A stretch of 64,000 nt of DNA from Fodinisporobacter ferrooxydans. GTDB taxonomy: Bacteria > Bacillota > Bacilli > Tumebacillales > MYW30-H2. The stretch lies in contig NZ_CP089291.1 of the NCBI RefSeq assembly GCF_022818495.1, forward strand, positions 3,799,501 through 3,863,500, in the 5' to 3' direction. Below are positions 1-64,000 of this stretch, one piece after another (within the stretch, counting starts at the first letter, position 1; every line of letters begins with the position of its first letter). The position numbers were made by a program, and so were the translations under genes. The notes beneath the pieces were generated by a model. That model did no database searches. It worked only from the letters and a program-made list of their open reading frames with translations, and was not told the DNA's origin.

Positions 1-32
1 GTTTCTCGAATATTTGTTTATCGAATATTTGT

Positions 33-392
33 CTATCGCATATCGTGGCCTTGCGAACCGAAAGGCTTGGGACCTGCCGGAACTCCTTCAAACACCAGCA
101 TCCAGCCGTTTTCCGCACGGTACATGCGCATATCTGCCTTGTCATCCATCATGAGCATCTGGAATAAATTCATATCTGTTTTCATAAAAGGGCTTAAATA
201 CTCATCGTGAATCCGCAAATTTAAAATTCGGTATTTATCTTCCTGGCGGACCAGAATTCCGTCTTTCACCGCATACTCGGCCACCATTTCTTCCCCTGTC
301 AGTTTGCGATTGCGATGGTGCCGCAAAGATTCATATACGTTGCGGGCAGCTTTTGCTTTCCTGCTTGCTTCCGTTATCAGAACATATTTCAT
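33..392 (-). CDS. Hypothetical protein, 119 aa
   Basis: I do not recognise a family. The protein is soluble and charged, with a basic N-terminal helix beginning MKYVLITEAS, a middle containing LNLRIHDEYLSPF, and a C-terminal half (MYRAENGWMLVFEGV) that could be two beta strands. There is no signal peptide or membrane segment. The frame stays open 19 codons further upstream, but I chose the internal ATG because GAGGGA lies 8 bases before it. It follows a minus-strand terminator at about 500, so it probably has its own promoter. The function cannot be inferred. Confidence 0.6.
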   Translation of the reverse strand: MKYVLITEASRKAKAARNVYESLRHHRNRKLTGEEMVAEYAVKDGILVRQEDKYRILNLRIHDEYLSPFMKTDMNLFQMLMMDDKADMRMYRAENGWMLVFEGVPAGPKPFGSQGHDMR

Positions 393-489
393 GTTTCTAT
401 CCCTCTTTATCCCTGTATCAAACCTGTTTGAAATCCCCACTCTGATCAATCAAATCATTGTCATGAAGTTTTCAACCCTATCATAGCAT

Positions 490-511
490 AAAAAAAGCCC
501 GTGTGGCGGGC
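490..511 (-). terminator. Rho-independent terminator, minus strand
   Basis: On the minus strand GCCCG-loop-CGGGC is followed by seven T residues. It lies downstream of the small minus-strand genes at 821-1428 and upstream of the gene at 33-392. A transcript ending here would run antisense through the plus-strand gene at 596-787. Confidence 0.6.
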
Positions 512-595
512 ATCCAAATCAAATATCAATCCGAATAACACGGATCGATTCGTTTCATACAATAGGAATATACAGAAACTCCGGAGGTGAGTCAT

Positions 596-787
596 GTGTT
601 TGAAAAACTCATACAAGAAAAGCAAAAAGTTGACATTATGTATGCAAAAGGAACCGATTACGATTTTTTTATCGGAATCATTACAGAGTTCGATTCTACG
701 AGTGGCCTGATTCGTATTACATGCAAAGATCAAGAATATATACTGCCTCTTGCATCCATTCGGCGCATTCGAATTATCACAAATTAA
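596..787 (+). CDS. Small beta-rich protein, 63 aa, possibly Sm/LSM-like
   Basis: The reading frame begins with GTG at 596, eight bases after a strong GGAGG. An in-frame GTG at 587 overlaps that GGAGG and is less likely. The protein alternates hydrophobic and charged residues in short beta-strand patterns (DFFIGIITEFD, LIRITCKDQEYILPL, ASIRRIRII). This resembles the small SH3/LSM-like barrels such as DUF2642 proteins of Bacillales. The fold assignment is by pattern only and the function is unknown. It is flanked by minus-strand genes. Confidence 0.5.
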   Translation: MFEKLIQEKQKVDIMYAKGTDYDFFIGIITEFDSTSGLIRITCKDQEYILPLASIRRIRIITN

Positions 788-820
788 CGGCTTGGCACAA
801 GAAGGGTCAATAAAGGTCAA

Positions 821-1045
821 TTACACGTCCGACGCGTCTGATGATTCATGTATCGTTGATAAATAGGGATATGCAATGGTTTTTTCAAAAATACTTTTAA
901 TTTCCTCAAATACTTGTTTGTTCGATTTCCCGCAATATCCTTCACTGGCAAGAATGGCAAATAAAGTTGCAAGCAGATCTTTCGCTTCTTCTTCTTTCAT
1001 TTCATTCACACGTTTTGTAATTTCTTCAAATAGTTTTTTGCTCAT
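821..1045 (-). CDS. Small helical hypothetical protein, 74 aa
   Basis: Starts at MSKKLFEEITKRV, with GAGGTG about 12 bases upstream. The protein is almost entirely predicted amphipathic helix, rich in Glu and Lys (VNEMKEEEAKDLLATLF, QVFEEIKSIFEKT), with an acidic tail. No family is recognised. Its start overlaps the end of a possible 66-codon frame (1026-1226) by 20 bases, and that frame in turn follows a 57-codon frame closely. The three may form a small co-translated unit. Confidence 0.5.
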   Translation of the reverse strand: MSKKLFEEITKRVNEMKEEEAKDLLATLFAILASEGYCGKSNKQVFEEIKSIFEKTIAYPYLSTIHESSDASDV

Positions 1046-1226
1046 TTGCCTGACACACCTCAACGTATGATAAAGTATATAGAAAAAGACTATGGGTGTA
1101 TCCATTTCGTTCGTCATCTGGAAAATTTTTTCGATACACCCGCTTCTCATCAGCATCTCTCCCCACCGTAAAGATGCCATGCTTTCCCATAAGCACGGAA
1201 AGCGCCCGTCCGTCAGCCCCAATCAT
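1026..1226 (-). CDS. Possible small ORF, 66 aa
   Basis: The ATG at 1226 has AGGA six bases upstream. The product begins MIGADGRALSVLMGKHG and has a plausible protein-like composition, though no family is recognised. The frame extends further upstream, overlapping the 57-codon gene. It sits 28 bases after that gene and overlaps the next by 20 bases, so coupled translation is possible. It could equally be a chance frame; only conservation in relatives would settle it. Confidence 0.35.
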   Translation of the reverse strand: MIGADGRALSVLMGKHGIFTVGRDADEKRVYRKNFPDDERNGYTHSLFLYTLSYVEVCQANEQKTI

Positions 1227-1254
1227 CTTTATCCTTTTATCGGAAATGAGACAA

Positions 1255-1428
1255 TCAATGGTGCTCTCGATAAAATTCCTGCAGCAATTGTCCATCTCTC
1301 CACATTTCAACCTTGTAAAATTTTTCTTCATTCAAATATACTTTGACCACTTCATAATCTGTACCAATATACTCATTCCAGATAACAGTTCCTTCTAGCT
1401 GATCGTCCAAAAAAACAACCGCATACAT
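1255..1428 (-). CDS. Small hypothetical protein, 57 aa
   Basis: A complete frame from ATG 1428 to TGA 1255, read directly from the sequence. The product begins MYAVVFLDDQLEG, continues with VIWNEYIGTDYEVVKVYLN and ends EFYREHH. Its alternation of aromatic and acidic residues suggests a small beta-rich domain. There is no signal peptide. The ribosome-binding site is weak (AGGGTG lies rather far upstream). It is the first of three closely spaced small minus-strand frames. The function is unknown. Confidence 0.5.
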   Translation of the reverse strand: MYAVVFLDDQLEGTVIWNEYIGTDYEVVKVYLNEEKFYKVEMWRDGQLLQEFYREHH

Positions 1429-1665
1429 GATCACTTTACATTCACCCTTACTCTACAATATTCATAAACTAATAGAATCGCTATAAACGAAAGTCATTCC
1501 TATGAGAGTATTGCAGACAAACAGGCTTGCCAATGTGTGTACGTAAACCGAATCCAAATATCAGAATAGGCTATGGCGTAAAAATACGGAGACTAGGTAA
1601 ATGCCCTTCCAGATAAAAACCTAAAACATAAGATATTTCATCTAACCTAGAAGGGAGAAATGATT

Positions 1666-1773
1666 ATGTTCGGTACATTTGGCGGATATACACATTGGGC
1701 GATCGTATTCTTAATCATCTTCGTGCTGTTTTTCTTGTTAGTCCCTGGTGCAATGGGAGCAGGCGCTGCTTAA
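1666..1773 (+). CDS. YjcZ-like small hydrophobic peptide, 35 aa
   Basis: The ATG at 1666 has an excellent AAGGGAGAA upstream. The peptide begins MFGTFGGYTHWAIVFLI, forms one membrane helix ending near LLVPG, and finishes GAGAA. Its Gly-rich start and single helix resemble the YjcZ/YrkB-type short sporulation membrane peptides of Bacillales, though the match is to the general style rather than a diagnostic motif. It is a single gene followed by a hairpin terminator. A role in the spore coat or membrane is inferred from family resemblance only. Confidence 0.65.
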   Translation: MFGTFGGYTHWAIVFLIIFVLFFLLVPGAMGAGAA

Positions 1774-1802
1774 CTTGTTAATGGAATAGCGAAAAAGAAA
1801 AA

Positions 1803-1831
1803 GACCAGCCAGTTTGCCTAACTGGTTGGTC
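1803..1831 (+). terminator. Terminator after the YjcZ-like peptide
   Basis: A 12-bp stem, GACCAGCCAGTT pairing with AACTGGTTGGTC with one G-U pair, and a short loop. It begins 30 bases after the stop codon and is followed by a weak T-rich stretch. Confidence 0.65.
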
Positions 1832-1911
1832 TCTTGTCAAACGCATTCAAATCGGCTTTTTTCCAATACAACCATTCAATGTCAGAAAGCAAATTCATTC
1901 TAAATTCCGCT

Positions 1912-2244
1912 TTATGACTTCATCGTATAAATCAAGTGCGGAGGATTGTCTTTATTCAAGACGACTTCAACCGTTTTATGAGAGGTATCCCCTTTTACCT
2001 CGTATACTTTATCGCCGCTTTGCGTTTCGCCAATTTCTTTTTGATCCGTTTGAATGTTTTTAAATTCAGCCGTACCTGCAAATGTGTACGTATGCTTTTC
2101 TGTACTTAGCGTCTGGTAATTTTGTGATAGAATATATATTTCATTTGCCGATATCGTCTTTTTGAAAAATAAACCCTTGACAGCAAATACCGCTGCAATC
2201 AGCAAGGCTAAAGAAATCACGATGTTAAGATATTTTTTTCTCAT
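1912..2244 (-). CDS. Membrane-anchored hypothetical protein, 110 aa
   Basis: Starts MRKKYLNIVISLALLIAAVF, a positively charged end followed by one hydrophobic helix (about residues 5-27). This could be an uncleaved signal anchor, as no lipobox cysteine is seen. The remaining 80 residues are outside the membrane by prediction and contain beta-type segments (KHTYTFAGTAEFKNIQ, GDKVYEVKGD, KTVEVVLNKDNPPHLIYTM). No family is recognised. AAGGAG lies close upstream of the ATG. It stands alone between a plus-strand terminator and an intergenic region. Confidence 0.6.
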   Translation of the reverse strand: MRKKYLNIVISLALLIAAVFAVKGLFFKKTISANEIYILSQNYQTLSTEKHTYTFAGTAEFKNIQTDQKEIGETQSGDKVYEVKGDTSHKTVEVVLNKDNPPHLIYTMKS

Positions 2245-2446
2245 CTGCGTCCCTTCTCCTTATTTTTTCATGTATCCATGGAATTCATCCATTCCAATCG
2301 CCAGTTTGCCACTGTTGACGAATTACAATCATATCCGAAATGCATGAATAAATCAAGATTTGAAGAATGCTATGTATAAATCTTTTGATGTTCGGTCATA
2401 TTAGGAAAGACGGAAACAAACTTCCTCATGGCTGGGGGGATGTGTG

Positions 2447-2530
2447 ATGAACACGTCAAGTGGAATTGACACATTTTTAACGGCTAAAGAAACTGGAGGG
2501 GTGTGCCTTGACACATTCAAATGTTTCTGA
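2447..2530 (+). CDS. Possible 27-aa peptide gene
   Basis: ATG at 2447 follows a GGGGGG Shine-Dalgarno-like run at 7 bases. The frame encodes MNTSSGIDTFLTAKETGG, then VCLDTFKCF and a stop. A strong hairpin terminator with a T-run begins 20 bases after the stop. The compact SD-ORF-terminator layout argues for a real small transcript. The peptide contains two Asp-Thr-Phe units, mirrored in the DNA by two copies of TTGACACATT. The function is unknown; it may instead be a non-coding RNA. Confidence 0.35.
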   Translation: MNTSSGIDTFLTAKETGGVCLDTFKCF

Positions 2531-2550
2531 AGAAGTCGCACCGTCAACAT

Positions 2551-2575
2551 AAAAGAGCCCGCGAATGGGCTCTTT
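2551..2575. terminator. Bidirectional terminator
   Basis: AGAGCCC-GCGAAT-GGGCTCT flanked by A-run and T-run. It can serve both the giant minus-strand gene ending at 2597 and the small plus-strand frame ending at 2530. Confidence 0.8.
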
Positions 2576-2596
2576 TTGTGTGTGCCATTTTTGGCG

Positions 2597-5500
2597 CTAG
2601 CATTCTGGCTGGTTTGCACCAATCGCAATCCAAGATAAAAAGCCGTTTATTTCTTCAAAATTTTTCCTTCGAGATACTGTAATGGTTGCCGCTTCTTGCG
2701 TTTGCCCTTTCAATACTGCATAACAATTCGGATGATTCGTCATCGCAACAATCACATAATTTGAACTTGCAAACGGTTCTGCAAATTCAATCGCAACATC
2801 CCTCGATTCCGCCATATTCGGAATCTGAAATGGCGTCACGCCGAATTTCTGCAGAGGGTTTACGTTTACGATTGCTTTTGTAGTTGGAACCGGCATTGTT
2901 TCGTCAACGGCTGAAAGGTATGGTTCATTCGACGAAAGCAGCTTCACATCTGTCTCTTTCTGAGAATACTTGAGTATGGACAAACATTCAGGATCCAAAT
3001 GATAGGGTTTGATCGCACCTGGGCTTATATGTGCCGATTGAATCGCTTCCGGCTGAATGTGTTTGGCATCAATAATCTCTTTGCTTAATTTTTCACTCGT
3101 AATGCTGCGAGGCGCAAGTTTGGTGTTCGTGATCAATTCGTCCTGCAAATGATTTGTCGAGATTGCAAATCTTTGAATATGCTGTTCGCAAATGCTGTTC
3201 TGTTTTAATTTTTCACCTGAAATCGACTCATCCGTCAAATGTTCCGTCAAAATCGAATCAGGTTTCAACTTCGAACCGTCGATCGCGCAATCTGCAAATT
3301 TTTCCGATGTTATGGAACCTTCTTGCAGATGATGTCCGCCTACCGCTCCTGTGTTGATATGATCGCTTTGGATCGCGTTTGCCTGAATATGCCTGCTGCC
3401 AATCGCTGCATCCGTTACATGATTTGTTGTTACAGCATCGTCCTTTATGTGACAAGCTTGAATAACGGCAGGCTGCAATTTTTCACTTGTGATACAATTG
3501 TCCAGCAAATGCTCTGACGTGACCGACACAGCCTTAAGTTTTTGCCCGTCTACCGACTGATCCGCCAATTTGCTGGTTGTAACTGAAACATCTGCGAGAT
3601 GTTCCGTTCGAATCGCTTCTGCTTTTAGATGTTTTGCTTCGACAGCCTCTGTTTGAATGTGTCTGCCCGTAACGGCCTCTGTACTTAGCTTGTCGCTTGT
3701 TACGGATTTTGCGGCAAGTTTTGTGTTTGTCACCGATTCATCTTGAAGTTTGGCTTCCGATACAGATTGATCCTGCAAATGTTCTTCGGTTACCGATCCG
3801 CTGTCAATATGGCTTGCTTGGATCGCCTGATCCGCTATCTTTCCTGCTGTTACGATTCCATCTGCCAAATGATGTTTTTTTATTGCCTCGTCCGCAATTT
3901 TTGATGATTGTATCGACTGGTCTGCCAGCTTTTCCGGAGTAATGGAAAAGTCTTGTATTTTATCCGTTGTAATCCCTTGATTTTGTATGTGCTGCGTTTT
4001 GACTGCTTCCGTCTGTAAATGCAGATCCGTGATTGATTCGGCAGCAATATGTTTGCCTGTGATGGCAAACTGACTGATTTTATCACTCGTTACAGATTCT
4101 GCAGCAAGTTTTTCTGTAACGACAGAACCATTTTGAAAGTGATCCGTTGTAATGATCTGTGGCTGAAAATGTTCCGGTCCAATCGAGTATTGTTGAATGT
4201 GATGTGCCTGTATTGCGGCATCTGCGATTTTTTCACCCGAAATGGCTCCATTCGACAGATGCTGCTGTTTGATTGATTCGTTGGCTAATTTGGAAGATGT
4301 AATGACTTGATCCGCGAGCTTTTCACTTGTAACGGAAAAATCGATCAATTTATCTGTTGATACAGATTCTGAGGCCAGTTTTGCCGTTGTAATCACATGA
4401 TCATTCAGATGCATCGTTTGAACGGCCCGTTCTTTTAAGTGTGCCAAACCAACGGATGCTTCTTGAATCTGTTCTTCTCCAACTGAATTTGCGTCCAACT
4501 GTTTATTTGTGATTGCACGATCTTGGATATGCCGGGTCTGTATGGCTTGCTCGCGAATATGATCAGATGCAATCGCGTGATCGGATAGATGCCATGTTTC
4601 GATGGAACCCGTTTGAAGTTTTTCTGCTGTAATGGATCCGTCTGCGATATGTCTCGTGTGAATGGCATGTTCCCGAATGTTGTCTGAATCAATTGCGTGT
4701 TTTGACAAATGTTCAAAGTGTACGGATTCCGGCGCCAATTGACTTGCTCCGACTGACCCCCGTGCCAAATGTTCCGTTCTGACTGCTTCATCTTGGATAT
4801 GTTGTGTTCCGACCGCTTGATTCGTCAGGTGTTCATGCCGCACCGAATCTTTCGCCAATTTTTCCGCCCGTACAGCCTGATCTGCCAATTGCTCTACACC
4901 GACAGACGCATTGGCAAGATGCTCCGCTTGCACAGCTTTTTTTGCAATATGCTCGGAATCTATGCTGTTTGGGCATAAATGTTGGGATTGAACCGATTTA
5001 TTTTGAATATGCGCGCCATTGATGGAAGCTTCCAAAATTTTTTCCGAAGTAATGGATCGTTCTTGCAAAAGCTTGTTTGTTATTGCTTTTTCTTGAATGT
5101 GATCCGTCTGAATCGCATGATGTACAATGTGTTTCGCTTCTACAGTTGATCGTGAAATCTTTTCGCCGGTTACGGAAGCATCGGCAAGATTATGTTGGTG
5201 GACAGCCGAGATGGCCAATTTCTCCATTGTTACGGATAAATTATCCAGTTTATCTGTAGTTATGGCGAGATTGTCAATTTTATCAGACGTGATTGTCAAA
5301 TCGGCAAGATGATAATTTTTCACTGACTCCATGGCTAATTTTTCATCTGTAACAGCGAAATCCGCCAATTTCTCTGTTGTAACGGTTTGATTGCCGATAT
5401 GCTTTGTTTCGATCACAGACAAAACGAGATGATCAGATGTTACAGAATGATTGGCGATATGATGTGAACGAACCGCCTGCTCGTTTAAATGATAATTTGT

Positions 5501-6598
5501 TATTGACAAAGGCTTTAACTGTTCGGTACCCACTGATTGTTCCGCCAACTTTTCCTCTGTTACCGCAGCATCTCTCAACTTCTCTGTGGTAACCGCTCCT
5601 TCGCCGATCTTTGCCGTAACGATGCAGCCGTGTTCCAAATGGTTTGCCTGGATGGTTCCGCTTCGAATCTTATTCCCTGTCACCGCTTGGTCTTGAATGA
5701 GTTCTGTTGTAACCACTTCTTTGTGAAGATGCTTCGATTCGATCGCTCCCTCGGCGATTTTGGCTGCGTCTAATATTTTATCCGCTAATTTATCTGATGT
5801 GATGCTGCTGTTTTCCAATTTCGATCCGGATATGGAACGATCCCTGATTTTTCTTCCGGTGATGGCGGAATCGACGAGATGCTCTTCCTCGATGCTCGCA
5901 ACTGCGACCTTCCTTGCCGTGACACTATGATCGGCTAATTTTATCGATTGAATCGCGTAATCCGCTATTGCATCGGTATCTATGCTGTCCTGTTTAATTT
6001 TTTCACCGGTAATCGTCCGGTTTGCAATTTTTTCTCCTGTAATCGTTTGATCCACAAGATCATCCGTAAAAATAAACCCGGTTTTCTTCTCTTTTTCTCT
6101 TTCAGATCGAAGCGATTTATGTTGGTCTGGAATTTTATCAGGAATCTTAAATAGCTGTTGATGATCTGCCGCGTCCAAATAGATTTCTGTGTGTTTATTC
6201 GTCGCCCCGATCTCTTTCTTTGTATCTTTTTGTGAATTGGTGCCTTCCACAAGATGAAGCTGCGCCGGCAAATCATGGGAGATGTTTGATTGTTGCCGAT
6301 TGTCAACAACATCCAAGTTGGTTTCCACATCTTTTTTTGTCTCTTTGCTCTCTTCCTTTGCTGCTTTTTGCGCAAGATTCGAACCAGCCACAAGATTCAA
6401 CTGCTCTTGCTTTTTGCTTTCAAAACTTTCCTGTTCGTCCTCTTCGTCAAAATCGTCATCCGCATCTTCCAATTCATTCTCTATCTCTGCAGTCAACCAT
6501 TCCGCCAACGACGGTTGATTCGTTTTTTTCGGCATGCGTTTGGCAATCGAACCGGATTTCCGTTTTTTCTTTTGCAACACACTTCTCATCCTTCCCAT
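2597..6598 (-). CDS. Giant decapeptide-repeat fibre-like protein with WIAG-type tail, 1333 aa
   Basis: Three parts are visible. Residues 1-184 form a charged, low-complexity head: a basic start with KKKRKSG, then an acidic stretch around 40-60, with no signal peptide. Residues 185-1204 are 102 consecutive ten-residue repeats of the type [AS]-[IV]-x-[TS]-x-[KH]-[LI]-x-x-x (for example SVTSDKLADQ-like units). Register is kept from first to last with no net insertion. Residues 1205-1333 form a beta-type tail containing YVIVAMTNHPNC and ending WIAIGANQPEC, which matches the WIAG-tail proteins known in Paenibacillus and relatives. The tail resembles tail-fibre/H-lectin C-terminal domains. The start is uncertain: GGAAGG sits 9 bases before an in-frame GTG at 6580, so the protein may be six residues shorter. 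I infer a trimeric surface or spore fibre. The transcript probably includes the preceding NlpC-like gene, 69 bases away. Confidence 0.8.
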   Translation of the reverse strand: MGRMRSVLQKKKRKSGSIAKRMPKKTNQPSLAEWLTAEIENELEDADDDFDEEDEQESFESKKQEQLNLVAGSNLAQKAAKEESKETKKDVETNLDVVDNRQQSNISHDLPAQLHLVEGTNSQKDTKKEIGATNKHTEIYLDAADHQQLFKIPDKIPDQHKSLRSEREKEKKTGFIFTDDLVDQTITGEKIANRTITGEKIKQDSIDTDAIADYAIQSIKLADHSVTARKVAVASIEEEHLVDSAITGRKIRDRSISGSKLENSSITSDKLADKILDAAKIAEGAIESKHLHKEVVTTELIQDQAVTGNKIRSGTIQANHLEHGCIVTAKIGEGAVTTEKLRDAAVTEEKLAEQSVGTEQLKPLSITNYHLNEQAVRSHHIANHSVTSDHLVLSVIETKHIGNQTVTTEKLADFAVTDEKLAMESVKNYHLADLTITSDKIDNLAITTDKLDNLSVTMEKLAISAVHQHNLADASVTGEKISRSTVEAKHIVHHAIQTDHIQEKAITNKLLQERSITSEKILEASINGAHIQNKSVQSQHLCPNSIDSEHIAKKAVQAEHLANASVGVEQLADQAVRAEKLAKDSVRHEHLTNQAVGTQHIQDEAVRTEHLARGSVGASQLAPESVHFEHLSKHAIDSDNIREHAIHTRHIADGSITAEKLQTGSIETWHLSDHAIASDHIREQAIQTRHIQDRAITNKQLDANSVGEEQIQEASVGLAHLKERAVQTMHLNDHVITTAKLASESVSTDKLIDFSVTSEKLADQVITSSKLANESIKQQHLSNGAISGEKIADAAIQAHHIQQYSIGPEHFQPQIITTDHFQNGSVVTEKLAAESVTSDKISQFAITGKHIAAESITDLHLQTEAVKTQHIQNQGITTDKIQDFSITPEKLADQSIQSSKIADEAIKKHHLADGIVTAGKIADQAIQASHIDSGSVTEEHLQDQSVSEAKLQDESVTNTKLAAKSVTSDKLSTEAVTGRHIQTEAVEAKHLKAEAIRTEHLADVSVTTSKLADQSVDGQKLKAVSVTSEHLLDNCITSEKLQPAVIQACHIKDDAVTTNHVTDAAIGSRHIQANAIQSDHINTGAVGGHHLQEGSITSEKFADCAIDGSKLKPDSILTEHLTDESISGEKLKQNSICEQHIQRFAISTNHLQDELITNTKLAPRSITSEKLSKEIIDAKHIQPEAIQSAHISPGAIKPYHLDPECLSILKYSQKETDVKLLSSNEPYLSAVDETMPVPTTKAIVNVNPLQKFGVTPFQIPNMAESRDVAIEFAEPFASSNYVIVAMTNHPNCYAVLKGQTQEAATITVSRRKNFEEINGFLSWIAIGANQPEC
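2987..6046 (-). repeat. 102 x 30-bp coding tandem repeats
   Basis: The segment coding residues 185-1204 is exactly 3060 bp, or 102 units of 30 bp. DNA units are strongly diverged from each other at third positions while the decapeptide pattern holds. This implies selection at protein level rather than recent slippage. Confidence 0.85.
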
Positions 6599-6667
6599 AC
6601 ATTTTATCCATGTATGATATTCACCTACCCAGTTCAGGTGTGATTGGGAAGTTATGATTCCATTTCG

Positions 6668-7153
6668 CTAATTCACTTGATGAAAATACTCACTGCCAGC
6701 CAAATCTTCCGGCAGCACTTCGTCTTCCGGCATAGTCAAACCTGCGAATGTATAAGCGTCTCTGACAAACCTTGCGCAAAGAAATCGATAGGATTTCTTC
6801 TGCCTCAGCATATAGTAAAAGAAGCGGGCAAATACATTCGACGTATCGAATGGATTTCTGATATAGGAACGTAAGAAAAACAAAATTCGGCCCTTTTGAA
6901 AATCATTCAATACGTCATTGTAACGATATACATCATATTCTTCCTTGTAAGCGGAAAGAAATCGATAGCACAAGTTTTGCAACCATTGAGCTTCTAAAAC
7001 CCTTCCACAACCGATGTACATCGATACATACTGATATTTGCTTTTTGTGAGCCATTGAATCCATCTGGCTCTGCGAACAAATATCAAATCCCCAAGTTCT
7101 AATTTCAAATTTGCACCACGAACCACTATAAAATCGTCAGCCTGCCATTCCAT
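6668..7153 (-). CDS. NlpC/P60 (YiiX-like) papain-fold protein, 161 aa, probably without catalytic His
   Basis: The pattern GDLIFVRR, then VSMYIGCGRVLEA, then FLCARFVRDAYTFAG matches the circularly permuted NlpC/P60 (YiiX/YebB-like) cysteine hydrolases. In that family the first Gly-Asp starts the barrel, a His precedes the YIG strand, and the Cys heads the last helix. Here the Cys (in LCARF) is kept, but the usual His position reads Tyr in KYQYVSMYIG. The enzyme may therefore be inactive or use another residue. There is no signal peptide, so a cytoplasmic or spore location is likely. It lies directly upstream of the giant repeat protein on the same strand and may be its partner. The family call is good; the substrate is unknown. 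Confidence 0.65.
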   Translation of the reverse strand: MEWQADDFIVVRGANLKLELGDLIFVRRARWIQWLTKSKYQYVSMYIGCGRVLEAQWLQNLCYRFLSAYKEEYDVYRYNDVLNDFQKGRILFFLRSYIRNPFDTSNVFARFFYYMLRQKKSYRFLCARFVRDAYTFAGLTMPEDEVLPEDLAGSEYFHQVN

Positions 7154-7304
7154 ACAATCACACCTCGTAATCAGTATTGGGAATGCTTTTCGGAATTCGT
7201 CTCAGAGTGGTTTGGTACGTATTTGTATAGTAAAAGCATTCGTTAAACTATATGTTTTTATGTGGATTGTCGATATAGCAAATGTACAATTTCCACAAAC
7301 AAGG

Positions 7305-7328
7305 CAAGCCACTCGATTGACTGGCTTG
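7305..7328 (-). terminator. Hairpin downstream of fumC
   Basis: CAAGCCA pairs with TGGCTTG around a 10-base loop, 24 bases past the fumC stop. The T-rich run is clearer on the plus strand than on the minus, so efficiency for fumC is uncertain. Confidence 0.5.
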
Positions 7329-7351
7329 TTTTGTAATTCGTATAACAATTG

Positions 7352-8740
7352 CTACTCCTTAGGATGAATCATCGCCTCCGGTCGAACCATCTGATCAAAC
7401 TCTTGCCCGGTTAATAAGCCGCTTTTTACAGCTGCCGCTTTTAACGTAATGCCTTCTTTATAGGCAAGCTTTGCGATCGTTGCAGCCTTTTCGTACCCGA
7501 TATACGGATTCAGGGCAGTTACCAGCATGAGTGAATCATTCAGGTGACGATTGATGACATCACGATTGGGTTCGATTCCGATGGCGCAATGATCATCAAA
7601 AGATCTCATGGCATCAGCGAGAAGTCTCGCCGATTGAAGAAAATTGTAGATAATCACTGGTTTAAATACGTTTAGTTCAAAGTTGCCCTGGCTCGCAGCA
7701 AATCCGATGGTCATATCATTTCCCAGTACTTGGCAAACAACCATCGTTAACGCTTCACTTTGCGTCGGATTCACTTTCCCCGGCATAATCGAGCTGCCCG
7801 GTTCATTTGCGGGAATCGCAATCTCCCCAATGCCGCAACGAGGGCCGCTGGCAAGCCATCTGACATCATTGGCGATTTTCATCAGATCTGCTGCCAATGC
7901 TTTGAGCGCACCATGGACGTACACGATGTCATCATGGCTTGTCAATGCATGAAACTTATTGGCTGCAGAAACAAATGGTTTGCCTGTTATGGCGCTGATT
8001 TCTTCCGCCGCCATGTTTCCGAATGCCGAATGTGTATTCAGCCCGGTGCCTACAGCGGTTCCCCCGATGGCAAGATCCTTCATCGATTGAACACTTGTTT
8101 GCAACATCTGCTTACATTTCTCTAACATGCGATGCCAGCCGCTGACTTCTTGCCCGAGGGTCAACGGTGTTGCATCTTGTAAATGCGTTCGTCCGATTTT
8201 AATGATATCGTCAAAATCCTCCATCTTTTGGCGGAACGTCTCTTGTAATTTGAACAAGGACGGCAATACCTGGTCTTCGATGGCGAGAACCCCAGCGATG
8301 TGCATGGCGGTAGGAAACGTGTCATTGGAACTTTGCGACATATTCACATCATCGTTAGGATGAATGCGGCTTTGACTGCCGTTTTGTTCCAGCCATTGAT
8401 TTCCCCGGTGTGCAATCACTTCATTGACATTCATGTTGGATTGTGTTCCGCTTCCCGTTTGCCAAACGACAAGCGGGAAATGATCATCAAGTTCGCCGGC
8501 CAAAATTTCTTCCGCCGCTTTTACAATGGCAGTCGCCTTATCCGGTGCGAGTCTGCCCAGCTTTTGATTGGCGAGAGCGGCGCCTTTTTTCAAAATCGCA
8601 AACGCCCGGATCACTTCCAGCGGCATCCGTTCGGTTCCAATCCTAAAATTTTGGCTGCTCCGCTGTGTCTGCGCTCCCCATAATTTGTCAGCCGCTACTT
8701 GAATCTCGCCCATCGTATCGTGTTCCATTCTGTATTGCAT
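7352..8740 (-). CDS. fumC: Class II fumarate hydratase
   Basis: Interconverts fumarate and L-malate in the TCA cycle as a cytoplasmic, iron-free homotetramer. The fumarase/aspartase signature [11 protein letters not shown] is present near residue 320, as are the substrate-binding stretches [12 protein letters not shown] and [10 protein letters not shown] and the catalytic-histidine region [11 protein letters not shown]. The length of 462 residues is normal for the family. I take the ATG at 8740 because GGGGG lies nine bases before it; the ATG at 8749 directly abuts that run. It is divergent from the chemotaxis receptor gene and monocistronic by layout. Confidence 0.96.
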
Positions 8741-8873
8741 GTTATACATCCCCCTAAAATATTATTATTTTTGTGTTTGAGAAATGAAACGAACCAATGC
8801 ATATACTCCGGTCGTCCTTACTTTGGTTAGTTTTATCAATCATTTCTACAAAATGTATATAGGTGGTGGAACT

Positions 8874-10508
8874 ATGTCTCTATCAAGAAAAATCATCCTG
8901 TTATTTAGTTGTTTGACTTTGTTGATCCTGTTTGTGTCGCTTGGATTCAGCTACGAACGCAGCCGTTCCATGATTATCGATTTGGAAAAAGATCGGGCGC
9001 TCTCCGTTGTTCACACATTAAATGCATCCATGAAACACGAAGATCTGACGAATTTGCAAGACTTGGTCATGCAAGTCAAGAAAAACGAACCCAATGTAAA
9101 AGAATTGTCCATGTATCGTCTTGACGGGCATGCATCCATCATTGCGGCCATTGATCAAAAGCAACTCGGTCAAAAGGCGGCCAAGGAAGATTTCCAAGCT
9201 GTAAAAACGAATCGGCCAATCGTATTGGTCAATGCCAACAGCATTGATGTGACTGCGCCTTTGCTTGTTCCCGGGAGTACGAAATATTCCGTCGGCATCG
9301 TATATTCGTTTAAAGACGAACTGGTAAAATTACGCACACATCTGTGGACAATTATCGGCATGGGGATTGGAATCATGTTGCTATCTTTTATTTTTATTTC
9401 CGTTTTCATTCAACGGATTGTAAAGCGGCCTTTGGCAAAATTAACGAACCTCGCAGAAAGTCTGGCTTTGGGACAGTTGGATATCGCAATCGAATCCGAT
9501 CAACCAAGAAATGATGAGATCGGCCAGTTGACTCAGGCATTCCGAAGAATGGTTCATAACGTGGCCGCACTTATTCAGCAAATTTCCAACGCGTCCCAAC
9601 AAGTGGCGGCAACGTCGCAGCGGCTGGCGGCGAATTCCGATGAATCCATGCTGGCAAGCGAAAAAATAGCCGTGAACGTACAGGAAATCGCCAAGCGGGC
9701 GCAGGGGCAGTTAACACATACATATCATACTTCGCAAATGATTGAAACGATCTCAGAATCCATTCATACCATGGCACAAAACAGTGATATCGTAACAGGA
9801 GCGGCTACAACTTCCGCCAATGTAGCCAAGAATGGAAAATCGATCATTGCAGACGCCATTCACCAAATCGAATCGGCAAATGAAACGGTACATGCTTCCG
9901 TGAATTTGATTCAATCCCTTGGCGAACGAACACAACAGATCGGGAGTATTATCGACATCATAACAAATATTGCAAACCAGACAAATTTGCTGGCTTTAAA
10001 TGCTGCCATTGAAGCAGCGCGCGCAGGAGAACAAGGGCGGGGATTTTCCGTCGTGGCAAATGAAGTCAGGAAGCTGGCAGAACAATCAAATGCAGCCACC
10101 CAGCAAATTGCCGACATGATTCAAGAAATTCAGACGGAAACTGACCAAGTCATTATGAGAATTTCCGACAGCGCTGCACAGGCAAGTCAGGGATTGAACG
10201 CTACGTATAAAGCTCGCGAGGCGTTTGACGAACTGCTGAAAATGGTGGTAGAAGTGGATCATCAAATTCAAAACTCGGTAATGACGATCAAACATATGTC
10301 AGCAAATACAGAATCCATGATGAGCGCGATTCAATCTGTCGTTCAGGCAGCCGAGCAAATCTCCGTGAAAACACAAGAGGCAACGTCAAGTGCAGAACAA
10401 ACGCATACATCAATGGAAGAAATCAGCGTATCTTCTGAAATGCTGGCAAACATGTCAAACTCTTTACAAACTACCGTCGAATCATTCAAAATGGAAACTG
10501 CCCAATAA
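8874..10508 (+). CDS. Methyl-accepting chemotaxis protein, 544 aa
   Basis: A transmembrane receptor that would pass ligand signals to CheA/CheW. Visible parts are: membrane helix 1 at about residues 6-26; an extracytoplasmic sensor of about 130 residues (28-156) of single-Cache size; membrane helix 2 at 157-179; HAMP at about 180-235; and a long helical signalling domain. The hairpin tip sequence [20 protein letters not shown] lies at about 367-386. The ATG at 8874 is preceded by AGGTGGTGG, and the frame's earlier ATG has no such site. The ligand is unknown. A PsiE-like gene follows 25 bases later and may be co-transcribed. No other chemotaxis genes are nearby. Confidence 0.93.
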
Positions 10509-10533
10509 ATCAAGTCACTGAAAAGGAGTACAT

Positions 10534-10935
10534 ATGGAGCAAAAAATTTCACGGTTCGGACGCCGATTGTTGCTGTATATTCGTTGGATGATCGTCGCCT
10601 TGATTCTGCTCACTTTGTTTATCGGAGTCATCGGATTTGTCATAAAGTGGGGCGAAATTATCATCCATCCCGAACATTTTCTCGCCAACTTCCGGACGAT
10701 TGCAGAGGATATTTTCTCACTTGTATTAATCTATGAAATCCTGGATTTGATTCGGACATTGTCTCCCAATCGACTGATGGATGTCCTGCTTACCGTTTTG
10801 GCAAGAAAGATTCTTTTGTCTACGAATGAAATACACTTGGCCATCGACGTGGCGGCATTTGTTGTGATTTTAATTCCAAGGCTGATTTTAATTTTCTTTT
10901 CTCGACGGTTCGAACAGCAGCAAACTACATCATAA
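10534..10935 (+). CDS. PsiE-like membrane protein, 133 aa
   Basis: Four predicted membrane helices: about 13-38, 55-75 (region AEDIFSLVLIYEILDLI), 80-100 and 103-122. The Glu-bearing helix 2 followed by LMDVLLTVLARKILL resembles the phosphate-starvation-inducible PsiE family, whose biochemical role is unknown. The ATG follows AAAAGGAG at a good distance. It lies 25 bases after the chemotaxis receptor, so it is probably in the same transcript, and is closed by the hairpin at 10980-11006. The assignment is by helix pattern, and other small membrane families remain possible. Confidence 0.6.
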   Translation: MEQKISRFGRRLLLYIRWMIVALILLTLFIGVIGFVIKWGEIIIHPEHFLANFRTIAEDIFSLVLIYEILDLIRTLSPNRLMDVLLTVLARKILLSTNEIHLAIDVAAFVVILIPRLILIFFSRRFEQQQTTS

Positions 10936-10979
10936 GCATTCCATGAATACGTCTGAAACCGGCAATCCCATGCAAAGTT

Positions 10980-11006
10980 CCCGCTTCACTTGTCACGTGA
11001 AACGGG
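10980..11006. terminator. Convergent terminator between psiE-like gene and the B12 operon
   Basis: CCCGCTTCAC pairs with GTGAAACGGG. The stem has one C-A mismatch on the plus strand but a G-U pair on the minus. It overlaps the stop codon of the last cobalamin gene. T-rich sequence follows on the plus side. Confidence 0.6.
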
Positions 11007-12833
11007 ATCTTTTCCATTTACCGGACCGCTTGAAAAAAAACTTCCACCCCCCCATGTATTGTAGTGAATCAGCGTTTGCAGATCGAGCCGTTGCCCCCAG
11101 CCGACGCGTTCCAACACGGGAATTTCCGGAAAATAAGGGGTGTATCCGAGCGTTAAAATGGCAACAGGATCAATGGAATCCGGCATATGCAAAATTTCCC
11201 GGATGTTTTGTTTTTTATAAATGCTGACCCAGCCCAAAGCGACTCCTTCCGCCCGCGCTGCCAGCCAGATGTTTTCAATGGCGCAGGCGGTGGACATCAG
11301 ATCCGTTTCCGGAATCGTGTTTCTTCCCAATACATGGGGCCCGCCGCGATTCGGATCATTCGTTACACAAATCGATAGCGGCGCTTGTGTAAGCCCTTCG
11401 ACTTTCAGCCGAAGATAATAATCTTTTTGCAAATCTGCGTAGTGTTCCGCTGCTGACACACGTTCCCGTTCGACTTCTTCCTGAATGTTCTGCAAGATCT
11501 GTTTATCATGGATGATGATAAAACTCCAGGGCTGCATGTAGCCGACAGACGGAGCATGGTGAGCGGCTTGCAAAATCCGGCTGAGGACGTCTGCGGGAAT
11601 CGGGTCCGGCAAAAAGACGCGGATATCCCGCCGCGCCAGGATGGCTTTGTAAACGGCTCGCCTTTCCTCTTCCGTAAAATCCTTTGGAATCGGGGAAACA
11701 CGGGCATCCGTGGCATTTCCGAAAGGATCGTCTTCCTTATTCAAAAGATCCTCCTGGATGTTTTGCAAATGCGGATTTGTCACTCGGGCATCTGCAAACG
11801 TTGCCGTTTCCGCCAATACGTTACAGGCATTGCGGATGACAGGAAGCAGGAATAACCCTCCGGAGCCTTCCCCGAGACGCAGATTCCACTGGATGAGCGG
11901 CTGTAAATCCAGGCTTTGCAAAACATAGGAATGAGCAGGTTCAGCTGATTGGTGTGAAGCGATGAGAAAATCCTTGATCCCAGGTTTCAACCGTTCCGCC
12001 AACAGGGCCGCCGCGCCTGTGATCAAACCGTCGAGCACAATCGGGATCCGACGATTGGCTGCGGCAACCATCGCACCCGCCAGCGCAGCAATTTCAAACC
12101 CGCCCAATTTGGCAAGCACATCCCAAGGATCTGACAAAACCGGCTGGTTGACACAGATCGCCTCTGATACGACTCGTTGCTTCTGCGCTACTTGGTCGGC
12201 AGAAATGCCGGTGCCATGTCCGGCCACATCGGCAACCGGCAATTCCAGCATGACCGCGACCATGGCGGCAGATGCCGTCGTATTGCCGATGCCCATTTCG
12301 CCAAGCAACAGCAGATCATGGCCTGCTTCGATTGCTTGCTCGGCTGTTTCCATGCCGGCATACACAGCTTGATACGCTTGCTCTTTCGTCATGGCCGGGC
12401 CTTTTGTAAAATCCCTTGTGCCATTTGCCACTTTGCGCATTCGGCAATTCGGATGGCGAACACGTGTCCTTACACCGACATCCACCACGCACAAGTCCGC
12501 TTGCTCATTGCGCGCCAACACGCTGCTGACAGCTGTTCCCATGCAGATATTGACAGCCATCTCTTCTGTCACTTTCGCTTCATATCGAGATACTTCCGCA
12601 GTTTCGGCAACACCATGGTCTGCTGCAAAAATGATCGCAGCAGGTTTTTCGATCACCGGAATGGTTGTTCCGGTGATTCCGCTGATTTTCCCGATCAATT
12701 CTTCGATGAGCCCAAGGCTGCCAAGGGGCATTGTCAGGTTATTCAGCCGCTCTCTCGTCCGTTTCATCGAATGCCGGTCGAGACTGCCAATGCTTGCGAC
12801 TCGTTTTTCGATTTCCTTTTGATAGTCCACCAT
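10986..12833 (-). CDS. cobT-bluB: CobT-BluB fusion: DMB phosphoribosyltransferase plus DMB synthase, 615 aa
   Basis: Residues 1-348 are nicotinate-nucleotide:dimethylbenzimidazole phosphoribosyltransferase (CobT), with the TMPLGSLG start, FAADHGVAE, GEMGIGNTT and the catalytic-Glu region RLGEGSGG near 322. Residues about 385-600 are BluB, the flavin-destructase that makes 5,6-dimethylbenzimidazole from FMN and O2. They show RRDIRVFLPDPI, HHAPSVGYMQPWSF and GVALGWVSIY. A 35-residue linker joins the two. One protein would therefore both make and activate the lower ligand. The start is at MVDYQ, with AGAGGAG six bases before. It is the last gene of the operon, 120 bases after cbiA. The C-terminal 25 residues are Gly/Ser-rich and unassigned. 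Confidence 0.93.
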   Translation of the reverse strand: MVDYQKEIEKRVASIGSLDRHSMKRTRERLNNLTMPLGSLGLIEELIGKISGITGTTIPVIEKPAAIIFAADHGVAETAEVSRYEAKVTEEMAVNICMGTAVSSVLARNEQADLCVVDVGVRTRVRHPNCRMRKVANGTRDFTKGPAMTKEQAYQAVYAGMETAEQAIEAGHDLLLLGEMGIGNTTASAAMVAVMLELPVADVAGHGTGISADQVAQKQRVVSEAICVNQPVLSDPWDVLAKLGGFEIAALAGAMVAAANRRIPIVLDGLITGAAALLAERLKPGIKDFLIASHQSAEPAHSYVLQSLDLQPLIQWNLRLGEGSGGLFLLPVIRNACNVLAETATFADARVTNPHLQNIQEDLLNKEDDPFGNATDARVSPIPKDFTEEERRAVYKAILARRDIRVFLPDPIPADVLSRILQAAHHAPSVGYMQPWSFIIIHDKQILQNIQEEVERERVSAAEHYADLQKDYYLRLKVEGLTQAPLSICVTNDPNRGGPHVLGRNTIPETDLMSTACAIENIWLAARAEGVALGWVSIYKKQNIREILHMPDSIDPVAILTLGYTPYFPEIPVLERVGWGQRLDLQTLIHYNTWGGGSFFSSGPVNGKDPVSRDK

Positions 12834-12953
12834 TTTCGACTCCTCTGCGTTCGCTGCACAAGTATTCGAATCCTGAAAAAGCGATACAACATCGCAATAT
12901 TTTTGAAAATTCAATTTGGCGAATCCAAGTTTTCTTTCGATAATCATTTGAAA

Positions 12954-14342
12954 TTATCTTGTAGTTCTATATGTTTCACAGACTTGAATAAAACGTGCGA
13001 CTGCGCCTGGATTTGACGCAAAATGCATATGGGTATACCCTGCCAGCAAATTGCCTTTGCTGTATCCCTCTTGCTTCGATCCGCGCAGGCCGGAAACTTC
13101 ATAAGGCAGGCAGGCATTGTCGATGCCTCCCGGAAATTCAATGGTTGAATAATGAAACTCATGTCCCCGGATTCGCTCACCTTCCGCCAAAAGCAAGGAG
13201 TTCCGCATCCCTCGCACTTCCCGATATCCCAGCGCCGCCAGACGTTCCTGCATTTTCACCACTGCCGGTATGACACCGACCATCGGATGCTCGCGGCCTG
13301 CTCGATCCACGATCGCGTTTGTCAAAAACATGTATCCGCCGCATTCGGCAAACGTCGGCAATCCTTCGCCGATTCGTTTGCGAATGGCATGCAGCATTGT
13401 CGTATTTGCGCTTAATTGCGCCGCATATTCCTCGGGGAATCCGCCGCCGATGTAGAAACCGTCCGCATCCTCCGGAATACTTTCGTCTTCAAGGGGACGA
13501 AAATACAGCAATTGGGCGCCATACAACTCCAGCAGCTCCAAATTTTCCGGATAATAAAAATTAAACGCGCGGTCTTTCGCTACTGCAATTCTCACAGGTG
13601 CGGGATGCGGCTTTTGCACAAAGATGCGCGCACTCGGCGCCAGCATCGGCGGTGCCTGGCAAGCGATCTCATACAACTTTACCAGATCCACCGTTTCCGC
13701 AACGGCGGCTGCCAGCGCGTCAAACAGGGGATGCAGCTCGCCCCGCTCAATCGACGGGATCAAGCCCAAATGCCGCTCCGGTATGTCGATATCCATTCGT
13801 TTGGGCAGATATCCCAGTACCGGAACGCCACATTCTTTTTCGATCGCCGCTTTGACAATTTGGTAATGGCCGACACTGCCCACGCGGTTGACGAGGACAC
13901 CGGCAATCGGCACATGCGGATCCAGTTTTTGAAATCCCAAAACGGTAGCCGCCGCGCTTCTGGCTTGACTCGCCACGTTCACGACCAACAGGACGGGCGC
14001 TTGCAACAAGACGCTTAACTCGGCTGTGCTCCCTGTATTGCTGAGGGGATCTTTCCCGTCGTACAGTCCCATGACGCCTTCAATGACGGAAATGTCGGCA
14101 TCCTGGCTGCTCCGTGCGAATATTTCCCGGACCACGTCATGTGACAGCATCCAACTGTCCAGGTTCCGCGACGGGCGCCCGGTCACGGCCGTGTGGTAGC
14201 TGGGATCGATGTAGTCGGGACCTGCTTTGTATCCTTGCACGACCCGCCCCGTTTTTTGCAATGCCGCCATCAATCCGATGGTAAATGTGGTTTTTCCTGC
14301 ACCGCTGTTTGTTCCCGCGATGACGATTCTCGGTCGCTTCAT
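12954..14342 (-). CDS. cbiA: Cobyrinate a,c-diamide synthase
   Basis: ATP- and glutamine-dependent amidation of the a and c side chains of cobyrinate. The N-terminal P-loop ATPase domain shows GTNSGAGKTTFTIG and YKAGPDYIDP. The C-terminal class I glutamine amidotransferase domain has the nucleophile in PTFAECGGYMFL and the final His in GHEFHYS. The length of 462 residues is typical. It sits 31 bases after cbiG in the same direction and 120 bases before the cobT-bluB fusion. Confidence 0.96.
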   Translation of the reverse strand: MKRPRIVIAGTNSGAGKTTFTIGLMAALQKTGRVVQGYKAGPDYIDPSYHTAVTGRPSRNLDSWMLSHDVVREIFARSSQDADISVIEGVMGLYDGKDPLSNTGSTAELSVLLQAPVLLVVNVASQARSAAATVLGFQKLDPHVPIAGVLVNRVGSVGHYQIVKAAIEKECGVPVLGYLPKRMDIDIPERHLGLIPSIERGELHPLFDALAAAVAETVDLVKLYEIACQAPPMLAPSARIFVQKPHPAPVRIAVAKDRAFNFYYPENLELLELYGAQLLYFRPLEDESIPEDADGFYIGGGFPEEYAAQLSANTTMLHAIRKRIGEGLPTFAECGGYMFLTNAIVDRAGREHPMVGVIPAVVKMQERLAALGYREVRGMRNSLLLAEGERIRGHEFHYSTIEFPGGIDNACLPYEVSGLRGSKQEGYSKGNLLAGYTHMHFASNPGAVARFIQVCETYRTTR

Positions 14343-14373
14343 TTGCGACGCCTCTCTTTCGAAGTCTGATGCA

Positions 14374-15459
14374 TTATGCGTTCACAAGGCAGATCGATAT
14401 GGTTACATTGCCGGATTTGACTTTTTCCACGACCCATTCGGATGCTCCGGAAGACAATCGTGCGCAAGGCTCGCTCACGCCATATGCACCGACGTATTTG
14501 TATACGGTGTCGGAGGGATTGGGGATGGGGATCGTGTTCAATTCCGCAGCGGTATAGGTATCTAGCCTCCAACCATGCCGCGCGCAAACTTCCACAAGCC
14601 CAGGCTCATCCTTTTTCAAATCGATCGTGGCAAGATTGCGCACACTCATCATGGACAATTCCGCTTCTGCCAACGTCGTTTGAATCACTTGCTCGATTTC
14701 CAAAGCGGACGTGCCTTTGTTGCAGCCAATGCCGATGACCACGACTTTCGGACGATACAGGACGCCATTTGCAAGGAATGTGTCTTCTTCCTCTTGCGTC
14801 AACAAGCGCGGCGTGATCACAAGCGCAGCATCGAAGAGCTGCTTGCGTGCCGACTCAAACGTTTCAAACACCTGCAAATGGCTCGGCAGTGGTTTTTTGT
14901 ACTTCCACCAATTCCGCTCGCCCGCTTCCTGAATGATATGCACACGCTGTTCGTTCACGACGGCCGCACTGACTTGTGTAACCTTTGCAAAATTTTCGAT
15001 TTCAAAACCGAACTCCCGCCCCAGCAGATCGACCGCAAGCGTTTCGCCGACATCGGATGCGGTCGTGATGACAGGGATTGCTCCAAGAACGCCGGCCACC
15101 TGTTTCGTCAGGTCGTTGGCTCCCCCCAGGTGGCCGGACAATACGCTGACCACATAGTTGGCCCGATCATCGATGACTAAGACAGCAGGGTCTGTTTTTT
15201 TGTCTTTTAACAATGGAGCGATCATTCGCACCATCGCGCCTAAGGATACAATGCCAATGATTCCTTGATAGGATTGAAAGAGTTTCGGCACGTATTGCAC
15301 GACAGAGCCTTCAAACACATGAATCCCGAATTCCCGCTCATCCCCCTGGGCGAATTTGCTCGGGTAAAAGACGTCGACTTGCAAAAGAGCATCCAATAAT
15401 CGCCTGGCAATCGCCACCCCGTGTTTGGTAATGGCGACAACCGCGTATGGATTAGTCAT
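14374..15459 (-). CDS. cbiG: Cobalt-precorrin-5A hydrolase
   Basis: Opens the delta-lactone of cobalt-precorrin-5A and releases the C2 unit as acetaldehyde in the anaerobic pathway. Three CbiG regions are visible: an N-terminal segment, a central segment with VLSGHLGGANDLT, and a C-terminal segment starting at VVVIGIGCNKGTSA with the family ending. The start was set at MTNPYAVVAI, nine bases after AAAGGGAG, which overlaps the end of cbiF by 8 bases. The longer frame upstream is a shadow within cbiF. Its presence, together with cbiD, marks the oxygen-independent route. Confidence 0.94.
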   Translation of the reverse strand: MTNPYAVVAITKHGVAIARRLLDALLQVDVFYPSKFAQGDEREFGIHVFEGSVVQYVPKLFQSYQGIIGIVSLGAMVRMIAPLLKDKKTDPAVLVIDDRANYVVSVLSGHLGGANDLTKQVAGVLGAIPVITTASDVGETLAVDLLGREFGFEIENFAKVTQVSAAVVNEQRVHIIQEAGERNWWKYKKPLPSHLQVFETFESARKQLFDAALVITPRLLTQEEEDTFLANGVLYRPKVVVIGIGCNKGTSALEIEQVIQTTLAEAELSMMSVRNLATIDLKKDEPGLVEVCARHGWRLDTYTAAELNTIPIPNPSDTVYKYVGAYGVSEPCARLSSGASEWVVEKVKSGNVTISICLVNA

Positions 15460-16246
15460 GCATCGCAACTCCCTTTCGATATCTGTGTGTAAACGTTTTG
15501 TCATAGAGTTTTGAACGGTGTTCCGTGCTTTCTGCCAAACCAGGATCCAGCGCCCAACCGGCAAGAATCATGGCATGGCTGGAGATATGCGCATCGCCCA
15601 TCGCCCTGACAAGATGTTCAAGTGTTGTTCGAATGACTTTTTGTTCCGGCCATGTTGCCTTTTGCACGACAGCGACCGGCGTATCGGGCGACCATCCGGC
15701 TGCCGACAAATCATCCACCGCTTTCTTGGCAAGCGTGGCGCTGAGATACAGTGCGATGGTACAGTGATGTTCCGCCAATGACCGCAATTGTTCCCTTTCC
15801 GGCACAGGCGTGCGCCCACCGACGCGAGTCAAAATGAGTGTCTGCGTCAGGTCGGGAATGGTCAGCTCTGCGCCGAGAATCGCTGCGGATGCAAATACGG
15901 AACTCACACCCGGGATAATCTCGTATTCGATATTTTCCTTTCGAAGCAGCGCCATCTGTTCCAAAATGGCGCCATAGACTGCTGGATCTCCCGTATGAAT
16001 GCGCGCGACGCTGCGCCCCTCTCGCACGTGTCCGGCCATGATTTGGACGATCTCTTCCAGGTCCATCCCCGCGCTTTTATAGATTTGCGCATGCTCCGAA
16101 GCCATTTGAACCAGCTCTTCCCGGACCAGACTATCTGTATAGAGGACGACGTCCGCCTGCTGCAGGATTCGCAATCCTTTCACCGTAATCAACTCCGGGT
16201 CTCCCGGTCCGGCGCCTACGATATACACTTTTGCAGCCAATGTCAT
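15452..16246 (-). CDS. cbiF: Cobalt-precorrin-4 C11-methyltransferase
   Basis: SAM-dependent tetrapyrrole methylase. The N-terminal VYIVGAGPGDPELIT loop, the RIHTGDPAVYGA motif and the EIIPGVSSVFASAA substrate loop are all present, as is the C-terminal HAMILAGWAL. The length of 264 residues is usual for CbiF/CobM. It overlaps cbiL by 4 bases upstream and cbiG by 8 bases downstream, indicating translational coupling. Confidence 0.95.
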   Translation of the reverse strand: MTLAAKVYIVGAGPGDPELITVKGLRILQQADVVLYTDSLVREELVQMASEHAQIYKSAGMDLEEIVQIMAGHVREGRSVARIHTGDPAVYGAILEQMALLRKENIEYEIIPGVSSVFASAAILGAELTIPDLTQTLILTRVGGRTPVPEREQLRSLAEHHCTIALYLSATLAKKAVDDLSAAGWSPDTPVAVVQKATWPEQKVIRTTLEHLVRAMGDAHISSHAMILAGWALDPGLAESTEHRSKLYDKTFTHRYRKGVAMHD

Positions 16247-16959
16247 TTTCTCACCACCATCAGTGTCAAATAATTGAGTTCGGCGCCGCGCAGCTCCCTG
16301 ACGTTGCGCCAGACCATCTCATCTTTTGATGTCACCTTGGTCGCGACCAGCGCCTGATCGGTCAATTCCAGTTCCGCCAATACTTGGAGCATATGATCCA
16401 GAACTTTCGCCACTTTCAAAAAAATGACGCAATCATGTGTTTCTATGGCTGTCCGCATTTGCGCCAGATCATCCGTAGCCGGCACGATCGCCACCACCTC
16501 ATCCCCATCCGCAAGCGGGATCCCGAGCCTGGAAGCGGCGCCGTTGACCGAGGAAATGCCGGGAATCGAGACGATGTTCGCTTCCGGATATGTTGCTTTC
16601 AGCGTCCGGTTCATATGAATAAACGTACTATACAACATCGGATCCCCTTCTGTTACAAAAGCCACATCAAGGCCTTGGCGAAGGTGTTCCCAGATCGTTT
16701 CAACCGTTTTGTTCCACTGTTCTTGCAATACAGCCGGGTCTTTCGTCATGGGAAAAACCAGCCCCACCATCGTTTTCTCACTCGGATTGATATACAACTC
16801 CACGATCTCTAACGCATAGCTTTTCCCACCCATGCGCTTTTTTGGATATGCGATCACAGGCGCTTCTTTCAGCGTACGATATGCTTTCACGGTAATCAGT
16901 TCCGGATCCCCTGGTCCGACCCCAACGCCGTATAATGTTCCGATCGAGTCGTTGCTCAT
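16243..16959 (-). CDS. cbiL: Cobalt-factor II / precorrin-2 C20-methyltransferase
   Basis: Methylates C20 of cobalt-factor II after cobalt insertion by CbiX. Motifs visible are GVGVGPGDPELITVKAYR near residue 11, VTEGDPMLYST near 100, and SIPGISSVNGAASRLGIPL near 130. The length of 238 residues is normal. It overlaps cbiF and the CbiET gene by 4 bases each. Confidence 0.95.
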   Translation of the reverse strand: MSNDSIGTLYGVGVGPGDPELITVKAYRTLKEAPVIAYPKKRMGGKSYALEIVELYINPSEKTMVGLVFPMTKDPAVLQEQWNKTVETIWEHLRQGLDVAFVTEGDPMLYSTFIHMNRTLKATYPEANIVSIPGISSVNGAASRLGIPLADGDEVVAIVPATDDLAQMRTAIETHDCVIFLKVAKVLDHMLQVLAELELTDQALVATKVTSKDEMVWRNVRELRGAELNYLTLMVVRK

Positions 16960-18200
16960 TTCTGTTCACCTTGCCCTTTCTCCGTTCTCCAAGCAGTAAT
17001 CAAATACACCGGATTCATGCCTTCAAACCGGGTCAAATGCAGAATCGGCTTGCTGCGAGCCGTCTGGACGAGTGTAATGGACACATGAAAATCCAATTGC
17101 TGCAGTTTTTGTTGGGCAAGATACAGTGTTTCAATCGTGGCGGCATTGATGACGATGCGCCCCTGCGGTTTTAACCGCACTGCGCATACGTGCAGCACAT
17201 CCTCCAGTTCTCCGCCGCTGCCGCCGATAAATACGGCGTCCGGATCGTCAAACTCGTCCAACCGGTCCGGCGCCCGCCCGTGGACAGCGACAAAATCGGC
17301 GCGGAATTTCACTTGATTTTCCCTAAGATTCACAAGATCTTCCGCATTTTTTTCGATTGCGAAAACGCGCACGCAAGGCTGGCTGTGAACCGCTTCAATC
17401 GAAACAGAGCCTGTGCACGCTCCGATATCCCAGAGAACGCCGTGTTGCGGCAACTGCAATTCGGCGAGGCTTAAAACCCGGATTTCCCGTTTGGTAATCA
17501 ACCCCCGATCCGGCTTCCGCTGGGAAAATTGTCCGTCTTCGATCCCCAGTGGAAACACTTTCGTCTCCTGATTGGGTCTGCGCTTCAATACCACGACATT
17601 TAAAGGTGAAAATTCCTGATCCACAAGGTCTTTCAGGGAATACCAAGCGGTTCTCTCCGAGCCGCTCCCCAAATTTTCACAGACAAACACATCGTATTCT
17701 GTCATTTCAAACTGCAACAGATAGTTCGCAATCGCTGACGGCGTGTTCTTGTCGTCTGTCAGTACAGCCGCTTTCTCCGCTCCGTTGAGTTTCTGCGCAA
17801 AGCCCAATATCGGTCGCCCGTGCAAACTGATGATGCGGGCATCCTGCCAAGCTTCGCCACACCTGGCGAACGCGAGTTGTATGGAGCTTAGATGGGGGTA
17901 GACAGCCACATTTCCTGCTCCGAACTTCTTGACCAGATACGAACCGATCCCGTAAAACAAAGGGTCGCCGGAAGCAAGCACCACCACCCGCTGTTCCTGG
18001 CGATATGCCTGCAGCTCTTCCACCGTTTTCGTTAATGGAGCGCGCAAGACGATTTTTTCCCCTGCAAAATCAGGGAAAAATGCCAGCTGTCGATCTCCCC
18101 CCACCAAAACGTCAGCATTCCGAATGTTGTCGATCGATTCCGGAAACAGACCCTGCTCACCGTCATCGCCAATTCCTATTACATACATCCATTTATCCAT
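16956..18200 (-). CDS. cbiET: Fused CbiE-CbiT (CobL-type) C5,C15-methyltransferase/decarboxylase
   Basis: Residues 1 to about 205 are the CbiE tetrapyrrole methylase (MYVIGIGDDGEQGL, LASGDPLFYGIGSYL). The remainder, from about 225, is a class I SAM methyltransferase of CbiT type with WDIGACTGSVSIEA and AVFIGGSGGELEDVL. Together they methylate C5 and C15 and decarboxylate the C12 acetate. The fusion also occurs as CobL in aerobic-pathway organisms and in B. megaterium. ATG 18200 follows GGGAGGGG; a TTG one codon earlier is less likely. It overlaps cbiD by 8 bases. Confidence 0.95.
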   Translation of the reverse strand: MDKWMYVIGIGDDGEQGLFPESIDNIRNADVLVGGDRQLAFFPDFAGEKIVLRAPLTKTVEELQAYRQEQRVVVLASGDPLFYGIGSYLVKKFGAGNVAVYPHLSSIQLAFARCGEAWQDARIISLHGRPILGFAQKLNGAEKAAVLTDDKNTPSAIANYLLQFEMTEYDVFVCENLGSGSERTAWYSLKDLVDQEFSPLNVVVLKRRPNQETKVFPLGIEDGQFSQRKPDRGLITKREIRVLSLAELQLPQHGVLWDIGACTGSVSIEAVHSQPCVRVFAIEKNAEDLVNLRENQVKFRADFVAVHGRAPDRLDEFDDPDAVFIGGSGGELEDVLHVCAVRLKPQGRIVINAATIETLYLAQQKLQQLDFHVSITLVQTARSKPILHLTRFEGMNPVYLITAWRTEKGQGEQK

Positions 18201-19299
18201 CAATTGCTGCCCCTCCCAGATAGTCCCCTTTCAAAGTCGTCAATCTCGTATCGATGCGCACTCCACCGCCCATGTACTCTGACACCTGCTCACAACAGTA
18301 CCTGCTTACTCGCGTGAAAAATTCAGGAAATCCCCATTCCGTCATCCAATCACCGACTTGCGAAGCTGTATTGGCATCCAGGATTTGCGCGCGCAAACGG
18401 TCAGGCACACCCACTTCCTGTGCAATCTGCTCGAGGAATCCAAAGTCGATGGGCGCACTTTTGGCATGCACCATCATGATTCCTTGGGCAACTTTAGAAA
18501 ATTTGCCCATCATGCCGACGAAACGGATCTCCTGCATTTCCAGCCGCTTGGCGTGCTTGGCGGAAAACCCGACGAAATCGCCCATTTCAATAAATGCTTC
18601 TACCGGCAGTTCCGGATACATCGCCATGGCGTATTTTTCACTGCGCCCGCCGGTCGTCAGCACAACCGTTCGGATCCCTTGCTCTTTCGCAACCGATAAT
18701 GCATAGACGATGCTTGCTTTGTAGGATGATGTGGAGAACGGGACTACGATTCCTCTCGTGCCCAGGATGGAGATCCCCCCGAGAATGCCGAGCCTTGCGT
18801 TTAGCGTTTTTTTGGCGATTTCTTCCCCTTGCGGAACGGAGATCACCACACGAACCCCGCGCTTGATGTTTGCTGCCGCCAGCACCTCTTCCACCACTTC
18901 CCGAATCATTTTCCGCGGTACGGGATTAATCGCCGCCATGCCGATGGGAATCGGCAGGCCCGGCTTGGTCACGCGTCCGACGCCGACGCCGCCGTCAATG
19001 TCGATCTCTGCATCATCGTCTGTCCAGGACACAGTCGCTATGATTTTCGCCCCGTGTGTCGCATCCGGATCGTCGCCGCCGTCTTTGATGGTCGCCGCGC
19101 TTGCCTGCTCCTCTGTAAACCGGATATCCTGCATATGAAACGTCACGGATTGTCCTGCCGGAATCCAAATATCAACCACAGCAAACGATTCTTGATGAAT
19201 CAATGCCAATAGCGCACTTTTCGTACAGGCGGTCGCACAGGCGCCGGTGGTGTAGCCGTGCCGCAGCGGTCCTTCCGGTACTTCCAACATTTCACCCAT
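18193..19299 (-). CDS. cbiD: Cobalt-precorrin-5B C1-methyltransferase
   Basis: An anaerobic-pathway methyltransferase unrelated in fold to the CbiF group. The family start LRHGYTTGACATACTKSAL is clear. DGGDDPDATHGAKI, GVGRVTKPGL and the C-terminal NTASQVGDWMTEWGFPEFF are also present. The ATG at 19299 has AGGTGA five bases upstream, formed by the end of cbiC. A GTG at 19308 is an alternative that would overlap cbiC. The length of 368 residues is typical. Confidence 0.95.
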   Translation of the reverse strand: MGEMLEVPEGPLRHGYTTGACATACTKSALLALIHQESFAVVDIWIPAGQSVTFHMQDIRFTEEQASAATIKDGGDDPDATHGAKIIATVSWTDDDAEIDIDGGVGVGRVTKPGLPIPIGMAAINPVPRKMIREVVEEVLAAANIKRGVRVVISVPQGEEIAKKTLNARLGILGGISILGTRGIVVPFSTSSYKASIVYALSVAKEQGIRTVVLTTGGRSEKYAMAMYPELPVEAFIEMGDFVGFSAKHAKRLEMQEIRFVGMMGKFSKVAQGIMMVHAKSAPIDFGFLEQIAQEVGVPDRLRAQILDANTASQVGDWMTEWGFPEFFTRVSRYCCEQVSEYMGGGVRIDTRLTTLKGDYLGGAAIDG

Positions 19300-19304
19300 T
19301 TCAT

Positions 19305-19958
19305 TCACCTAGCCTGTTTGTCTGCCAGAATCGACAGTGCGTTAATGATGGAAACCGCAATCGGACTGCCGCCTTTCCGCCCGTGATTTGCAATAAACGG
19401 CACATCGAGTTTCATCAATTCTGCCTTCGATTCGGCTGCCGATACGAATCCGACAGGCACGCCGACGATTAAGCCAGGCTGTGCCTCACCTTCTTTTACC
19501 AAGCGAATCAGCTCCAACAAGGCGGTTGGCGCGTTGCCGATGGCAAAGATGCCTCCAGGTGCGTCTTTTACCGCTTTGCGGACAGATACAATCGCCCGTG
19601 TCGTGTTGAGCCGTTTTGCTTCTTCCATCACATCAGGATCGGAAATATACACTTTCACTTCCCCGCCGAATGACTCGATGCGAGGTTTGCTGATCCCGGC
19701 CTGAACCATTTGCACATCGGCAACAATGGTTCGTCCGGCGCGGATCGCGGCAATCCCGGCCTGGACCGCTTGCGGATGAAAGACAATGCTGCGACCGAGT
19801 TCAAAATCGGCTGATGAATGAATCACCCGCTGCACAATCGGAAATTGTTCCTCCGTAAAGGAATGGGGTCCCAACTCCTCTGCAATCATTTCAAAACTTT
19901 TCTTTTCAATCTCCTGCGGTTGAACCGAAATCGGCTGAAACTCTGTTTGAAAATTCAT
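19305..19958 (-). CDS. cbiC: Cobalt-precorrin-8 methylmutase
   Basis: Moves the C11 methyl group to C12, giving cobyrinate. Characteristic segments are RVIHSSADFELGRSIVF with the catalytic His, ADVQMVQAGI, GNAPTALLELIRL, VGVPVGFVSAAESK and ANHGRKGGSPIAVSIINAL. ATG 19958 is preceded at eight bases by GGGAGGGG and overlaps the cobK stop codon (ATGA), so translation is coupled. Confidence 0.96.
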   Translation of the reverse strand: MNFQTEFQPISVQPQEIEKKSFEMIAEELGPHSFTEEQFPIVQRVIHSSADFELGRSIVFHPQAVQAGIAAIRAGRTIVADVQMVQAGISKPRIESFGGEVKVYISDPDVMEEAKRLNTTRAIVSVRKAVKDAPGGIFAIGNAPTALLELIRLVKEGEAQPGLIVGVPVGFVSAAESKAELMKLDVPFIANHGRKGGSPIAVSIINALSILADKQAR

Positions 19959-20734
19959 TGTAAAATCCCCTCCCAATTTTTTCTTACTGCATCTGCTACA
20001 CCGTCGATCGTGGAGAAACTTGTGCCATATTCGATCTTGGGCCGTCCGATGACGATCACCGAAATCCCCATATCCAATGCTGCCCGCACTTTTTCATCGA
20101 CGGCACCCACTTGCCCGCTCTCTTTGGTAATCATCAATGTCGTGCCAAAATGCCGATACAGCGCTTCATTTAACGCTTTTGAAAACGGCCCTTGCATGGC
20201 GATGATATTTTTCTGTTCCATACCCAATTGTTCGCATTTTTCCATGTTGTCTTGTCGCGGCAACATGCGCGCAACCAATCGTATGTCCGGATCCTGGAGC
20301 AATCGTCTGGTAAAAATCTGCAGTGTTTTGCTGCCTGTCGTGAGCATGACGCTGCCTTTTCGTGCATACGCCAGTTCGGCAGCCTGCTCATATGTATCGA
20401 CAACGGTGACGCCGGGACTGTCATCGTACATCGCAGCCGCCCGCTCAAAGCGAACATATTCGATACCGCAGGCTTTTGCAGCAGCCATTGCCGTACGATG
20501 CGCTTCCTCTGCAAACGGATGGCTGGCATCCACCAGCAGCCGGGCATTGCTGCTTTTTAACACATCGACCATCGCCGCTGTATCGAGTCGTCCAGCCCGC
20601 ACCTCAATCCCGGCATCCTGCAGCGACTTCGCGGCACTTTCCGTCACAACGCTCGCAAGCAGCGGATAGCCCTGTTCTTTTAAGGCCAGCGCCAATTCTC
20701 TCGCATCACTCGTACCTGCCATCAGAAAAATCAT
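19955..20734 (-). CDS. cbiJ: Cobalt-precorrin-6A reductase
   Basis: NAD(P)H-dependent reduction of the macrocycle before C5/C15 methylation. Visible are MIFLMAGTSDARELALAL at the N-terminus, LLVDASHPFAEEA near 65, MLTTGSKTL near 127 and TLMITKESGQVGAVDEKVRA near 195. The start is the ATG with AAGGA seven bases upstream; the longer frame has no site. It is separated from cbiH by 142 bases, the largest gap in this half of the operon. I saw no clear terminator in the gap. Confidence 0.94.
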   Translation of the reverse strand: MIFLMAGTSDARELALALKEQGYPLLASVVTESAAKSLQDAGIEVRAGRLDTAAMVDVLKSSNARLLVDASHPFAEEAHRTAMAAAKACGIEYVRFERAAAMYDDSPGVTVVDTYEQAAELAYARKGSVMLTTGSKTLQIFTRRLLQDPDIRLVARMLPRQDNMEKCEQLGMEQKNIIAMQGPFSKALNEALYRHFGTTLMITKESGQVGAVDEKVRAALDMGISVIVIGRPKIEYGTSFSTIDGVADAVRKNWEGILQ

Positions 20735-20876
20735 ACGCAGTCCTTCTTTCCTGTAAAAATCGATTCTATTTGTTGCCCGGGCGATGTTCGCTCTGCATGT
20801 CCGTCTTCCATGTCTATTGCAAATATTCATTTCAACTCGCAATATATGAATCTACCAACTATTTTGTATCAACTTC

Positions 20877-22550
20877 TCAATTGCCGCAAACCGTTTCCGC
20901 CACAACTGCCGGCGCGTTCTCTTCATACACATATCCGGCGATTTGTCCCACCCGTTTCCAATACTTATGGAACCGCTCGCCGGGAAACGCATGTGTTTCA
21001 TAGTCCCGCACGATCGTCTCAAGGACTTCCATCATGCGATCCGCCGGGATTCCTTCCGCCACGCGTCGGCCCGGCTGGGCATTGCGGCCGGTCGTCTTGG
21101 CTCCCAGAAACAAATCAAATGTGCCTTTGCGAAACACCAGTCCGATGTCATCGTTGACAGCGCCATAACAAGACATGGCACAGCCGTTGAACCCGATGCG
21201 CAGCTCCTTCTCTACCTTCCTGCCGGCCAATCGCCTTGTCAGCTCTTCCGCATAGGGAATTCCTTCATGTTTTTCCCCATCGCAGAAATCACAGGCTTTT
21301 ACCTTTACGACATCGCCAATGGGAAACAGGAGCAGGCCTGCACTTTGCAATTGAGCGACAATCGCCTCCGGATCCTTTGTCGGAATCCGGAGAATCATTT
21401 GATGTGCCGTGGTATATTCCAATTCCCCTTGTTCTTTTGCCATATCGGCCAAACAAGCCAGCTGCGCCGGAGTAAATTTTTTATTGGCCACTCCCGGGGC
21501 AATGGCAACTTCGAAGATGGCAGATGGAAACTCTCCCATATGGCCATTGGCAAAGAATGCTTCGTTCCCATCGGCATTTGCTGCAGATGTGGCAGTTGCA
21601 GCAGAATTTGCAACAGATGGATGAGCAGCGTTTGATTTCATCAATTGGGCGGGTCTGCCGGAAATGATTGCAAGCGCTTCATCCGCCAGTTGTCGGATCG
21701 ACTGCCGCTCTTCCAGCAACACTGCATGCAATGCCCATGGTTCGTTTTCCGTACGCAGCCGTTCCGCAGGCCGCAGCTTTTGTTCCAATGTATCAAGGGA
21801 ATATTTCCGCTGATAGCCCCTTGGCGTAATCATCAGCCGATCATGATAGAATGTGGAAGAGTTGCCGATAATCACTGTCGTCAACATGCCGATATCGTGT
21901 TCCAGCATGTGCTCCAATGTCGTACGAATGACGTTCTGCCGATCGCGATAGGCACTTTTCACCAACCCGACCGGGGTTTTGGGAGAACGATATTTCAAGA
22001 GAATCTGTTGCGTTTCTACAATTTGCCGGGTTCTCCTGCCGCTGCGCGGGTTGTACAGTGCAATCACAAAATCGGCTTGCGCGGCTGCTTCCACCCGTTT
22101 TGCGATCACATCCCAAGGCGTCAAATGGTCGCTCAAGCTGATCGTGCACGCATCGTGCATAATCGGCGCCCCAAGCAGTGCGGCGCAGGAATGAATCGAC
22201 GATATGCCTGGAATCACTTCGACGAAAGGATTGTCACCTTCCCGCCAGCCTTGTTCGATCAATACTTCAAAGATCAGGCCAGCCATGCCGTAGACCCCGG
22301 AATCGCCGCTGGAAATGACTGCGACGATTTTTCCCTCTTTTGCAAGTTGAACCGCTTTTTGCGCACGGCTGACTTCTTCTGTCATCCCGGTGCGAACGAT
22401 CTCTTGTCCGCGCAAAAGTCCCCGAATAAGGTCAACATAGGTGTTATAGCCGATAATGACTTCACTTTCCTCGATGGCGCCTCTTGCGCGCTCCGTGATA
22501 TGTTCAAAACTTCCCGGTCCAAAACCGACAATAAGGATTTTGCCTGGCAT
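20877..22550 (-). CDS. cbiH60: CbiH60: precorrin-3 C17-methyltransferase fused to a ferredoxin/sirohaem-reductase-like Fe-S domain, 557 aa
   Basis: Residues 1 to about 240 are the ring-contracting C17-methyltransferase CbiH (ILIVGFGPGSFEHIT, ISSGDSGVYGMAGL, EVIPGISSIHSCAALLGAP, VIALYNPRSGRRT). After a low-complexity Ala/Asn linker (about 305-330) comes a nitrite/sulfite-reductase-like domain with cysteines in KACDFCDGE and GFNGCAMSCYGAV, which would hold a [4Fe-4S] cluster. This architecture is that of B. megaterium CbiH60, shown to carry out ring contraction of cobalt-factor III to cobalt-precorrin-4. The ATG at 22550 lies seven bases after GGGGAGG. Confidence 0.94.
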   Translation of the reverse strand: MPGKILIVGFGPGSFEHITERARGAIEESEVIIGYNTYVDLIRGLLRGQEIVRTGMTEEVSRAQKAVQLAKEGKIVAVISSGDSGVYGMAGLIFEVLIEQGWREGDNPFVEVIPGISSIHSCAALLGAPIMHDACTISLSDHLTPWDVIAKRVEAAAQADFVIALYNPRSGRRTRQIVETQQILLKYRSPKTPVGLVKSAYRDRQNVIRTTLEHMLEHDIGMLTTVIIGNSSTFYHDRLMITPRGYQRKYSLDTLEQKLRPAERLRTENEPWALHAVLLEERQSIRQLADEALAIISGRPAQLMKSNAAHPSVANSAATATSAANADGNEAFFANGHMGEFPSAIFEVAIAPGVANKKFTPAQLACLADMAKEQGELEYTTAHQMILRIPTKDPEAIVAQLQSAGLLLFPIGDVVKVKACDFCDGEKHEGIPYAEELTRRLAGRKVEKELRIGFNGCAMSCYGAVNDDIGLVFRKGTFDLFLGAKTTGRNAQPGRRVAEGIPADRMMEVLETIVRDYETHAFPGERFHKYWKRVGQIAGYVYEENAPAVVAETVCGN

Positions 22551-22565
22551 ACACATACCTCCCCA

Positions 22566-23468
22566 TTATTTCACCGCGGGCTCGGCCGGATGATGGTCAT
22601 GATGATGGTCATGATGATGGTCATGATTGTGGTCATGATGATGGTCATGATTGTGGTCATGATTATGGATTGCTTGCAGGCGATATTTGCACATGTCGCA
22701 GTTCATGAACGATTGTCCCGCCGCTGCCTCCAGGACCCGCTCCTTCACAATCGCCACCAAAGTATCGTGGAATCCAAAATATTCAGCCATCCTCACTGGA
22801 ATCTGCGGAAACTCTTGCTGCAGCTGTGCAAGCAAATCGTGCATGCGTTTGATCAATACTCCTGTAAACAGGAAATACGGCACGACGATGATTTGTTTGG
22901 CGCCCAACGCGACCGCCCGCTTGATTCCCGTCGGCAAAAGCGGTGTCGTAATGCCGGTAAAACAGGTTTCGACGGTCAATACTTCCGTCCGCTCCCAAAG
23001 CAGGCGGGAAATTTTATAAATATCGCCATTTGCATCGGGATCGCTGCTTCCTCTGCCCATCAGCACAATTGCTGTCGTATCCGATTCATCCGTTTTTGCA
23101 TGTCGGACTGCTTGATAATAACGATCGGTAAGCAACTCTAAAATTCGTTCATGCAATCCTACGTTTCTGCCATATACGAATTCTACTCCCGGATATCGTT
23201 GACGCGCCTGATCCAGGAACTCCGGGATTTCCAGTTTTACATGTGACGCTGCCAATAGAATGACAGGCACGACAACAATGCGGTTTGCTCCCATCTCCAC
23301 ACATTGTTGAATGCCCATCGGTATATTCGGCTCCGCTAACTCTAAAAAACATGGGACAATCCTGTTCTCCGGCATGGCCTTTTGTACGTTTTCCGCAAAT
23401 TGAAAAAACTCCAAATTGCTGTCAGCATCTCTGCTTCCATGCCCGACTAACAATGTTGCTTCTTTCAT
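22566..23468 (-). CDS. cbiX: Long-form sirohydrochlorin cobaltochelatase with His-rich tail
   Basis: Inserts Co2+ into sirohydrochlorin, the entry step to the anaerobic pathway. Two chelatase halves are seen: LLVGHGSRDADSN near 5 and VLMGRGSSDPDANG near 130. Each is followed by the second metal-site region (ILLAASHVKLEIP, FLFTGVLIKRM). After the second half, MNCDMCKYR gives the MxCxxC Fe-S motif known from B. megaterium CbiX. The tail then holds 17 His among 26 residues alternating with Asp and Asn, likely a cobalt store or buffer. The start is at MKEATLLVGHG, eight bases after GGAGG. It comes 15 bases before cbiH60. Confidence 0.95.
   Translation of the reverse strand: MKEATLLVGHGSRDADSNLEFFQFAENVQKAMPENRIVPCFLELAEPNIPMGIQQCVEMGANRIVVVPVILLAASHVKLEIPEFLDQARQRYPGVEFVYGRNVGLHERILELLTDRYYQAVRHAKTDESDTTAIVLMGRGSSDPDANGDIYKISRLLWERTEVLTVETCFTGITTPLLPTGIKRAVALGAKQIIVVPYFLFTGVLIKRMHDLLAQLQQEFPQIPVRMAEYFGFHDTLVAIVKERVLEAAAGQSFMNCDMCKYRLQAIHNHDHNHDHHHDHNHDHHHDHHHDHHPAEPAVK
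22590..22667 (-). repeat. His/Asp codon repeat in cbiX
   Basis: Imperfect short tandem repeat of CAT/GAC/CAC codons coding the 26-residue His-rich tail. It is likely to vary in length between strains by slippage. On the opposite strand it creates a spurious Met/Val-rich frame. Confidence 0.85.
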
Positions 23469-23529
23469 TTCATCTACCTCCGCCCGAGTCAAATTCGATT
23501 GATACATACTAGATTTGCTTCTTTATCAT

Positions 23530-24132
23530 TCATGGCTTACATATGCCAGGATGCAATAAAACATCCCTCTCCCCCAGGAGTTGTCGGACATATCCTTTCC
23601 TGATGCGCCCAAGATCCAACTCAAAAAACCCGCCGTTGCCAATCCGATCGATGTTTTGTCCGCCAAGGCCGGCCAAACAGCGAATGATGCTGCCGTGTGT
23701 CAGCAACAAAAGTGTTTCATCCGCATACTGTGCATGCAGATATTCCAGTCCGCTGACAAGACGCTCAACCAGACGATCCATCGATTCCACTCCAAAACGG
23801 GTATCAGAGATTTCCTCTGGATGGGAGACTTGAAATTGCTCATAGATTTCTTCCCTCGTTTTCCCTTCCAACAGACCAAACCTGCGTTCAGAAAATTGCT
23901 GTACAAATTCAATGGGGAGCTGAAAATAATCGCCGCATACCATGGCTGACTGTCTGGCTCGCAACAACGGGCTTGAGAGTATGCGGGCAAACGCATATCG
24001 TTGGAAAAGCTTGCGGCAGGCGTTTCGGATTTGCTCGTAGCCCGTTTGATTGAGCGATGTTTCCAACTGCCCTTGCATTCGCCCACAGCGATTCCAATCT
24101 GTCTCCCCGTGCCGCATGACGACTAGATTCAT
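23530..24132 (-). CDS. Histidine phosphatase, alpha-ribazole phosphatase-like (copy 2 in operon order)
   Basis: A phosphoglycerate-mutase-fold phosphatase. The RHG catalytic motif is in VVMRHGETDWNR, the partner Arg is in LSSPLLRARQSA, and the second His is in LLLTHGSIIRCL. FGLLEGKT corresponds to the family's acid region. In this operon the expected role is removal of phosphate from alpha-ribazole phosphate or adenosylcobalamin phosphate (CobC). A second gene of the same superfamily lies three genes upstream at 25959-26573, so one of the two may have another role. The start is at MNLVVMRHG after GGAGGTGA, four bases after cbiB. Confidence 0.82.
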   Translation of the reverse strand: MNLVVMRHGETDWNRCGRMQGQLETSLNQTGYEQIRNACRKLFQRYAFARILSSPLLRARQSAMVCGDYFQLPIEFVQQFSERRFGLLEGKTREEIYEQFQVSHPEEISDTRFGVESMDRLVERLVSGLEYLHAQYADETLLLLTHGSIIRCLAGLGGQNIDRIGNGGFFELDLGRIRKGYVRQLLGERDVLLHPGICKP

Positions 24133-24136
24133 CCTT

Positions 24137-25126
24137 TCACCTCCACAAGTGCATTGCCAATGAAGCAAAATCGGTCATTGCAAAGAACATACAGATCAAT
24201 CCAAAGATGAGAAACAATGTACAGGTCAAACGCATGACACGGACCGCATCCTGTATATGCAAAGGTGAAAGAGGATGCAAAGGGTCGCCCAATTTGGCCC
24301 GCATCGAGGGAATCCCCTGATAAAAATTGAGACCTCCCAGTTGAATGCCAAGGGCGCCTGCCATTCCGGCTTCTGTAAATCCGCTGTTCGGGCTCGGGTG
24401 AAGTCTTGCATCGCGACGCATCACCTTCCAGCTATTGCGCCAATCGAACCCAAGGCAGCCGCTTGCAAACACAACTGCAACGGCAGCCATGCGTGCCGGA
24501 ATCCAGTTGAGCAGGTCATCGAAACGAGCGGAGGCCCATCCCAGTTCCGCATATTTCTCATTTTTATAACCCACCATCGAATCCAGCGTATTGGCTGCCC
24601 GGTAGGCCATTGCCAGCGGCGGTCCGCCGATCATGCCGTAAAACAGCGGTGCAATCACCGCATCGACGATGTTTTCCGCCACAGTCTCGATGGCTCCCCG
24701 GGCAATCTCTTGCTCATTCAAATGCTCTGTATCCCGCCCCACCACCATGGATAAGGAGCGACGCGCACGTTCCAGATCGCCGCAAATGAGATGCCGATAA
24801 ATCACAAGCCCCGCATCGGCCAGTCCTTTCGTAGCAATTGTGGTGGAAATCAGCCATACTCCAACGATCCATGACAGCCAGAAAGAAAACTTCGAAAGTA
24901 CATGCAAAAGCAGCCAGACCGTACCGTAACTTCCCCCGGCCAAAAGCAAAGGAAACAAAATGCCGGCGATCTTCCATTGCGATTTCTTTTTGACAAACCT
25001 GCGAATGATTCGTTCCAGCAACGCGATCCCTTTCCCCATCCATACAACGGGATGAGGCATCCAGCGTGGATCGCCAATCCACCCATCGAGCCAATATGCA
25101 AACGCCAATTCTGCAATATGCGACAT
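24137..25126 (-). CDS. cbiB: Adenosylcobinamide-phosphate synthase
   Basis: A membrane enzyme attaching aminopropanol phosphate to adenosylcobyric acid. Family segments AYWLDGWIGDPRWMPHPVVWMG, ETVAENIVDAVIAPLFYG, AYRAANTLDSMVGYKNEKY and SPNSGFTEAGMAGALGIQLGG are all present. About four hydrophobic segments are seen. The length of 329 residues is normal. It starts immediately after the cbiZ stop codon. The C-terminal end is a final membrane helix. Confidence 0.95.
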   Translation of the reverse strand: MSHIAELAFAYWLDGWIGDPRWMPHPVVWMGKGIALLERIIRRFVKKKSQWKIAGILFPLLLAGGSYGTVWLLLHVLSKFSFWLSWIVGVWLISTTIATKGLADAGLVIYRHLICGDLERARRSLSMVVGRDTEHLNEQEIARGAIETVAENIVDAVIAPLFYGMIGGPPLAMAYRAANTLDSMVGYKNEKYAELGWASARFDDLLNWIPARMAAVAVVFASGCLGFDWRNSWKVMRRDARLHPSPNSGFTEAGMAGALGIQLGGLNFYQGIPSMRAKLGDPLHPLSPLHIQDAVRVMRLTCTLFLIFGLICMFFAMTDFASLAMHLWR

Positions 25127-25837
25127 TTATGGATCTCCTTGTGTACTCCCGGCTTCATAAACGGTTTGATAGACCAAGCGGCCGATTGCATTTCCCAATG
25201 TCGTTGCAGTCCCGGCATAGCGATGAACAGGAGCATCGTGCCCGGGACGTTCCGCTGCCACAACAATCGCATCGGTAGTCGTCCCCGTTGCAAATTGATC
25301 GTCATCATCCGTGATCTTTAAATCTTGCAAAGCAGCCGTTTTGCCTTCCGTTGCCGTGATAATGGCGTTGATCATCGCGGCATCCATCAGATGTCCGGCA
25401 ATAAACAGAAACGTATTAATGGTGCCACACCGATAGGCAGAATACGTTTTTCGAAATTTCCCGGCCCGTGTCCGATTCCCTGTCCCGACTGTCGTGCAGC
25501 AAAGCAGGCGAAACGCATCGCCCGCCTCTTCCACGATGGAAGCATGTGTCAATTTGGCGGCCGTTTGCAATCCGATCGACGAATCAATAGAATAGCCCCA
25601 GTTTGCCAACTGTTCACACATCATCCGTTGCGGATCGGAGCTTTGATATTGCAGAGGCACTTTCCAATTGACAAAACAATCGGCTTCCTTCTGCCCACCT
25701 CCCCACAATGCTGAACTGTATGAATGCAACAAACCAGCCGATTGGAAACATATATGGTCTCCCTTGAAGGCAATCGACAGTTTCGGGAATAATTTCGGTC
25801 GGTATACTTGCGTGTTTTGACGGAACGGTTGTGCCAT
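25127..25837 (-). CDS. cbiZ: Adenosylcobinamide amidohydrolase
   Basis: Hydrolyses adenosylcobinamide back to adenosylcobyric acid so salvaged corrinoid can be rebuilt through CbiB. The family's C-terminal block is clear: QFATGTTTDAIVVAAERPG followed by HRYAGTATTLGNAIGRLVY. The central CCTTVGTGNRTRAG also fits. It directly abuts cbiB, its metabolic partner. Its presence inside a full de novo operon suggests the cell also imports cobinamides, although no btu transporter is in this window. The start has AAGGAGAG upstream. Confidence 0.92.
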   Translation of the reverse strand: MAQPFRQNTQVYRPKLFPKLSIAFKGDHICFQSAGLLHSYSSALWGGGQKEADCFVNWKVPLQYQSSDPQRMMCEQLANWGYSIDSSIGLQTAAKLTHASIVEEAGDAFRLLCCTTVGTGNRTRAGKFRKTYSAYRCGTINTFLFIAGHLMDAAMINAIITATEGKTAALQDLKITDDDDQFATGTTTDAIVVAAERPGHDAPVHRYAGTATTLGNAIGRLVYQTVYEAGSTQGDP

Positions 25838-25958
25838 CGGTGCTCTCCTTCAAGTTTCCTTCAACCATCAAAATTTCTTTCAAATCCGTTTTCTACACGG
25901 GGCTCATTCTCGCCGCAAGCGTGAAAGAGCCAGGTTTTCTTTGTTTTTTGCAAACGCG

Positions 25959-26573
25959 TCAGATCCAGTCGGTCACAGACCAATGTCTGCCGTCCCAACG
26001 TGTTGAAATCCCCTGTCCGTGAGGAATTCCCCGCACATGCCAAAACTGTGCCGGATCCCCCTCGATCCATTTGCTCAAAAACCACCGGAGCGGTCCGCCA
26101 TGTGTGACAACTCCAATCGTCCGATCGGCTGCTTCTGTCCATTGATTCAATTGATCGTTTAAAAAGGCATCCACACGCTGTCCCAACGCATACAAAGTCT
26201 CTCCGCCGGGAGGGGCCAATGTGAAAGGATGGCGAATCCACTCTTTATATCGGCCCGCATCCCCTTGCTGAATCTCCGCGTATGTCATTCCCTCCCATTT
26301 GCCGAAATTCAGTTCCCGCAACGCCTGCGTAGGGATTGTTGCAGCCGCAAAACGCTGCCCCAACAACTCTGCCGTTTGCCTGCAGCGGATCGAATCGGAT
26401 GTTGCGATGCAATCCCATCCATTCCAAGGGACTGACTTCGACAATTTGGCAGCGAACGTCCTGACCTGCTCTCTGCCGGTTTCCGTCAGCGGGACATCCA
26501 GATGGCCGATATACCGCTTTTCCATGTTTGCTTGTGTGATTCCATGACGAAGCCATATGACTCGCACAACCAC
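25959..26573 (-). CDS. cobC: Alpha-ribazole phosphatase-like histidine phosphatase
   Basis: A phosphoglycerate-mutase-fold phosphatase. The catalytic RHG is in VIWLRHGITQANMEKRY, the Arg is in SDSIRCRQTAELLG, LNFGKWEGMTYAEI matches the CobC signature, and the second His is in GVVTHGGPLRWFL. Position directly after cobS and the FGKWEG motif favour a true CobC that dephosphorylates alpha-ribazole phosphate. The start is a GTG immediately after the cobS stop, with GGGGAAG before it. A 121-base gap separates it from cbiZ. Confidence 0.85.
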   Translation of the reverse strand: MVVRVIWLRHGITQANMEKRYIGHLDVPLTETGREQVRTFAAKLSKSVPWNGWDCIATSDSIRCRQTAELLGQRFAAATIPTQALRELNFGKWEGMTYAEIQQGDAGRYKEWIRHPFTLAPPGGETLYALGQRVDAFLNDQLNQWTEAADRTIGVVTHGGPLRWFLSKWIEGDPAQFWHVRGIPHGQGISTRWDGRHWSVTDWI

Positions 26574-27311
26574 TCACTTCCCCAATGCCAGAATGACTAC
26601 GAGGCTGACCGCTTCTGTCCACTCGACAATCGCTCCATAACAATCGCCTGTCAGCCCTTGCAGCCGTTTTACGATAGAGCGGGAAAACAGCCAACTGAGA
26701 AAAAACGTCGGCAAACACAGCAAAAGTCCTTTTACCCCAAAGAAATAAGCCAATCCCAACAGTAAAATAACGAAATTGATGGCTAAACCACTTTTTGACA
26801 GACCTGTTTTTAACCCGCTGGCGATTCCTTTCTCGGACAGATAGGGATAGAAGTAAATCGCTGCAAGGAGATAAGCGCGGGCGAGTACGGGTGATGCAAT
26901 GACCCAACCCAGTTCACGGTGATACATCAATTCATACAGGGCGGCCGCCTTTACCAGCAATACCAGTACGCCTGCAATGACACCCATCGCCCCGACCCTG
27001 CTGTCTTTCATGATGGCCAGCATTTGCTCCCGGGTGCGATTGCTGCCCAGACCATCCGCCAAATCCATCCAACCGTCCAGGTGCAGGCCGCCTGTCAAAT
27101 ACACCCAGAAGGACAGTGAAAGTACCGCACCGACTGGCATTGGCATTCGATTTATAAAAAGCATAGAAGCTGCATAGATCAAAACGCCCAAAATGCCACC
27201 GACGAGAGGATAGTATGCAGCACTTTTCTGCCAATCCCCTTCCGATGCAGACAAAGGGGGAACGGGAATCCGCGTCAAAAACGCCAGCGCGTGAAAAAAT
27301 GGCTGCATCAT
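26574..27311 (-). CDS. cobS: Adenosylcobinamide-GDP ribazoletransferase
   Basis: A membrane enzyme joining alpha-ribazole (phosphate) to AdoCbi-GDP, the last assembly step. The start FHALAFLTRIPVP, the metal-binding TGGLHLDGWMDLADGLG, the following MKDSRVGAMGVI and the C-terminal GLTGDCYGA are characteristic. About five to six membrane helices are seen. It overlaps cobU by 4 bases. The first two codons are both ATG, so the exact start is uncertain by one residue. Confidence 0.95.
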   Translation of the reverse strand: MMQPFFHALAFLTRIPVPPLSASEGDWQKSAAYYPLVGGILGVLIYAASMLFINRMPMPVGAVLSLSFWVYLTGGLHLDGWMDLADGLGSNRTREQMLAIMKDSRVGAMGVIAGVLVLLVKAAALYELMYHRELGWVIASPVLARAYLLAAIYFYPYLSEKGIASGLKTGLSKSGLAINFVILLLGLAYFFGVKGLLLCLPTFFLSWLFSRSIVKRLQGLTGDCYGAIVEWTEAVSLVVILALGK

Positions 27312-27844
27312 TTGATCCTCCAGGGAATACCTGCTGCGACAAAGAACACTTCATCAGCCGCTGCCGCCACATACTGGTTGCATTTGCCCAGAACGTCCTG
27401 ATACCACCGGCCAAGTCTTGACATGGCGACACCGCCTAACCCGACTTCCGTCGAAACGACGATCAATGTTCCGTCGATCTCCTCCACTGCCCGCAGCCAC
27501 TGCTGTGCCTGCTCCAACAGTTGCCCGGCAATTTCCGGTTCCTGCCAGTTTTCTTCCGGTTCCTGCACGAGCAAGTTGCTGATCCAGGTTGATAAACAAT
27601 CCACCAAGACTACGTGATAGTGGTCATAAAAGTGTACGGAATCCCCCAAATCATAAGGTGTTTCCACAAATCCCCATTCCATAGGACGACGCATTTGATG
27701 CAACTGAATCCGTTTTTCCATTTCCGCATCTGTGCATACGCCTGTTGCTACATACAGTACGGAGTTTCCTATGGATCGTGCGGTATTTTCTGCAAACTCG
27801 CTTTTGCCGGAACGAGCGCCTCCGATGACAAACTGGATTCTCAT
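27308..27844 (-). CDS. cobU: Adenosylcobinamide kinase / guanylyltransferase
   Basis: Phosphorylates and then GMP-activates adenosylcobinamide. The P-loop FVIGGARSGKSEFAE is near the N-terminus. YVATGVCTDAEMEKRI carries the usual second motif, VVLVDCLSTWISNLL and VSTEVGLGGVAMSRLGRWYQD follow. The 178-residue length from MRIQF is normal. The frame upstream of that ATG is a shadow of cobD. It overlaps cobD and cobS by 4 bases each. Confidence 0.95.
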   Translation of the reverse strand: MRIQFVIGGARSGKSEFAENTARSIGNSVLYVATGVCTDAEMEKRIQLHQMRRPMEWGFVETPYDLGDSVHFYDHYHVVLVDCLSTWISNLLVQEPEENWQEPEIAGQLLEQAQQWLRAVEEIDGTLIVVSTEVGLGGVAMSRLGRWYQDVLGKCNQYVAAAADEVFFVAAGIPWRIK

Positions 27845-28947
27845 AGAACTATACACACCTCCCGCAGGACTTTGCTGATCGTATCCAGGAGCTTGTCGTT
27901 TTCCCCGCGGGTGCGAACAGCAAAACGGACATCCCGTATGGTAAGACCCGGATAATCGGCACAGCTGCGAATGAGAATTCCTTTGCGTCCCATATTCCAT
28001 TGGAACTGTTCTGCCGTTACTTGCGACGGCAAACGCGTCAGGAGAAAGTTGGCAGCTCCTTCCCATACTTGCCAGCCAAAATGTTTTCGCATGCTCTGAC
28101 AGAGATGCTCCCGCTCATTTTGAATCAGCCGTCTTGTCACTGTTTCATACTCCTGCTCAGCTAAACACATCGTCCCTACAGCAAGCGCCAATTGATTGAC
28201 GCTCCAGGGGACTTGCTTTCGTTTCATCTGCTGTATCACAGATGGATGTGCAATCGTATAACCAAGCCTAAGTCCTGGTATTGCATAAAATTTGGTCATG
28301 GATCGGATCAGAACAATCTTCGGATTGTTTGAAATCTGATGAAACAGCGTCGGCTGTCCTGCAGGTTCCACAAAATCGAGAAACGCTTCATCGATGACAA
28401 GATAGGTGTGATATCGCTTCGCCCACTCTGCCATTTGTTCCAATTGTCCTTGTGTATACAGCATGCCGGTCGGATTGTTGGGATGACCGAGAAAGACCAG
28501 ATCGGTTGTTTCAATCAATCGCCGCAATTCTTTCATATCCGGCCGGAAATGATTTTCTTCCCGGCCCAGACAACTGCTGACGGGAATTTGATACGCATTT
28601 GCCAACTGTTCATATTCGGAAAAACAGGGATACACCACTCCGACTCGCGCAGGAGCCAATCCCTGCAGTGCCAGCGCCATACACTCCGCCGCACCGTTTC
28701 CTGCCAGCAGCTGCGCCTGGTCGATTTGTAAGCGTTCCGCGAGTACCCTGCGAAACATTCGCTGGCCGGAATCCGGATAATGGACAATGGTACGAAAGAG
28801 ATCCGGCAGCTTTTCCATAATCCTTGCAGGCGGGCCGAGCGGATTGATATTGGCGCTGAAATCCAGCATTTGCGACGAAGGAATCCCGAAAACCTCCGCA
28901 GCTGTCGTAATATCGCCCCCATGGCCAAATGTTTCAAGGATGCCCAT
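27841..28947 (-). CDS. cobD: Threonine-phosphate decarboxylase
   Basis: A PLP enzyme making (R)-1-amino-2-propanol phosphate for CbiB. GHGGDITTAAEVFGIP and the DFSANINPLGPP start are typical of CobD. HPNNPTGMLYT, VIDEAFLDF and the Schiff-base lysine in IRSMTKFYAIPGLRLGY are in order. The length is 368 residues. The ATG overlaps the adenosyltransferase stop by one base (TAATG). No threonine kinase (PduX or BluE) gene is present in the window to make its substrate. Confidence 0.95.
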   Translation of the reverse strand: MGILETFGHGGDITTAAEVFGIPSSQMLDFSANINPLGPPARIMEKLPDLFRTIVHYPDSGQRMFRRVLAERLQIDQAQLLAGNGAAECMALALQGLAPARVGVVYPCFSEYEQLANAYQIPVSSCLGREENHFRPDMKELRRLIETTDLVFLGHPNNPTGMLYTQGQLEQMAEWAKRYHTYLVIDEAFLDFVEPAGQPTLFHQISNNPKIVLIRSMTKFYAIPGLRLGYTIAHPSVIQQMKRKQVPWSVNQLALAVGTMCLAEQEYETVTRRLIQNEREHLCQSMRKHFGWQVWEGAANFLLTRLPSQVTAEQFQWNMGRKGILIRSCADYPGLTIRDVRFAVRTRGENDKLLDTISKVLREVCIVL

Positions 28948-29495
28948 TACAATTCGATCCCCTTTACAGCCGGTATTCCTGCTTCGTAGTAATGCTTGAC
29001 TGCTTTCATCTCCGTCACCAGATCCGCAAGCTCGATGATTTCTTCGCAGGCATGCCGTCCCGTTATCACAAGATGCATATGCTGTGGACGATTTTTTATA
29101 CAATCGATCACATCATCAAGCGGAAGCACATCTGCAATAGGAAACGACTGGATGGCAAGGGCGTTGTTCAATTCATCGAGAATGACCAAATCGTATGCCC
29201 CGCTCAAAACTTTTGTCTTGGCAAACTCCCAGGCCTCCCGCAACGCTGCCCGATGTTCTTCGGGAGTTTTCGTCCAGGTAAACCCGACTCCTGTTTGATA
29301 GATTTCAATGCCCAATTGATGGAATATCGTTCGTTCACCATATGTGCGTTTGGGGGATTTGATAAATTGAATCATCAGCGGCTTCAGTCCTCTTCCGAAT
29401 GCACGCACCGCCAATCCAAGAGCAGACGTGGTTTTTCCTTTCCCATCTCCTGTGTAAACGAGAACGAGTCCTCTTCGATCCTGTTTTTGCTGCAT
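28947..29495 (-). CDS. cobO: Cob(I)yrinic acid a,c-diamide adenosyltransferase
   Basis: BtuR/CobA/CobO-type corrinoid adenosyltransferase. The P-loop is in VYTGDGKGKTTSALGLA at about 14-30, followed by MIQFIKSPKRTYGE and the nucleotide-binding VILDELNNAL. HLVITGRHACEEIIELADLVTEM is the family's C-terminal region. The length of 182 residues is normal. It is separated from cobQ by about 70 bases, which contain a remnant of the dispersed palindromic element. Confidence 0.95.
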   Translation of the reverse strand: MQQKQDRRGLVLVYTGDGKGKTTSALGLAVRAFGRGLKPLMIQFIKSPKRTYGERTIFHQLGIEIYQTGVGFTWTKTPEEHRAALREAWEFAKTKVLSGAYDLVILDELNNALAIQSFPIADVLPLDDVIDCIKNRPQHMHLVITGRHACEEIIELADLVTEMKAVKHYYEAGIPAVKGIEL

Positions 29496-29540
29496 ACAAG
29501 CAAACCCACCTTTCCAGATCAGACGGAATTTCCTGAACGG

Positions 29541-29566
29541 GGATGTTCAAAAAGTTTTAAACACGC
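29541..29566. repeat. Short remnant of the dispersed palindromic element inside the B12 operon
   Basis: On the minus strand GTGCGTGTT is directly followed by an A-rich joint and CTTTTTGAACATCC. The first part equals the left end and the second the right end of the full element at 59101-59255. It looks like an internal deletion derivative or near end-to-end relic, right after the cobQ stop codon. Confidence 0.6.
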
Positions 29567-29567
29567 A

Positions 29568-31088
29568 CTATACGAGTGTTTCTTCCCGTTTATGAAATGC
29601 GTCCATTTGTTCATAAATGAATTCCATTTGTACATGTTTCCGTACGTGATCCGCCAGAATATCAAAACTTTGCTCCCGCAATTGTAAAAATGAAGGGCGT
29701 TGTTCCATGATGGGCAGTCCTTTTTTCAGCCGAATCCTGTTCAAGACGGTTTTGCGAAATTCATCGTTGTGAAAAATTCCGTGAAAATAGGTTCCGAGCA
29801 CGTTTGTCTCGGGCACGTACGTCCCTTCCATGTGGTCATTCATTTGAATCAAATCCGGTACGAGTTCTAATTTTTCAGATATTCCCATATGGATTTCATA
29901 GCCTTTGACAGGAATGGGCGTACCGAAGGTGATCACTTGTCCTGTCGACAATCGGGTAATTTTCTTTGTTTCCAGTTGCGTTTTCATGGGAATCCACCCG
30001 AACCCTTGCATACGCGCATGGGGCGACTCCACATGATCGGGATCATGAATTTCTTTTCCTAACATTTGATAGCCGCCGCAGATCCCCACAAACATGGAAC
30101 GCCGCTTTTGGTAGAGACTGCCCAATCGTTCCTCCAATCCGAGAGTGCGAAGATACAACAAATCTTCCATTGTATTTTTGCTTCCCGGAAAAATCACGAG
30201 ATCCGGTTCGCCCAATTCATTTGCGTGAGTGACGTGGCGTACTTGACAATCCGGCTCGACACGGAATGGATCCACATCCGTAAAATTAGATATTTTCGGG
30301 TATTGAATCACCGCTATATCAATTTCCTTTGACTCGCTTGTCGTACATTTCAATTGCGGAAGAATCAAAGAATCTTCTGCGTCGATATGAAGTTCCGATA
30401 AAAAAGGGATCACGCCAAGCACCGGCTTTCCCGTGTATCGTTCAAACCAAGCAAGTCCCGGCTTTAGCAGTGCCAAATCGCCGCGAAACTTGTTGATGAT
30501 GACTCCGATCACGCGCTTGCGATCTTCCTCGTCAAGTAGTTGCAACGTGCCGACAAGGCTTGCAAATACGCCGCCGCGTTCGATGTCGGCGACTAGAATC
30601 ACGGGAGAATGTGTCAGTTTTGCCACCCGCATATTGACCAACTCCCGATCATTCAAGTTAATTTCTGCCGGACTGCCTGCGCCTTCAATTACGATCCGCT
30701 CATAGATTTGCGATAACGTATGATAGGATTGTTTGATCACTTGCAATCCTTGCGCGAAAAAGTCGGATCGATATGCCATCGCCTTCATATTGGCGAATGG
30801 TTCTCCATTGACGACAATCTGCGACTCCAGATCCCTTGTTGGCTTGATCAAAATCGGATTCATCTCGGTCGTGGCATCAATCCCCGCCGCCTCCGCCTGT
30901 ACGCCTTGCGCCCTGCCGATTTCTTTCCCATCGACTGTGACATACGAATTCAAAGCCATATTTTGGGATTTGAAAGGTGCCGTCAGAAACCCATCCTGTT
31001 TAAAAATTCTGCAAAACGCCGTGGCAATCACACTTTTCCCCGCATCGGAACTCGTGCCTTGAATCATAATGGGAATCGCTTTTCCCAT
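29568..31088 (-). CDS. cbiP: Cobyric acid synthase
   Basis: Adds four amide groups (b, d, e, g) to adenosylcobyrinate a,c-diamide. The N-terminal ATPase domain begins with IMIQGTSSDAGKSVIATAFC and contains FKSQNMALNSYVT and VIEGAGSPAEINL. The glutamine amidotransferase part has its Cys in MFVGICGGYQMLG and late His in GTYFHGIFHN. The length of 506 residues is typical. It is the first gene after the cobalamin riboswitch, with AGGAGAGG a few bases before the ATG. Confidence 0.96.
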   Translation of the reverse strand: MGKAIPIMIQGTSSDAGKSVIATAFCRIFKQDGFLTAPFKSQNMALNSYVTVDGKEIGRAQGVQAEAAGIDATTEMNPILIKPTRDLESQIVVNGEPFANMKAMAYRSDFFAQGLQVIKQSYHTLSQIYERIVIEGAGSPAEINLNDRELVNMRVAKLTHSPVILVADIERGGVFASLVGTLQLLDEEDRKRVIGVIINKFRGDLALLKPGLAWFERYTGKPVLGVIPFLSELHIDAEDSLILPQLKCTTSESKEIDIAVIQYPKISNFTDVDPFRVEPDCQVRHVTHANELGEPDLVIFPGSKNTMEDLLYLRTLGLEERLGSLYQKRRSMFVGICGGYQMLGKEIHDPDHVESPHARMQGFGWIPMKTQLETKKITRLSTGQVITFGTPIPVKGYEIHMGISEKLELVPDLIQMNDHMEGTYVPETNVLGTYFHGIFHNDEFRKTVLNRIRLKKGLPIMEQRPSFLQLREQSFDILADHVRKHVQMEFIYEQMDAFHKREETLV

Positions 31089-31121
31089 GCGTTTTCCTCT
31101 CCTTAAAACCCCGTAGAAAAT

Positions 31122-31156
31122 AAAAAAGCATCTCCAACCACGAAGGCTGGAAATGC
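31122..31156 (-). terminator. Riboswitch-associated terminator in the B12 leader
   Basis: On the minus strand GCATTTCCAGCC-TTCG-GGTTGGAGATGC (12-bp stem with one mismatch) is followed by six T. It lies between the aptamer and cbiP, just upstream of its Shine-Dalgarno. This is the expected place for a cobalamin-dependent stop. Confidence 0.8.
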
Positions 31157-31175
31157 TAAATGCTAGAGTTTGATT

Positions 31176-31256
31176 GTTGCCGGAATGACTTTGCCAAAAT
31201 CATATGCGACTGGTCGCAAACTTCTGCATATGATTGGGGACAGCCGTATCGGCAAC
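31176..31256 (-). promoter_or_regulatory. Nested hairpin between B12 aptamer and terminator
   Basis: An outer 7-bp stem GTTGCCG/CGGCAAC encloses a perfect 10-bp inner stem AATCATATGC/GCATATGATT, whose loop itself holds GCGAC/GTCGC. The arrangement sits on the leader RNA between aptamer and terminator. I take it as part of the expression platform, possibly the antiterminator side or a separate RNA element. Confidence 0.55.
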
Positions 31257-31305
31257 TGTACTACACTAACATTCACCTAAATCCACGTAGGTTGACAATG
31301 TGCAA

Positions 31306-31490
31306 AAATAGGCAGGTCTCCTGACTCAGGCTATCCCCCTCTGTCGTCTTCCCAAAACAAGGTTTCAGTGACGTTGTGACAGAAGGGTCGTCAAATTTTT
31401 TGACAACCTTTACAGTGGCGGGTCCGTGCCGGATTTTCACCGGACTTCCCTATTAAGCCGTGCATGTTTGTGCATGCACAACACCTATTT
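31306..31490 (-). promoter_or_regulatory. Cobalamin riboswitch (AdoCbl-type aptamer)
   Basis: On the minus strand the conserved core GGTGAAAATCCGGCAC, GACCCGCCACTGTAA and the B12 box AGCCTGAGTCAGGAGACC occur in order. They are closed by a P1 pairing AAATAGG/CCTATTT at the two ends. It controls cbiP and, by co-transcription, probably all 20 cobalamin genes down to 10986. Binding of the coenzyme is expected to favour the terminator at 31122-31156. Confidence 0.95.
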
Positions 31491-31560
31491 CCAAAAAGAA
31501 AATGTGTAAAACATTCTTCTCAATATGAAATTGTTACGCAACTTGCAACTCAATTGATTT

Positions 31561-31566
31561 ATTATA
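31561..31566 (-). promoter_or_regulatory. Candidate -10 box for the B12 operon
   Basis: A perfect TATAAT on the minus strand about 70 bases before the aptamer. No convincing -35 is found at 17 bases, so this is only a candidate. Confidence 0.3.
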
Positions 31567-31662
31567 CTCGAAATCCTATTAATAAATTACTGGAAAAGAT
31601 ACAATTTGTCTAGAAATATTTTAAAAAAAGGTTCTTTGGGTTGATCCGCCGTTTGCAAAGAA

Positions 31663-31908
31663 TTAACCTCTGGCTAAAGTTGGCGGAATTTCTTCAGGAT
31701 CAACGATTACTTCTATAACTGTTGCGGATTGTTGAAGCAAGGCAAGACGCAGTGCATCCTCAAGTTCATTCGAAGTTCTACAGCAAAAGGCTTTGGCCCC
31801 CATTGATTCCGCATATCCTTTCACGTTTAGAGGAGTACGATAAATCGTTCCATCAAAACGGATACAACAGTGCTCATCAAATGTACCTCCCTTTTTCGTA
31901 AAAAAACC
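31663..31908 (-). pseudogene. C-terminal remnant of a ThDP-dependent enzyme
   Basis: An open frame without a proper start reads FDGTIYRTPLNVKGYAESMG, then NELEDALRLALLQQSA and VIEVIVDPEEIPPTLARG, and stops. This is the usual end of acetolactate-synthase-like or other thiamine-diphosphate enzymes: a Gly-Ala helix, then the Val-Ile-Glu-Val strand. About 80 residues remain of a roughly 550-residue protein, and the frame is closed upstream by a TGA at 31909. It follows directly after the sensor kinase stop. It is most likely a relic left by deletion. Confidence 0.65.
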
Positions 31909-31913
31909 TCAGC

Positions 31914-33530
31914 TTACTTAGAGTTCTGAATGGGCAATACAATCGTAAACGCAGTTCCGGCCCCCTTTTCCGAACAAACGGTAATGGTTCCTTGATGATT
32001 TTCTATAATGCGATAAGAAACCGATAAACCCAGCCCCAGGCCATCTTCTTTCGTCGTAAAGAAAGGATTTAGAATTTGTCTGAGCTCTTCCTCAGTCATT
32101 CCAATTCCATTATCTCGAATTTGGATGATAGCTTTTTGATTTGTCATATCGTTTTCTAATGACACGCTGACAGTACCTTCATGATCGCCTACCGCTTCAA
32201 TCGCATTTTGAATTAAATTGATCATGACTTGCTTAATTTGTATTGGATCGATACATAAGGTAAGCGGCATATCATAAAATTGTGTACGAATCGTAGTATT
32301 TTTCAAAATCGCTTGGCTTTCCATTAACTGTACGACTTCCATGAGAAGATCTTGCAAGATGCAAAGTTTTTGATCGGGTACACTAGGCTTTGCCATAAGC
32401 ACAAAGTCAGATACTAACTTTTTAACACGTTGAAGTTCATGATAAATGATATGAATATACGGAATCTCCCGCTCATCTCTTTTCGACTGTCCTACCAATA
32501 ATTGAATGAATCCCATAATAGAGGTAAGAGGATTGCGTATTTCATGCGCCAATCCAGCAGCCATTTTTCCTATGGCGGAATACTTTTCCGATGCAATCAC
32601 TTGTTTCTCCAGCTCATAACGATCCGTTATATCTCGAAATTGGGCATAGGCACCAACCAACTCGCTGGTATCATCGTAAATGGGTAGAGCATCGAATAAA
32701 AAAATAAACTTTTGCGAATTTAAATTCGTGAATGTTAATTCAACATCCTCAAACCGTGTGCGATGATTCAGGGATTCATAAATATAATGCCCCATTGGTT
32801 CAAACGAAAAAATGGATTGGCCAATCATATCTTTTTTTCCACAGCATGTAATTTGTTCGGCGAAGTGGTTAAATTCTGTAACATATCCAAATTTATCGGT
32901 AACTATGATTCCGTTGCGGATCGTGTTCAGCATTACATGGTTTAGCAGGTTCTGCGTACGGTTTTTTCTGCGAAGTAAGATTTCTCTTTTAATAGATTCT
33001 ACCATATTTGATAATAATGGTAATTGGTATGGGCTATGGAATTCAACAGACGTCATGATAGATATGGTTCCAGCCAAAAAATTGATCTCCGGGAAATAAA
33101 ACGGAACACTATAGCAGGATGAAGAATGCAGAAAATGATGATAATGATCTTCTCCGATAAGTTCAATTGGTTTTTTCTCCCGTAGAGCAAGGAAAATAGC
33201 GTTTGTTCCCATTTCTTGTTCATATAATGGAACGCCGTACGTGATTCCCGTTTGAATCATCATAGTCTTCATCGTTTCATCGCCGTACATTTCAAGAATT
33301 ATACCTTCGTCGTCTGTAAAAAGCAGCAACAGAGGCGTCCCTTTTAAAAGAGATACTATTTTCTCGGCAAAAAATCGTGCTACAGAAAGGATCTCTCCAT
33401 ATTTCACCTGTTTTATGCGTAATTCAATATGTGATAAAATTTTTTTGGGAACAGGATATTTCATAGGATCCAAGCCTAATTTTCTACATCTATCTTTTGA
33501 ATCCGCAATATAAACCGGTACATTTTGCAT
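31914..33530 (-). CDS. Soluble GAF-PAS sensor histidine kinase, 538 aa
   Basis: No membrane segments are seen. Residues about 40-165 look like the GAF-type input domain of AcoR-like regulators (YEQEMGTNAIFLAL, then IELIGEDHYHHFLHSS, then LAGTISIMTS). A PAS domain at about 195-305 follows (GIIVTDKFGYVTEFN, QFRDITDRYELE). The HisKA box AAGLAHEIRNPLTSIMGF has the phospho-His at 329, and the ATPase domain shows NLIQNAIEAVG, DNGIGMTEEEL and GLGLGLSVSYRIIE. No response regulator is adjacent, so it is an orphan kinase resembling Bacillus sporulation or sigma-54-linked kinases. The ligand is unknown. Confidence 0.88.
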   Translation of the reverse strand: MQNVPVYIADSKDRCRKLGLDPMKYPVPKKILSHIELRIKQVKYGEILSVARFFAEKIVSLLKGTPLLLLFTDDEGIILEMYGDETMKTMMIQTGITYGVPLYEQEMGTNAIFLALREKKPIELIGEDHYHHFLHSSSCYSVPFYFPEINFLAGTISIMTSVEFHSPYQLPLLSNMVESIKREILLRRKNRTQNLLNHVMLNTIRNGIIVTDKFGYVTEFNHFAEQITCCGKKDMIGQSIFSFEPMGHYIYESLNHRTRFEDVELTFTNLNSQKFIFLFDALPIYDDTSELVGAYAQFRDITDRYELEKQVIASEKYSAIGKMAAGLAHEIRNPLTSIMGFIQLLVGQSKRDEREIPYIHIIYHELQRVKKLVSDFVLMAKPSVPDQKLCILQDLLMEVVQLMESQAILKNTTIRTQFYDMPLTLCIDPIQIKQVMINLIQNAIEAVGDHEGTVSVSLENDMTNQKAIIQIRDNGIGMTEEELRQILNPFFTTKEDGLGLGLSVSYRIIENHQGTITVCSEKGAGTAFTIVLPIQNSK

Positions 33531-33883
33531 AAAATAATTATCTCCTTATAAGCAAACCTGTTTTCTATAAAAACCCAACAAATAGCAAGTTGTATATTTC
33601 TGTAATTTAGAATATCACATAATCAAATCAATTTGGAAAGTAAAATTCGCATTTTTTTCCATACGCGATGATAGACATTCCTTGTAATCTTCAAGTCAGA
33701 AAGGTAAACGTAGTGATCTGCAAGAAATAAGCATACAACTTTACACATTTGTGTTTTAATGGAAATAGGAAAAACCAAACATATTAAAATTTACAACTTT
33801 AAACGTAGTATGTCAAGCTCATTAATAGAGTAAAGTATCTTTATATGGCAACTTAGAATATGACATCATAGAGGTGATAGGAT
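33531..33883. other. Intergenic region, 353 bp
   Basis: AT-rich divergent region between the kinase and the small HTH gene. It must hold both promoters, but I could not pick convincing -35/-10 pairs, and I see no repeat, hairpin or RNA motif. Confidence 0.5.
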
Positions 33884-34090
33884 TTGGCAATTGTTTTTAC
33901 TCTTCGTGAAATACTTACCGAAAGGGGAATTTCCGAACGTCAATTTGCACATCGAACAGGAATACGTGAAGGGACGTTATATAATATTTTGAACAACAAA
34001 ATCAGCCGATTGCCTGTCGATGTGATTGATACGATATGCACAGAGTTACATATCGAACCGAACGATTGGATGAAGGTGATACGCAAATAG
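33884..34090 (+). CDS. Small XRE-family HTH protein, 68 aa
   Basis: A Cro/CI-type DNA-binding fold occupies nearly the whole protein. ILTERGISERQFAHRTGIRE gives helices 1 and 2, GTLYNILNNKISRLPVDVID the recognition helix and after, and LHIEPNDWMKVIRK the end. It resembles the YozG/Cro-like short regulators. The start is TTG with GAGGTGAT six bases upstream, as no ATG is available in frame. The target is unknown; it may regulate itself or the divergent kinase. Confidence 0.75.
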   Translation: MAIVFTLREILTERGISERQFAHRTGIREGTLYNILNNKISRLPVDVIDTICTELHIEPNDWMKVIRK

Positions 34091-34173
34091 CGGAATTGCA
34101 AAGACATTGTAGGCCAAAACAACAGGAAGGGAGCCTGGCAGACTCCCCCCTTGTGACATCCTTGCCCCATCAT

Positions 34174-37100
34174 TTATCCCACAGTACTCAGAGACTGCCA
34201 AGTTGTTTGAACTGTTACATGGTGGACTCTGCCATCATCGACAAGCTGCAAATACGACTGATTGACTGCTTGCTGGCCGTCAACCACCCATGTTGATGGA
34301 TCTTTGCCGCCCTGCTCACAGTTGACCTCGATGCAATAGGTTGTGGCACCATAGTTGTACTCGAGGGTGAACGAATCCCATTCCATTGGCACACACGGAC
34401 GGATATACAGTCGATCTCCCCGGCGGAACACACCTAGGACATACTCAAGCCCTGCTTGGTACATCCAACCCGCCGCTCCTGTATACCAAGACCAGCCGGC
34501 CCTGCCTTGATGCGGATCCGCCGTATATACGTCCGCTGACATCACATATGGTTCGTTTGCGTACATCCGGACATCCCGTACTGTTCGCGTATGTGATATT
34601 GGGTTGAGCATGGAAAACAGATCAAACGCCTGATCGCGACGATCCAGCATCGCCCAAGCGACAATGCTCCAAATCACGCCGTGTGTGTATTGGCCGCCGT
34701 TCTCGCGAATGCCTGGCGGGTAGCCTTGTATATACCCCGGACTCGGCTGCGTTTCATCAAACGCCTTTGTCAATAGCCGCGCAAGACCCAGCTCCCGGTC
34801 GACCAGTTCACGATCAAAGGAACGCATCCCGCGCATTTGCCGATCTTTCGATGTCCCCTGTGATATCACCGCCCATGACTGGGCAATGGCGTCAATTCGG
34901 CACTCTTTGTTTTCGATTGACCCAAGCCACTTCCCCGCGTCGGTAAACGCGCGGCGGAACCATGCCCCATCCCAGGCGTGTTCATTCAGGTGCTGCTCCA
35001 ATTCGTGCGCCGTCTGCGCAAACTGCTCAACGAGCTTCGGCGGTACACCAACATTCTCCATTTGCGCAAATCGTTTCAGGATATCGAGCAAGAACCAACC
35101 CAGCCAGACACTCTCGCCGCGCCCCTTTGCACCAATGCGGCTCATGCCGTCATTCCAGTCGCCGATGCCCATGAGCGGAATGCCGTGTTCGCCGAAGCGC
35201 ATGGCATGGCGAATGGCTCGCAGGCAATGCTCCAACAGCGAACCTCGCTCATCGGATACCACAGTGTCTTCATACCGCTCCAATTCCCCCTCTTGCAGTG
35301 CATCGCTATGCAGGAACGGCACGTTCTCATGTAAAATCCCGATATCGCCCGTGTGTTCCAGATAACGGGATACAGCATAGGGAAGCCACAATAAATCATC
35401 GGAAAACCGTGTCCGGATTCCTTTCTTCGTTTCCTCATGCCACCAGTGTTGGACATCCCCTTCCTGATACTGATGCGCCGCATTTAGCAAGATTTGCTGC
35501 CGGGTGATGGAAGAGTCTGCGTGCAGGAATGCAAGGGAATCCTGCAGTTGGTCGCGAAATCCGAAGGCGCCGCCCGCTTGGTAAAACGCCGTTCGCGCCC
35601 ACAACCGGCAAGTGAGCGCTTGATACAACAACCAACCGTTGAGCAGCAAGTCCATGGCCCGATCTGGTGTTTTCACTTTCACTTGCCCCGTGATGCGTTG
35701 CCAGAAACGCGTCACGCCGGCAAGTGTATCCGCGTAGGCTGATGCTCGGCTGTACTTGTGAACAAGCGCCTGCACTTTCTCTTTTGCGGCTGCGCAGCCA
35801 AACAAGATGATGACCTCCGTTTCACCTTTCGCCGGCAATTCGACAACGGTTTGTACTGCACCGCACGTATTGGAAAATGTACCCGTTCGCCCGGACAGTT
35901 TTCCGTCATAAAGTGCTGCCGGACATTCCGGTGTTCCGCCGCGGCCAATAAATTCCGTCCGGTCTCCCGTCCAGGAATACGCGGCGGAGTCCAACACGTC
36001 TGCATGATTCGGACGTGTCATGTGCAGAAAGCCGACTGCATCCCGAAACGCCTCTTGGTACGTGTTCCGGGCAAGCAACGAACAAATCTCCGGATCCCAT
36101 TCGGTTACGACAAAAGGGGCCTGCGCTTCCCGCATGACGCCAATCACCCACTCCGCGTAATACGTAACAGAAATTCGCTTCGTATCTTCACTCATATTGC
36201 GCACGTGCAGCCGGATGATTTTCAGCGGGTCGTTTAACGGAACCGTCGTCTCCATCGTATGTAGAATCTCGCCATCCATTTGCTCGATCCGGCTGAATCC
36301 CCACCCATGCACAACTTGATACGTCCGATCTCCACCCGCCGGCTTGGGGGCGGCCGACCATATTTTGTTCGTGTCAATATCGCACAAGTACAGACACTCT
36401 CCCGGCGGATCGAGTACCGGATCGTTGTTCCAAGGCGTCAGTTTGCACTCGCGGGAGTTGCGCCACCAACTGTAGCCTGTACCCAGTTCCGTCAAAATGC
36501 AGCCAAACTGCGGATTGGCCAATACGTTGCTCAACGGCCTCGACAGATATGCGCCATTTTGTACATGAATCTGGTACGCTTGACCGTCTTCGATAAAACT
36601 GCCCCAGCCATTGAAAAATTCTCCTTGTGCTGATATATGCGGCACATGTTGACGTTGCATATCCCGCTGCATTTGCAGACCAGGCAATGGACGCGGTTCG
36701 CCTTCGTCGATTTGCAATTGCGCGCGCAAGCTTGGTCCGCCCGCCCGCAACCAGACTCGCGATACTGCAACGAGGAGAGTCCGTTCATCCAACGACAATT
36801 GGGACTCCTTCACCCCTGCGATCCGCTTCATCTCTCCAATGCCGCGAGCTGCGAGATTCTCGCGCAAGCGGTGCATAAGCTCGTCCTGATAGCCGCTTTT
36901 GGTCTCGTCAAGTACGACGAGATCCAGCGCTAATCCAAGCGCACACAAATACTGGTGCTGACGGGCCAACAGCGTGACAAACGGCAGATCCGCCAAGTTG
37001 CTGATGCAAACCGTGACAACCGGTGCATCACCGCTGATTCCCCGCGACCATAAGACAGACTGGCCTAAAGCGTTGTGCGCAATCGCATCCTTGCGCACCC

Positions 37101-40100
37101 GCGACAGAGGCGGAGTAAAGAGCAGACGCCCAGCCAGGAGCTGTGCAGCAGAGGCTTGCGCCGGCGACAGATGGAGATGGCGCAGGTCGATTTGCGTGCG
37201 CACCCAAGCCAAATGGAACGTGCGATCGGCTTGCGCCGGCTCGCATAGTCGATAAATGATCTCGATCGCCTGTTCCCGACTGTCCGCAACGCCTGTCACA
37301 ATATAAACGGCAGCCGACTCCTGTGGTGCAAGGTGGATCCGTCGGCGCATGACAAACGCCGGATCCGCAACAGAACCGGCGGATCCCCGCAGCCGCATGT
37401 TCAACGCCTGCGGTGCCTGCAGCGAATAGCCGCGTCCAATGAATGCCGCCCGATCTGTCTCATACTCGTAATCCCCTGTATCGTGACCATCGACGTAGAC
37501 GGTGTGAACCGCCCAAACCTCCTGCTCGTCCTCTTCCCGTGGTCTGCGCTTTGCCAACAAGCACCGGGCCGCTGCGTCGTGGCTCGTTTGAATAAACAAC
37601 TTGCTGAAAGCCGGATGGGCGCGATCGTCTGATTGGCTCGCCAACGCCAACTCCAGGAACGAAGTCACTTCCAGCGTCCGCTCCTCACCGCTGTTGTTGA
37701 CAAATTGAATTCGCCGCACCTCGGCATCGACATCCGGGGATACGGCCAAATCCAATTTGGACGACATTCCTTTGTAATTCCTCTCGCATGTCGTTTTATC
37801 AAGATGAAACCTAACGCTGGAGTTATCTGCCGTCTGGCATGGGAAGCGCGTAATGCTCCACGTTTCCTCTGTAGCAACCTCGTGGACATATACAATGACA
37901 CCAGATGTGCCGACGACCGGATCTTCCTGCCATCTCGTCACGGCAAGCCCGTTCCATGTAAGAAAGCCATTTCCGTCATTCGTGGCAACACTGGTCAGGC
38001 GGCCATTTGACAGCACGTTCACTTCCGGCAGAGCCGTCTGCTCGCGAAATGTCCGCTCGGCATCGTCAGCCTGCACTTTGAATTCCGGCAACTTCCCGTG
38101 GAGTCCCGGCAGCTCTTCAATCAGCGCCGCCTTCGCCGGCACCCGCTCTTGCAGGAGCAAATTCGTTGCCCGCACGCGCGGATCGGCATGGAAGCGCGCA
38201 ATCATGATTTCATCTGCCAACAAGTTGACGATAGAAAGCATACTCATGCCTTGATGGTGCGCCATGAAGCTCTGAACGACCTCGTGACGGCTGCCGGCCG
38301 GCAGCCGCTGAACCGTGAAATCAACCGCTTCGTAAAAGCCGTACTTCCCCTTTGCGCCGAAATCTTCAAACTTGCGAAGGGCTGCCATGCCTGCATCCCC
38401 TGCAAACGGCAAGGCCATGATGGCAGCATACGGCGCCACCACCAGATTCCGTTCCAGGCCGCGCTCCAATCCAAGTCCTGGAACACCGAACGCCCGATAT
38501 TGGTAGTTCAATTGATAGTCAAAGGCATAATAGCCGCTTTCGGAAATGCCAAAGGGCACGCGCTGTCGATCCGCATACTCCCGCTGGCGGTCTACAACTC
38601 CCCGATATGTAGAGTCCCACACGGTATTCCGGTATGTCCGCATGATGAGACTCGGCATCAAATATTCAAACATTGTGCCTGACCAGGACAAAAGCGTTTT
38701 GCAGCCCCCTGCCAACGTCATGGTGCGAGCCAATGTAAACCAATGGGAAACCGGAATTTGCCCTAAGGAAATGGCGACAAAGCTCGCTTGCCGTGCTTCG
38801 GAGGCCAACAAATCGTACAGGATCGTCTCTCTGCGATTTGTGTCAACATGGCAACCCAGACAGAACAAACGTTCGTCCACATTGAATAACGGCTGGAAAT
38901 TGGTTTGTTCGATGAAACGGTCGATTTCTTCCATCAGCCCTTCCATGCGGGATTGCAGCGCCGATTCCCGCATGCTCCAGTGACGAAGCCCTTGTCGTAC
39001 AACCATCAGATACGCAACCAGGTTTCCGGAGTCGACGGTAGATACATAACGGGGCGCAAGGGGCTTTGCTGAAATGGTGTCATACCAATTCAACAGATGG
39101 CCATTCCATTTTTCCATTCCCTGGAGTGTTTGCATCGTCAACTCCAAACGCTCCACCATTGTAAGGGTGTCGATAAAATCCAGATCGCGAGCGGCAATCA
39201 CGGATGCCAGATACAACCCGATGTTGGTCGGTGACGTACGATGCGCAACGATCTCATGCGGATGATATTGCACATTATCAGGCGGCAGCCATGATTCGTC
39301 GGCAGTGACATATCGCTCATAAAACGACCAGATTTGCCGCGCCAACTCCCTTAGCTCCGGACGTGCAGCAGCCAGCCAAGCGCGTTCCTTTCGGGTGCTT
39401 GGCCGATTCAATTGTTGAATGAATGGACGCGCCAAAAGCCAAATCGAAAGCGCGGCAACTGCAAATGCGTGATTCCAAAGCCCGCCGGAAAGCCAAGTCA
39501 GCACGGCAAAAAGAACAATCACAGCATAGCCGGCCGACTCGTACACAAACACGCGCCTGTTTGCAGAACCGCGATCCATCTGTGCAGCCGGAACCCACTC
39601 CAGCAGCTTGCGGCGGCTCACGAAGACGCGGTAGAGAGTTCGCAGCATGGCGTCGAGTGCAAGCACAGCAGCAAACGGCAGTGTCACAAGCTGCACGACA
39701 CTTTGCAAGAACGTGACGCCAACGGTGCGCATCGAGCCGCGCCCCACGAATCCGTGGGCAATGGCACGCAGGAACGGCAGGAAAATGGTCGACAATACAA
39801 TCGTTTCCCATGCCATTTCCCGTCCAGGCAGCACACGCACCCCAAGCAGCGCCACCAGAAAAAGTGCGGGAGCGAGCAGACTGCGGCGCAAATTATCAAT
39901 GATTTGCCAACGTGTCAGCCCGCACAAATCAACATGCTGCCGATCGCCATAGCGGTCTTTGCACGTGCGGCCCAGCCACTTGATGAGTTGCCAGTCGCCG
40001 CGCATCCACCGATGGGCACGGCGCTCGTATGCGTAAAACGTGCTTGGATGCTCTTCCACAACTTCGATGTCTGCCGCTAGCCCGGCGCGCAGAAATCCGC

Positions 40101-42255
40101 CCTCAAGCAAATCATGGCTGAGCACATGGTGATCCGGAATGCGGTTGACCAATGTTTTTCGAAACGCCTCGACGTCAAAGATACCTTTGCCGACAAAAAT
40201 GGCCTGACCAAACAAATCCTGATAGGGGTTGGAGACGGCAAAGGCATACGGGTCAATGCCCGGCTCCCCCGCCCAAAGTGCTGCAAATCGGGATTTTTGT
40301 ACAGATTCAAAACTTACCCCAATGCGCGGCTGCAACACGCCAAATCCTGCGCTGACACGCGTTCCGGATTCATTGAGCCGCGGCCGATTGTACGGAAAAT
40401 GGATGGTGCCAGCCATGCGGCTCACGACGCCAATCGGGAGTTGCGTGTCGTGATCGACCGTAAACACGTATCGGATGTCTTGCAGGATGTCCGCTTGTCC
40501 ATAAACGGTTGTAAAACTGGTATCGCCGTTGCCCGACAACAGTTCGACGAACTCGACCAATTTGCCCCGCTTGCGCTCCCATCCCATATACACGTCATCG
40601 ACAGCGTTATAACGGCGGGAACGATGCAATAAAAAAAACCGACTTGATCCGTATTTTGCTTGCAATGCCTGAATTCGCGCGATTGCGTGCGCTACCAGCT
40701 TCTTATCGTCCGCTTGCGTCGCAACTGGCGCATCAGAAAAATCCGCCAAGACGGCGAAGTGAATATGCTGCTCCCGATTCGCCAGGTAATGAACCTCGAG
40801 TCGCTCTACCACATCGTCTACGTCTTCAAGATCCGACCAGATGATCGGCATAACGACCATCGTGCGGGCATCTTCAGGAAGACCGTCGGAAAAATCGTAA
40901 CGCAAAAGCGCGGCGGGTCTGCAGCATTTGCCAATCCATGCATGCACAATGGCAATCGCCCATTCGCTCGCAGGCAAAGCAAGTGCAATAAATGTCGCCA
41001 CCCAAGATAGCGGTCGAACCCTGATTCCGAAAGCTGTCCATGCACCGGCAAGCAACAGCAATCCGATAAACAACAGCGTTACACTTGCCATATACACAGA
41101 TAACGGCCGGCGGCGGATGGCAATCTGCGGCAGCCGGCGCGGGCGTGTTACCTCGCAAAGCGCTTTGCGCATGGCTGCAATGCCGTGGGGATCAAGCAAG
41201 TAATGTGCGAGACACATCTCCCGCGCCGGCACATCCGGTGAACATGCTTCCACATGACATTGCTGTGCGAGCCGAACGGCCGTTTGCGCAACCAAAGTTT
41301 CCGGCACGTTTAGTTGCCGCGCAATTTCCGCAACACGTCTACGCAGTAAATCCCGGCTTGCAAAGTCCATGCGCTCATATTCGCTGTTTGTATCTGACAG
41401 CAAAATTTGTTCCACGCAAGATATCTTTGTAAATGTCAAGCGCCATGGCTGTCGCTCCAAAATGTGCATACTTTGCACGAGGTTGCCGCAAGTCACCTGC
41501 AGTTCCGACTGCAGGTGATGTTCAAAGGAGACCATCTGCTCGAGGCTCGCTTCGCTGTTCTCCACATGTGCGGCAAGCCAATCCTGAACCATGCGGATAT
41601 CCGGCTCCCACTCGCTCAGGTGCCGCACGAGGTGCACAACTTCAGCAGCGCTGAATGTTCGCCTGCGGGTTTCCCGTTCCAAACATGCGCGAATTTCGGC
41701 ATCCGACATATTTTTTTCGCCCAGACGTTCGAGCAATGACGCAACAGAGTTGCATACGTCATGTCTGTATTGCACATCGCGCATGGCTTGTGCAAGACGG
41801 CGAATGATGACGACGCGCATGGCAGTCGGCAATGCCCAACATTCCGCAATTTTGAGGACAGACACTTCCTGGTATGAGCGCACATAGGCCGCAAACGAGT
41901 GTACGTCATAATGCCCGTCCACATGCGTCAGGTAATCGTCACAAATCCCGTAGATGCGCGGCATCCCGGTATCTTGCAACTTCGGAAGCTTGCGTAAAGT
42001 TGCCCGCGGCAATCTTCGAATGACACCTTGCGCTTGTGTCTCCAAGAAGGCAATGTGGTCCAGCAGCCAGTCTTCGGCAGGCTGCATGCATTCTGCTCTG
42101 CTGTTCGTCAATTGCTCGGCAAACGTTCGCAGGCTGGCCATATCCGCTCGAAATGCCGGCCAGAAGCTTGCATTCAGGCGATTGGTTGCACGTAATTCAT
42201 TTGACAATGCAAACTCGCGTGCCCTCGCTAGTAGTTGATCGTTGTTGAGAATCAT
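34174..42255 (-). CDS. Cyclic beta-1,2-glucan synthase-like giant membrane enzyme, 2693 aa
   Basis: Order of parts, by approximate residue: helical N-terminal region with two membrane helices near 385-430; a GT84-type glycosyltransferase domain (about 470-790) with FTVDHDTQLP near 600 and the QxxRW-type RRAHRWMRGDWQLIKW near 745; more membrane helices near 800-950; a glucoamylase-like domain (about 1015-1340) ending in MAHHQGMSMLSIVNLL; beta-sandwich regions; and a C-terminal GH94 phosphorylase-type domain with GIGDWNDGMSRIGAKGRGES near 2370, whose Asp is the general acid in that family. The layout and length match NdvB/ChvB, which makes and trims cyclic beta-1,2-glucan. The start was set at MILNNDQLLAR after AGGAGG. 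The gene appears more GC-rich than its mtl and nas neighbours and stands alone, so transfer is possible. Confidence 0.88.
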   Translation of the reverse strand: MILNNDQLLARAREFALSNELRATNRLNASFWPAFRADMASLRTFAEQLTNSRAECMQPAEDWLLDHIAFLETQAQGVIRRLPRATLRKLPKLQDTGMPRIYGICDDYLTHVDGHYDVHSFAAYVRSYQEVSVLKIAECWALPTAMRVVIIRRLAQAMRDVQYRHDVCNSVASLLERLGEKNMSDAEIRACLERETRRRTFSAAEVVHLVRHLSEWEPDIRMVQDWLAAHVENSEASLEQMVSFEHHLQSELQVTCGNLVQSMHILERQPWRLTFTKISCVEQILLSDTNSEYERMDFASRDLLRRRVAEIARQLNVPETLVAQTAVRLAQQCHVEACSPDVPAREMCLAHYLLDPHGIAAMRKALCEVTRPRRLPQIAIRRRPLSVYMASVTLLFIGLLLLAGAWTAFGIRVRPLSWVATFIALALPASEWAIAIVHAWIGKCCRPAALLRYDFSDGLPEDARTMVVMPIIWSDLEDVDDVVERLEVHYLANREQHIHFAVLADFSDAPVATQADDKKLVAHAIARIQALQAKYGSSRFFLLHRSRRYNAVDDVYMGWERKRGKLVEFVELLSGNGDTSFTTVYGQADILQDIRYVFTVDHDTQLPIGVVSRMAGTIHFPYNRPRLNESGTRVSAGFGVLQPRIGVSFESVQKSRFAALWAGEPGIDPYAFAVSNPYQDLFGQAIFVGKGIFDVEAFRKTLVNRIPDHHVLSHDLLEGGFLRAGLAADIEVVEEHPSTFYAYERRAHRWMRGDWQLIKWLGRTCKDRYGDRQHVDLCGLTRWQIIDNLRRSLLAPALFLVALLGVRVLPGREMAWETIVLSTIFLPFLRAIAHGFVGRGSMRTVGVTFLQSVVQLVTLPFAAVLALDAMLRTLYRVFVSRRKLLEWVPAAQMDRGSANRRVFVYESAGYAVIVLFAVLTWLSGGLWNHAFAVAALSIWLLARPFIQQLNRPSTRKERAWLAAARPELRELARQIWSFYERYVTADESWLPPDNVQYHPHEIVAHRTSPTNIGLYLASVIAARDLDFIDTLTMVERLELTMQTLQGMEKWNGHLLNWYDTISAKPLAPRYVSTVDSGNLVAYLMVVRQGLRHWSMRESALQSRMEGLMEEIDRFIEQTNFQPLFNVDERLFCLGCHVDTNRRETILYDLLASEARQASFVAISLGQIPVSHWFTLARTMTLAGGCKTLLSWSGTMFEYLMPSLIMRTYRNTVWDSTYRGVVDRQREYADRQRVPFGISESGYYAFDYQLNYQYRAFGVPGLGLERGLERNLVVAPYAAIMALPFAGDAGMAALRKFEDFGAKGKYGFYEAVDFTVQRLPAGSRHEVVQSFMAHHQGMSMLSIVNLLADEIMIARFHADPRVRATNLLLQERVPAKAALIEELPGLHGKLPEFKVQADDAERTFREQTALPEVNVLSNGRLTSVATNDGNGFLTWNGLAVTRWQEDPVVGTSGVIVYVHEVATEETWSITRFPCQTADNSSVRFHLDKTTCERNYKGMSSKLDLAVSPDVDAEVRRIQFVNNSGEERTLEVTSFLELALASQSDDRAHPAFSKLFIQTSHDAAARCLLAKRRPREEDEQEVWAVHTVYVDGHDTGDYEYETDRAAFIGRGYSLQAPQALNMRLRGSAGSVADPAFVMRRRIHLAPQESAAVYIVTGVADSREQAIEIIYRLCEPAQADRTFHLAWVRTQIDLRHLHLSPAQASAAQLLAGRLLFTPPLSRVRKDAIAHNALGQSVLWSRGISGDAPVVTVCISNLADLPFVTLLARQHQYLCALGLALDLVVLDETKSGYQDELMHRLRENLAARGIGEMKRIAGVKESQLSLDERTLLVAVSRVWLRAGGPSLRAQLQIDEGEPRPLPGLQMQRDMQRQHVPHISAQGEFFNGWGSFIEDGQAYQIHVQNGAYLSRPLSNVLANPQFGCILTELGTGYSWWRNSRECKLTPWNNDPVLDPPGECLYLCDIDTNKIWSAAPKPAGGDRTYQVVHGWGFSRIEQMDGEILHTMETTVPLNDPLKIIRLHVRNMSEDTKRISVTYYAEWVIGVMREAQAPFVVTEWDPEICSLLARNTYQEAFRDAVGFLHMTRPNHADVLDSAAYSWTGDRTEFIGRGGTPECPAALYDGKLSGRTGTFSNTCGAVQTVVELPAKGETEVIILFGCAAAKEKVQALVHKYSRASAYADTLAGVTRFWQRITGQVKVKTPDRAMDLLLNGWLLYQALTCRLWARTAFYQAGGAFGFRDQLQDSLAFLHADSSITRQQILLNAAHQYQEGDVQHWWHEETKKGIRTRFSDDLLWLPYAVSRYLEHTGDIGILHENVPFLHSDALQEGELERYEDTVVSDERGSLLEHCLRAIRHAMRFGEHGIPLMGIGDWNDGMSRIGAKGRGESVWLGWFLLDILKRFAQMENVGVPPKLVEQFAQTAHELEQHLNEHAWDGAWFRRAFTDAGKWLGSIENKECRIDAIAQSWAVISQGTSKDRQMRGMRSFDRELVDRELGLARLLTKAFDETQPSPGYIQGYPPGIRENGGQYTHGVIWSIVAWAMLDRRDQAFDLFSMLNPISHTRTVRDVRMYANEPYVMSADVYTADPHQGRAGWSWYTGAAGWMYQAGLEYVLGVFRRGDRLYIRPCVPMEWDSFTLEYNYGATTYCIEVNCEQGGKDPSTWVVDGQQAVNQSYLQLVDDGRVHHVTVQTTWQSLSTVG

Positions 42256-42383
42256 AAGTGCCTCCTGAGTTTGGTCAATACGATTGGTGGCTATGAAATA
42301 CGGACATGATGAACCATAAAACAGTAATACATGAAAATATTCCCGCAAATACAACATTTTATCCGATTGTCAATTACCGAATA

Positions 42384-42405
42384 CTCCCGCTTCTACAAGC
42401 GGGAG
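42384..42405. other. Perfect 9-bp hairpin
   Basis: CTCCCGCTT-CTAC-AAGCGGGAG, followed within 40 bases by a second imperfect hairpin around CCCG-CTA-CGGG. There is no T-run, so it is not an ordinary terminator. It resembles hairpins found at the ends of IS200/IS605-type elements but no transposase is nearby; it could also be leader structure of the glucan synthase gene. Confidence 0.45.
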
Positions 42406-42541
42406 GACATGTAACGCAAGCTCCTGGATCAGTCCCGCTACGGGATGATCCTGCGAAAGTGTCAGCAACACCAGAGTGATCGATTGAATGTTCACATTTT
42501 ATTCAATTTCGAAAATCAATATTTTTTTGTATAATTTAAGT

Positions 42542-42577
42542 ACGTGTTCAAAAAGTGGTTAAGTACGGCACGAGGAG
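42542..42577 (+). repeat. Left-end copy of the dispersed element, upstream of the DoxX-like gene
   Basis: ACGTGTTCAAAAAGTGGT followed by a diverged match to the next 15 bases of the full copy at 59101. Its GAGGAG end lies just before the ATG at 42585 and acts as the Shine-Dalgarno. Confidence 0.6.
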
Positions 42578-42584
42578 GATTCAT

Positions 42585-43127
42585 ATGCAAGAAGAGTCAG
42601 TTTCCAAAAGCAATCGCATACTGATCGCTTTTATCCAGTTGGTATTCGCGTATGAGTGGCTGATTTCCGGTTTTGATAAAGTGATCAGCGGAACGTTTGT
42701 AGCAGACTTCAAGTCCCAATGTTTGCAAGCCATTCCCGATATGAAGTATCAGTTTTACGGGCGTTTTATGCAATCTTGGTGCATTCCTCACTGTACGATT
42801 ATCGCCGGATTTGTGGAAATAATGGAAGTCATGCTCGGAGCGGCATTTCTTATTTTGGCCGTTTTCACATTCCGCGGAGTTCTGAATCACAAGATTTCCA
42901 TGCTTGGCATGTTGACAGCATTGATTGCCGCCATTTTCAATACAAATTTCTTCCTGTATCAAAGCGGTTCCCTTTTTCTGCAAGCATCCGATCCCTTCGA
43001 CGAGGGCGTTTCCATTGATTTCATCATGCTGCTCGTGCAACTGGGCATAGCCTTCTATTACTTCACATATCGGTTTGGAAAACAGCAAATGAATCAAAGG
43101 GAAAAAACTTTTGGGAATTTTGCCTGA
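42585..43127 (+). CDS. DoxX-like integral membrane protein, 180 aa
   Basis: Four predicted membrane helices. The first contains IQLVFAYEWLISGFDKVISG, which matches the DoxX/TQO small-subunit style start (long helix, then Gly and a charged pair). The second is around IIAGFVEIMEVMLGAAFLIL, the third ISMLGMLTALIAAIFNTNFF and the fourth FIMLLVQLGIAFYYFTYRFG. The start is at MQEESVSKSN with GAGGAGG before it, contributed by the repeat remnant. The neighbours do not reveal a partner, and the exact function is unknown. Confidence 0.6.
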   Translation: MQEESVSKSNRILIAFIQLVFAYEWLISGFDKVISGTFVADFKSQCLQAIPDMKYQFYGRFMQSWCIPHCTIIAGFVEIMEVMLGAAFLILAVFTFRGVLNHKISMLGMLTALIAAIFNTNFFLYQSGSLFLQASDPFDEGVSIDFIMLLVQLGIAFYYFTYRFGKQQMNQREKTFGNFA

Positions 43128-43224
43128 ACAACGCTATTTCTGTACAACATAATTTTGATTCAAAAAAACGTGAGATGCCCGGTTCCAGGTCATTCCACGT
43201 TTTTTCATTCGGCCTGATCCAGCG

Positions 43225-43599
43225 TTAGCGTACTTCCTGTGCACATGAAAAACGCTGCAAGATATGGTCCTGAAAACGTGCAGGCAATTCCAGGAGAGAC
43301 CCAGCTTCTGCCGAAGATTTTCCCCATTCAAGGAGCGCTTCATATTGATCATGTTCCGTGAGTCCTCCTAACCAGATTTGTTCCGTTGCTGTTAAAATAC
43401 AGACCACATTTGCAAGATCGCAAGGCCCGAGACACCCGCTGATGGTAAGTTGGATCGATTTCTTCAATCCCGCCTCTTTCCAGCTTTTTTTCAACCATTC
43501 GACTGGAATGGATGGTTTCCCCTTGTCCGTTCGACCGCAACAGCAACCCGAGCATACCAATATTTGACCGAAAACGGCCCGGTTTGTTTTCAACAACAT
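43225..43599 (-). CDS. Thioredoxin-like [2Fe-2S] ferredoxin domain protein, 124 aa
   Basis: ILVCSGCCCGRTDKGKPSIP supplies the first cysteines and TISGCLGPCDLANVVCI the second pair. This is the pattern of thioredoxin-fold [2Fe-2S] ferredoxins, including CbiW of the B. megaterium cobalamin operon. I start at MLLKTNRAV, with GGTGAT six bases before; the frame is open for 60 more codons of unlikely composition. It is divergent from the NiCoT cobalt/nickel transporter. A link to cobalt or B12 metabolism is inferred from both this neighbour and CbiW. Confidence 0.7.
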   Translation of the reverse strand: MLLKTNRAVFGQILVCSGCCCGRTDKGKPSIPVEWLKKSWKEAGLKKSIQLTISGCLGPCDLANVVCILTATEQIWLGGLTEHDQYEALLEWGKSSAEAGSLLELPARFQDHILQRFSCAQEVR

Positions 43600-43793
43600 A
43601 CGAGATATCACCATATTTCTTAAAAATTTGTAAAGGAATCCAAGACTGCCAATTCGTGATTTGATTTCAAATCCCTGCCTGGGAAGACAAATTTCCCATG
43701 GAATATGGCCAAGTAAGTGACTCATATCTTTAGTTGTAACAAGGAAATGAGAGAGAACCACCCTGTACAGCTCCTGCAAGGAGGAAAAAACAA

Positions 43794-44579
43794 ATGGAAT
43801 ATCTATCGCTTTTTCTATTCGTTTGTCTACTTGGAGTTCGAAATGGATTAGCGGCAGATCATCTCGCCTTTATTGACGGCCAAACGCGATATAATTGCCG
43901 GATTGGAAGTCCTATTGCCCGCTGGGTGGGCACTTTATTTTCACTGGGGCATGGAATCGTATTGGCAAGCATGGCAGTTTTCACTGCTCTTTTCATGCAA
44001 AATTTTACGTTTCCAAGTTATTTTGACAGCATTGCGACTTGGGTGTCAATTCTTTCGCTTTTTGCCATCGGAACATTAAATATGTATCCGCTCATTCGTG
44101 CAAAGGCCACACATGAAACATTTCAGCTTCGCGGGATGAAAGGAAAGTTCCTCCCTCGCATTGTGCGGGAAACGAGCAATCCGCTTCTGATCATACTCAT
44201 TGGTGCATTATTTGCACTAGCCTCCGATACGGTAAGCCAAACATCCATTTGGATCATTCCCGCCGCTCATGCAGGAACATGGACATGTGCGCTGCTTTCC
44301 CTTGTTTTTATTCTCGCTTCGATGATGATTAGTACGATTGATTCATGGATTACATACCGGGTAATCACCGGTTCTCATAAACTTGGCCAAACGATCTCGA
44401 TCGTCATCGGATGGGTGATTGTCATATTGGCGTATGGCCTTTCAATCTATCAGCTCGTTCTATTGCTGAATCCGGAGATACAATTGGACTTTAACGACAT
44501 CGGTGCTGTTATCTTCCTTTTCATGCTCTGCTTCCTTGGATTTGTCGTCCTTCGCAGTCGCCAAAATACAGATGCTTAA
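43794..44579 (+). CDS. NiCoT-family nickel/cobalt transporter
   Basis: Seven to eight membrane helices. The family's helix-2 signature appears in divergent form as RNGLAADHLAFIDGQTRY, keeping the His-x4-Asp element (HLAFID), followed by WVGTLFSLGHGIVLASM, the second family block. GALFALASDTVSQTSIW matches the GFDTATE-like region loosely. The substrate is Ni2+ or Co2+; with a 20-gene cobalamin operon in the same region, cobalt is plausible, but no riboswitch was found upstream. GGAGG lies 11 bases before the ATG. The ferredoxin-like gene runs away from it. Confidence 0.82.
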   Translation: MEYLSLFLFVCLLGVRNGLAADHLAFIDGQTRYNCRIGSPIARWVGTLFSLGHGIVLASMAVFTALFMQNFTFPSYFDSIATWVSILSLFAIGTLNMYPLIRAKATHETFQLRGMKGKFLPRIVRETSNPLLIILIGALFALASDTVSQTSIWIIPAAHAGTWTCALLSLVFILASMMISTIDSWITYRVITGSHKLGQTISIVIGWVIVILAYGLSIYQLVLLLNPEIQLDFNDIGAVIFLFMLCFLGFVVLRSRQNTDA

Positions 44580-44581
44580 AA

Positions 44582-44600
44582 TGCGTGTTCAAAAAGTGGT
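44582..44600 (+). repeat. Left-end copy of the dispersed element after the NiCoT gene
   Basis: TGCGTGTTCAAAAAGTGGT, identical over 19 bases to the start of the full copy at 59102. It begins 3 bases after the transporter stop and runs into the adjoining terminator. Confidence 0.7.
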
Positions 44601-44602
44601 AA

Positions 44603-44641
44603 AAGCATCGTTCCTGCTGTTGGCATTCAGAAACGATGCTT
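44603..44641 (-). terminator. Terminator of the mtl operon
   Basis: A perfect 10-bp stem AAGCATCGTT/AACGATGCTT with a 19-base loop. On the minus strand it runs into TTTT, suitable for stopping transcripts from mtlD. The T's come partly from the repeat remnant. Confidence 0.7.
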
Positions 44642-44711
44642 GCCCTAACTGATGTTTTTAACTTGCGGTGCAAGGCAGGTGAGACATGTTTGCAACAGCG
44701 GCAACGCTTTT

Positions 44712-45881
44712 TCAATGATTGTAGAAGTCATTTCTAGACTTCTTGATCCAGTCAAGCTGTTTCGTGACGATTCTAAAAAGCTCATGGTCGTCAGGAATTC
44801 CTGTATAACGCGTGATCGTTTTTGTCAAACCGTTTTCTTTTATACTCTCTTGGATTTCCATCGCTTCAGGATCGTTTGGATGATCAAATACGAATGCAGC
44901 TGCAATTCCAGATCCCAGATGTGTTGGGACAATGCCGTGATTCAATGCCTGCATGGCCGGGCTAACCAGCCGATCGTTCGGAGAAAGCTTTCGTATCGGT
45001 GAACGACCCACCCGTGTAACGTCATCCGACAAAAATGGATTCAGGAACCGTTTCAGTATTTTTGCACTATATTCTTCGTGCTGTTGTGGATCAAATCCGT
45101 ATTTCCTGACTAACAGATTACCTGTCTCTTGTAAGGCGCCTTTTGTTATCCGGTAAATGGATTCATTTGTTATTGCCTGTTCGATGGTTTGAAAACCATA
45201 TTGATAGCCTACATATGCTGTTACAGCATGTCCGGTATTCACCGTAAATAATTTCCTTTCAATAAACGGAGTGAGATCATTTACATATGTGGCTCCTTCA
45301 ATTGCCGGGATACTTCCAATTATTTTCGACTGATCGATCACCCACTCAAAAAAGGGTTCGACCATGACCAGCAAGGGATCCTCGTTCTTCTGCAATGGTA
45401 CGATACGATCCACAGCAGCATCAGGAAAACCTATCATGCTTTCCACCTGTTTTTTGACGGATTCATCCAGCAAATCATAAACGTACGCCTTTAACTGTGT
45501 ACTGCCGCCAATCGTATTTTCACATGCAATAATATTGAGTGGTTGCTTTTGGGATTTTACTCGCTGTTGAATTCCTTTTGCAATGGCCGGTGCGATAAAT
45601 TTGAGGATATTCGGACCTACCGCTGTGGTTACAATATCTGCATGCGCAATTTCCCGGGCTACTTCATCTAAATCTTGACCATCGATGGCCCGAACGCCAC
45701 GAATTTGAAATGTCTCTTTTCCTTCATCTGCAAATAGAACCGTGTATTCGTTTCTGCTGTTAATTTCCGAAACCAAATCTTTATTCACATCAACAAAACA
45801 TACGTCATATCCTGCTTTGTTGAGCAACATTCCTATAAAACCTCTGCCAATATTGCCTGCACCAAAATGTACTGCAATCAT
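44712..45881 (-). CDS. mtlD: Mannitol-1-phosphate 5-dehydrogenase
   Basis: NAD-dependent oxidation of mannitol 1-phosphate to fructose 6-phosphate in the cytoplasm. The Rossmann start AVHFGAGNIGRGFIGMLL, the middle ACENTIGGSTQLK and FPDAAVDRIVP, and the catalytic region with KLFTVNTGHAVTAYVGY all match MtlD. The length of 389 residues is standard. It follows mtlF by 2 bases and ends the operon. Confidence 0.96.
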   Translation of the reverse strand: MIAVHFGAGNIGRGFIGMLLNKAGYDVCFVDVNKDLVSEINSRNEYTVLFADEGKETFQIRGVRAIDGQDLDEVAREIAHADIVTTAVGPNILKFIAPAIAKGIQQRVKSQKQPLNIIACENTIGGSTQLKAYVYDLLDESVKKQVESMIGFPDAAVDRIVPLQKNEDPLLVMVEPFFEWVIDQSKIIGSIPAIEGATYVNDLTPFIERKLFTVNTGHAVTAYVGYQYGFQTIEQAITNESIYRITKGALQETGNLLVRKYGFDPQQHEEYSAKILKRFLNPFLSDDVTRVGRSPIRKLSPNDRLVSPAMQALNHGIVPTHLGSGIAAAFVFDHPNDPEAMEIQESIKENGLTKTITRYTGIPDDHELFRIVTKQLDWIKKSRNDFYNH

Positions 45882-45883
45882 AT

Positions 45884-46321
45884 TTACATCCCCTTGCTAA
45901 ATATTTCAAGGATTTCTTCTTTTGACGTTGTCTGTACAATTTTCTTGACATTTTCTTCTTCGGAAATGACAATGGCTATATTGGAAAGAATGTCCAAATG
46001 TTCGTCGCCAACGGCTGCAATTCCGATCACCAGATACGCCATGTTGCCATCTCCAAAGTCAACGCCGTTCGGTATTTGTACAAAGGAAAGTCCTGTTGAC
46101 TGTATCCATTTCTTGGAATCCTCTGTGCCATGAGGGATCGCGACACCATTCCCGATAAAAGTAGTAAGAGCCTCTTCCCGTTCCAACATTTTTTGTATAT
46201 ATTCACTCGTAACATGATTTGCCTCAACCAGTAATTTACCAGCCAATTCAATCGCTTCTGTTTTGCTTTCTACCCTGGCATTTAAAACGACTTTTTCCTT
46301 ATCAAGAATATTTATACTCAT
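45884..46321 (-). CDS. mtlF: PTS mannitol-specific enzyme IIA
   Basis: Accepts phosphate from HPr and passes it to the IIB domain of MtlA. The phospho-His is in FIGNGVAIPHGTEDSKKW near residue 60, and GDEHLDILSNIAIV is the typical C-terminal helix region. I start at MSINILDKEKV, eight bases after GGAG; a GTG three codons earlier overlaps that site. It begins 5 bases before the end of the mtlR coding frame is cleared, so the two are coupled. Confidence 0.95.
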   Translation of the reverse strand: MSINILDKEKVVLNARVESKTEAIELAGKLLVEANHVTSEYIQKMLEREEALTTFIGNGVAIPHGTEDSKKWIQSTGLSFVQIPNGVDFGDGNMAYLVIGIAAVGDEHLDILSNIAIVISEEENVKKIVQTTSKEEILEIFSKGM

Positions 46322-46326
46322 TGCAA

Positions 46327-48423
46327 TCACTCCGTTTTCATTGTTTTTAAATAAAATTCGTATAATTTTTTTGCAAAATACGTTCGTATGCTTGCCTCAT
46401 TTCCTCGCTCCACAATTACGGCTGTTTCATCTGCGATGAGCAAGGAACTAATTTCGCTTAACGTTTCAAGATTTTCTTTTTGCATTTCTTTCGGCCCTAA
46501 TAACAGCAGGATGTTTTTAATCGAAATTTCCGTATTTTCCATCGACTGTACATGGATGGAATGCTTTAGTGAAAAAATATTGAATGATGATTTTGTCACA
46601 TGTTCGCTTCTGCCATGAAACAATGCGAATGTAGTATGCGGGATTCCTAACCCGCCCAACTGTTCACGTGCAAGAAGTTGGTTTACAACTGTATCCTTGT
46701 TCTTTATCACATTGCGATCCGATAAAATTTCACATGCTTGATTTAGTGTTTCCCGAATGTTTTTTGATTCATTATTTAGCTCGTAAACATGGAATCCTTC
46801 AATCAAATGAACAATCTGCCCTAATTGGATTTGCAACGATTTTAATTTCGCGATAGGAGATTCCGTATTTACTGAAACCGATTTTTGATTGCGAATGGTA
46901 TTGCGGATCCGAATCCTTCGAATAAAATCTTTGATTTTTTTTATTTCCTCTTCCGACAATAATGGGCTGACTAAAATATATTCTTCTTGTTGACCCGGCA
47001 ACGCAATCGTCGAAATAATAACATCATATTGACTTTTATCAATGTTCCCGATTTCAAATAACGAAATATTTTTCAAAACCTCAATTTCTGGAATTTCCTT
47101 TTCGATTCGGCTTGCGAGCATTTTAGAAGTACCAATTCCGCTAGAACAAACGATATATGCGCGAATTCTTTTTATTTTTCCATATTCTTTTTCCAAAGAA
47201 GCGCCGAAATGCATCACCAAGTAGCCAATTTCTTCATCAGGCACATGTAAATGCGGAAAAACCACTGTCACTGCTTCTTCAATGATTTCAAAAAGAAATG
47301 CATAATCTTTTTTAATTTGCTGAAGAACCGGATTGCGGATTTTCATATTCTGCTTGATTCGGTGAATGGCCGGTTCCATATGCGTCAATAAGCCTTGGAA
47401 CAAAGACCGTTCATCTGTAAAATTGATTCCTAATTTTTCTTCGCATACCTTTATAAGTTGCTGTACGTTTCTCGAAAGCATCATATTTTCCGCTGGAAAC
47501 AATTCTCCGGTAGAGTTCCTTAACTTAGCTCCCAATAGATGCATAGTAATATAGCCGACTTCACCAACCGGAAACGTTAATTTGAAAAAATGTTTCAGTC
47601 GTTCGATTATTTTTTGGGCGATATGATACTCATGCGTATTGCTTAGTTCCTTTAAATAATTCACATCAAAATCGATTTTTTCGCCTTTCACAATCCGTTC
47701 AATAACCAATGAAAGATGAATCACCAACCCGATATACGCACTATCCGCCAACGGATAGGGAAGTTCTTTTTCAACATCCCTTAAAGCAGTTTCCACTTTG
47801 ATGAGTTTTTCTTTTTCGATCAACCCTAATAAACGTTCCGATGAAGTGTTTATATTTTTAAACGTTTTGTTTTGAATCGTATCCTTAATCGCACCGAGCA
47901 ACTCTGTTTCATCTAAATTATCTGAAATAAAGCTGCTCATGGCTTTACGCTTTGCAGCTTCTGATCCTTCTATTTCAATCCCATACCCGCGTTTTCGAAT
48001 AACGGATAAACCGAATTGCCGAAGCCATTCTTCCAAATCATCAAGATCATGGCTTATCGTAGCAGATGTCACTTTCAGATCATATGCCAATGAAATCAGT
48101 TTGACCGGTTCTACGGCTTCCAGGAGAGTGCAAAGAATGAGAGCTTTTCTTTCACTAACCGTATATTCTGTTGTTGTAATGTCCAAAAGTTCCGATTGCA
48201 ATTCCTGCATTTGTTCTGGAGTGCCTAGCACTTGTACGCCAACTCCAGACTTTTTTATTACGATAAGCCCAAATTTCTCAAGTAATGTTTCAATTTCATT
48301 TAATTCCCGATGGACGGTTCTGGAACTCACCTCAATTTCCTCAGCCAGATCTTTTATCGTTAATCCTTCTCGTTCGCGCAATAAAATATCCAGGATCATT
48401 CGCTGTCGTGAGGAAATATTCAT
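46327..48423 (-). CDS. mtlR: PRD-containing mannitol operon activator MtlR
   Basis: Domains in order: winged HTH (SSRQRMILDILLREREGLTI), a second HTH near 90-150, two PTS regulation domains (about 190-405) with histidines for HPr/MtlF control, a IIB-like domain with its Cys in YIVCSSGIGTSKM, and a IIA-like domain with GGLGIPHTTFALFHGR. This is the MtlR architecture of Bacilli, a DNA-binding activator controlled by PTS phosphorylation. The ATG at 48423 has GGGGAG eight bases upstream. It lies between mtlA and mtlF in one direction, preceded by a perfect hairpin. Confidence 0.93.
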   Translation of the reverse strand: MNISSRQRMILDILLREREGLTIKDLAEEIEVSSRTVHRELNEIETLLEKFGLIVIKKSGVGVQVLGTPEQMQELQSELLDITTTEYTVSERKALILCTLLEAVEPVKLISLAYDLKVTSATISHDLDDLEEWLRQFGLSVIRKRGYGIEIEGSEAAKRKAMSSFISDNLDETELLGAIKDTIQNKTFKNINTSSERLLGLIEKEKLIKVETALRDVEKELPYPLADSAYIGLVIHLSLVIERIVKGEKIDFDVNYLKELSNTHEYHIAQKIIERLKHFFKLTFPVGEVGYITMHLLGAKLRNSTGELFPAENMMLSRNVQQLIKVCEEKLGINFTDERSLFQGLLTHMEPAIHRIKQNMKIRNPVLQQIKKDYAFLFEIIEEAVTVVFPHLHVPDEEIGYLVMHFGASLEKEYGKIKRIRAYIVCSSGIGTSKMLASRIEKEIPEIEVLKNISLFEIGNIDKSQYDVIISTIALPGQQEEYILVSPLLSEEEIKKIKDFIRRIRIRNTIRNQKSVSVNTESPIAKLKSLQIQLGQIVHLIEGFHVYELNNESKNIRETLNQACEILSDRNVIKNKDTVVNQLLAREQLGGLGIPHTTFALFHGRSEHVTKSSFNIFSLKHSIHVQSMENTEISIKNILLLLGPKEMQKENLETLSEISSLLIADETAVIVERGNEASIRTYFAKKLYEFYLKTMKTE

Positions 48424-48450
48424 GGCCTGACTCCCCTTAGAAAACAAGGA

Positions 48451-48482
48451 CTTTAACGCTAGCTTTTGCACTAGCGTTAAAG
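48451..48482. promoter_or_regulatory. Perfect 12-bp inverted repeat between mtlA and mtlR
   Basis: CTTTAACGCTAG, 8-base loop, CTAGCGTTAAAG. It begins 24 bases after the mtlA stop and 27 before mtlR. There is no good T-run on the minus strand, so it may be a leaky terminator, an RNA-stability hairpin that makes mtlA the most abundant message, or a protein-binding palindrome. Confidence 0.65.
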
Positions 48483-48506
48483 AAACCCTTTATCGTGTTT
48501 TTTATA

Positions 48507-49937
48507 CTATTTTAACTGTTGAACAAGTTCATCGTATTTCGGACTGCTCAAAAAGTTTTCCACTGAAATATGTTCGGCATCCGGCTTTTTAGCAATGGCA
48601 CGGTCTGTCAACGACTTATGCGTAACGACAACATCGGCGTCATTCGGTATTTCATTGATCGCAGTATTGATAACGGTAATATTGAGGCCTGCATCTTTAA
48701 ATTTTTTCTTGAGAATCGATGCGCCCATCGCGCTAGACCCCATTCCGGCATCACATGCGAACACAACTTTATTTACGTGATGTTTTGCCTCGTGTGCTAC
48801 TGTCTGTGTCATCGCTTGAACAACTTCACTTTTTTTGCCTTTCAGCTCCTGCATCTTTTCTGCCGCTTTTGTAAACTCATCTTCTTCCGTTTGTTTTACC
48901 GTTTTGAGAAGAATAGAAGCAATCAAGAAAGAAACGGCAGCGGCGACGAAGACACCTGCCAACACCGGCAACAGCCCACCTTTTGGCGCCATTGCAATCA
49001 GTGCAAAAATACTGCCCGGCGAAGGTACTGCAACCAATCCTGCATGCAACATTTGGAATGTAAATGTGCCGCTTACACCGCCTGCGATCGCAGCAAGGAT
49101 TAATCTGGGATTCATAAGAACATAAGGAAAATAAATTTCATGAATTCCGCCGAGAAATTGAATAATGATCGCACCCGGTGCGGACTGTTTCGCCATTCCC
49201 TTGCCGACAAACCAGTAAGCCAACAGAATCCCCAAACCGGGACCTGGATTCGGCTCAAGCAAGAAATAAATGGATTTTCCTGCCTTGGCTGCTTGTTGCA
49301 AACCAAGAGGACTTAAGATGCCATGATTGATCGCATTATTTAAAAACAATACTTTTCCTATTTCAATAAAGATGTTTGCCAATGGAAGCAAACCAACATT
49401 CACAATGGCTTGTACACCTGCGGAAAGTGCACTGCTTAAACCGGTTACAACCGGGTCAATCGCCACATAAGCCAACAGCGCCAAAATCGCCGCAACAATT
49501 CCGGCTGAGAAATTATTGACTAACATTTCAAAGCCGGCACGGATCTTGCCTTCAAACGCTTGATCCACTTTTTTGATCACCCATCCGCCAAATGGTCCCA
49601 TCAACATAGCGCCTAAGAACATTGGAATATTCGAGCCAACGATTACCCCCATTGTTGCAACTGCGCCGATCACGCCTCCGCGCGGACCATGAACCATTTT
49701 CCCTCCGGTGTACCCGATGAGCAATGGCAACAGATACGTGATAATAGGTCCGACAAGCTTTGCCAAGTGGGCGTTGGGAATCCAACCCGTCGGTATAAAT
49801 AATGCTGTAATTAATCCCCAAGCAATAAACGCCCCGATATTGGGCATTACCATTCCGCTTAAAAATCTTCCGAATTTCTGAATTCGGATTCTTGCACTCG
49901 ATGAAGTATCGTCATTTGCAAAAACTGTCGCTTCCAC
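48507..49937 (-). CDS. mtlA: PTS mannitol-specific enzyme IICB
   Basis: Imports and phosphorylates mannitol. The IIC part (about 1-345) has eight or more hydrophobic stretches and the substrate motif FLGGIHEIYFPYVLMNPRL. The IIB part (about 385-476) has the phospho-Cys in VVFACDAGMGSSAMGASIL. There is no IIA part, consistent with separate mtlF. The start is a GTG with AAGGGG nine to ten bases before; a nearby ATG is out of frame. It is first in the operon. Confidence 0.95.
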   Translation of the reverse strand: MEATVFANDDTSSSARIRIQKFGRFLSGMVMPNIGAFIAWGLITALFIPTGWIPNAHLAKLVGPIITYLLPLLIGYTGGKMVHGPRGGVIGAVATMGVIVGSNIPMFLGAMLMGPFGGWVIKKVDQAFEGKIRAGFEMLVNNFSAGIVAAILALLAYVAIDPVVTGLSSALSAGVQAIVNVGLLPLANIFIEIGKVLFLNNAINHGILSPLGLQQAAKAGKSIYFLLEPNPGPGLGILLAYWFVGKGMAKQSAPGAIIIQFLGGIHEIYFPYVLMNPRLILAAIAGGVSGTFTFQMLHAGLVAVPSPGSIFALIAMAPKGGLLPVLAGVFVAAAVSFLIASILLKTVKQTEEDEFTKAAEKMQELKGKKSEVVQAMTQTVAHEAKHHVNKVVFACDAGMGSSAMGASILKKKFKDAGLNITVINTAINEIPNDADVVVTHKSLTDRAIAKKPDAEHISVENFLSSPKYDELVQQLK

Positions 49938-49964
49938 TTCATTTTTCCCCTTTCTGTCTCTTAG

Positions 49965-49978
49965 ATGTTGACAAAATT
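49965..49978 (-). promoter_or_regulatory. Proximal copy of AATTTTGTCAACAT upstream of mtlA
   Basis: One of two identical 14-base direct repeats, 96 bases apart, both in front of mtlA. The TTGTCA half resembles half of the TTGNCACA-type MtlR operator of Bacillus. Involvement of MtlR is inferred. Confidence 0.4.
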
Positions 49979-50053
49979 TAATGTGTTCAAGTTCTGTATT
50001 TATAATAAGTCGCTTTTATGCCAAATTCAATGAAATGAAAACGCACTTCAGTC

Positions 50054-50074
50054 TTACAACATGTTGACAAAATT
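50054..50074 (-). promoter_or_regulatory. Distal candidate MtlR operator
   Basis: Contains the second AATTTTGTCAACAT and extends into a partial palindrome TTGTCAACATGTTGTAA. This fits the inverted TTGNCA...TGNCAA arrangement of MtlR sites better than the proximal copy. A TGAAAACGCACTTCA stretch 19 bases nearer to mtlA is a weak CcpA cre candidate. Confidence 0.45.
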
Positions 50075-50182
50075 AAAATATAGAATCGTTTTTTGTAATC
50101 GATTCCAGTTTTAAGTACGATTGGCAGCAGAAGATTCGTTCCAAAGTCCAATCATGCATTGTTGATCAAATGTGTTGTTGAC

Positions 50183-51160
50183 TCAAGATGGTATCTGTAT
50201 TGTTTCGTTGTCTGAAGTACGCTCCCCATGTGTTGAAATAAAGCTATGCAGAACCATGCCAATGACTACAAAACATAGGCCAACAAGTCCGCCAATCGAA
50301 ATCTTAGTTCCCGCTATTATGAGAAGTTCCCCAATCAACGTAAACACAACTTCTCCAGACTGAGTTGCTTCCACAGTTGCCAATTGCTGAACATTGTCTT
50401 TTGCCAAATCTGTCGCCGTAAAAAACAACACAGTGGCAATGACGCCTGAAAACACAGCTACAATGAACGCTTGAAGAGATTGGTTGGCACTTGGAAGTCC
50501 GTGTGCGACAATCTGATACAAAGATAAAATCAACCAAATGGGGAGGCTGGCAATTGTCATTCCAAGAGTTCTTTGGTATGCATCCAGCCTGCCTTCACAA
50601 AGTTCCATCATCTTACGATTTCCCAGCGGGTACGCGAATGCAGCAATGATGACCGGAACTGTCCCGAGCGACAAATCATGTATAGATACATGTGTTGACT
50701 GGGACCATTCCATGAATCCAATGCCGAATAGGATCATTAAAGACATTCCCATACCCTTAAACGGAATTCGCTTTCGAACTTTAACTATGCCATCCGCAGT
50801 TTGAAGTGTCTCGTGAAACAAAGGAACTAAAAGTGATCCGGCGATAATTGTAAATTGCCATGTTCCTGCTACCAGCCATGCAGGGCTGTAAACAGACGCA
50901 AAACATAATGGCGCATAAAATAATCCAAACCCGATAAAACTCCACCATACCCACTGCCAGGGATGTTGACACATCTCTTTCATCAGCTTTCTAAACCTTT
51001 TGCGTGCCAACACGACGACCAATAGCAATGGAAGCATGAATATATATCGCAAGGAAGCACTCCATATCCAACTGCCACCACTATCACTCATCAATTTGTT
51101 CAATACAAAAGTAACAGCAAAAAAGAACGACGCTAAAATCCCAATCCCTATTGCCTTCAT
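50183..51160 (-). CDS. EmrE-like multidrug/metabolite exporter, 325 aa
   Basis: Ten predicted membrane helices in two five-helix halves, as in the DMT superfamily. The start GIGILASFFFAVTFVLNKLM and the mid segment SPAWLVAGTWQFTIIAGSLL match the putative multidrug resistance efflux family (PF13536 type). The substrate is unknown. The start is at MKAIGIGIL with AAGGT upstream. It is not linked to the mtl genes except by proximity. Confidence 0.75.
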   Translation of the reverse strand: MKAIGIGILASFFFAVTFVLNKLMSDSGGSWIWSASLRYIFMLPLLLVVVLARKRFRKLMKEMCQHPWQWVWWSFIGFGLFYAPLCFASVYSPAWLVAGTWQFTIIAGSLLVPLFHETLQTADGIVKVRKRIPFKGMGMSLMILFGIGFMEWSQSTHVSIHDLSLGTVPVIIAAFAYPLGNRKMMELCEGRLDAYQRTLGMTIASLPIWLILSLYQIVAHGLPSANQSLQAFIVAVFSGVIATVLFFTATDLAKDNVQQLATVEATQSGEVVFTLIGELLIIAGTKISIGGLVGLCFVVIGMVLHSFISTHGERTSDNETIQIPS

Positions 51161-51263
51161 GATCTGTACCTTCACCCGACATCCCTGTTTTAAAGTTTAA
51201 AGGTGCTTGACAGCATGGCACCGAAGATTCATTCTACGAAAATATTTATACCATAGCAAGCAC

Positions 51264-51542
51264 CTAATTGCACGATTTTCCCAGTTGGTGCAACTCCGCA
51301 TGGAATCCATGTTTCGCAAGGAGTTCTTGATGATTCCCTTGTTCGATTGCGCTCCCGTTTTTCATGATTACGATCAAATCTGCCTCTCTGATCGCATGCA
51401 ATATTCTCCCGAATCGTGCCGTTAAAGAGCCAGACATCAAGTTCGGAGGATACAATGTGGACAGCGATTGCAAAAAAGGAAGCGCCAAAACCATCGTTGT
51501 ATACATCCGATAGGTTTTTAATAGTCTAAATAACTTTAACAT
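51264..51542 (-). pseudogene. Internally deleted ABC exporter, 92-codon relic
   Basis: The first 35 residues (MLKLFRLLKTYRMYTTMVLA, then FLQSLSTLYPPNLM) are the start of an ABC exporter permease helix. The last 45 (LHAIREADLIVIMKNGSAIE, then QGNHQELLAKHGFHAELHQ) are the end of its ATPase domain, after the Walker B and H-loop. About 480 residues are missing between them, joined in frame. No transport function can remain. Confidence 0.8.
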
Positions 51543-51724
51543 GCATAAATTTTCTCCGTTCCGTTTTGATTAACATTTCTTGAATAAACATAGTATTCCA
51601 GGAATCCACGAATATCATGTGCAAATCCAATTAAAAACGCTTTCAATTTATACTCCACTTATTGTGTCAGATCATGAGAGGATCGAAAAGTTATTCGACA
51701 CCGCCTAAATTGGCACACAAAAAT

Positions 51725-51745
51725 ACCGCTGATGAAACCAGCGGT
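51725..51745 (-). terminator. Terminator after nasC
   Basis: ACCGCTG-GTTTCAT-CAGCGGT on the minus strand followed by ATTTTTG, 60 bases past the nasC stop. Confidence 0.75.
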
Positions 51746-51806
51746 TTATAATCGGTGTTATTGACAATGACAAGCGCTTCTTCGGAGGTTTCGGCTTTAC
51801 TTGCAA

Positions 51807-53948
51807 CTATATTGACACAGTACCAACAAGTGGATTTACCTTTACGGCGCAGACTTTAAATCCCGGCATTTTGCAGTTAGGATCAAGTGCTTGATTGGTA
51901 ATTTTATTCACGTTTTGCAAATCGCCCCAGTGCATGGGAACGAATACGGTATCCTCGCGAATGTCTTCCGTGACTTTGCTTCGTACAATGATGCTGCCTC
52001 GTCTGGATTCTACCTTTACCAACGATGCATCTTCAATTCGATATTTTTTGGCTGTTTTCGGGTGAATCTCAAGATACGATTCAACATCGCGCGCCAATAA
52101 TGTATGGCTTCTTCGCGTTTGAACGCCTGTCAAATAGTGTGTCATCACTCGCCCGGTCGTTAAGTACAAAGGAAATTGATCGTTCATTTGTTCTTTCGGA
52201 ACATGATTGTCTACAGCTACAATTTCTGCTTTACCATCGGGATGGGCAAATGACGTTTCAAACAGCCGACCTGCTCCGGGGTGATCCTGGGAAGGACACG
52301 GCCAATATACTCCGCCTTCTTGTTTTATGCGATCATAGGTAATTCCATAATAATCGGCAATCCCGCCGCGGCTCGCTATTCGAAGCTCATGAAATATCTC
52401 TTCGGCAGACGAAAAAGAAAAATATGTTTCTTTTCCAAGAGCAATGGCCACCTCACAAAGAATTTGCCAGTCATGCTTGACTTCGCCCGGACATTCTCTG
52501 TTTCCCGGTCGATAAGTAACTCTTCCTTCCAGATTGGTCAGAGTTCCTTCATTTTCCAGGTAAGAAGAGGCTGGCAAAATAAGGTCGGCCATTCTCGCCG
52601 TTTCAGAAACGAACATATCCGCGACAACGAGGAATTTTAATTTTTTTAATCCCTCTTCTACCAAATTGGCATTCGGACTTGAAACGACAGGATTTGAACT
52701 TATCACAAATAGTCCCGTAATTTCCTGCTGATAGACTTTTTCCAGCATTTCATAAGCTGAAACACCTTTTCCTGGCAAATCCTGCTCATCGATTCCCCAC
52801 ACTTTTGCCACATAAGCGCGATGTTCGGGATTCTCAATCGAACGATAGCCGGGAAGTTGATCCGCTTTATGACCGTGTTCTCTGGCACCTTGACCATTTC
52901 CTTGCCCTGTGATGGCGCCATAGCCGCTGCCTATTTTTCCTATTTTACCCGTAACCAATGAGAGATTGATAAAATTTCGCACTGCCATATACCCATCTGT
53001 TTGCTGCTCGACTCCCCTGGCCGTGAAAATCATTCCCGTTTCCGCTTTGCCGTACGCTCTGGCCGCTGTTTGAATTTGTTTTACGGATATGCCGGTGATT
53101 TCCGCGATGTGCTCCAATTCGATCGTGGATATATGCTCCTGCAGTGCTTCAAATCCTTTTGTACGATCTGCAATAAACGTTTGATCCACATACCCTTCCT
53201 CAAAAATCACTTTTAACAGTCCATTGACCAGGGCAGCATCCATTCCCGGCTTGATTTTCAAATGCAAATCGGCGATTTTTGTTGTTGCCGTTTCCCTCGG
53301 ATCAATGGCAATGATAAAGCTCCTATTTTCCTTGGCTTGCGTAAAATAAGGCATCAGGGTCGGTTGGCATTCGGCAATATTGGTTCCGGCCAATATCATA
53401 CATTTGCTGAAAGGGATCTCGGACAGTTGATTCGTGAGGCCGCGATCGATTCCAAACGCTTTATTTCCGGCTGTAGCTGCCGCAGACATACAATACCGGC
53501 CATTATAATCGATATGTTTGGTTTTTAATGCGACACGAGCAAATTTTCCCAGCAAATAAGCTGTTTCATTCGTTACCGTTGCCCCGCCGTAAACACCCAA
53601 AGCATCCAAACCATCTTCCTGTTGAATTCGTGTAAACATTTCTTTGATGAGTCTTATTGCTTCACTCCAAGAAATGCGGACAAACTCCCCATCAACTTTT
53701 CGCATGGGATACAATATACGGTCAGGATGCACAGCATGTTGATGCGCATTCATTCCTTTGATGCACAATCGTCCTTGTGATGCGGGATTGTCAAGGGGAA
53801 TCGCCTGATACGTTTTGCGTCCTTTCTCCTGCACCTCTATGACTTGCATTTTACACTGCACACTGCAAAAAGGGCATTGTGTATCCATTACAGTATTGGA
53901 TTTTTCTTCTAACGGCTTGGAATGTAAATGCTGTCGTACATTCATCAT
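51807..53948 (-). CDS. nasC: Assimilatory nitrate reductase catalytic subunit
   Basis: A molybdopterin oxidoreductase reducing nitrate to nitrite in the cytoplasm. An N-terminal [4Fe-4S] site shows CPFCSVQC and the last Cys in GRLCIKGMNAHQ. MGD-binding segments follow: GVYGGATVTNETAYLLGKF, RYCMSAAATAGNKAFG, ILAGTNIAECQPTLMPYF. The C-terminal cofactor domain contains LTTGRVMTHYLTGVQTRRS. The length of 713 residues is typical of NasC/NarB. AGGTGA lies four bases before ATG 53948 and seven before ATG 53945, so the start is uncertain by one codon. The 130 codons of open frame upstream overlap nasB and are not coding. There is no Tat signal. Confidence 0.93.
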   Translation of the reverse strand: MMNVRQHLHSKPLEEKSNTVMDTQCPFCSVQCKMQVIEVQEKGRKTYQAIPLDNPASQGRLCIKGMNAHQHAVHPDRILYPMRKVDGEFVRISWSEAIRLIKEMFTRIQQEDGLDALGVYGGATVTNETAYLLGKFARVALKTKHIDYNGRYCMSAAATAGNKAFGIDRGLTNQLSEIPFSKCMILAGTNIAECQPTLMPYFTQAKENRSFIIAIDPRETATTKIADLHLKIKPGMDAALVNGLLKVIFEEGYVDQTFIADRTKGFEALQEHISTIELEHIAEITGISVKQIQTAARAYGKAETGMIFTARGVEQQTDGYMAVRNFINLSLVTGKIGKIGSGYGAITGQGNGQGAREHGHKADQLPGYRSIENPEHRAYVAKVWGIDEQDLPGKGVSAYEMLEKVYQQEITGLFVISSNPVVSSPNANLVEEGLKKLKFLVVADMFVSETARMADLILPASSYLENEGTLTNLEGRVTYRPGNRECPGEVKHDWQILCEVAIALGKETYFSFSSAEEIFHELRIASRGGIADYYGITYDRIKQEGGVYWPCPSQDHPGAGRLFETSFAHPDGKAEIVAVDNHVPKEQMNDQFPLYLTTGRVMTHYLTGVQTRRSHTLLARDVESYLEIHPKTAKKYRIEDASLVKVESRRGSIIVRSKVTEDIREDTVFVPMHWGDLQNVNKITNQALDPNCKMPGFKVCAVKVNPLVGTVSI

Positions 53949-53979
53949 GCTCTCACCTACTCTCGCGTTAGATCTTTGC

Positions 53980-56127
53980 TTACGGATACGTGCCGACTCG
54001 TTCGGTTTTATCTTGAACCGATTTTTCCCGGTTTTTTTGTATGGCTGAAAGGGCGATTTCCACCTGATCCAATAATTCTGTACGCCTTTCCGACTCAAAT
54101 AAGATCTCTCGGACATGTTGAATTCCAAGCCGTTCCAACCATTCTGATGTTGATTCTGAATAATAAGCAGTCTCACGGTAATATTGCAGAAAGGCTCCTG
54201 CCATTTCAAGGACTTCTTTTTCCGTACGGACCGTACACAATAATTGACCGACCCGGATCCGGCTGCCTCCATGTCCTCCCACATACAGATCCCATCCTCC
54301 CGGTACACCCATAACGCCAAAATCCTGAATCGTCGATTCCGCACCGTTGCATGGGCACGGGGAAACTTTCACGTGGATTGAATTAGGTGTTGGCAGGCTT
54401 TCAAATTTTTTCTCCAACGCGATGGCTAACTCATCTGTACCCGGCATACTGAATGAGCAGCATGGAGATGCGTCGGAGTGCTTCCCAATTCTATATTCTT
54501 CCTTTATCCCTACTGCTGGATGAATCATACTGATATAATAATTCAATGCAGGACGACAATCGGAACATCCCTCTTCCGTTTTCCAGCCCAGAGCTTTCAT
54601 AGCGGCCTTTCCAGTGGTAAACGACCCTTCCTTCAACTCTTGAACAACAGCATCATGACTTAATGCGGTACAACTGCAGATGGTTTCTTTTTCCTCCTCA
54701 AAACTTAGCTCGGATTCGTGCTGAAGGGCATATTCCAAAATCGAAGACACCAACGGTCTGCATCCACCGCAAGAACCGGAAGCTTTTGTACATTGCCTGA
54801 CCTGTTCAACGGTGGTCAGTTCTTCTTTGCAGATGGCTTGCATAATGGCTCCCTTGGATATCGTATTGCAGACACATACCACCTCATGATCCGGCATGGA
54901 AGCAACCATCTCTTCGCCTGCTGCAGCACCGGATGAATGAAGAATCGGGAGCTGTTTGAATTCGGAAATGTCCGCTTGTCGGTTAATCAGCCCCAATAGG
55001 TTGCTGCTCTCCCGAATATCGCCGAACAAGACAGCACCTACCATTTTGTTGTCGCGGATCAGCACTTTTTTATAAATCCCATTGACTTCATCCAGCACTT
55101 TCAGGGATTTTGTATCGTCGCCTTCCATAAATTTCCCAGCAGAGAACACATCGACACCGGACACCTTCAATTGTGTGGAGAGAACAGACCCTTCGTACCC
55201 TTTCTCTTCGATTCCACATATCTTTTTGGCCAATACTTTCCCTTGTTCATAAAGAGGAGCAACCAATCCATACACCATTCCGCGATGTTCCGCGCATTCC
55301 CCGACGGCATAAACATGCGGAACATTCGTCTGCAAATAGTCATCTACGACAATACCGCGATTCGTTAAAATGTTGCTGTCCCTTGCCAATTGAACATTGG
55401 GGCGAATGCCGACAGCCATGACCACCAAATCAGCGGCTGCCTTCGTACCATCTGTAAATCGAAGTCCTTCCACTCGTTTTCGCCCGATAATTTTTTCCGT
55501 ATGCTTCTCGAGCAAAAAGTTCATGCCTTGCTTCTCCAGTTCGCGCTGCAACAATTTGGATGCGGCAGGATCAATCTGGCGCTCCATAATGTAATGGAAG
55601 ATATGAACGACATCCACTTCCATGCCGAGATTCAGCAGACCTCTCGCCGCTTCCAATCCCAATAATCCCCCTCCGATCACGACCGCTTTTTTATACTGCT
55701 GCGAGACTTCGATCATTTTTTCGCAGTCTTTAATGTCCCGAAACGCAGTCACCCCGATCTTATCTGCTCCAGGTAACGGCAGCATAAACGGCAGGGAGCC
55801 TGTTGCGATAATTAATTCATCGTATGCCACGTGCCGTTTGTGGTCGGTATATACCACTTGGCGATCCGGATCGATTTTGACAACCGTTTCCCCTGTAAAA
55901 AGTTGAATTTGATTTTGTTGATACCAATTCCAATCATTAATCGTAATATCTTCAATCGATGTATCCCCTTGAAGTACCTTTGATAATAGGATACGGTTAT
56001 AGTTCGGGTGTGGTTCACGTCCAAAAATCGTAATCTCAAAGGCTTCCCGATCCATGTTCAAAATCTCTTCAATACAATGTACACCCGCCATTCCGTTTCC
56101 TACGAGTACCAATTTTTTCTTCTTCAT
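53980..56127 (-). CDS. nasB: Nitrate reductase electron-transfer subunit, NasB-like, with vestigial sirohaem domain, 715 aa
   Basis: Residues 1 to about 400 are a FAD/NAD(P)H oxidoreductase nearly parallel to NasD (KLVLVGNGMAGVHCIEEIL, VVIGGGLLGLEAARGLLNLG). Two BFD-like [2Fe-2S] segments follow, with CVCNTISKG...CTKASGSCGGC and ICSCTALS...GCSDCRPALNYY. The tail aligns with the sirohaem/4Fe-4S reductase domain of NasD but lacks about 80 residues of it. It reads VSPCPCNGAES where NasD has VSACPRNCAES, and the first Cys pair is changed to SPCCSFS. It cannot bind sirohaem in the normal way. Position before nasC and the length close to B. subtilis NasB (about 770) support the electron-donor role. 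The start is after TTGGAGG. Confidence 0.85.
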   Translation of the reverse strand: MKKKKLVLVGNGMAGVHCIEEILNMDREAFEITIFGREPHPNYNRILLSKVLQGDTSIEDITINDWNWYQQNQIQLFTGETVVKIDPDRQVVYTDHKRHVAYDELIIATGSLPFMLPLPGADKIGVTAFRDIKDCEKMIEVSQQYKKAVVIGGGLLGLEAARGLLNLGMEVDVVHIFHYIMERQIDPAASKLLQRELEKQGMNFLLEKHTEKIIGRKRVEGLRFTDGTKAAADLVVMAVGIRPNVQLARDSNILTNRGIVVDDYLQTNVPHVYAVGECAEHRGMVYGLVAPLYEQGKVLAKKICGIEEKGYEGSVLSTQLKVSGVDVFSAGKFMEGDDTKSLKVLDEVNGIYKKVLIRDNKMVGAVLFGDIRESSNLLGLINRQADISEFKQLPILHSSGAAAGEEMVASMPDHEVVCVCNTISKGAIMQAICKEELTTVEQVRQCTKASGSCGGCRPLVSSILEYALQHESELSFEEEKETICSCTALSHDAVVQELKEGSFTTGKAAMKALGWKTEEGCSDCRPALNYYISMIHPAVGIKEEYRIGKHSDASPCCSFSMPGTDELAIALEKKFESLPTPNSIHVKVSPCPCNGAESTIQDFGVMGVPGGWDLYVGGHGGSRIRVGQLLCTVRTEKEVLEMAGAFLQYYRETAYYSESTSEWLERLGIQHVREILFESERRTELLDQVEIALSAIQKNREKSVQDKTERVGTYP

Positions 56128-56269
56128 AAAAAACCTCCAAAACGATTGCACTATGACGCTTGTTTGGAATTTAAAGGATTTCGTTATTCTCGATCCCATA
56201 ATTTTTGAATGATATTGCATCGAATGGCGATGAGATATTTATGAAACACAAAGGAAAACATCCGTGCTT

Positions 56270-58696
56270 TCATTCATTCACGGTTACTGGAACATCCAAT
56301 CTTTCAAACATGGAGCGTACATTCTTGTCTTCGATTGCTTCTTGCCATGGATCCTGCGTAACAGCCAAAGCTTTATCCAATCGTTCAACAAATGATTTTC
56401 TCGTATCCGGATTGTCTAATACCTGTTTGATCTGTTCCAATCCGACGCGTTCGACCCAGTGTGAGGTTCTCTCCAGATATTTCGCTGATTCTCGGTAATA
56501 CTGCAAGAATGCAGCCGACCATTCGAGCACTTCTTCACTTGATTTGACTTTACAAAGCAATTCAGCTGCACGTAAGTGGATACCGCCATTACCGCCTACA
56601 TAGATTTCCCAACCACCGTCAACTCCGACAACGCCAACGTCTTTGATGCCAGACTCCGCACAATTTCGCGGACAAGCGGAGACAGCCATTTTTACTTTGT
56701 GTGGGGTTTGTATCCGTTCAAATCGTTTTTCCATATCAATTCCCATCTGGATCGAATTTTGTGTTCCAAATCGGCAAAAATCAGCGCCTACGCATGTTTT
56801 AACCGTTCTCAAAGCTTTTCCATACGCATAGCCGGACGGCATATCCAGGTCTGCCCAAACATTTGGCAGATCTTCTTTCTTGATCCCCAACAAGTCAATC
56901 CGCTGACCGCCTGTGATTTTGACCATCCGTGCCTGATACTTTTCAGCCACGTCAGCAATTCGGCGCAATTCATCAGGATTCGTCACTCCACCATACATTC
57001 GGGGAACAACGGAATATGTGCCGTCATTTTGAATATTGGCATGCAGACGCTCGTTGACAAAACGAGAATCCCGTTCATCTTCGTGTTCTTCCGGCCATAC
57101 CATACCTAAATAGTAGTTAAGAGCTGGCCGGCATTTCGAACAGCCTTCCTTTTGCTCCCAATCTAAAACATACATCACTTCTTTGATTGTCGTCAGGCCC
57201 TTTGATTTGATCTCTTCGACAACTTCATCCCTGTTCAGAGTTGTACACGAACAAATCGGCTCTTTTTCAACTACTTGGAATCCATCACCCAATGTACACT
57301 TCAAAAGCTCTTCAACCAAAGGCTTGCATCCTCCGCAAGAACGACAAGCACCCGTGCATCCTTTTACCTTTTCTACCGAATCCAATCCCTGTTCTTGTAT
57401 CGCTTGGACGATCGCACCTTTCGTCACACCGTTACAACCGCAAATCAATTCATCATCGGCCATTTCCGCTACGCCTGCGGAAGACACACCGCCAGCCTTA
57501 CTTTGAGAACCCGCAAACAAGGATTTTAACTCGGAAACTTCCGCGCCATTGCGGACCATCTGAAATAAGCGGGTTCCATCGCTTGTATCTCCGAACAATA
57601 CTGCACCAATAACGGTTTTGTCACGAACCAGCACTTTTTTATAAACTCCGGTAAAATCGTCCTGGAACCGGAATGCATATGTATCCGGCTGATCCATAAA
57701 TTCACCTGCGGAAAACACATCGACACCTGATACTTTTAACTTGGTGGAAAGGACGGAACCTTCATACGGTTCGCTTTCCACACCGCAAATCCGTTTCGCC
57801 AAAACAGATCCTTGTTCATATAACGGTGCGACTAATCCATAGACAATTCCCCGGTGTTCCGCACATTCCCCGACTGCATACACATGAGGAATATTGGTTT
57901 CCAAAAAATCATTCACGACAATTCCACGGTTGACCTCAATGCCGCTCTCCTTGGCAAGAGTTACGTTTGGGCGAATCCCTACAGCCATGACAACAAGATC
58001 GGCTGCCAATTCATCTCCATCTTTAAAACGCAGCCCTTGTACGCGATCGCCTCCATAAATTTCTTCCGTTTGTTTATTCATTAAAAATTTCATCCCTTGC
58101 GATTCCAGCTCCGCTTGCAATAGCTTACTCGCTGTGGGATCTAACTGACGTTCCATCAGACAGTCAAACACATGCACGACTGTTACATCCATGGCAAGAT
58201 TCAACAACCCGCGGGCAGCCTCTAGTCCTAATAGACCTCCACCAATGACAGCAGCCTTCTTGTATTTCTTTGATGCGGCCATCATCATTTCACAATCTTT
58301 GATGTCCCGGTAAGCAATAACACCGTCTTTTTCCACCCCTGGCAATGGAAGCATAAACGGATTTGAGCCTGTTGCCAAAATCAATTCATCATATGTCTCG
58401 ACGATGCCCTGGTCTGTATACAGACATTGGTTTTCCGTATCGATTTGTGTTACCTTGTGGCCGGCATGCAATTGAATATTGTTTTCCTTGTACCAATCCC
58501 AGTCGTTCAAAACAATATCATGTATATTTGATTCTCCAGCCAATACATAGGAAAGTTGAATCCGATTGTAGTTGGGATACGGCTCCGCCCCAAATATGGC
58601 AATATCAAACGAATCTCTTGTCAGCTTTAAGATATGTTCGATACAGCCAACTCCTGCCATTCCGTTTCCTATCAATGCCAATTTTCTTTTGCCCAT
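56270..58696 (-). CDS. nasD: Assimilatory nitrite reductase [NAD(P)H] large subunit
   Basis: Reduces nitrite to ammonia. Parts in order: FAD/NAD(P)H domain (LALIGNGMAGVGCIEHIL, AVIGGGLLGLEAARGLLNLA), BFD-like [2Fe-2S] regions (CGCNGVTKGAIVQAI, CRSCGGCKPL, CSKCRPALNYY), and the nitrite/sulfite reductase half-domains with MYGGVTNPDELRRIADVAE, the cluster cysteines in TCVGADFCRFGTQNS and in VSACPRNCAESGIKD. The length of 808 residues is standard for NasD/NirB. ATG 58696 lies eight bases after AAGGAG. It is first in the operon and preceded by TnrA-type boxes. No NasE small subunit is seen in the window. Confidence 0.95.
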   Translation of the reverse strand: MGKRKLALIGNGMAGVGCIEHILKLTRDSFDIAIFGAEPYPNYNRIQLSYVLAGESNIHDIVLNDWDWYKENNIQLHAGHKVTQIDTENQCLYTDQGIVETYDELILATGSNPFMLPLPGVEKDGVIAYRDIKDCEMMMAASKKYKKAAVIGGGLLGLEAARGLLNLAMDVTVVHVFDCLMERQLDPTASKLLQAELESQGMKFLMNKQTEEIYGGDRVQGLRFKDGDELAADLVVMAVGIRPNVTLAKESGIEVNRGIVVNDFLETNIPHVYAVGECAEHRGIVYGLVAPLYEQGSVLAKRICGVESEPYEGSVLSTKLKVSGVDVFSAGEFMDQPDTYAFRFQDDFTGVYKKVLVRDKTVIGAVLFGDTSDGTRLFQMVRNGAEVSELKSLFAGSQSKAGGVSSAGVAEMADDELICGCNGVTKGAIVQAIQEQGLDSVEKVKGCTGACRSCGGCKPLVEELLKCTLGDGFQVVEKEPICSCTTLNRDEVVEEIKSKGLTTIKEVMYVLDWEQKEGCSKCRPALNYYLGMVWPEEHEDERDSRFVNERLHANIQNDGTYSVVPRMYGGVTNPDELRRIADVAEKYQARMVKITGGQRIDLLGIKKEDLPNVWADLDMPSGYAYGKALRTVKTCVGADFCRFGTQNSIQMGIDMEKRFERIQTPHKVKMAVSACPRNCAESGIKDVGVVGVDGGWEIYVGGNGGIHLRAAELLCKVKSSEEVLEWSAAFLQYYRESAKYLERTSHWVERVGLEQIKQVLDNPDTRKSFVERLDKALAVTQDPWQEAIEDKNVRSMFERLDVPVTVNE

Positions 58697-58747
58697 CTCT
58701 TCCACTCCTTGATTTCTAATCTATTTCCAGGCCGGCTTTCACTTTGG

Positions 58748-58819
58748 CTAACAATCCCAATAAAAAACGATCATGGATAGCGTTGATACTATATTCATGT
58801 TGAAGCTTTTACTCGCCAT
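58748..58819 (-). CDS. Possible 23-aa leader peptide before nasD
   Basis: ATG at 58819 preceded nine bases earlier by AAGGAG. It encodes MASKSFNMNIVSTLSMIVFY, then WDC and a stop. It lies in the predicted nasD 5' leader, between the likely transcription start (about 58897) and nasD. It may be a leader ORF or a small relic. Confidence 0.3.
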   Translation of the reverse strand: MASKSFNMNIVSTLSMIVFYWDC

Positions 58820-58868
58820 CGACTCAATCTCCTTTGATCAGACTGACTCAGAAGCAATCACTCTATTA

Positions 58869-58885
58869 TGTCACTTTATATAACA
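58869..58885. promoter_or_regulatory. TnrA/GlnR-type box, downstream copy
   Basis: TGTCACTTTATATAACA fits TGTNA-N7-TNACA perfectly when read on the minus strand (TGTTATATAAAGTGACA). It is centred about 20 bases after the predicted nas transcription start, a position expected to repress. Confidence 0.65.
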
Positions 58886-58903
58886 TATAAAGTTATGAAT
58901 ATT

Positions 58904-58932
58904 ATTATAATTGTTGTTTACACTAATTTCAA
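58904..58932 (-). promoter_or_regulatory. Predicted sigma-A promoter of the nas operon
   Basis: On the minus strand TTGAAA (58932-58927), a 17-base spacer and a perfect TATAAT (58909-58904). Transcription would begin near 58897, leaving a leader of about 200 bases before nasD. Confidence 0.65.
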
Positions 58933-58940
58933 TATAATTA

Positions 58941-58957
58941 TGTAAAAAAACTTAACA
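58941..58957. promoter_or_regulatory. TnrA/GlnR-type box, upstream copy
   Basis: TGTAAAAAAACTTAACA is a perfect TGTNA-N7-TNACA palindrome. Its centre (58949) is about 52 bases before the predicted start, the usual place for activation by TnrA under nitrogen limitation. Confidence 0.75.
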
Positions 58958-59100
58958 TATATTTTATGTTTTCTTCGGACATCTTTTAACCATGGATCAA
59001 TCAATAAAACACATTAAAATTCCATTACCAACCTAAAATTAAAAAAAGAACTCTGGATAGAGTTCTCAAATTTGTATATCTCTTAAAAACTCCTGTATAA

Positions 59101-59255
59101 GTGCGTGTTCAAAAAGTGGTCAAGTAAGACACAAGGAGTGTGAAGCCGAAGCACGAAAAGGCGGCGGAGTGTACGTTTTTGGTACATGAGTAAGACTTTT
59201 TGGGATTCGGCAAAGCAATCCGCCGTGGAGTTTTGACTACTTTTTGAACATCCTC
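59101..59255. repeat. MITE-like palindromic element, full copy, about 155 bp
   Basis: Ends are inverted: TGTTCAAAAAGTGGTCAA (59106-59123) and TTGACTACTTTTTGAACA (59233-59250), 17 of 18 positions matching. The interior has no meaningful ORF and contains GC-rich segments that could pair (GGCGG and CCGCC). Partial copies of its ends occur at 29541, 42542 and 44582. It lies in the intergenic region between nasD and the SLH gene. No transposase is in the window. The remaining intergenic sequence here (58958-59100 and 59256-59504) is AT-rich with nothing further recognised. Confidence 0.75.
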
Positions 59256-59504
59256 TATAAAGTGAAACTTGAATCAGGTGGAGTTTTTACTCTATCTGAT
59301 CCTTAGTTGAACTTATCCGATAGCTAACCGCAACCACAGATTCCCGTCAGTTGAACAAAGAGATTTTGTTTAATCCAGATGTAATAAAAATGTTAAATAA
59401 ACTAACATATATAACATTATAGTAGCTAAAATATGGATTTCAAGAAAAATTTGAATGGGATAATAAGGTATTCTAAGGGGAGCGAGAGCGGAATAAAACT
59501 TACA

Positions 59505-59539
59505 ATCGCATACCCCGACATAACGCCGGGGTATGCGAT
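59505..59539. terminator. Strong hairpin after the SLH gene
   Basis: A perfect 13-bp stem ATCGCATACCCCG/CGGGGTATGCGAT with a 9-base loop, starting 3 bases past the stop codon at 59543. The T-run is poor, but the stem is very stable. Confidence 0.7.
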
Positions 59540-59542
59540 ACA

Positions 59543-59920
59543 TTAATTGTTTGGTGTTGTATACGTGTCTGTTGTAACTGTTGTTGCCGGCTGTGTGTAA
59601 GTGTCTGAAGTAACGGTTGAACCAGTTCCATTACCTGTTGTGGTGGATTGGCTCGGAACGTTAATGTAGCCGTGGTCGGCCAAATTCTTTATTGCTTCAG
59701 CAAATTCAGCACGTGTCATAGGTTTGTTTGGATCAAAAGTTGTCGCACTGGTACCAACCATAATGCCATGATCTTTCGCCCATTGAACGGCCTGTGTATA
59801 CCATTGCCCATTTGGAACGTCCACAAAACCATTTGCATCTGCAAAAGCAAATCCGGAACCGGCAACAACTGTCGTTAACGCGATGCCGGCAATAAACCCT
59901 TTAAGAGTATTTTTATTCAT
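59543..59920 (-). CDS. Exported single-SLH-domain protein, 125 aa
   Basis: Signal peptide at residues 1-27 (MNKNTLKGFIAGIALTTVVA, ending GFAFA). One S-layer homology domain follows: FVDVPNGQWYTQAVQWAKDH, GIMVGTSATTFDPNKPMTRA and EFAEAIKNLADHGYI. The last 40 residues are Thr/Ser/Gly-rich with two similar VTSDTYTQPAT and VTTDTYTTPNN units. One SLH domain is usually too few for firm cell-wall anchoring, so it may form oligomers or be a secreted SLH-like factor. The start is at MNKN with AAGGTGGG upstream. Confidence 0.85.
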   Translation of the reverse strand: MNKNTLKGFIAGIALTTVVAGSGFAFADANGFVDVPNGQWYTQAVQWAKDHGIMVGTSATTFDPNKPMTRAEFAEAIKNLADHGYINVPSQSTTTGNGTGSTVTSDTYTQPATTVTTDTYTTPNN

Positions 59921-60119
59921 GAAAAGCCCACCTTCATCTTTTTCTGTAGTAACAAAACAAATTTTAAAAATAAAATTCATTTTATTCTACAGGTACTTGG
60001 TGGACATACAATCGGTATTTTCCATAGACTCCAAGAGTAGCCATCCGGATGTATTCCCTGAATCCGTAACGATAGACACAATTGTTCCGTAATAGTCGGC
60101 CTTGTCTGAACTACTCTCT

Positions 60120-60464
60120 TTAAACGGCAGGTTGATTGGAAGCAGCTGAGCGCATCGTGCTGGCCAATACACCCGTGATAAAAAAGAAACTTCCTGCCAA
60201 TTCCCAAAGCACCAATGCGCCAACTCCCCCGCCAATCACCGCCACAAATGACAACCACGCAGTAACACGTGGAGATTTCCATACAAAAGCAGCGCCGACA
60301 CCTCCGACAATCGACATGACCATTGTGATCACAGAAAACAGCCACACGGTATGATCGCTTGACGAGCCAGCTATTTGCGTAACAGCTCCACTCCATTCGT
60401 ACATGCCGGTCAATATCCCTAGAATCCCTCCGACAATTCCAATCAAACAAGCGGCTAATCTCAT
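60120..60464 (-). CDS. Small four-helix membrane protein, DUF4064-like, 114 aa
   Basis: Four predicted membrane helices: LAACLIGIVGGILGILTGMY, VWLFSVITMVMSIVGGVGAA, AWLSFVAVIGGGVGALVLW and AGSFFFITGVLAS. The Gly-rich first helix followed by a YEW-type loop is reminiscent of DUF4064/small Bacillus membrane proteins. The ATG at 60464 has AGGAG seven bases before it; that site lies in the ctaB-gene gap of 16 bases, so it is probably the last gene of the ctaD-ctaB transcript. The role is unknown. Confidence 0.6.
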   Translation of the reverse strand: MRLAACLIGIVGGILGILTGMYEWSGAVTQIAGSSSDHTVWLFSVITMVMSIVGGVGAAFVWKSPRVTAWLSFVAVIGGGVGALVLWELAGSFFFITGVLASTMRSAASNQPAV

Positions 60465-60480
60465 TGCATTCATCTCCTAG

Positions 60481-61410
60481 TTACACTTGCACATTGCAAA
60501 CCATCGCGAGAAACAATCCAACCAAATACAGCAGCGAAAAAACGAACGTCTTTTTTGCCCATACAAACGACCCATTCGGTTCCAGCATCATACGAATCAC
60601 ATAATACGTAAACGCCGCGCTGAGGATGATTGCGATTCCCAAATAGAAAAGGCCCACAGTATGAGTCAAATATAATGAAATCGTCGTAATCCACAATAAA
60701 ACGGTGTACACGAGGCTCTGCCGTTTGGCGACACCCTCCCCTCGTACAGACGGCATCATCGGAATGCCCGCACGTGTATAATCCGTTTGTTTGTACATTG
60801 CCAACGCCCAAAAATGTGGTGGCGTCCAGAAAAAAACAATCATAAAAATCAAAATCGGCGCCCAATCTAAATGCCCGGTAACGGCAGCCCAGCCAACAAG
60901 TGGCGGCATGGCGCCCGCCCCGCCACCGATTACGATATTTTGCGGTGTACGACGTTTCAACCACATGGTATAAAGAAATACATAATACACAAATCCACCG
61001 AACGCCAGCCAAGCCGATAACCAATTTACTTGATATCCCAATACAAAAAATGAAGCGGCCTGCAGGACAATTCCAAATGATAAAGCATCCGCATCCGACA
61101 ATCTCCCCTCCGGCAGCGGACGTTTTTGCGTACGCAACATGATGGCGTCGATATCACGGTCATACCACATGTTCAATGCTGCCGCTCCACCTGTAGACAA
61201 AGCAAGACCGAGCATCGTCCAAAATGTACGCGCCAGATCAGGTGCTCTCCCTGCTGCCACAACCATGGCACAATAGCCGGTCAACAACAAGAAAAGCATA
61301 ATGCGCGGTTTGGTCAGTTCCAGATAATCTCGTCCCAAAGAGACAACGCGCCTCAATCCTTCTCTTTGCGATTCGTCCAATACATTGGATTGCAGTTTTA
61401 CAAATGCCAT
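60481..61410 (-). CDS. ctaB: Protohaem IX farnesyltransferase (haem O synthase)
   Basis: Adds the farnesyl chain to haem B for haem O/A of the terminal oxidase. A UbiA-type prenyltransferase with nine predicted helices. The first Asp motif is in NMWYDRDIDAIMLRTQKRPL and the second conserved loop in YKQTDYTRAGIPMMPSVRG. TPPHFWALAMY is characteristic of CtaB. The length from MAFVKLQSN is 309 residues. GAAGGG lies just before the ATG. The location after oxidase genes agrees with the role. Confidence 0.95.
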   Translation of the reverse strand: MAFVKLQSNVLDESQREGLRRVVSLGRDYLELTKPRIMLFLLLTGYCAMVVAAGRAPDLARTFWTMLGLALSTGGAAALNMWYDRDIDAIMLRTQKRPLPEGRLSDADALSFGIVLQAASFFVLGYQVNWLSAWLAFGGFVYYVFLYTMWLKRRTPQNIVIGGGAGAMPPLVGWAAVTGHLDWAPILIFMIVFFWTPPHFWALAMYKQTDYTRAGIPMMPSVRGEGVAKRQSLVYTVLLWITTISLYLTHTVGLFYLGIAIILSAAFTYYVIRMMLEPNGSFVWAKKTFVFSLLYLVGLFLAMVCNVQV

Positions 61411-61447
61411 ACGTACCCTTCTTTCACGTAATCTTGCTACGAATCGG

Positions 61448-62584
61448 CTATCGATGGCCAAGTTGTCTGTTTGTAATCGAAAGGATGGCTCGAGTCGACT
61501 TGCGATTGGTTGCCTGTTTGATCCCCCATTTGCCAGCTACCAATAATAGAGCCAACACGGGCGCGCTGTTCGGATCGGTCCCCAAGCCGCCCAACACACC
61601 AAAATCCTGCCCCATCCACCAGGCAAACAACAGCCATATTCCGGTCACAATCATCAACCAGAGTGAATCGATGTTTTTCCAAAAGCCGTACGACAAAACA
61701 AGCATGATTCCGACGCACACTCCATTCCACAGCACTGGAAAATGGAATGTCAACATGGCCAGCAACTCAATCGGTTTTGCAAGAAATTGGGGCTGCGGCA
61801 TGGATGAAGCATTGCCGAATAACGTGGTCAACCCGCCAGGCTGCCAAAAACCAGCGCTCGGCAAGGATTGCAAAATCGCCATGAGCAACCAAAATCCCGC
61901 AAAACATTGGCGCAATCTCCTTTGAATCTGACCGTTTTGCCACATGTTCTTTGGAAGCAACAGCATGACCGTACATACCAGGTACAAAAATGCCGATCCT
62001 GGCGCGCCGGACATAAACGACATGCCGCCGCTCCACAAACCGCCCATGCCTTCTCCAAACACCCACAACACAAGTGACCATCCAGCACCTAGACAGAGAC
62101 CTACTGTTCCGAGACGATTGCGTCGGCCAAACACCATCAAACTTCCAATAACCGCCTGCAATACTACGGTGATCAAATTGTACGTGATCGGATTTTGCTC
62201 CCAGATTTCGATACCCCAATTCATCATAGCACGCAGCCATTGCGGCTGGTCTTTTGCAGCAGGCAATAGCACTTCATGTACAAAAACGGATGTGACCATT
62301 AATGGTTGCGCCTGCAGCACTGCATCAAGCAGCCAAAAAGCTGCCAAACCCCACCACAATACAGCGCGTCCACTGCTCTCTTTTGAAGATTCAGCAGTCA
62401 AGGCAGCTCGCCTTGACTGCTGAGAGTCGCTCTCTTCCTCTGCTGCAAAGCTGATCCAACGAAAAAACCAAACCATCAAACTTGTAAAAAAAACGATAAA
62501 AAACAGGATCCAAAGAACGTTAAACAACATGCCGTAAAACGTCGATATCTGTAATGCATCATTTGCACTGCCATTCATCGGCAT
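61448..62584 (-). CDS. Polytopic membrane protein in the oxidase cluster, 378 aa
   Basis: About nine hydrophobic helices, including FNVLWILFFIVFFTSLMVWF at the N-terminus and a pattern of Trp-rich loops (LVLWVFGEGMGGLWSGG, LLFAWWMGQDFGVLGGLGTD). I do not recognise a named family. The GEGMGGLW and GQDFGVLGG motifs look like conserved functional loops. It lies between the small single-helix gene and ctaB, 37 bases before ctaB, in the same direction. A role in oxidase assembly or copper/haem handling is a guess from position only. The start ATG follows a GGGGGG run. Confidence 0.65.
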   Translation of the reverse strand: MPMNGSANDALQISTFYGMLFNVLWILFFIVFFTSLMVWFFRWISFAAEEESDSQQSRRAALTAESSKESSGRAVLWWGLAAFWLLDAVLQAQPLMVTSVFVHEVLLPAAKDQPQWLRAMMNWGIEIWEQNPITYNLITVVLQAVIGSLMVFGRRNRLGTVGLCLGAGWSLVLWVFGEGMGGLWSGGMSFMSGAPGSAFLYLVCTVMLLLPKNMWQNGQIQRRLRQCFAGFWLLMAILQSLPSAGFWQPGGLTTLFGNASSMPQPQFLAKPIELLAMLTFHFPVLWNGVCVGIMLVLSYGFWKNIDSLWLMIVTGIWLLFAWWMGQDFGVLGGLGTDPNSAPVLALLLVAGKWGIKQATNRKSTRAILSITNRQLGHR

Positions 62585-62685
62585 CTTTTCCCCCCCATTG
62601 TACCTGTTGGCAACGGGTTTTCTTCCCACAGCTTTTCATTCGCTTGGACTGCTTGCACAGACGAGTCTGCAAAATATATGCAACG

Positions 62686-62913
62686 TTATAGCGGAAGTTG
62701 CGTGTGTTGCCCGATCGTTACATCTTTGCCTAACTCGACAACTTCTTCCTCTTCGTCCGACATGCGATCCATTTTCACGCACCAAGTTTTCAAAACGTAC
62801 AACAAACTGCTGATCAGCACGATTTGAAATATCCACCAAAATAAATCCCACCACAATGGTATGCCGGGGCTATTCGGAATCACAAACGGAAACGTTGGCC
62901 AAAAATTCCCCAC
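62686..62913 (-). CDS. Small single-helix membrane protein of the oxidase cluster, 75 aa
   Basis: A GTG start at 62913, eight bases after GGAGG. The upstream ATG at 62931 overlaps that site and is less likely. The product has one or two membrane segments (LWWDLFWWIFQIVLISSLLY) and an acidic, charged C-terminal part (MSDEEEEVVELGKD). It lies 57 bases after the subunit III gene. It occupies the position of subunit IV (CtaF) in Bacillus clusters, but the sequence is not clearly related, so it is better called a small accessory subunit candidate. Confidence 0.5.
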   Translation of the reverse strand: MGNFWPTFPFVIPNSPGIPLWWDLFWWIFQIVLISSLLYVLKTWCVKMDRMSDEEEEVVELGKDVTIGQHTQLPL

Positions 62914-62970
62914 ACTTTCTCCTCCTTCCAAAATTGTACGATGCTTCAGGCCCTACGCTGTCCTCACATG

Positions 62971-63546
62971 TCAGATCAAATACATGACGACATACATAAC
63001 GATCCAGGCGAGCGAGACAAACATCCAAAAATGGGCAGCCGATTCTACACCCCAGTAATTCAGGCCGCCAACCCCGTGCATGCGCACTCTGCGATATGCA
63101 GAAAACAGCGTCAGAATCCCGCAAATGAGATAAAATGCCACCGTCCCCAATATGATCAAAAATACTTCACCAAAATGAGAAACTGGATTGACCGATCCGT
63201 CGACAAGTTGGACAAATACCAGTACGAGACCGATTATCCCAGTGGCCATCGCATATGCAAGCGACAACTGCACATTTGCCTGATTGTCTTTACGCGCTGC
63301 CACAAATCCTGCACGAGCAATCCCTGCGCTGATCAACATGACGATTGCCGCACTCAGCCCGATCATCTGATTGGCTTCCGGTGAAACATAGGAATCCGCC
63401 ATGATATACCGAACGTTGATAAGCACGAGAAACGGGATGATCATGCTTATTATAAACAGCGTAAATCCGCCCCGGAGCGCACGCAATTCCCGTTTGCTTA
63501 AAGGAATCGCACGTTCCGTTGGAAGACTTGTATTTGCCGATGCCAT
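62971..63546 (-). CDS. ctaE: Cytochrome c oxidase subunit III
   Basis: Five predicted membrane helices as in the short bacterial subunit III. The C-terminal block VESAAHFWMFVSLAWIVMYV is the family's signature, with the conserved Glu-x3-His pair. The N-terminus before the first helix is polar and carries no signal. GGGAG lies nine bases before the ATG. It is 61 bases after the subunit I gene. It is part of the quinol or cytochrome c haem-copper oxidase of this organism. Confidence 0.9.
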   Translation of the reverse strand: MASANTSLPTERAIPLSKRELRALRGGFTLFIISMIIPFLVLINVRYIMADSYVSPEANQMIGLSAAIVMLISAGIARAGFVAARKDNQANVQLSLAYAMATGIIGLVLVFVQLVDGSVNPVSHFGEVFLIILGTVAFYLICGILTLFSAYRRVRMHGVGGLNYWGVESAAHFWMFVSLAWIVMYVVMYLI

Positions 63547-63607
63547 TTTGCTTCACTCCCTTTCCAAATGACTCTGCATCATGACTTTTTCATATGGTTG
63601 ACCCGGT

Positions 63608-64000
63608 TTATCTTTGTGAAATTGCCGCCCCCGGCAGCACTACCGCTTCTTCGCTCTCATCCCCATACACGTAAAAACTGCCAACGACCCGCGGTGTTTC
63701 CGGAAAATTCACCGTTCCCTCCGGAGCAGCAGAATACCATTCCAGCGTTTTGCCACCCCATGGATTTTTCTCCGCCTTTGGTCCGCGTCTCCATGCATGC
63801 AGAATCACGATTGCGTTGTATAGGAAGCCAAGACCGAGCAATACGGCAAATATCGACACTTCAAAATTCATGTTTTGCAAATAGGGCATGTATACGGGAA
63901 CCCAGCGGTTCATGCCTTTCATCCCGAGAATGAAAAACTGTGTGAACGTAATGTTGAATGTCAGGAACACCCAAATAGCGCCGATAACGCCCAATTTTTC
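63608..64000 (-). CDS. ctaD: Cytochrome c oxidase subunit I, C-terminal part (runs off window)
   Basis: The frame is open to the window edge, so the true start is outside. The visible 130 residues include the last helices (FLTFNITFTQFFILGMKGMN, SIFAVLLGLGFLYNAIVIL) and the conserved NPWGGKTLEWYSAAPEG, typical of the end of haem-copper oxidase subunit I. The cytoplasmic tail ends LPGAAISQR. Confidence 0.9.
   Translation of the reverse strand, partial: EKLGVIGAIWVFLTFNITFTQFFILGMKGMNRWVPVYMPYLQNMNFEVSIFAVLLGLGFLYNAIVILHAWRRGPKAEKNPWGGKTLEWYSAAPEGTVNFPETPRVVGSFYVYGDESEEAVVLPGAAISQR

Follow-up and report, generated by a model that had tools for sequence, protein, structure and literature searches.

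A WIAG-tail decapeptide-repeat protein of Fodinisporobacter ferrooxydans as a candidate spore-surface fibre

What is the role of a protein composed largely of 102 decapeptides in Fodinisporobacter ferrooxydans, and does the papain-like protein encoded beside it belong to the same system? The gene lies in a 64,000-nucleotide stretch of contig NZ_CP089291.1, hereafter the window, as a minus-strand ORF (2597–6598) encoding 1333 amino acids. The ORF, the register of its repeats, and its match to the NCBIfam model NF012201 showed that the feature is real, a WIAG-tail decapeptide-repeat fibre gene that is a member of a named family. The protein begins with a head (aa 1–183; 6050–6598, minus strand) that is basic and then acidic and whose final 10 residues form a degenerate repeat. 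The 102 in-register decapeptides follow (aa 184–1203; 2990–6049, minus), then a linker modelled mostly at low confidence (aa 1204–1248; 2855–2989, minus), and finally the WIAG-tail domain (aa 1249–1327; 2618–2854, minus), which has a predicted H-type-lectin or fibre-tip fold. An earlier sequence-only reading of this DNA had described a charged head without a signal peptide, and the head indeed contained neither a signal-like segment nor any hydrophobic segment. The F. ferrooxydans genome encodes one WIAG-tail gene.

The repeat consensus was x-(S/A)-(I/V)-T-(T/S)-E-(H/K)-(L/I)-A-D, with Ile or Val at position 3 in 101 of 102 units and Leu or Ile at position 8 in 97 of 102; Ser and Thr made up 17.6% of the repeat residues. 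The count of exactly 102 decapeptides in one register, made earlier by inspection, was reproduced from aa 184 to aa 1203 with zero indels. A position-weight scan counted 103 units, the extra one being the degenerate unit at aa 174–183, which scored 2.97. Scores of the 102 units had a minimum of 4.78 and a median of 14.8; for random decamers, the 99th percentile was 1.4 and the 99.9th was 6.4. The units had also been described as well diverged in DNA, in agreement with a mean pairwise identity of 26% in protein and 43% in DNA and with no identical pair. Codon identity at identical residues was 0.398 versus 0.390 expected from codon usage, no higher-order periodicity was marked (largest lag z, 1.85), and Tandem Repeats Finder reported no array inside the repeat block. 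Because the units are so diverged and their synonymous codons randomised, we infer an old array, held in register by selection acting on the protein rather than through recent duplication.

The sequence-only reading had named disorder of the repeat region as an outcome that would count against a rigid filament. AlphaFold2 predicted units 40–59 as ordered (20 repeats; mean pLDDT, 84.5; pTM, 0.53; alignment using 42 of 81 references), with fairly even confidence and, in almost all units, a helical turn of three residues. A Foldseek search of this model against the PDB returned zero chains at E values up to 10; since repetitive queries may be filtered, the missing match is not evidence of a new fold. 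Sequence comparison of the repeats with solved structures gave weak matches to DotG/IcmE (E = 3e-7) and, over 42 residues, to "9eg4 orf16" (E = 5e-4). NCBIfam matches to DotG, HetL, and PipB2 all lay far below their own cut-offs and were taken to reflect repeat composition, and the Pfam Decapeptide repeat region (PF25296) scored 22.6 bits, below its gathering cut-off of 45. The repeats strongly matched PHROG tail-fibre families, including phrog_892 (E = 8.6e-155, in 17 stretches) and others.

The tail matched NF012201 with 101.6 bits (curated cut-off, 33) over positions 1–79 of 80 (E = 1.8e-29). In an AlphaFold2 model of the last 16 repeats plus the tail, based on an alignment of 38 of 44 relatives, the block of aa 1249–1327 had pLDDT values of 80–97. 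The best structural matches of the model were the LKA1 tailspike tip (Z = 10.8) and the R1 pyocin fibre tip (Z = 9.7), and the H-lectins discoidin II (H-lectin domain; Z = 9.4) and Helix aspersa agglutinin (Z = 9.1) matched over 80–88 residues. Phage and pyocin fibre tips filled the remaining rows down to Z = 7.4, and unrelated beta proteins appeared from Z = 6.0. Foldseek matches were modest, with two at E ≤ 0.001, the best being SLL-2 (6e-4); in BFVD, phage tail fibres ranked first. The H-lectin Pfam model was absent from the Pfam scan of the fibre protein at E values up to 1. The resemblance of a compact beta tail to tail-fibre and H-lectin ends, suggested earlier from the letters, was thus recovered as a predicted fold at Z values of 9–11. 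Because members of the H-type-lectin fold family are commonly trimers, the fibre protein is, by analogy, probably trimeric.

Upstream, on the same strand and separated from the fibre gene by 69 bp, ORF 6668–7153 (minus) encodes a 161-aa permuted papain-like protein of the C92/YiiX type. Its earlier description as a papain-fold neighbour was right in kind, albeit based on a weak likeness: it scored 23.8 bits against Pfam Peptidase_C92 (gathering cut-off, 27) and 17.9 bits against NLPC_P60 (gathering cut-off, 23), below both thresholds, and a relative in genome G003 passes Peptidase_C92 with 49.7 bits. Four aligned relatives carry the motif YSHVA, the His of which we take to be a catalytic residue; the corresponding motif of the window protein is YQYVS, and Cys126 is kept. 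Since Tyr42 replaces the conserved His, the protein is probably not an active enzyme.

The same reading had paired the two genes, with the NlpC-like protein as a dedicated partner of the fibre and conservation of the pair as a check. No C92-like homologue was found beside any other WIAG gene among the loci searched. A WIAG ORF was called in 75 of the named loci (all but L030, L061, and L067); 65 of these include at least 1 kb upstream of it, and the upstream stretch of interrupted WIAG genes is partly the gene's own front. Among the 14 genomes of the order, a C92-like relative occurred in five and the WIAG domain in two, and both occurred solely in F. ferrooxydans. The pair was therefore not conserved in any relative as far as searched, and the proposed partnership was not borne out. 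Two C92-like relatives, one in the F. ferrooxydans genome itself (L098:9165–9635) and one in genome G004 (L097:9961–10437), are located among phage tail genes, and distant homologues, ~24% identical, occur in 18 Bacillus phage records, whereas the closest relative (L096, in G003; 36–39% identity) lies among non-phage genes. From these comparisons, we read the C92-like protein as a lineage-specific neighbour and not as a conserved partner of the fibre.

A profile search, in which the genome of F. ferrooxydans was counted, found the WIAG domain in 78 genomes of the class (31 genera) out of 299 sampled (118 genera), in 7 of 41 relatives, and in the 2 of 14 genomes of the order already mentioned. 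The 78 named WIAG loci, a biased sample found by a single peptide pattern, come from Paenibacillus, Brevibacillus, Fontibacillus, Thermoactinomyces vulgaris, and a few unplaced relatives, and the head–repeats–tail plan is common to the Paenibacillus, Brevibacillus, and Thermoactinomyces members. Among 63 genes with a head of at least 40 aa (window gene included), repeat counts ranged from 38 to 259 with a median of 141, so that the 102 repeats of the window protein, once called giant, are large only in a relative sense and fall below the family median. The 66 uncut relatives had 13 to 259 repeats; the lowest counts, 13 (L075) and 38 (L047), belong together with L034 and L039 to interrupted-looking ORFs, and the apparent intact minimum was ~48 repeats, in Brevibacillus. 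Near strains agreed (139 and 139 in two P. taichungensis loci; 48–57 in six Brevibacillus loci), and three Paenibacillus relatives (L019, L026, and L027) had 194, 156, and 203 repeats. With apparently intact relatives at ~48–259 repeats, the fixed-length filament once proposed was abandoned. Runs of at least three units were all in one register in 49 of 66 relatives and were not in the other 17. No signal-like hydrophobic stretch was detected in the first ~70 residues of the 63 heads (window gene included), 37 of which contain a VDNP-type motif.

Two observations on individual loci are recorded here. The WIAG genes of L047, L011, L039, and L034 look interrupted, by an assembly gap or a frameshift, and their front part, with the head and the promoter motif, forms a separate ORF. 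In Brevibacillus massiliensis, two tandem WIAG-tail genes (L009:6914–10498 and 10726–12948) stand without the tested glycosylation genes nearby.

We compared the occurrence of the WIAG domain with that of the sporulation gene spoIVA. Every one of the 78 WIAG-positive genomes had a spoIVA match over the cut-off. The whole sample contained 207 such genomes out of 299, which leaves 129 among the 221 WIAG-negative ones (Fisher p = 2e-15, inflated by shared ancestry); both censuses are assumed to cover the same 299 genomes, 69 of the spoIVA set being unlisted and the listed ones agreeing. F. ferrooxydans itself carries spoIVA. All 14 genomes of the order match spoIVA, yet 12 of them are without WIAG, and the fibre is therefore dispensable for sporulation.

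The genomic neighbourhoods of the named loci linked the family to sugar genes. We tested the 61 named loci with 20 kb of sequence (the 17 of 78 that were shorter were left out) against 37 control stretches from Paenibacillus-type WIAG genomes, which were not position-matched and from which 3 of an original 40, on tiny contigs, had been dropped. An RmlA/SpsI-like nucleotidyltransferase was encoded in 48 of the 61 WIAG loci, a GT2 glycosyltransferase in 42, a YheC/D ATP-grasp protein in 37, and a phosphatidylserine decarboxylase homologue in 26, each versus none of the 37 controls. One control stretch contained a GT4 homologue. Any tested glycosylation gene occurred in 48/61 WIAG loci versus 1/37 controls; the corresponding Fisher p-values overstate independence because the loci share ancestry. 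A looser clustering, which placed GT2, for example, in 57 loci, was kept out of this comparison. The RmlA-like protein scored below its equivalog cut-off, and SpsI is a label given by similarity. The linkage to glycosylation genes held in 42 of 52 Paenibacillus-type loci and in 6 of 8 Brevibacillus loci, there with partly different genes, and in none from Thermoactinomyces. YheC/D proteins are coat-associated. Among the 13 loci without any tested glycosylation gene, the Thermoactinomyces locus L084 encodes YheC/D ~5 kb or less from the WIAG gene, and in L095, the second of the two WIAG loci in the order of F. ferrooxydans, YheC/D lies ~2 kb away; 5–18 YheC/D matches per genome were present among the matches listed (45 genomes). 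Homologues of a GT-D-fold protein (PF22882; L016:13860–15047 and similar) were additionally observed in 21/61 WIAG loci versus 0/37 controls.

The window gene departs from this pattern, in that the tested glycosylation and YheC/D queries found zero homologues across the 64-kb window. A separate island in the same genome, at 2.69–2.71 Mb, contains an SpsI-like protein (52.5%), a GT2 protein (47.5%), and, by eye, more sugar-type genes; YheC/D is encoded at 2.68 Mb. Beside the SpsI-like gene, at L145:4349–5059 (~2.696 Mb, minus strand), a 236-aa protein with LTAASMLVQPQN-type repeats and no NCBIfam match is a candidate second spore-surface repeat protein. Within the window, a 653-aa ORF (10986–12947, minus) inside a cobalamin gene cluster fuses a DBI_PRT domain (CobT-type phosphoribosyltransferase) with a Nitroreductase domain, presumably of the BluB type.

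Promoter scans used the strict sigma-K consensus, with other called genes of >150 aa in the same loci as controls. The consensus occurred upstream of 11/67 WIAG genes versus 6/776 control genes, and of 11/67 versus 23/776 when a wider upstream stretch was considered. The form [A/T]C-N17-CATATG[A/T]T[A/G] occurred upstream of 42/67 WIAG genes versus 4/776 controls, and three of these four controls are the fronts of WIAG genes that are interrupted; this form was defined on the same loci in which it was counted and, among the matches listed, occurs in Paenibacillus-type loci only. A sigma-70-type scan performed no better than shuffles (11 found versus a mean of 9.7). In the intergenic stretch 5′ of the window gene (6599–6667, minus), CATA boxes were present and no strict sigma-K site was found; the best site had one mismatch, and 118 of 776 controls were equal or better. 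The spore-surface location offered in the sequence-only reading consequently gained support at the level of the family, from spoIVA, the sugar genes, and the promoters; it is not apparent from the surroundings or the promoter of the window gene itself. In Bacillus subtilis, the sps loci are sigma-K driven, according to an excerpt of PMC7439481.

We propose, with a probability of about 0.6, that the protein forms a fibre on the spore surface that carries sugars and is probably a trimer, a counterpart of BclA with a stalk of decapeptides; for the window gene, the proposal is drawn from its relatives. The protein would be made in the mother cell during late sporulation, and synthesis there would make a signal peptide unnecessary. 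The charged head may anchor the fibre to the coat or exosporium, with the decapeptide stalk pointing outward from the spore and the H-lectin-like tail, whose fold is predicted, joining three chains into a distal knob, as the fold family suggests. Across the family, the adjoining sps-type glycosyltransferases probably add sugars to the Ser and Thr residues of the stalk; for the window gene, enzymes of this type encoded elsewhere in the genome could do so. The probably inactive C92-like protein would stand outside this conserved machine.

The repeats and the tip could also have been drawn from a phage, and the strong PHROG matches, the phage- and pyocin-like tail tip, and the C92-like homologues among phage tail genes and in Bacillus phage records are what would be expected of a domesticated or still mobile tail fibre that had brought the C92-like protein along from its tail module. 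We nevertheless regard this as unlikely. The gene is chromosomal and lies outside any phage tail module: the eight ORFs around the gene pair gave zero PHROGs of the phage structural category, and the neighbours named by profiles are a fumarase, a chemoreceptor, and cobalamin enzymes; several small ORFs have no match. Moreover, the WIAG tail, used as a single-sequence tblastn query, hit nothing in the 50,697 phage and 72,556 plasmid records searched, although the available part of PMC12085832 annotates one tail fibre of an algal virus with a WIAG-tail. Most named WIAG genes adjoin spore-sugar genes, the domain is confined to spoIVA-bearing genomes in the sample, and the nearest C92-like relative has a non-phage setting. 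A remote phage origin of the fibre modules, which share both the decapeptide-type repeats and the tip fold with phage and R-pyocin tail fibres, is possible.

Glycosyltransferases and RmlA homologues serve vegetative glycans too, and lectin-like tips are typical of adhesins, so that the protein might instead act on the vegetative cell surface or be secreted as an adhesin; the glycosylation genes would then belong to an S-layer or capsule. The lack of a signal-like segment in all 63 heads, the co-occurrence of spoIVA in 78 of 78 genomes, and the YheC/D neighbours and sigma-K-like promoters argue against such a role, which we find no likelier than a phage fibre. It is more doubtful still that the two genes form one system in which the C92-like protein would act on the fibre by processing, cross-linking, or docking it. 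Their shared strand and 69-bp spacing would permit co-transcription, but the homologue is absent beside the other WIAG genes searched, only one of the 14 genomes of the order has both genes, and the four aligned relatives have His where this protein has Tyr42. The upstream protein resembles the C92/YiiX permuted papain-like amidases and NlpC/P60 proteins in its weak profile match and retained Cys126, and differs from them in falling below both cut-offs and in its Tyr.

The point of interest in the spore-surface reading is at the family level, namely sugar-linked, H-lectin-tipped decapeptide fibres of the spore surface. Compared with other NF012201 proteins, the window protein is alike in its tail, which is over the cut-off, and in its head–repeats–tail plan; it differs in a head without the VDNP-type motif, in the absence of a tested sugar gene nearby, and in being preceded by a C92-like gene. 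We found no description of the family's function in the open-access literature searched, in the excerpts of which the term WIAG-tail appears only as gene-table annotation. Given its distribution over genomes and genera of the class, a sizeable share of spore-formers may carry a hardly studied surface fibre. We tentatively suggest that the WIAG family might represent an undescribed class of spore nap. Its filaments, made of glycosylated decapeptides and ending in a lectin-type knob, would replace collagen-like BclA in spore-formers such as Paenibacillus, Brevibacillus, and Thermoactinomyces; the knob may bind glycans that the linked glycosyltransferases attach to neighbouring filaments, so that contacts between sugar and lectin would cross-link the spore surface.

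The closest parallels are BclA and F-BclA of the Bacillus cereus group. An excerpt of PMC10470788 describes BclA as a glycosylated protein with an N-terminal domain, a strain-specific number of repeats, and a trimer-promoting C-terminal domain, and the accessible portion of PMC11952670 describes F-BclA as a collagen-like glycoprotein of the exosporium nap with a C1q-like knob. WIAG fibres share with these proteins a short head, a variable repeat number, and a conserved C-terminal knob. BclA and F-BclA are glycosylated, and WIAG fibres, which have sugar genes alongside in most relatives, presumably are as well. The stalk differs, being built of decapeptides instead of collagen Gly-X-Y triplets, and no collagen model matched the fibre protein in the Pfam and NCBIfam scans; the knob is predicted to be H-lectin-like, in contrast to the C1q-like knob of F-BclA. 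If the proposal is true, spore naps arose on unrelated scaffolds, with collagen or decapeptide stalks and C1q-like or H-lectin-like knobs, and with sugar genes linked to both.
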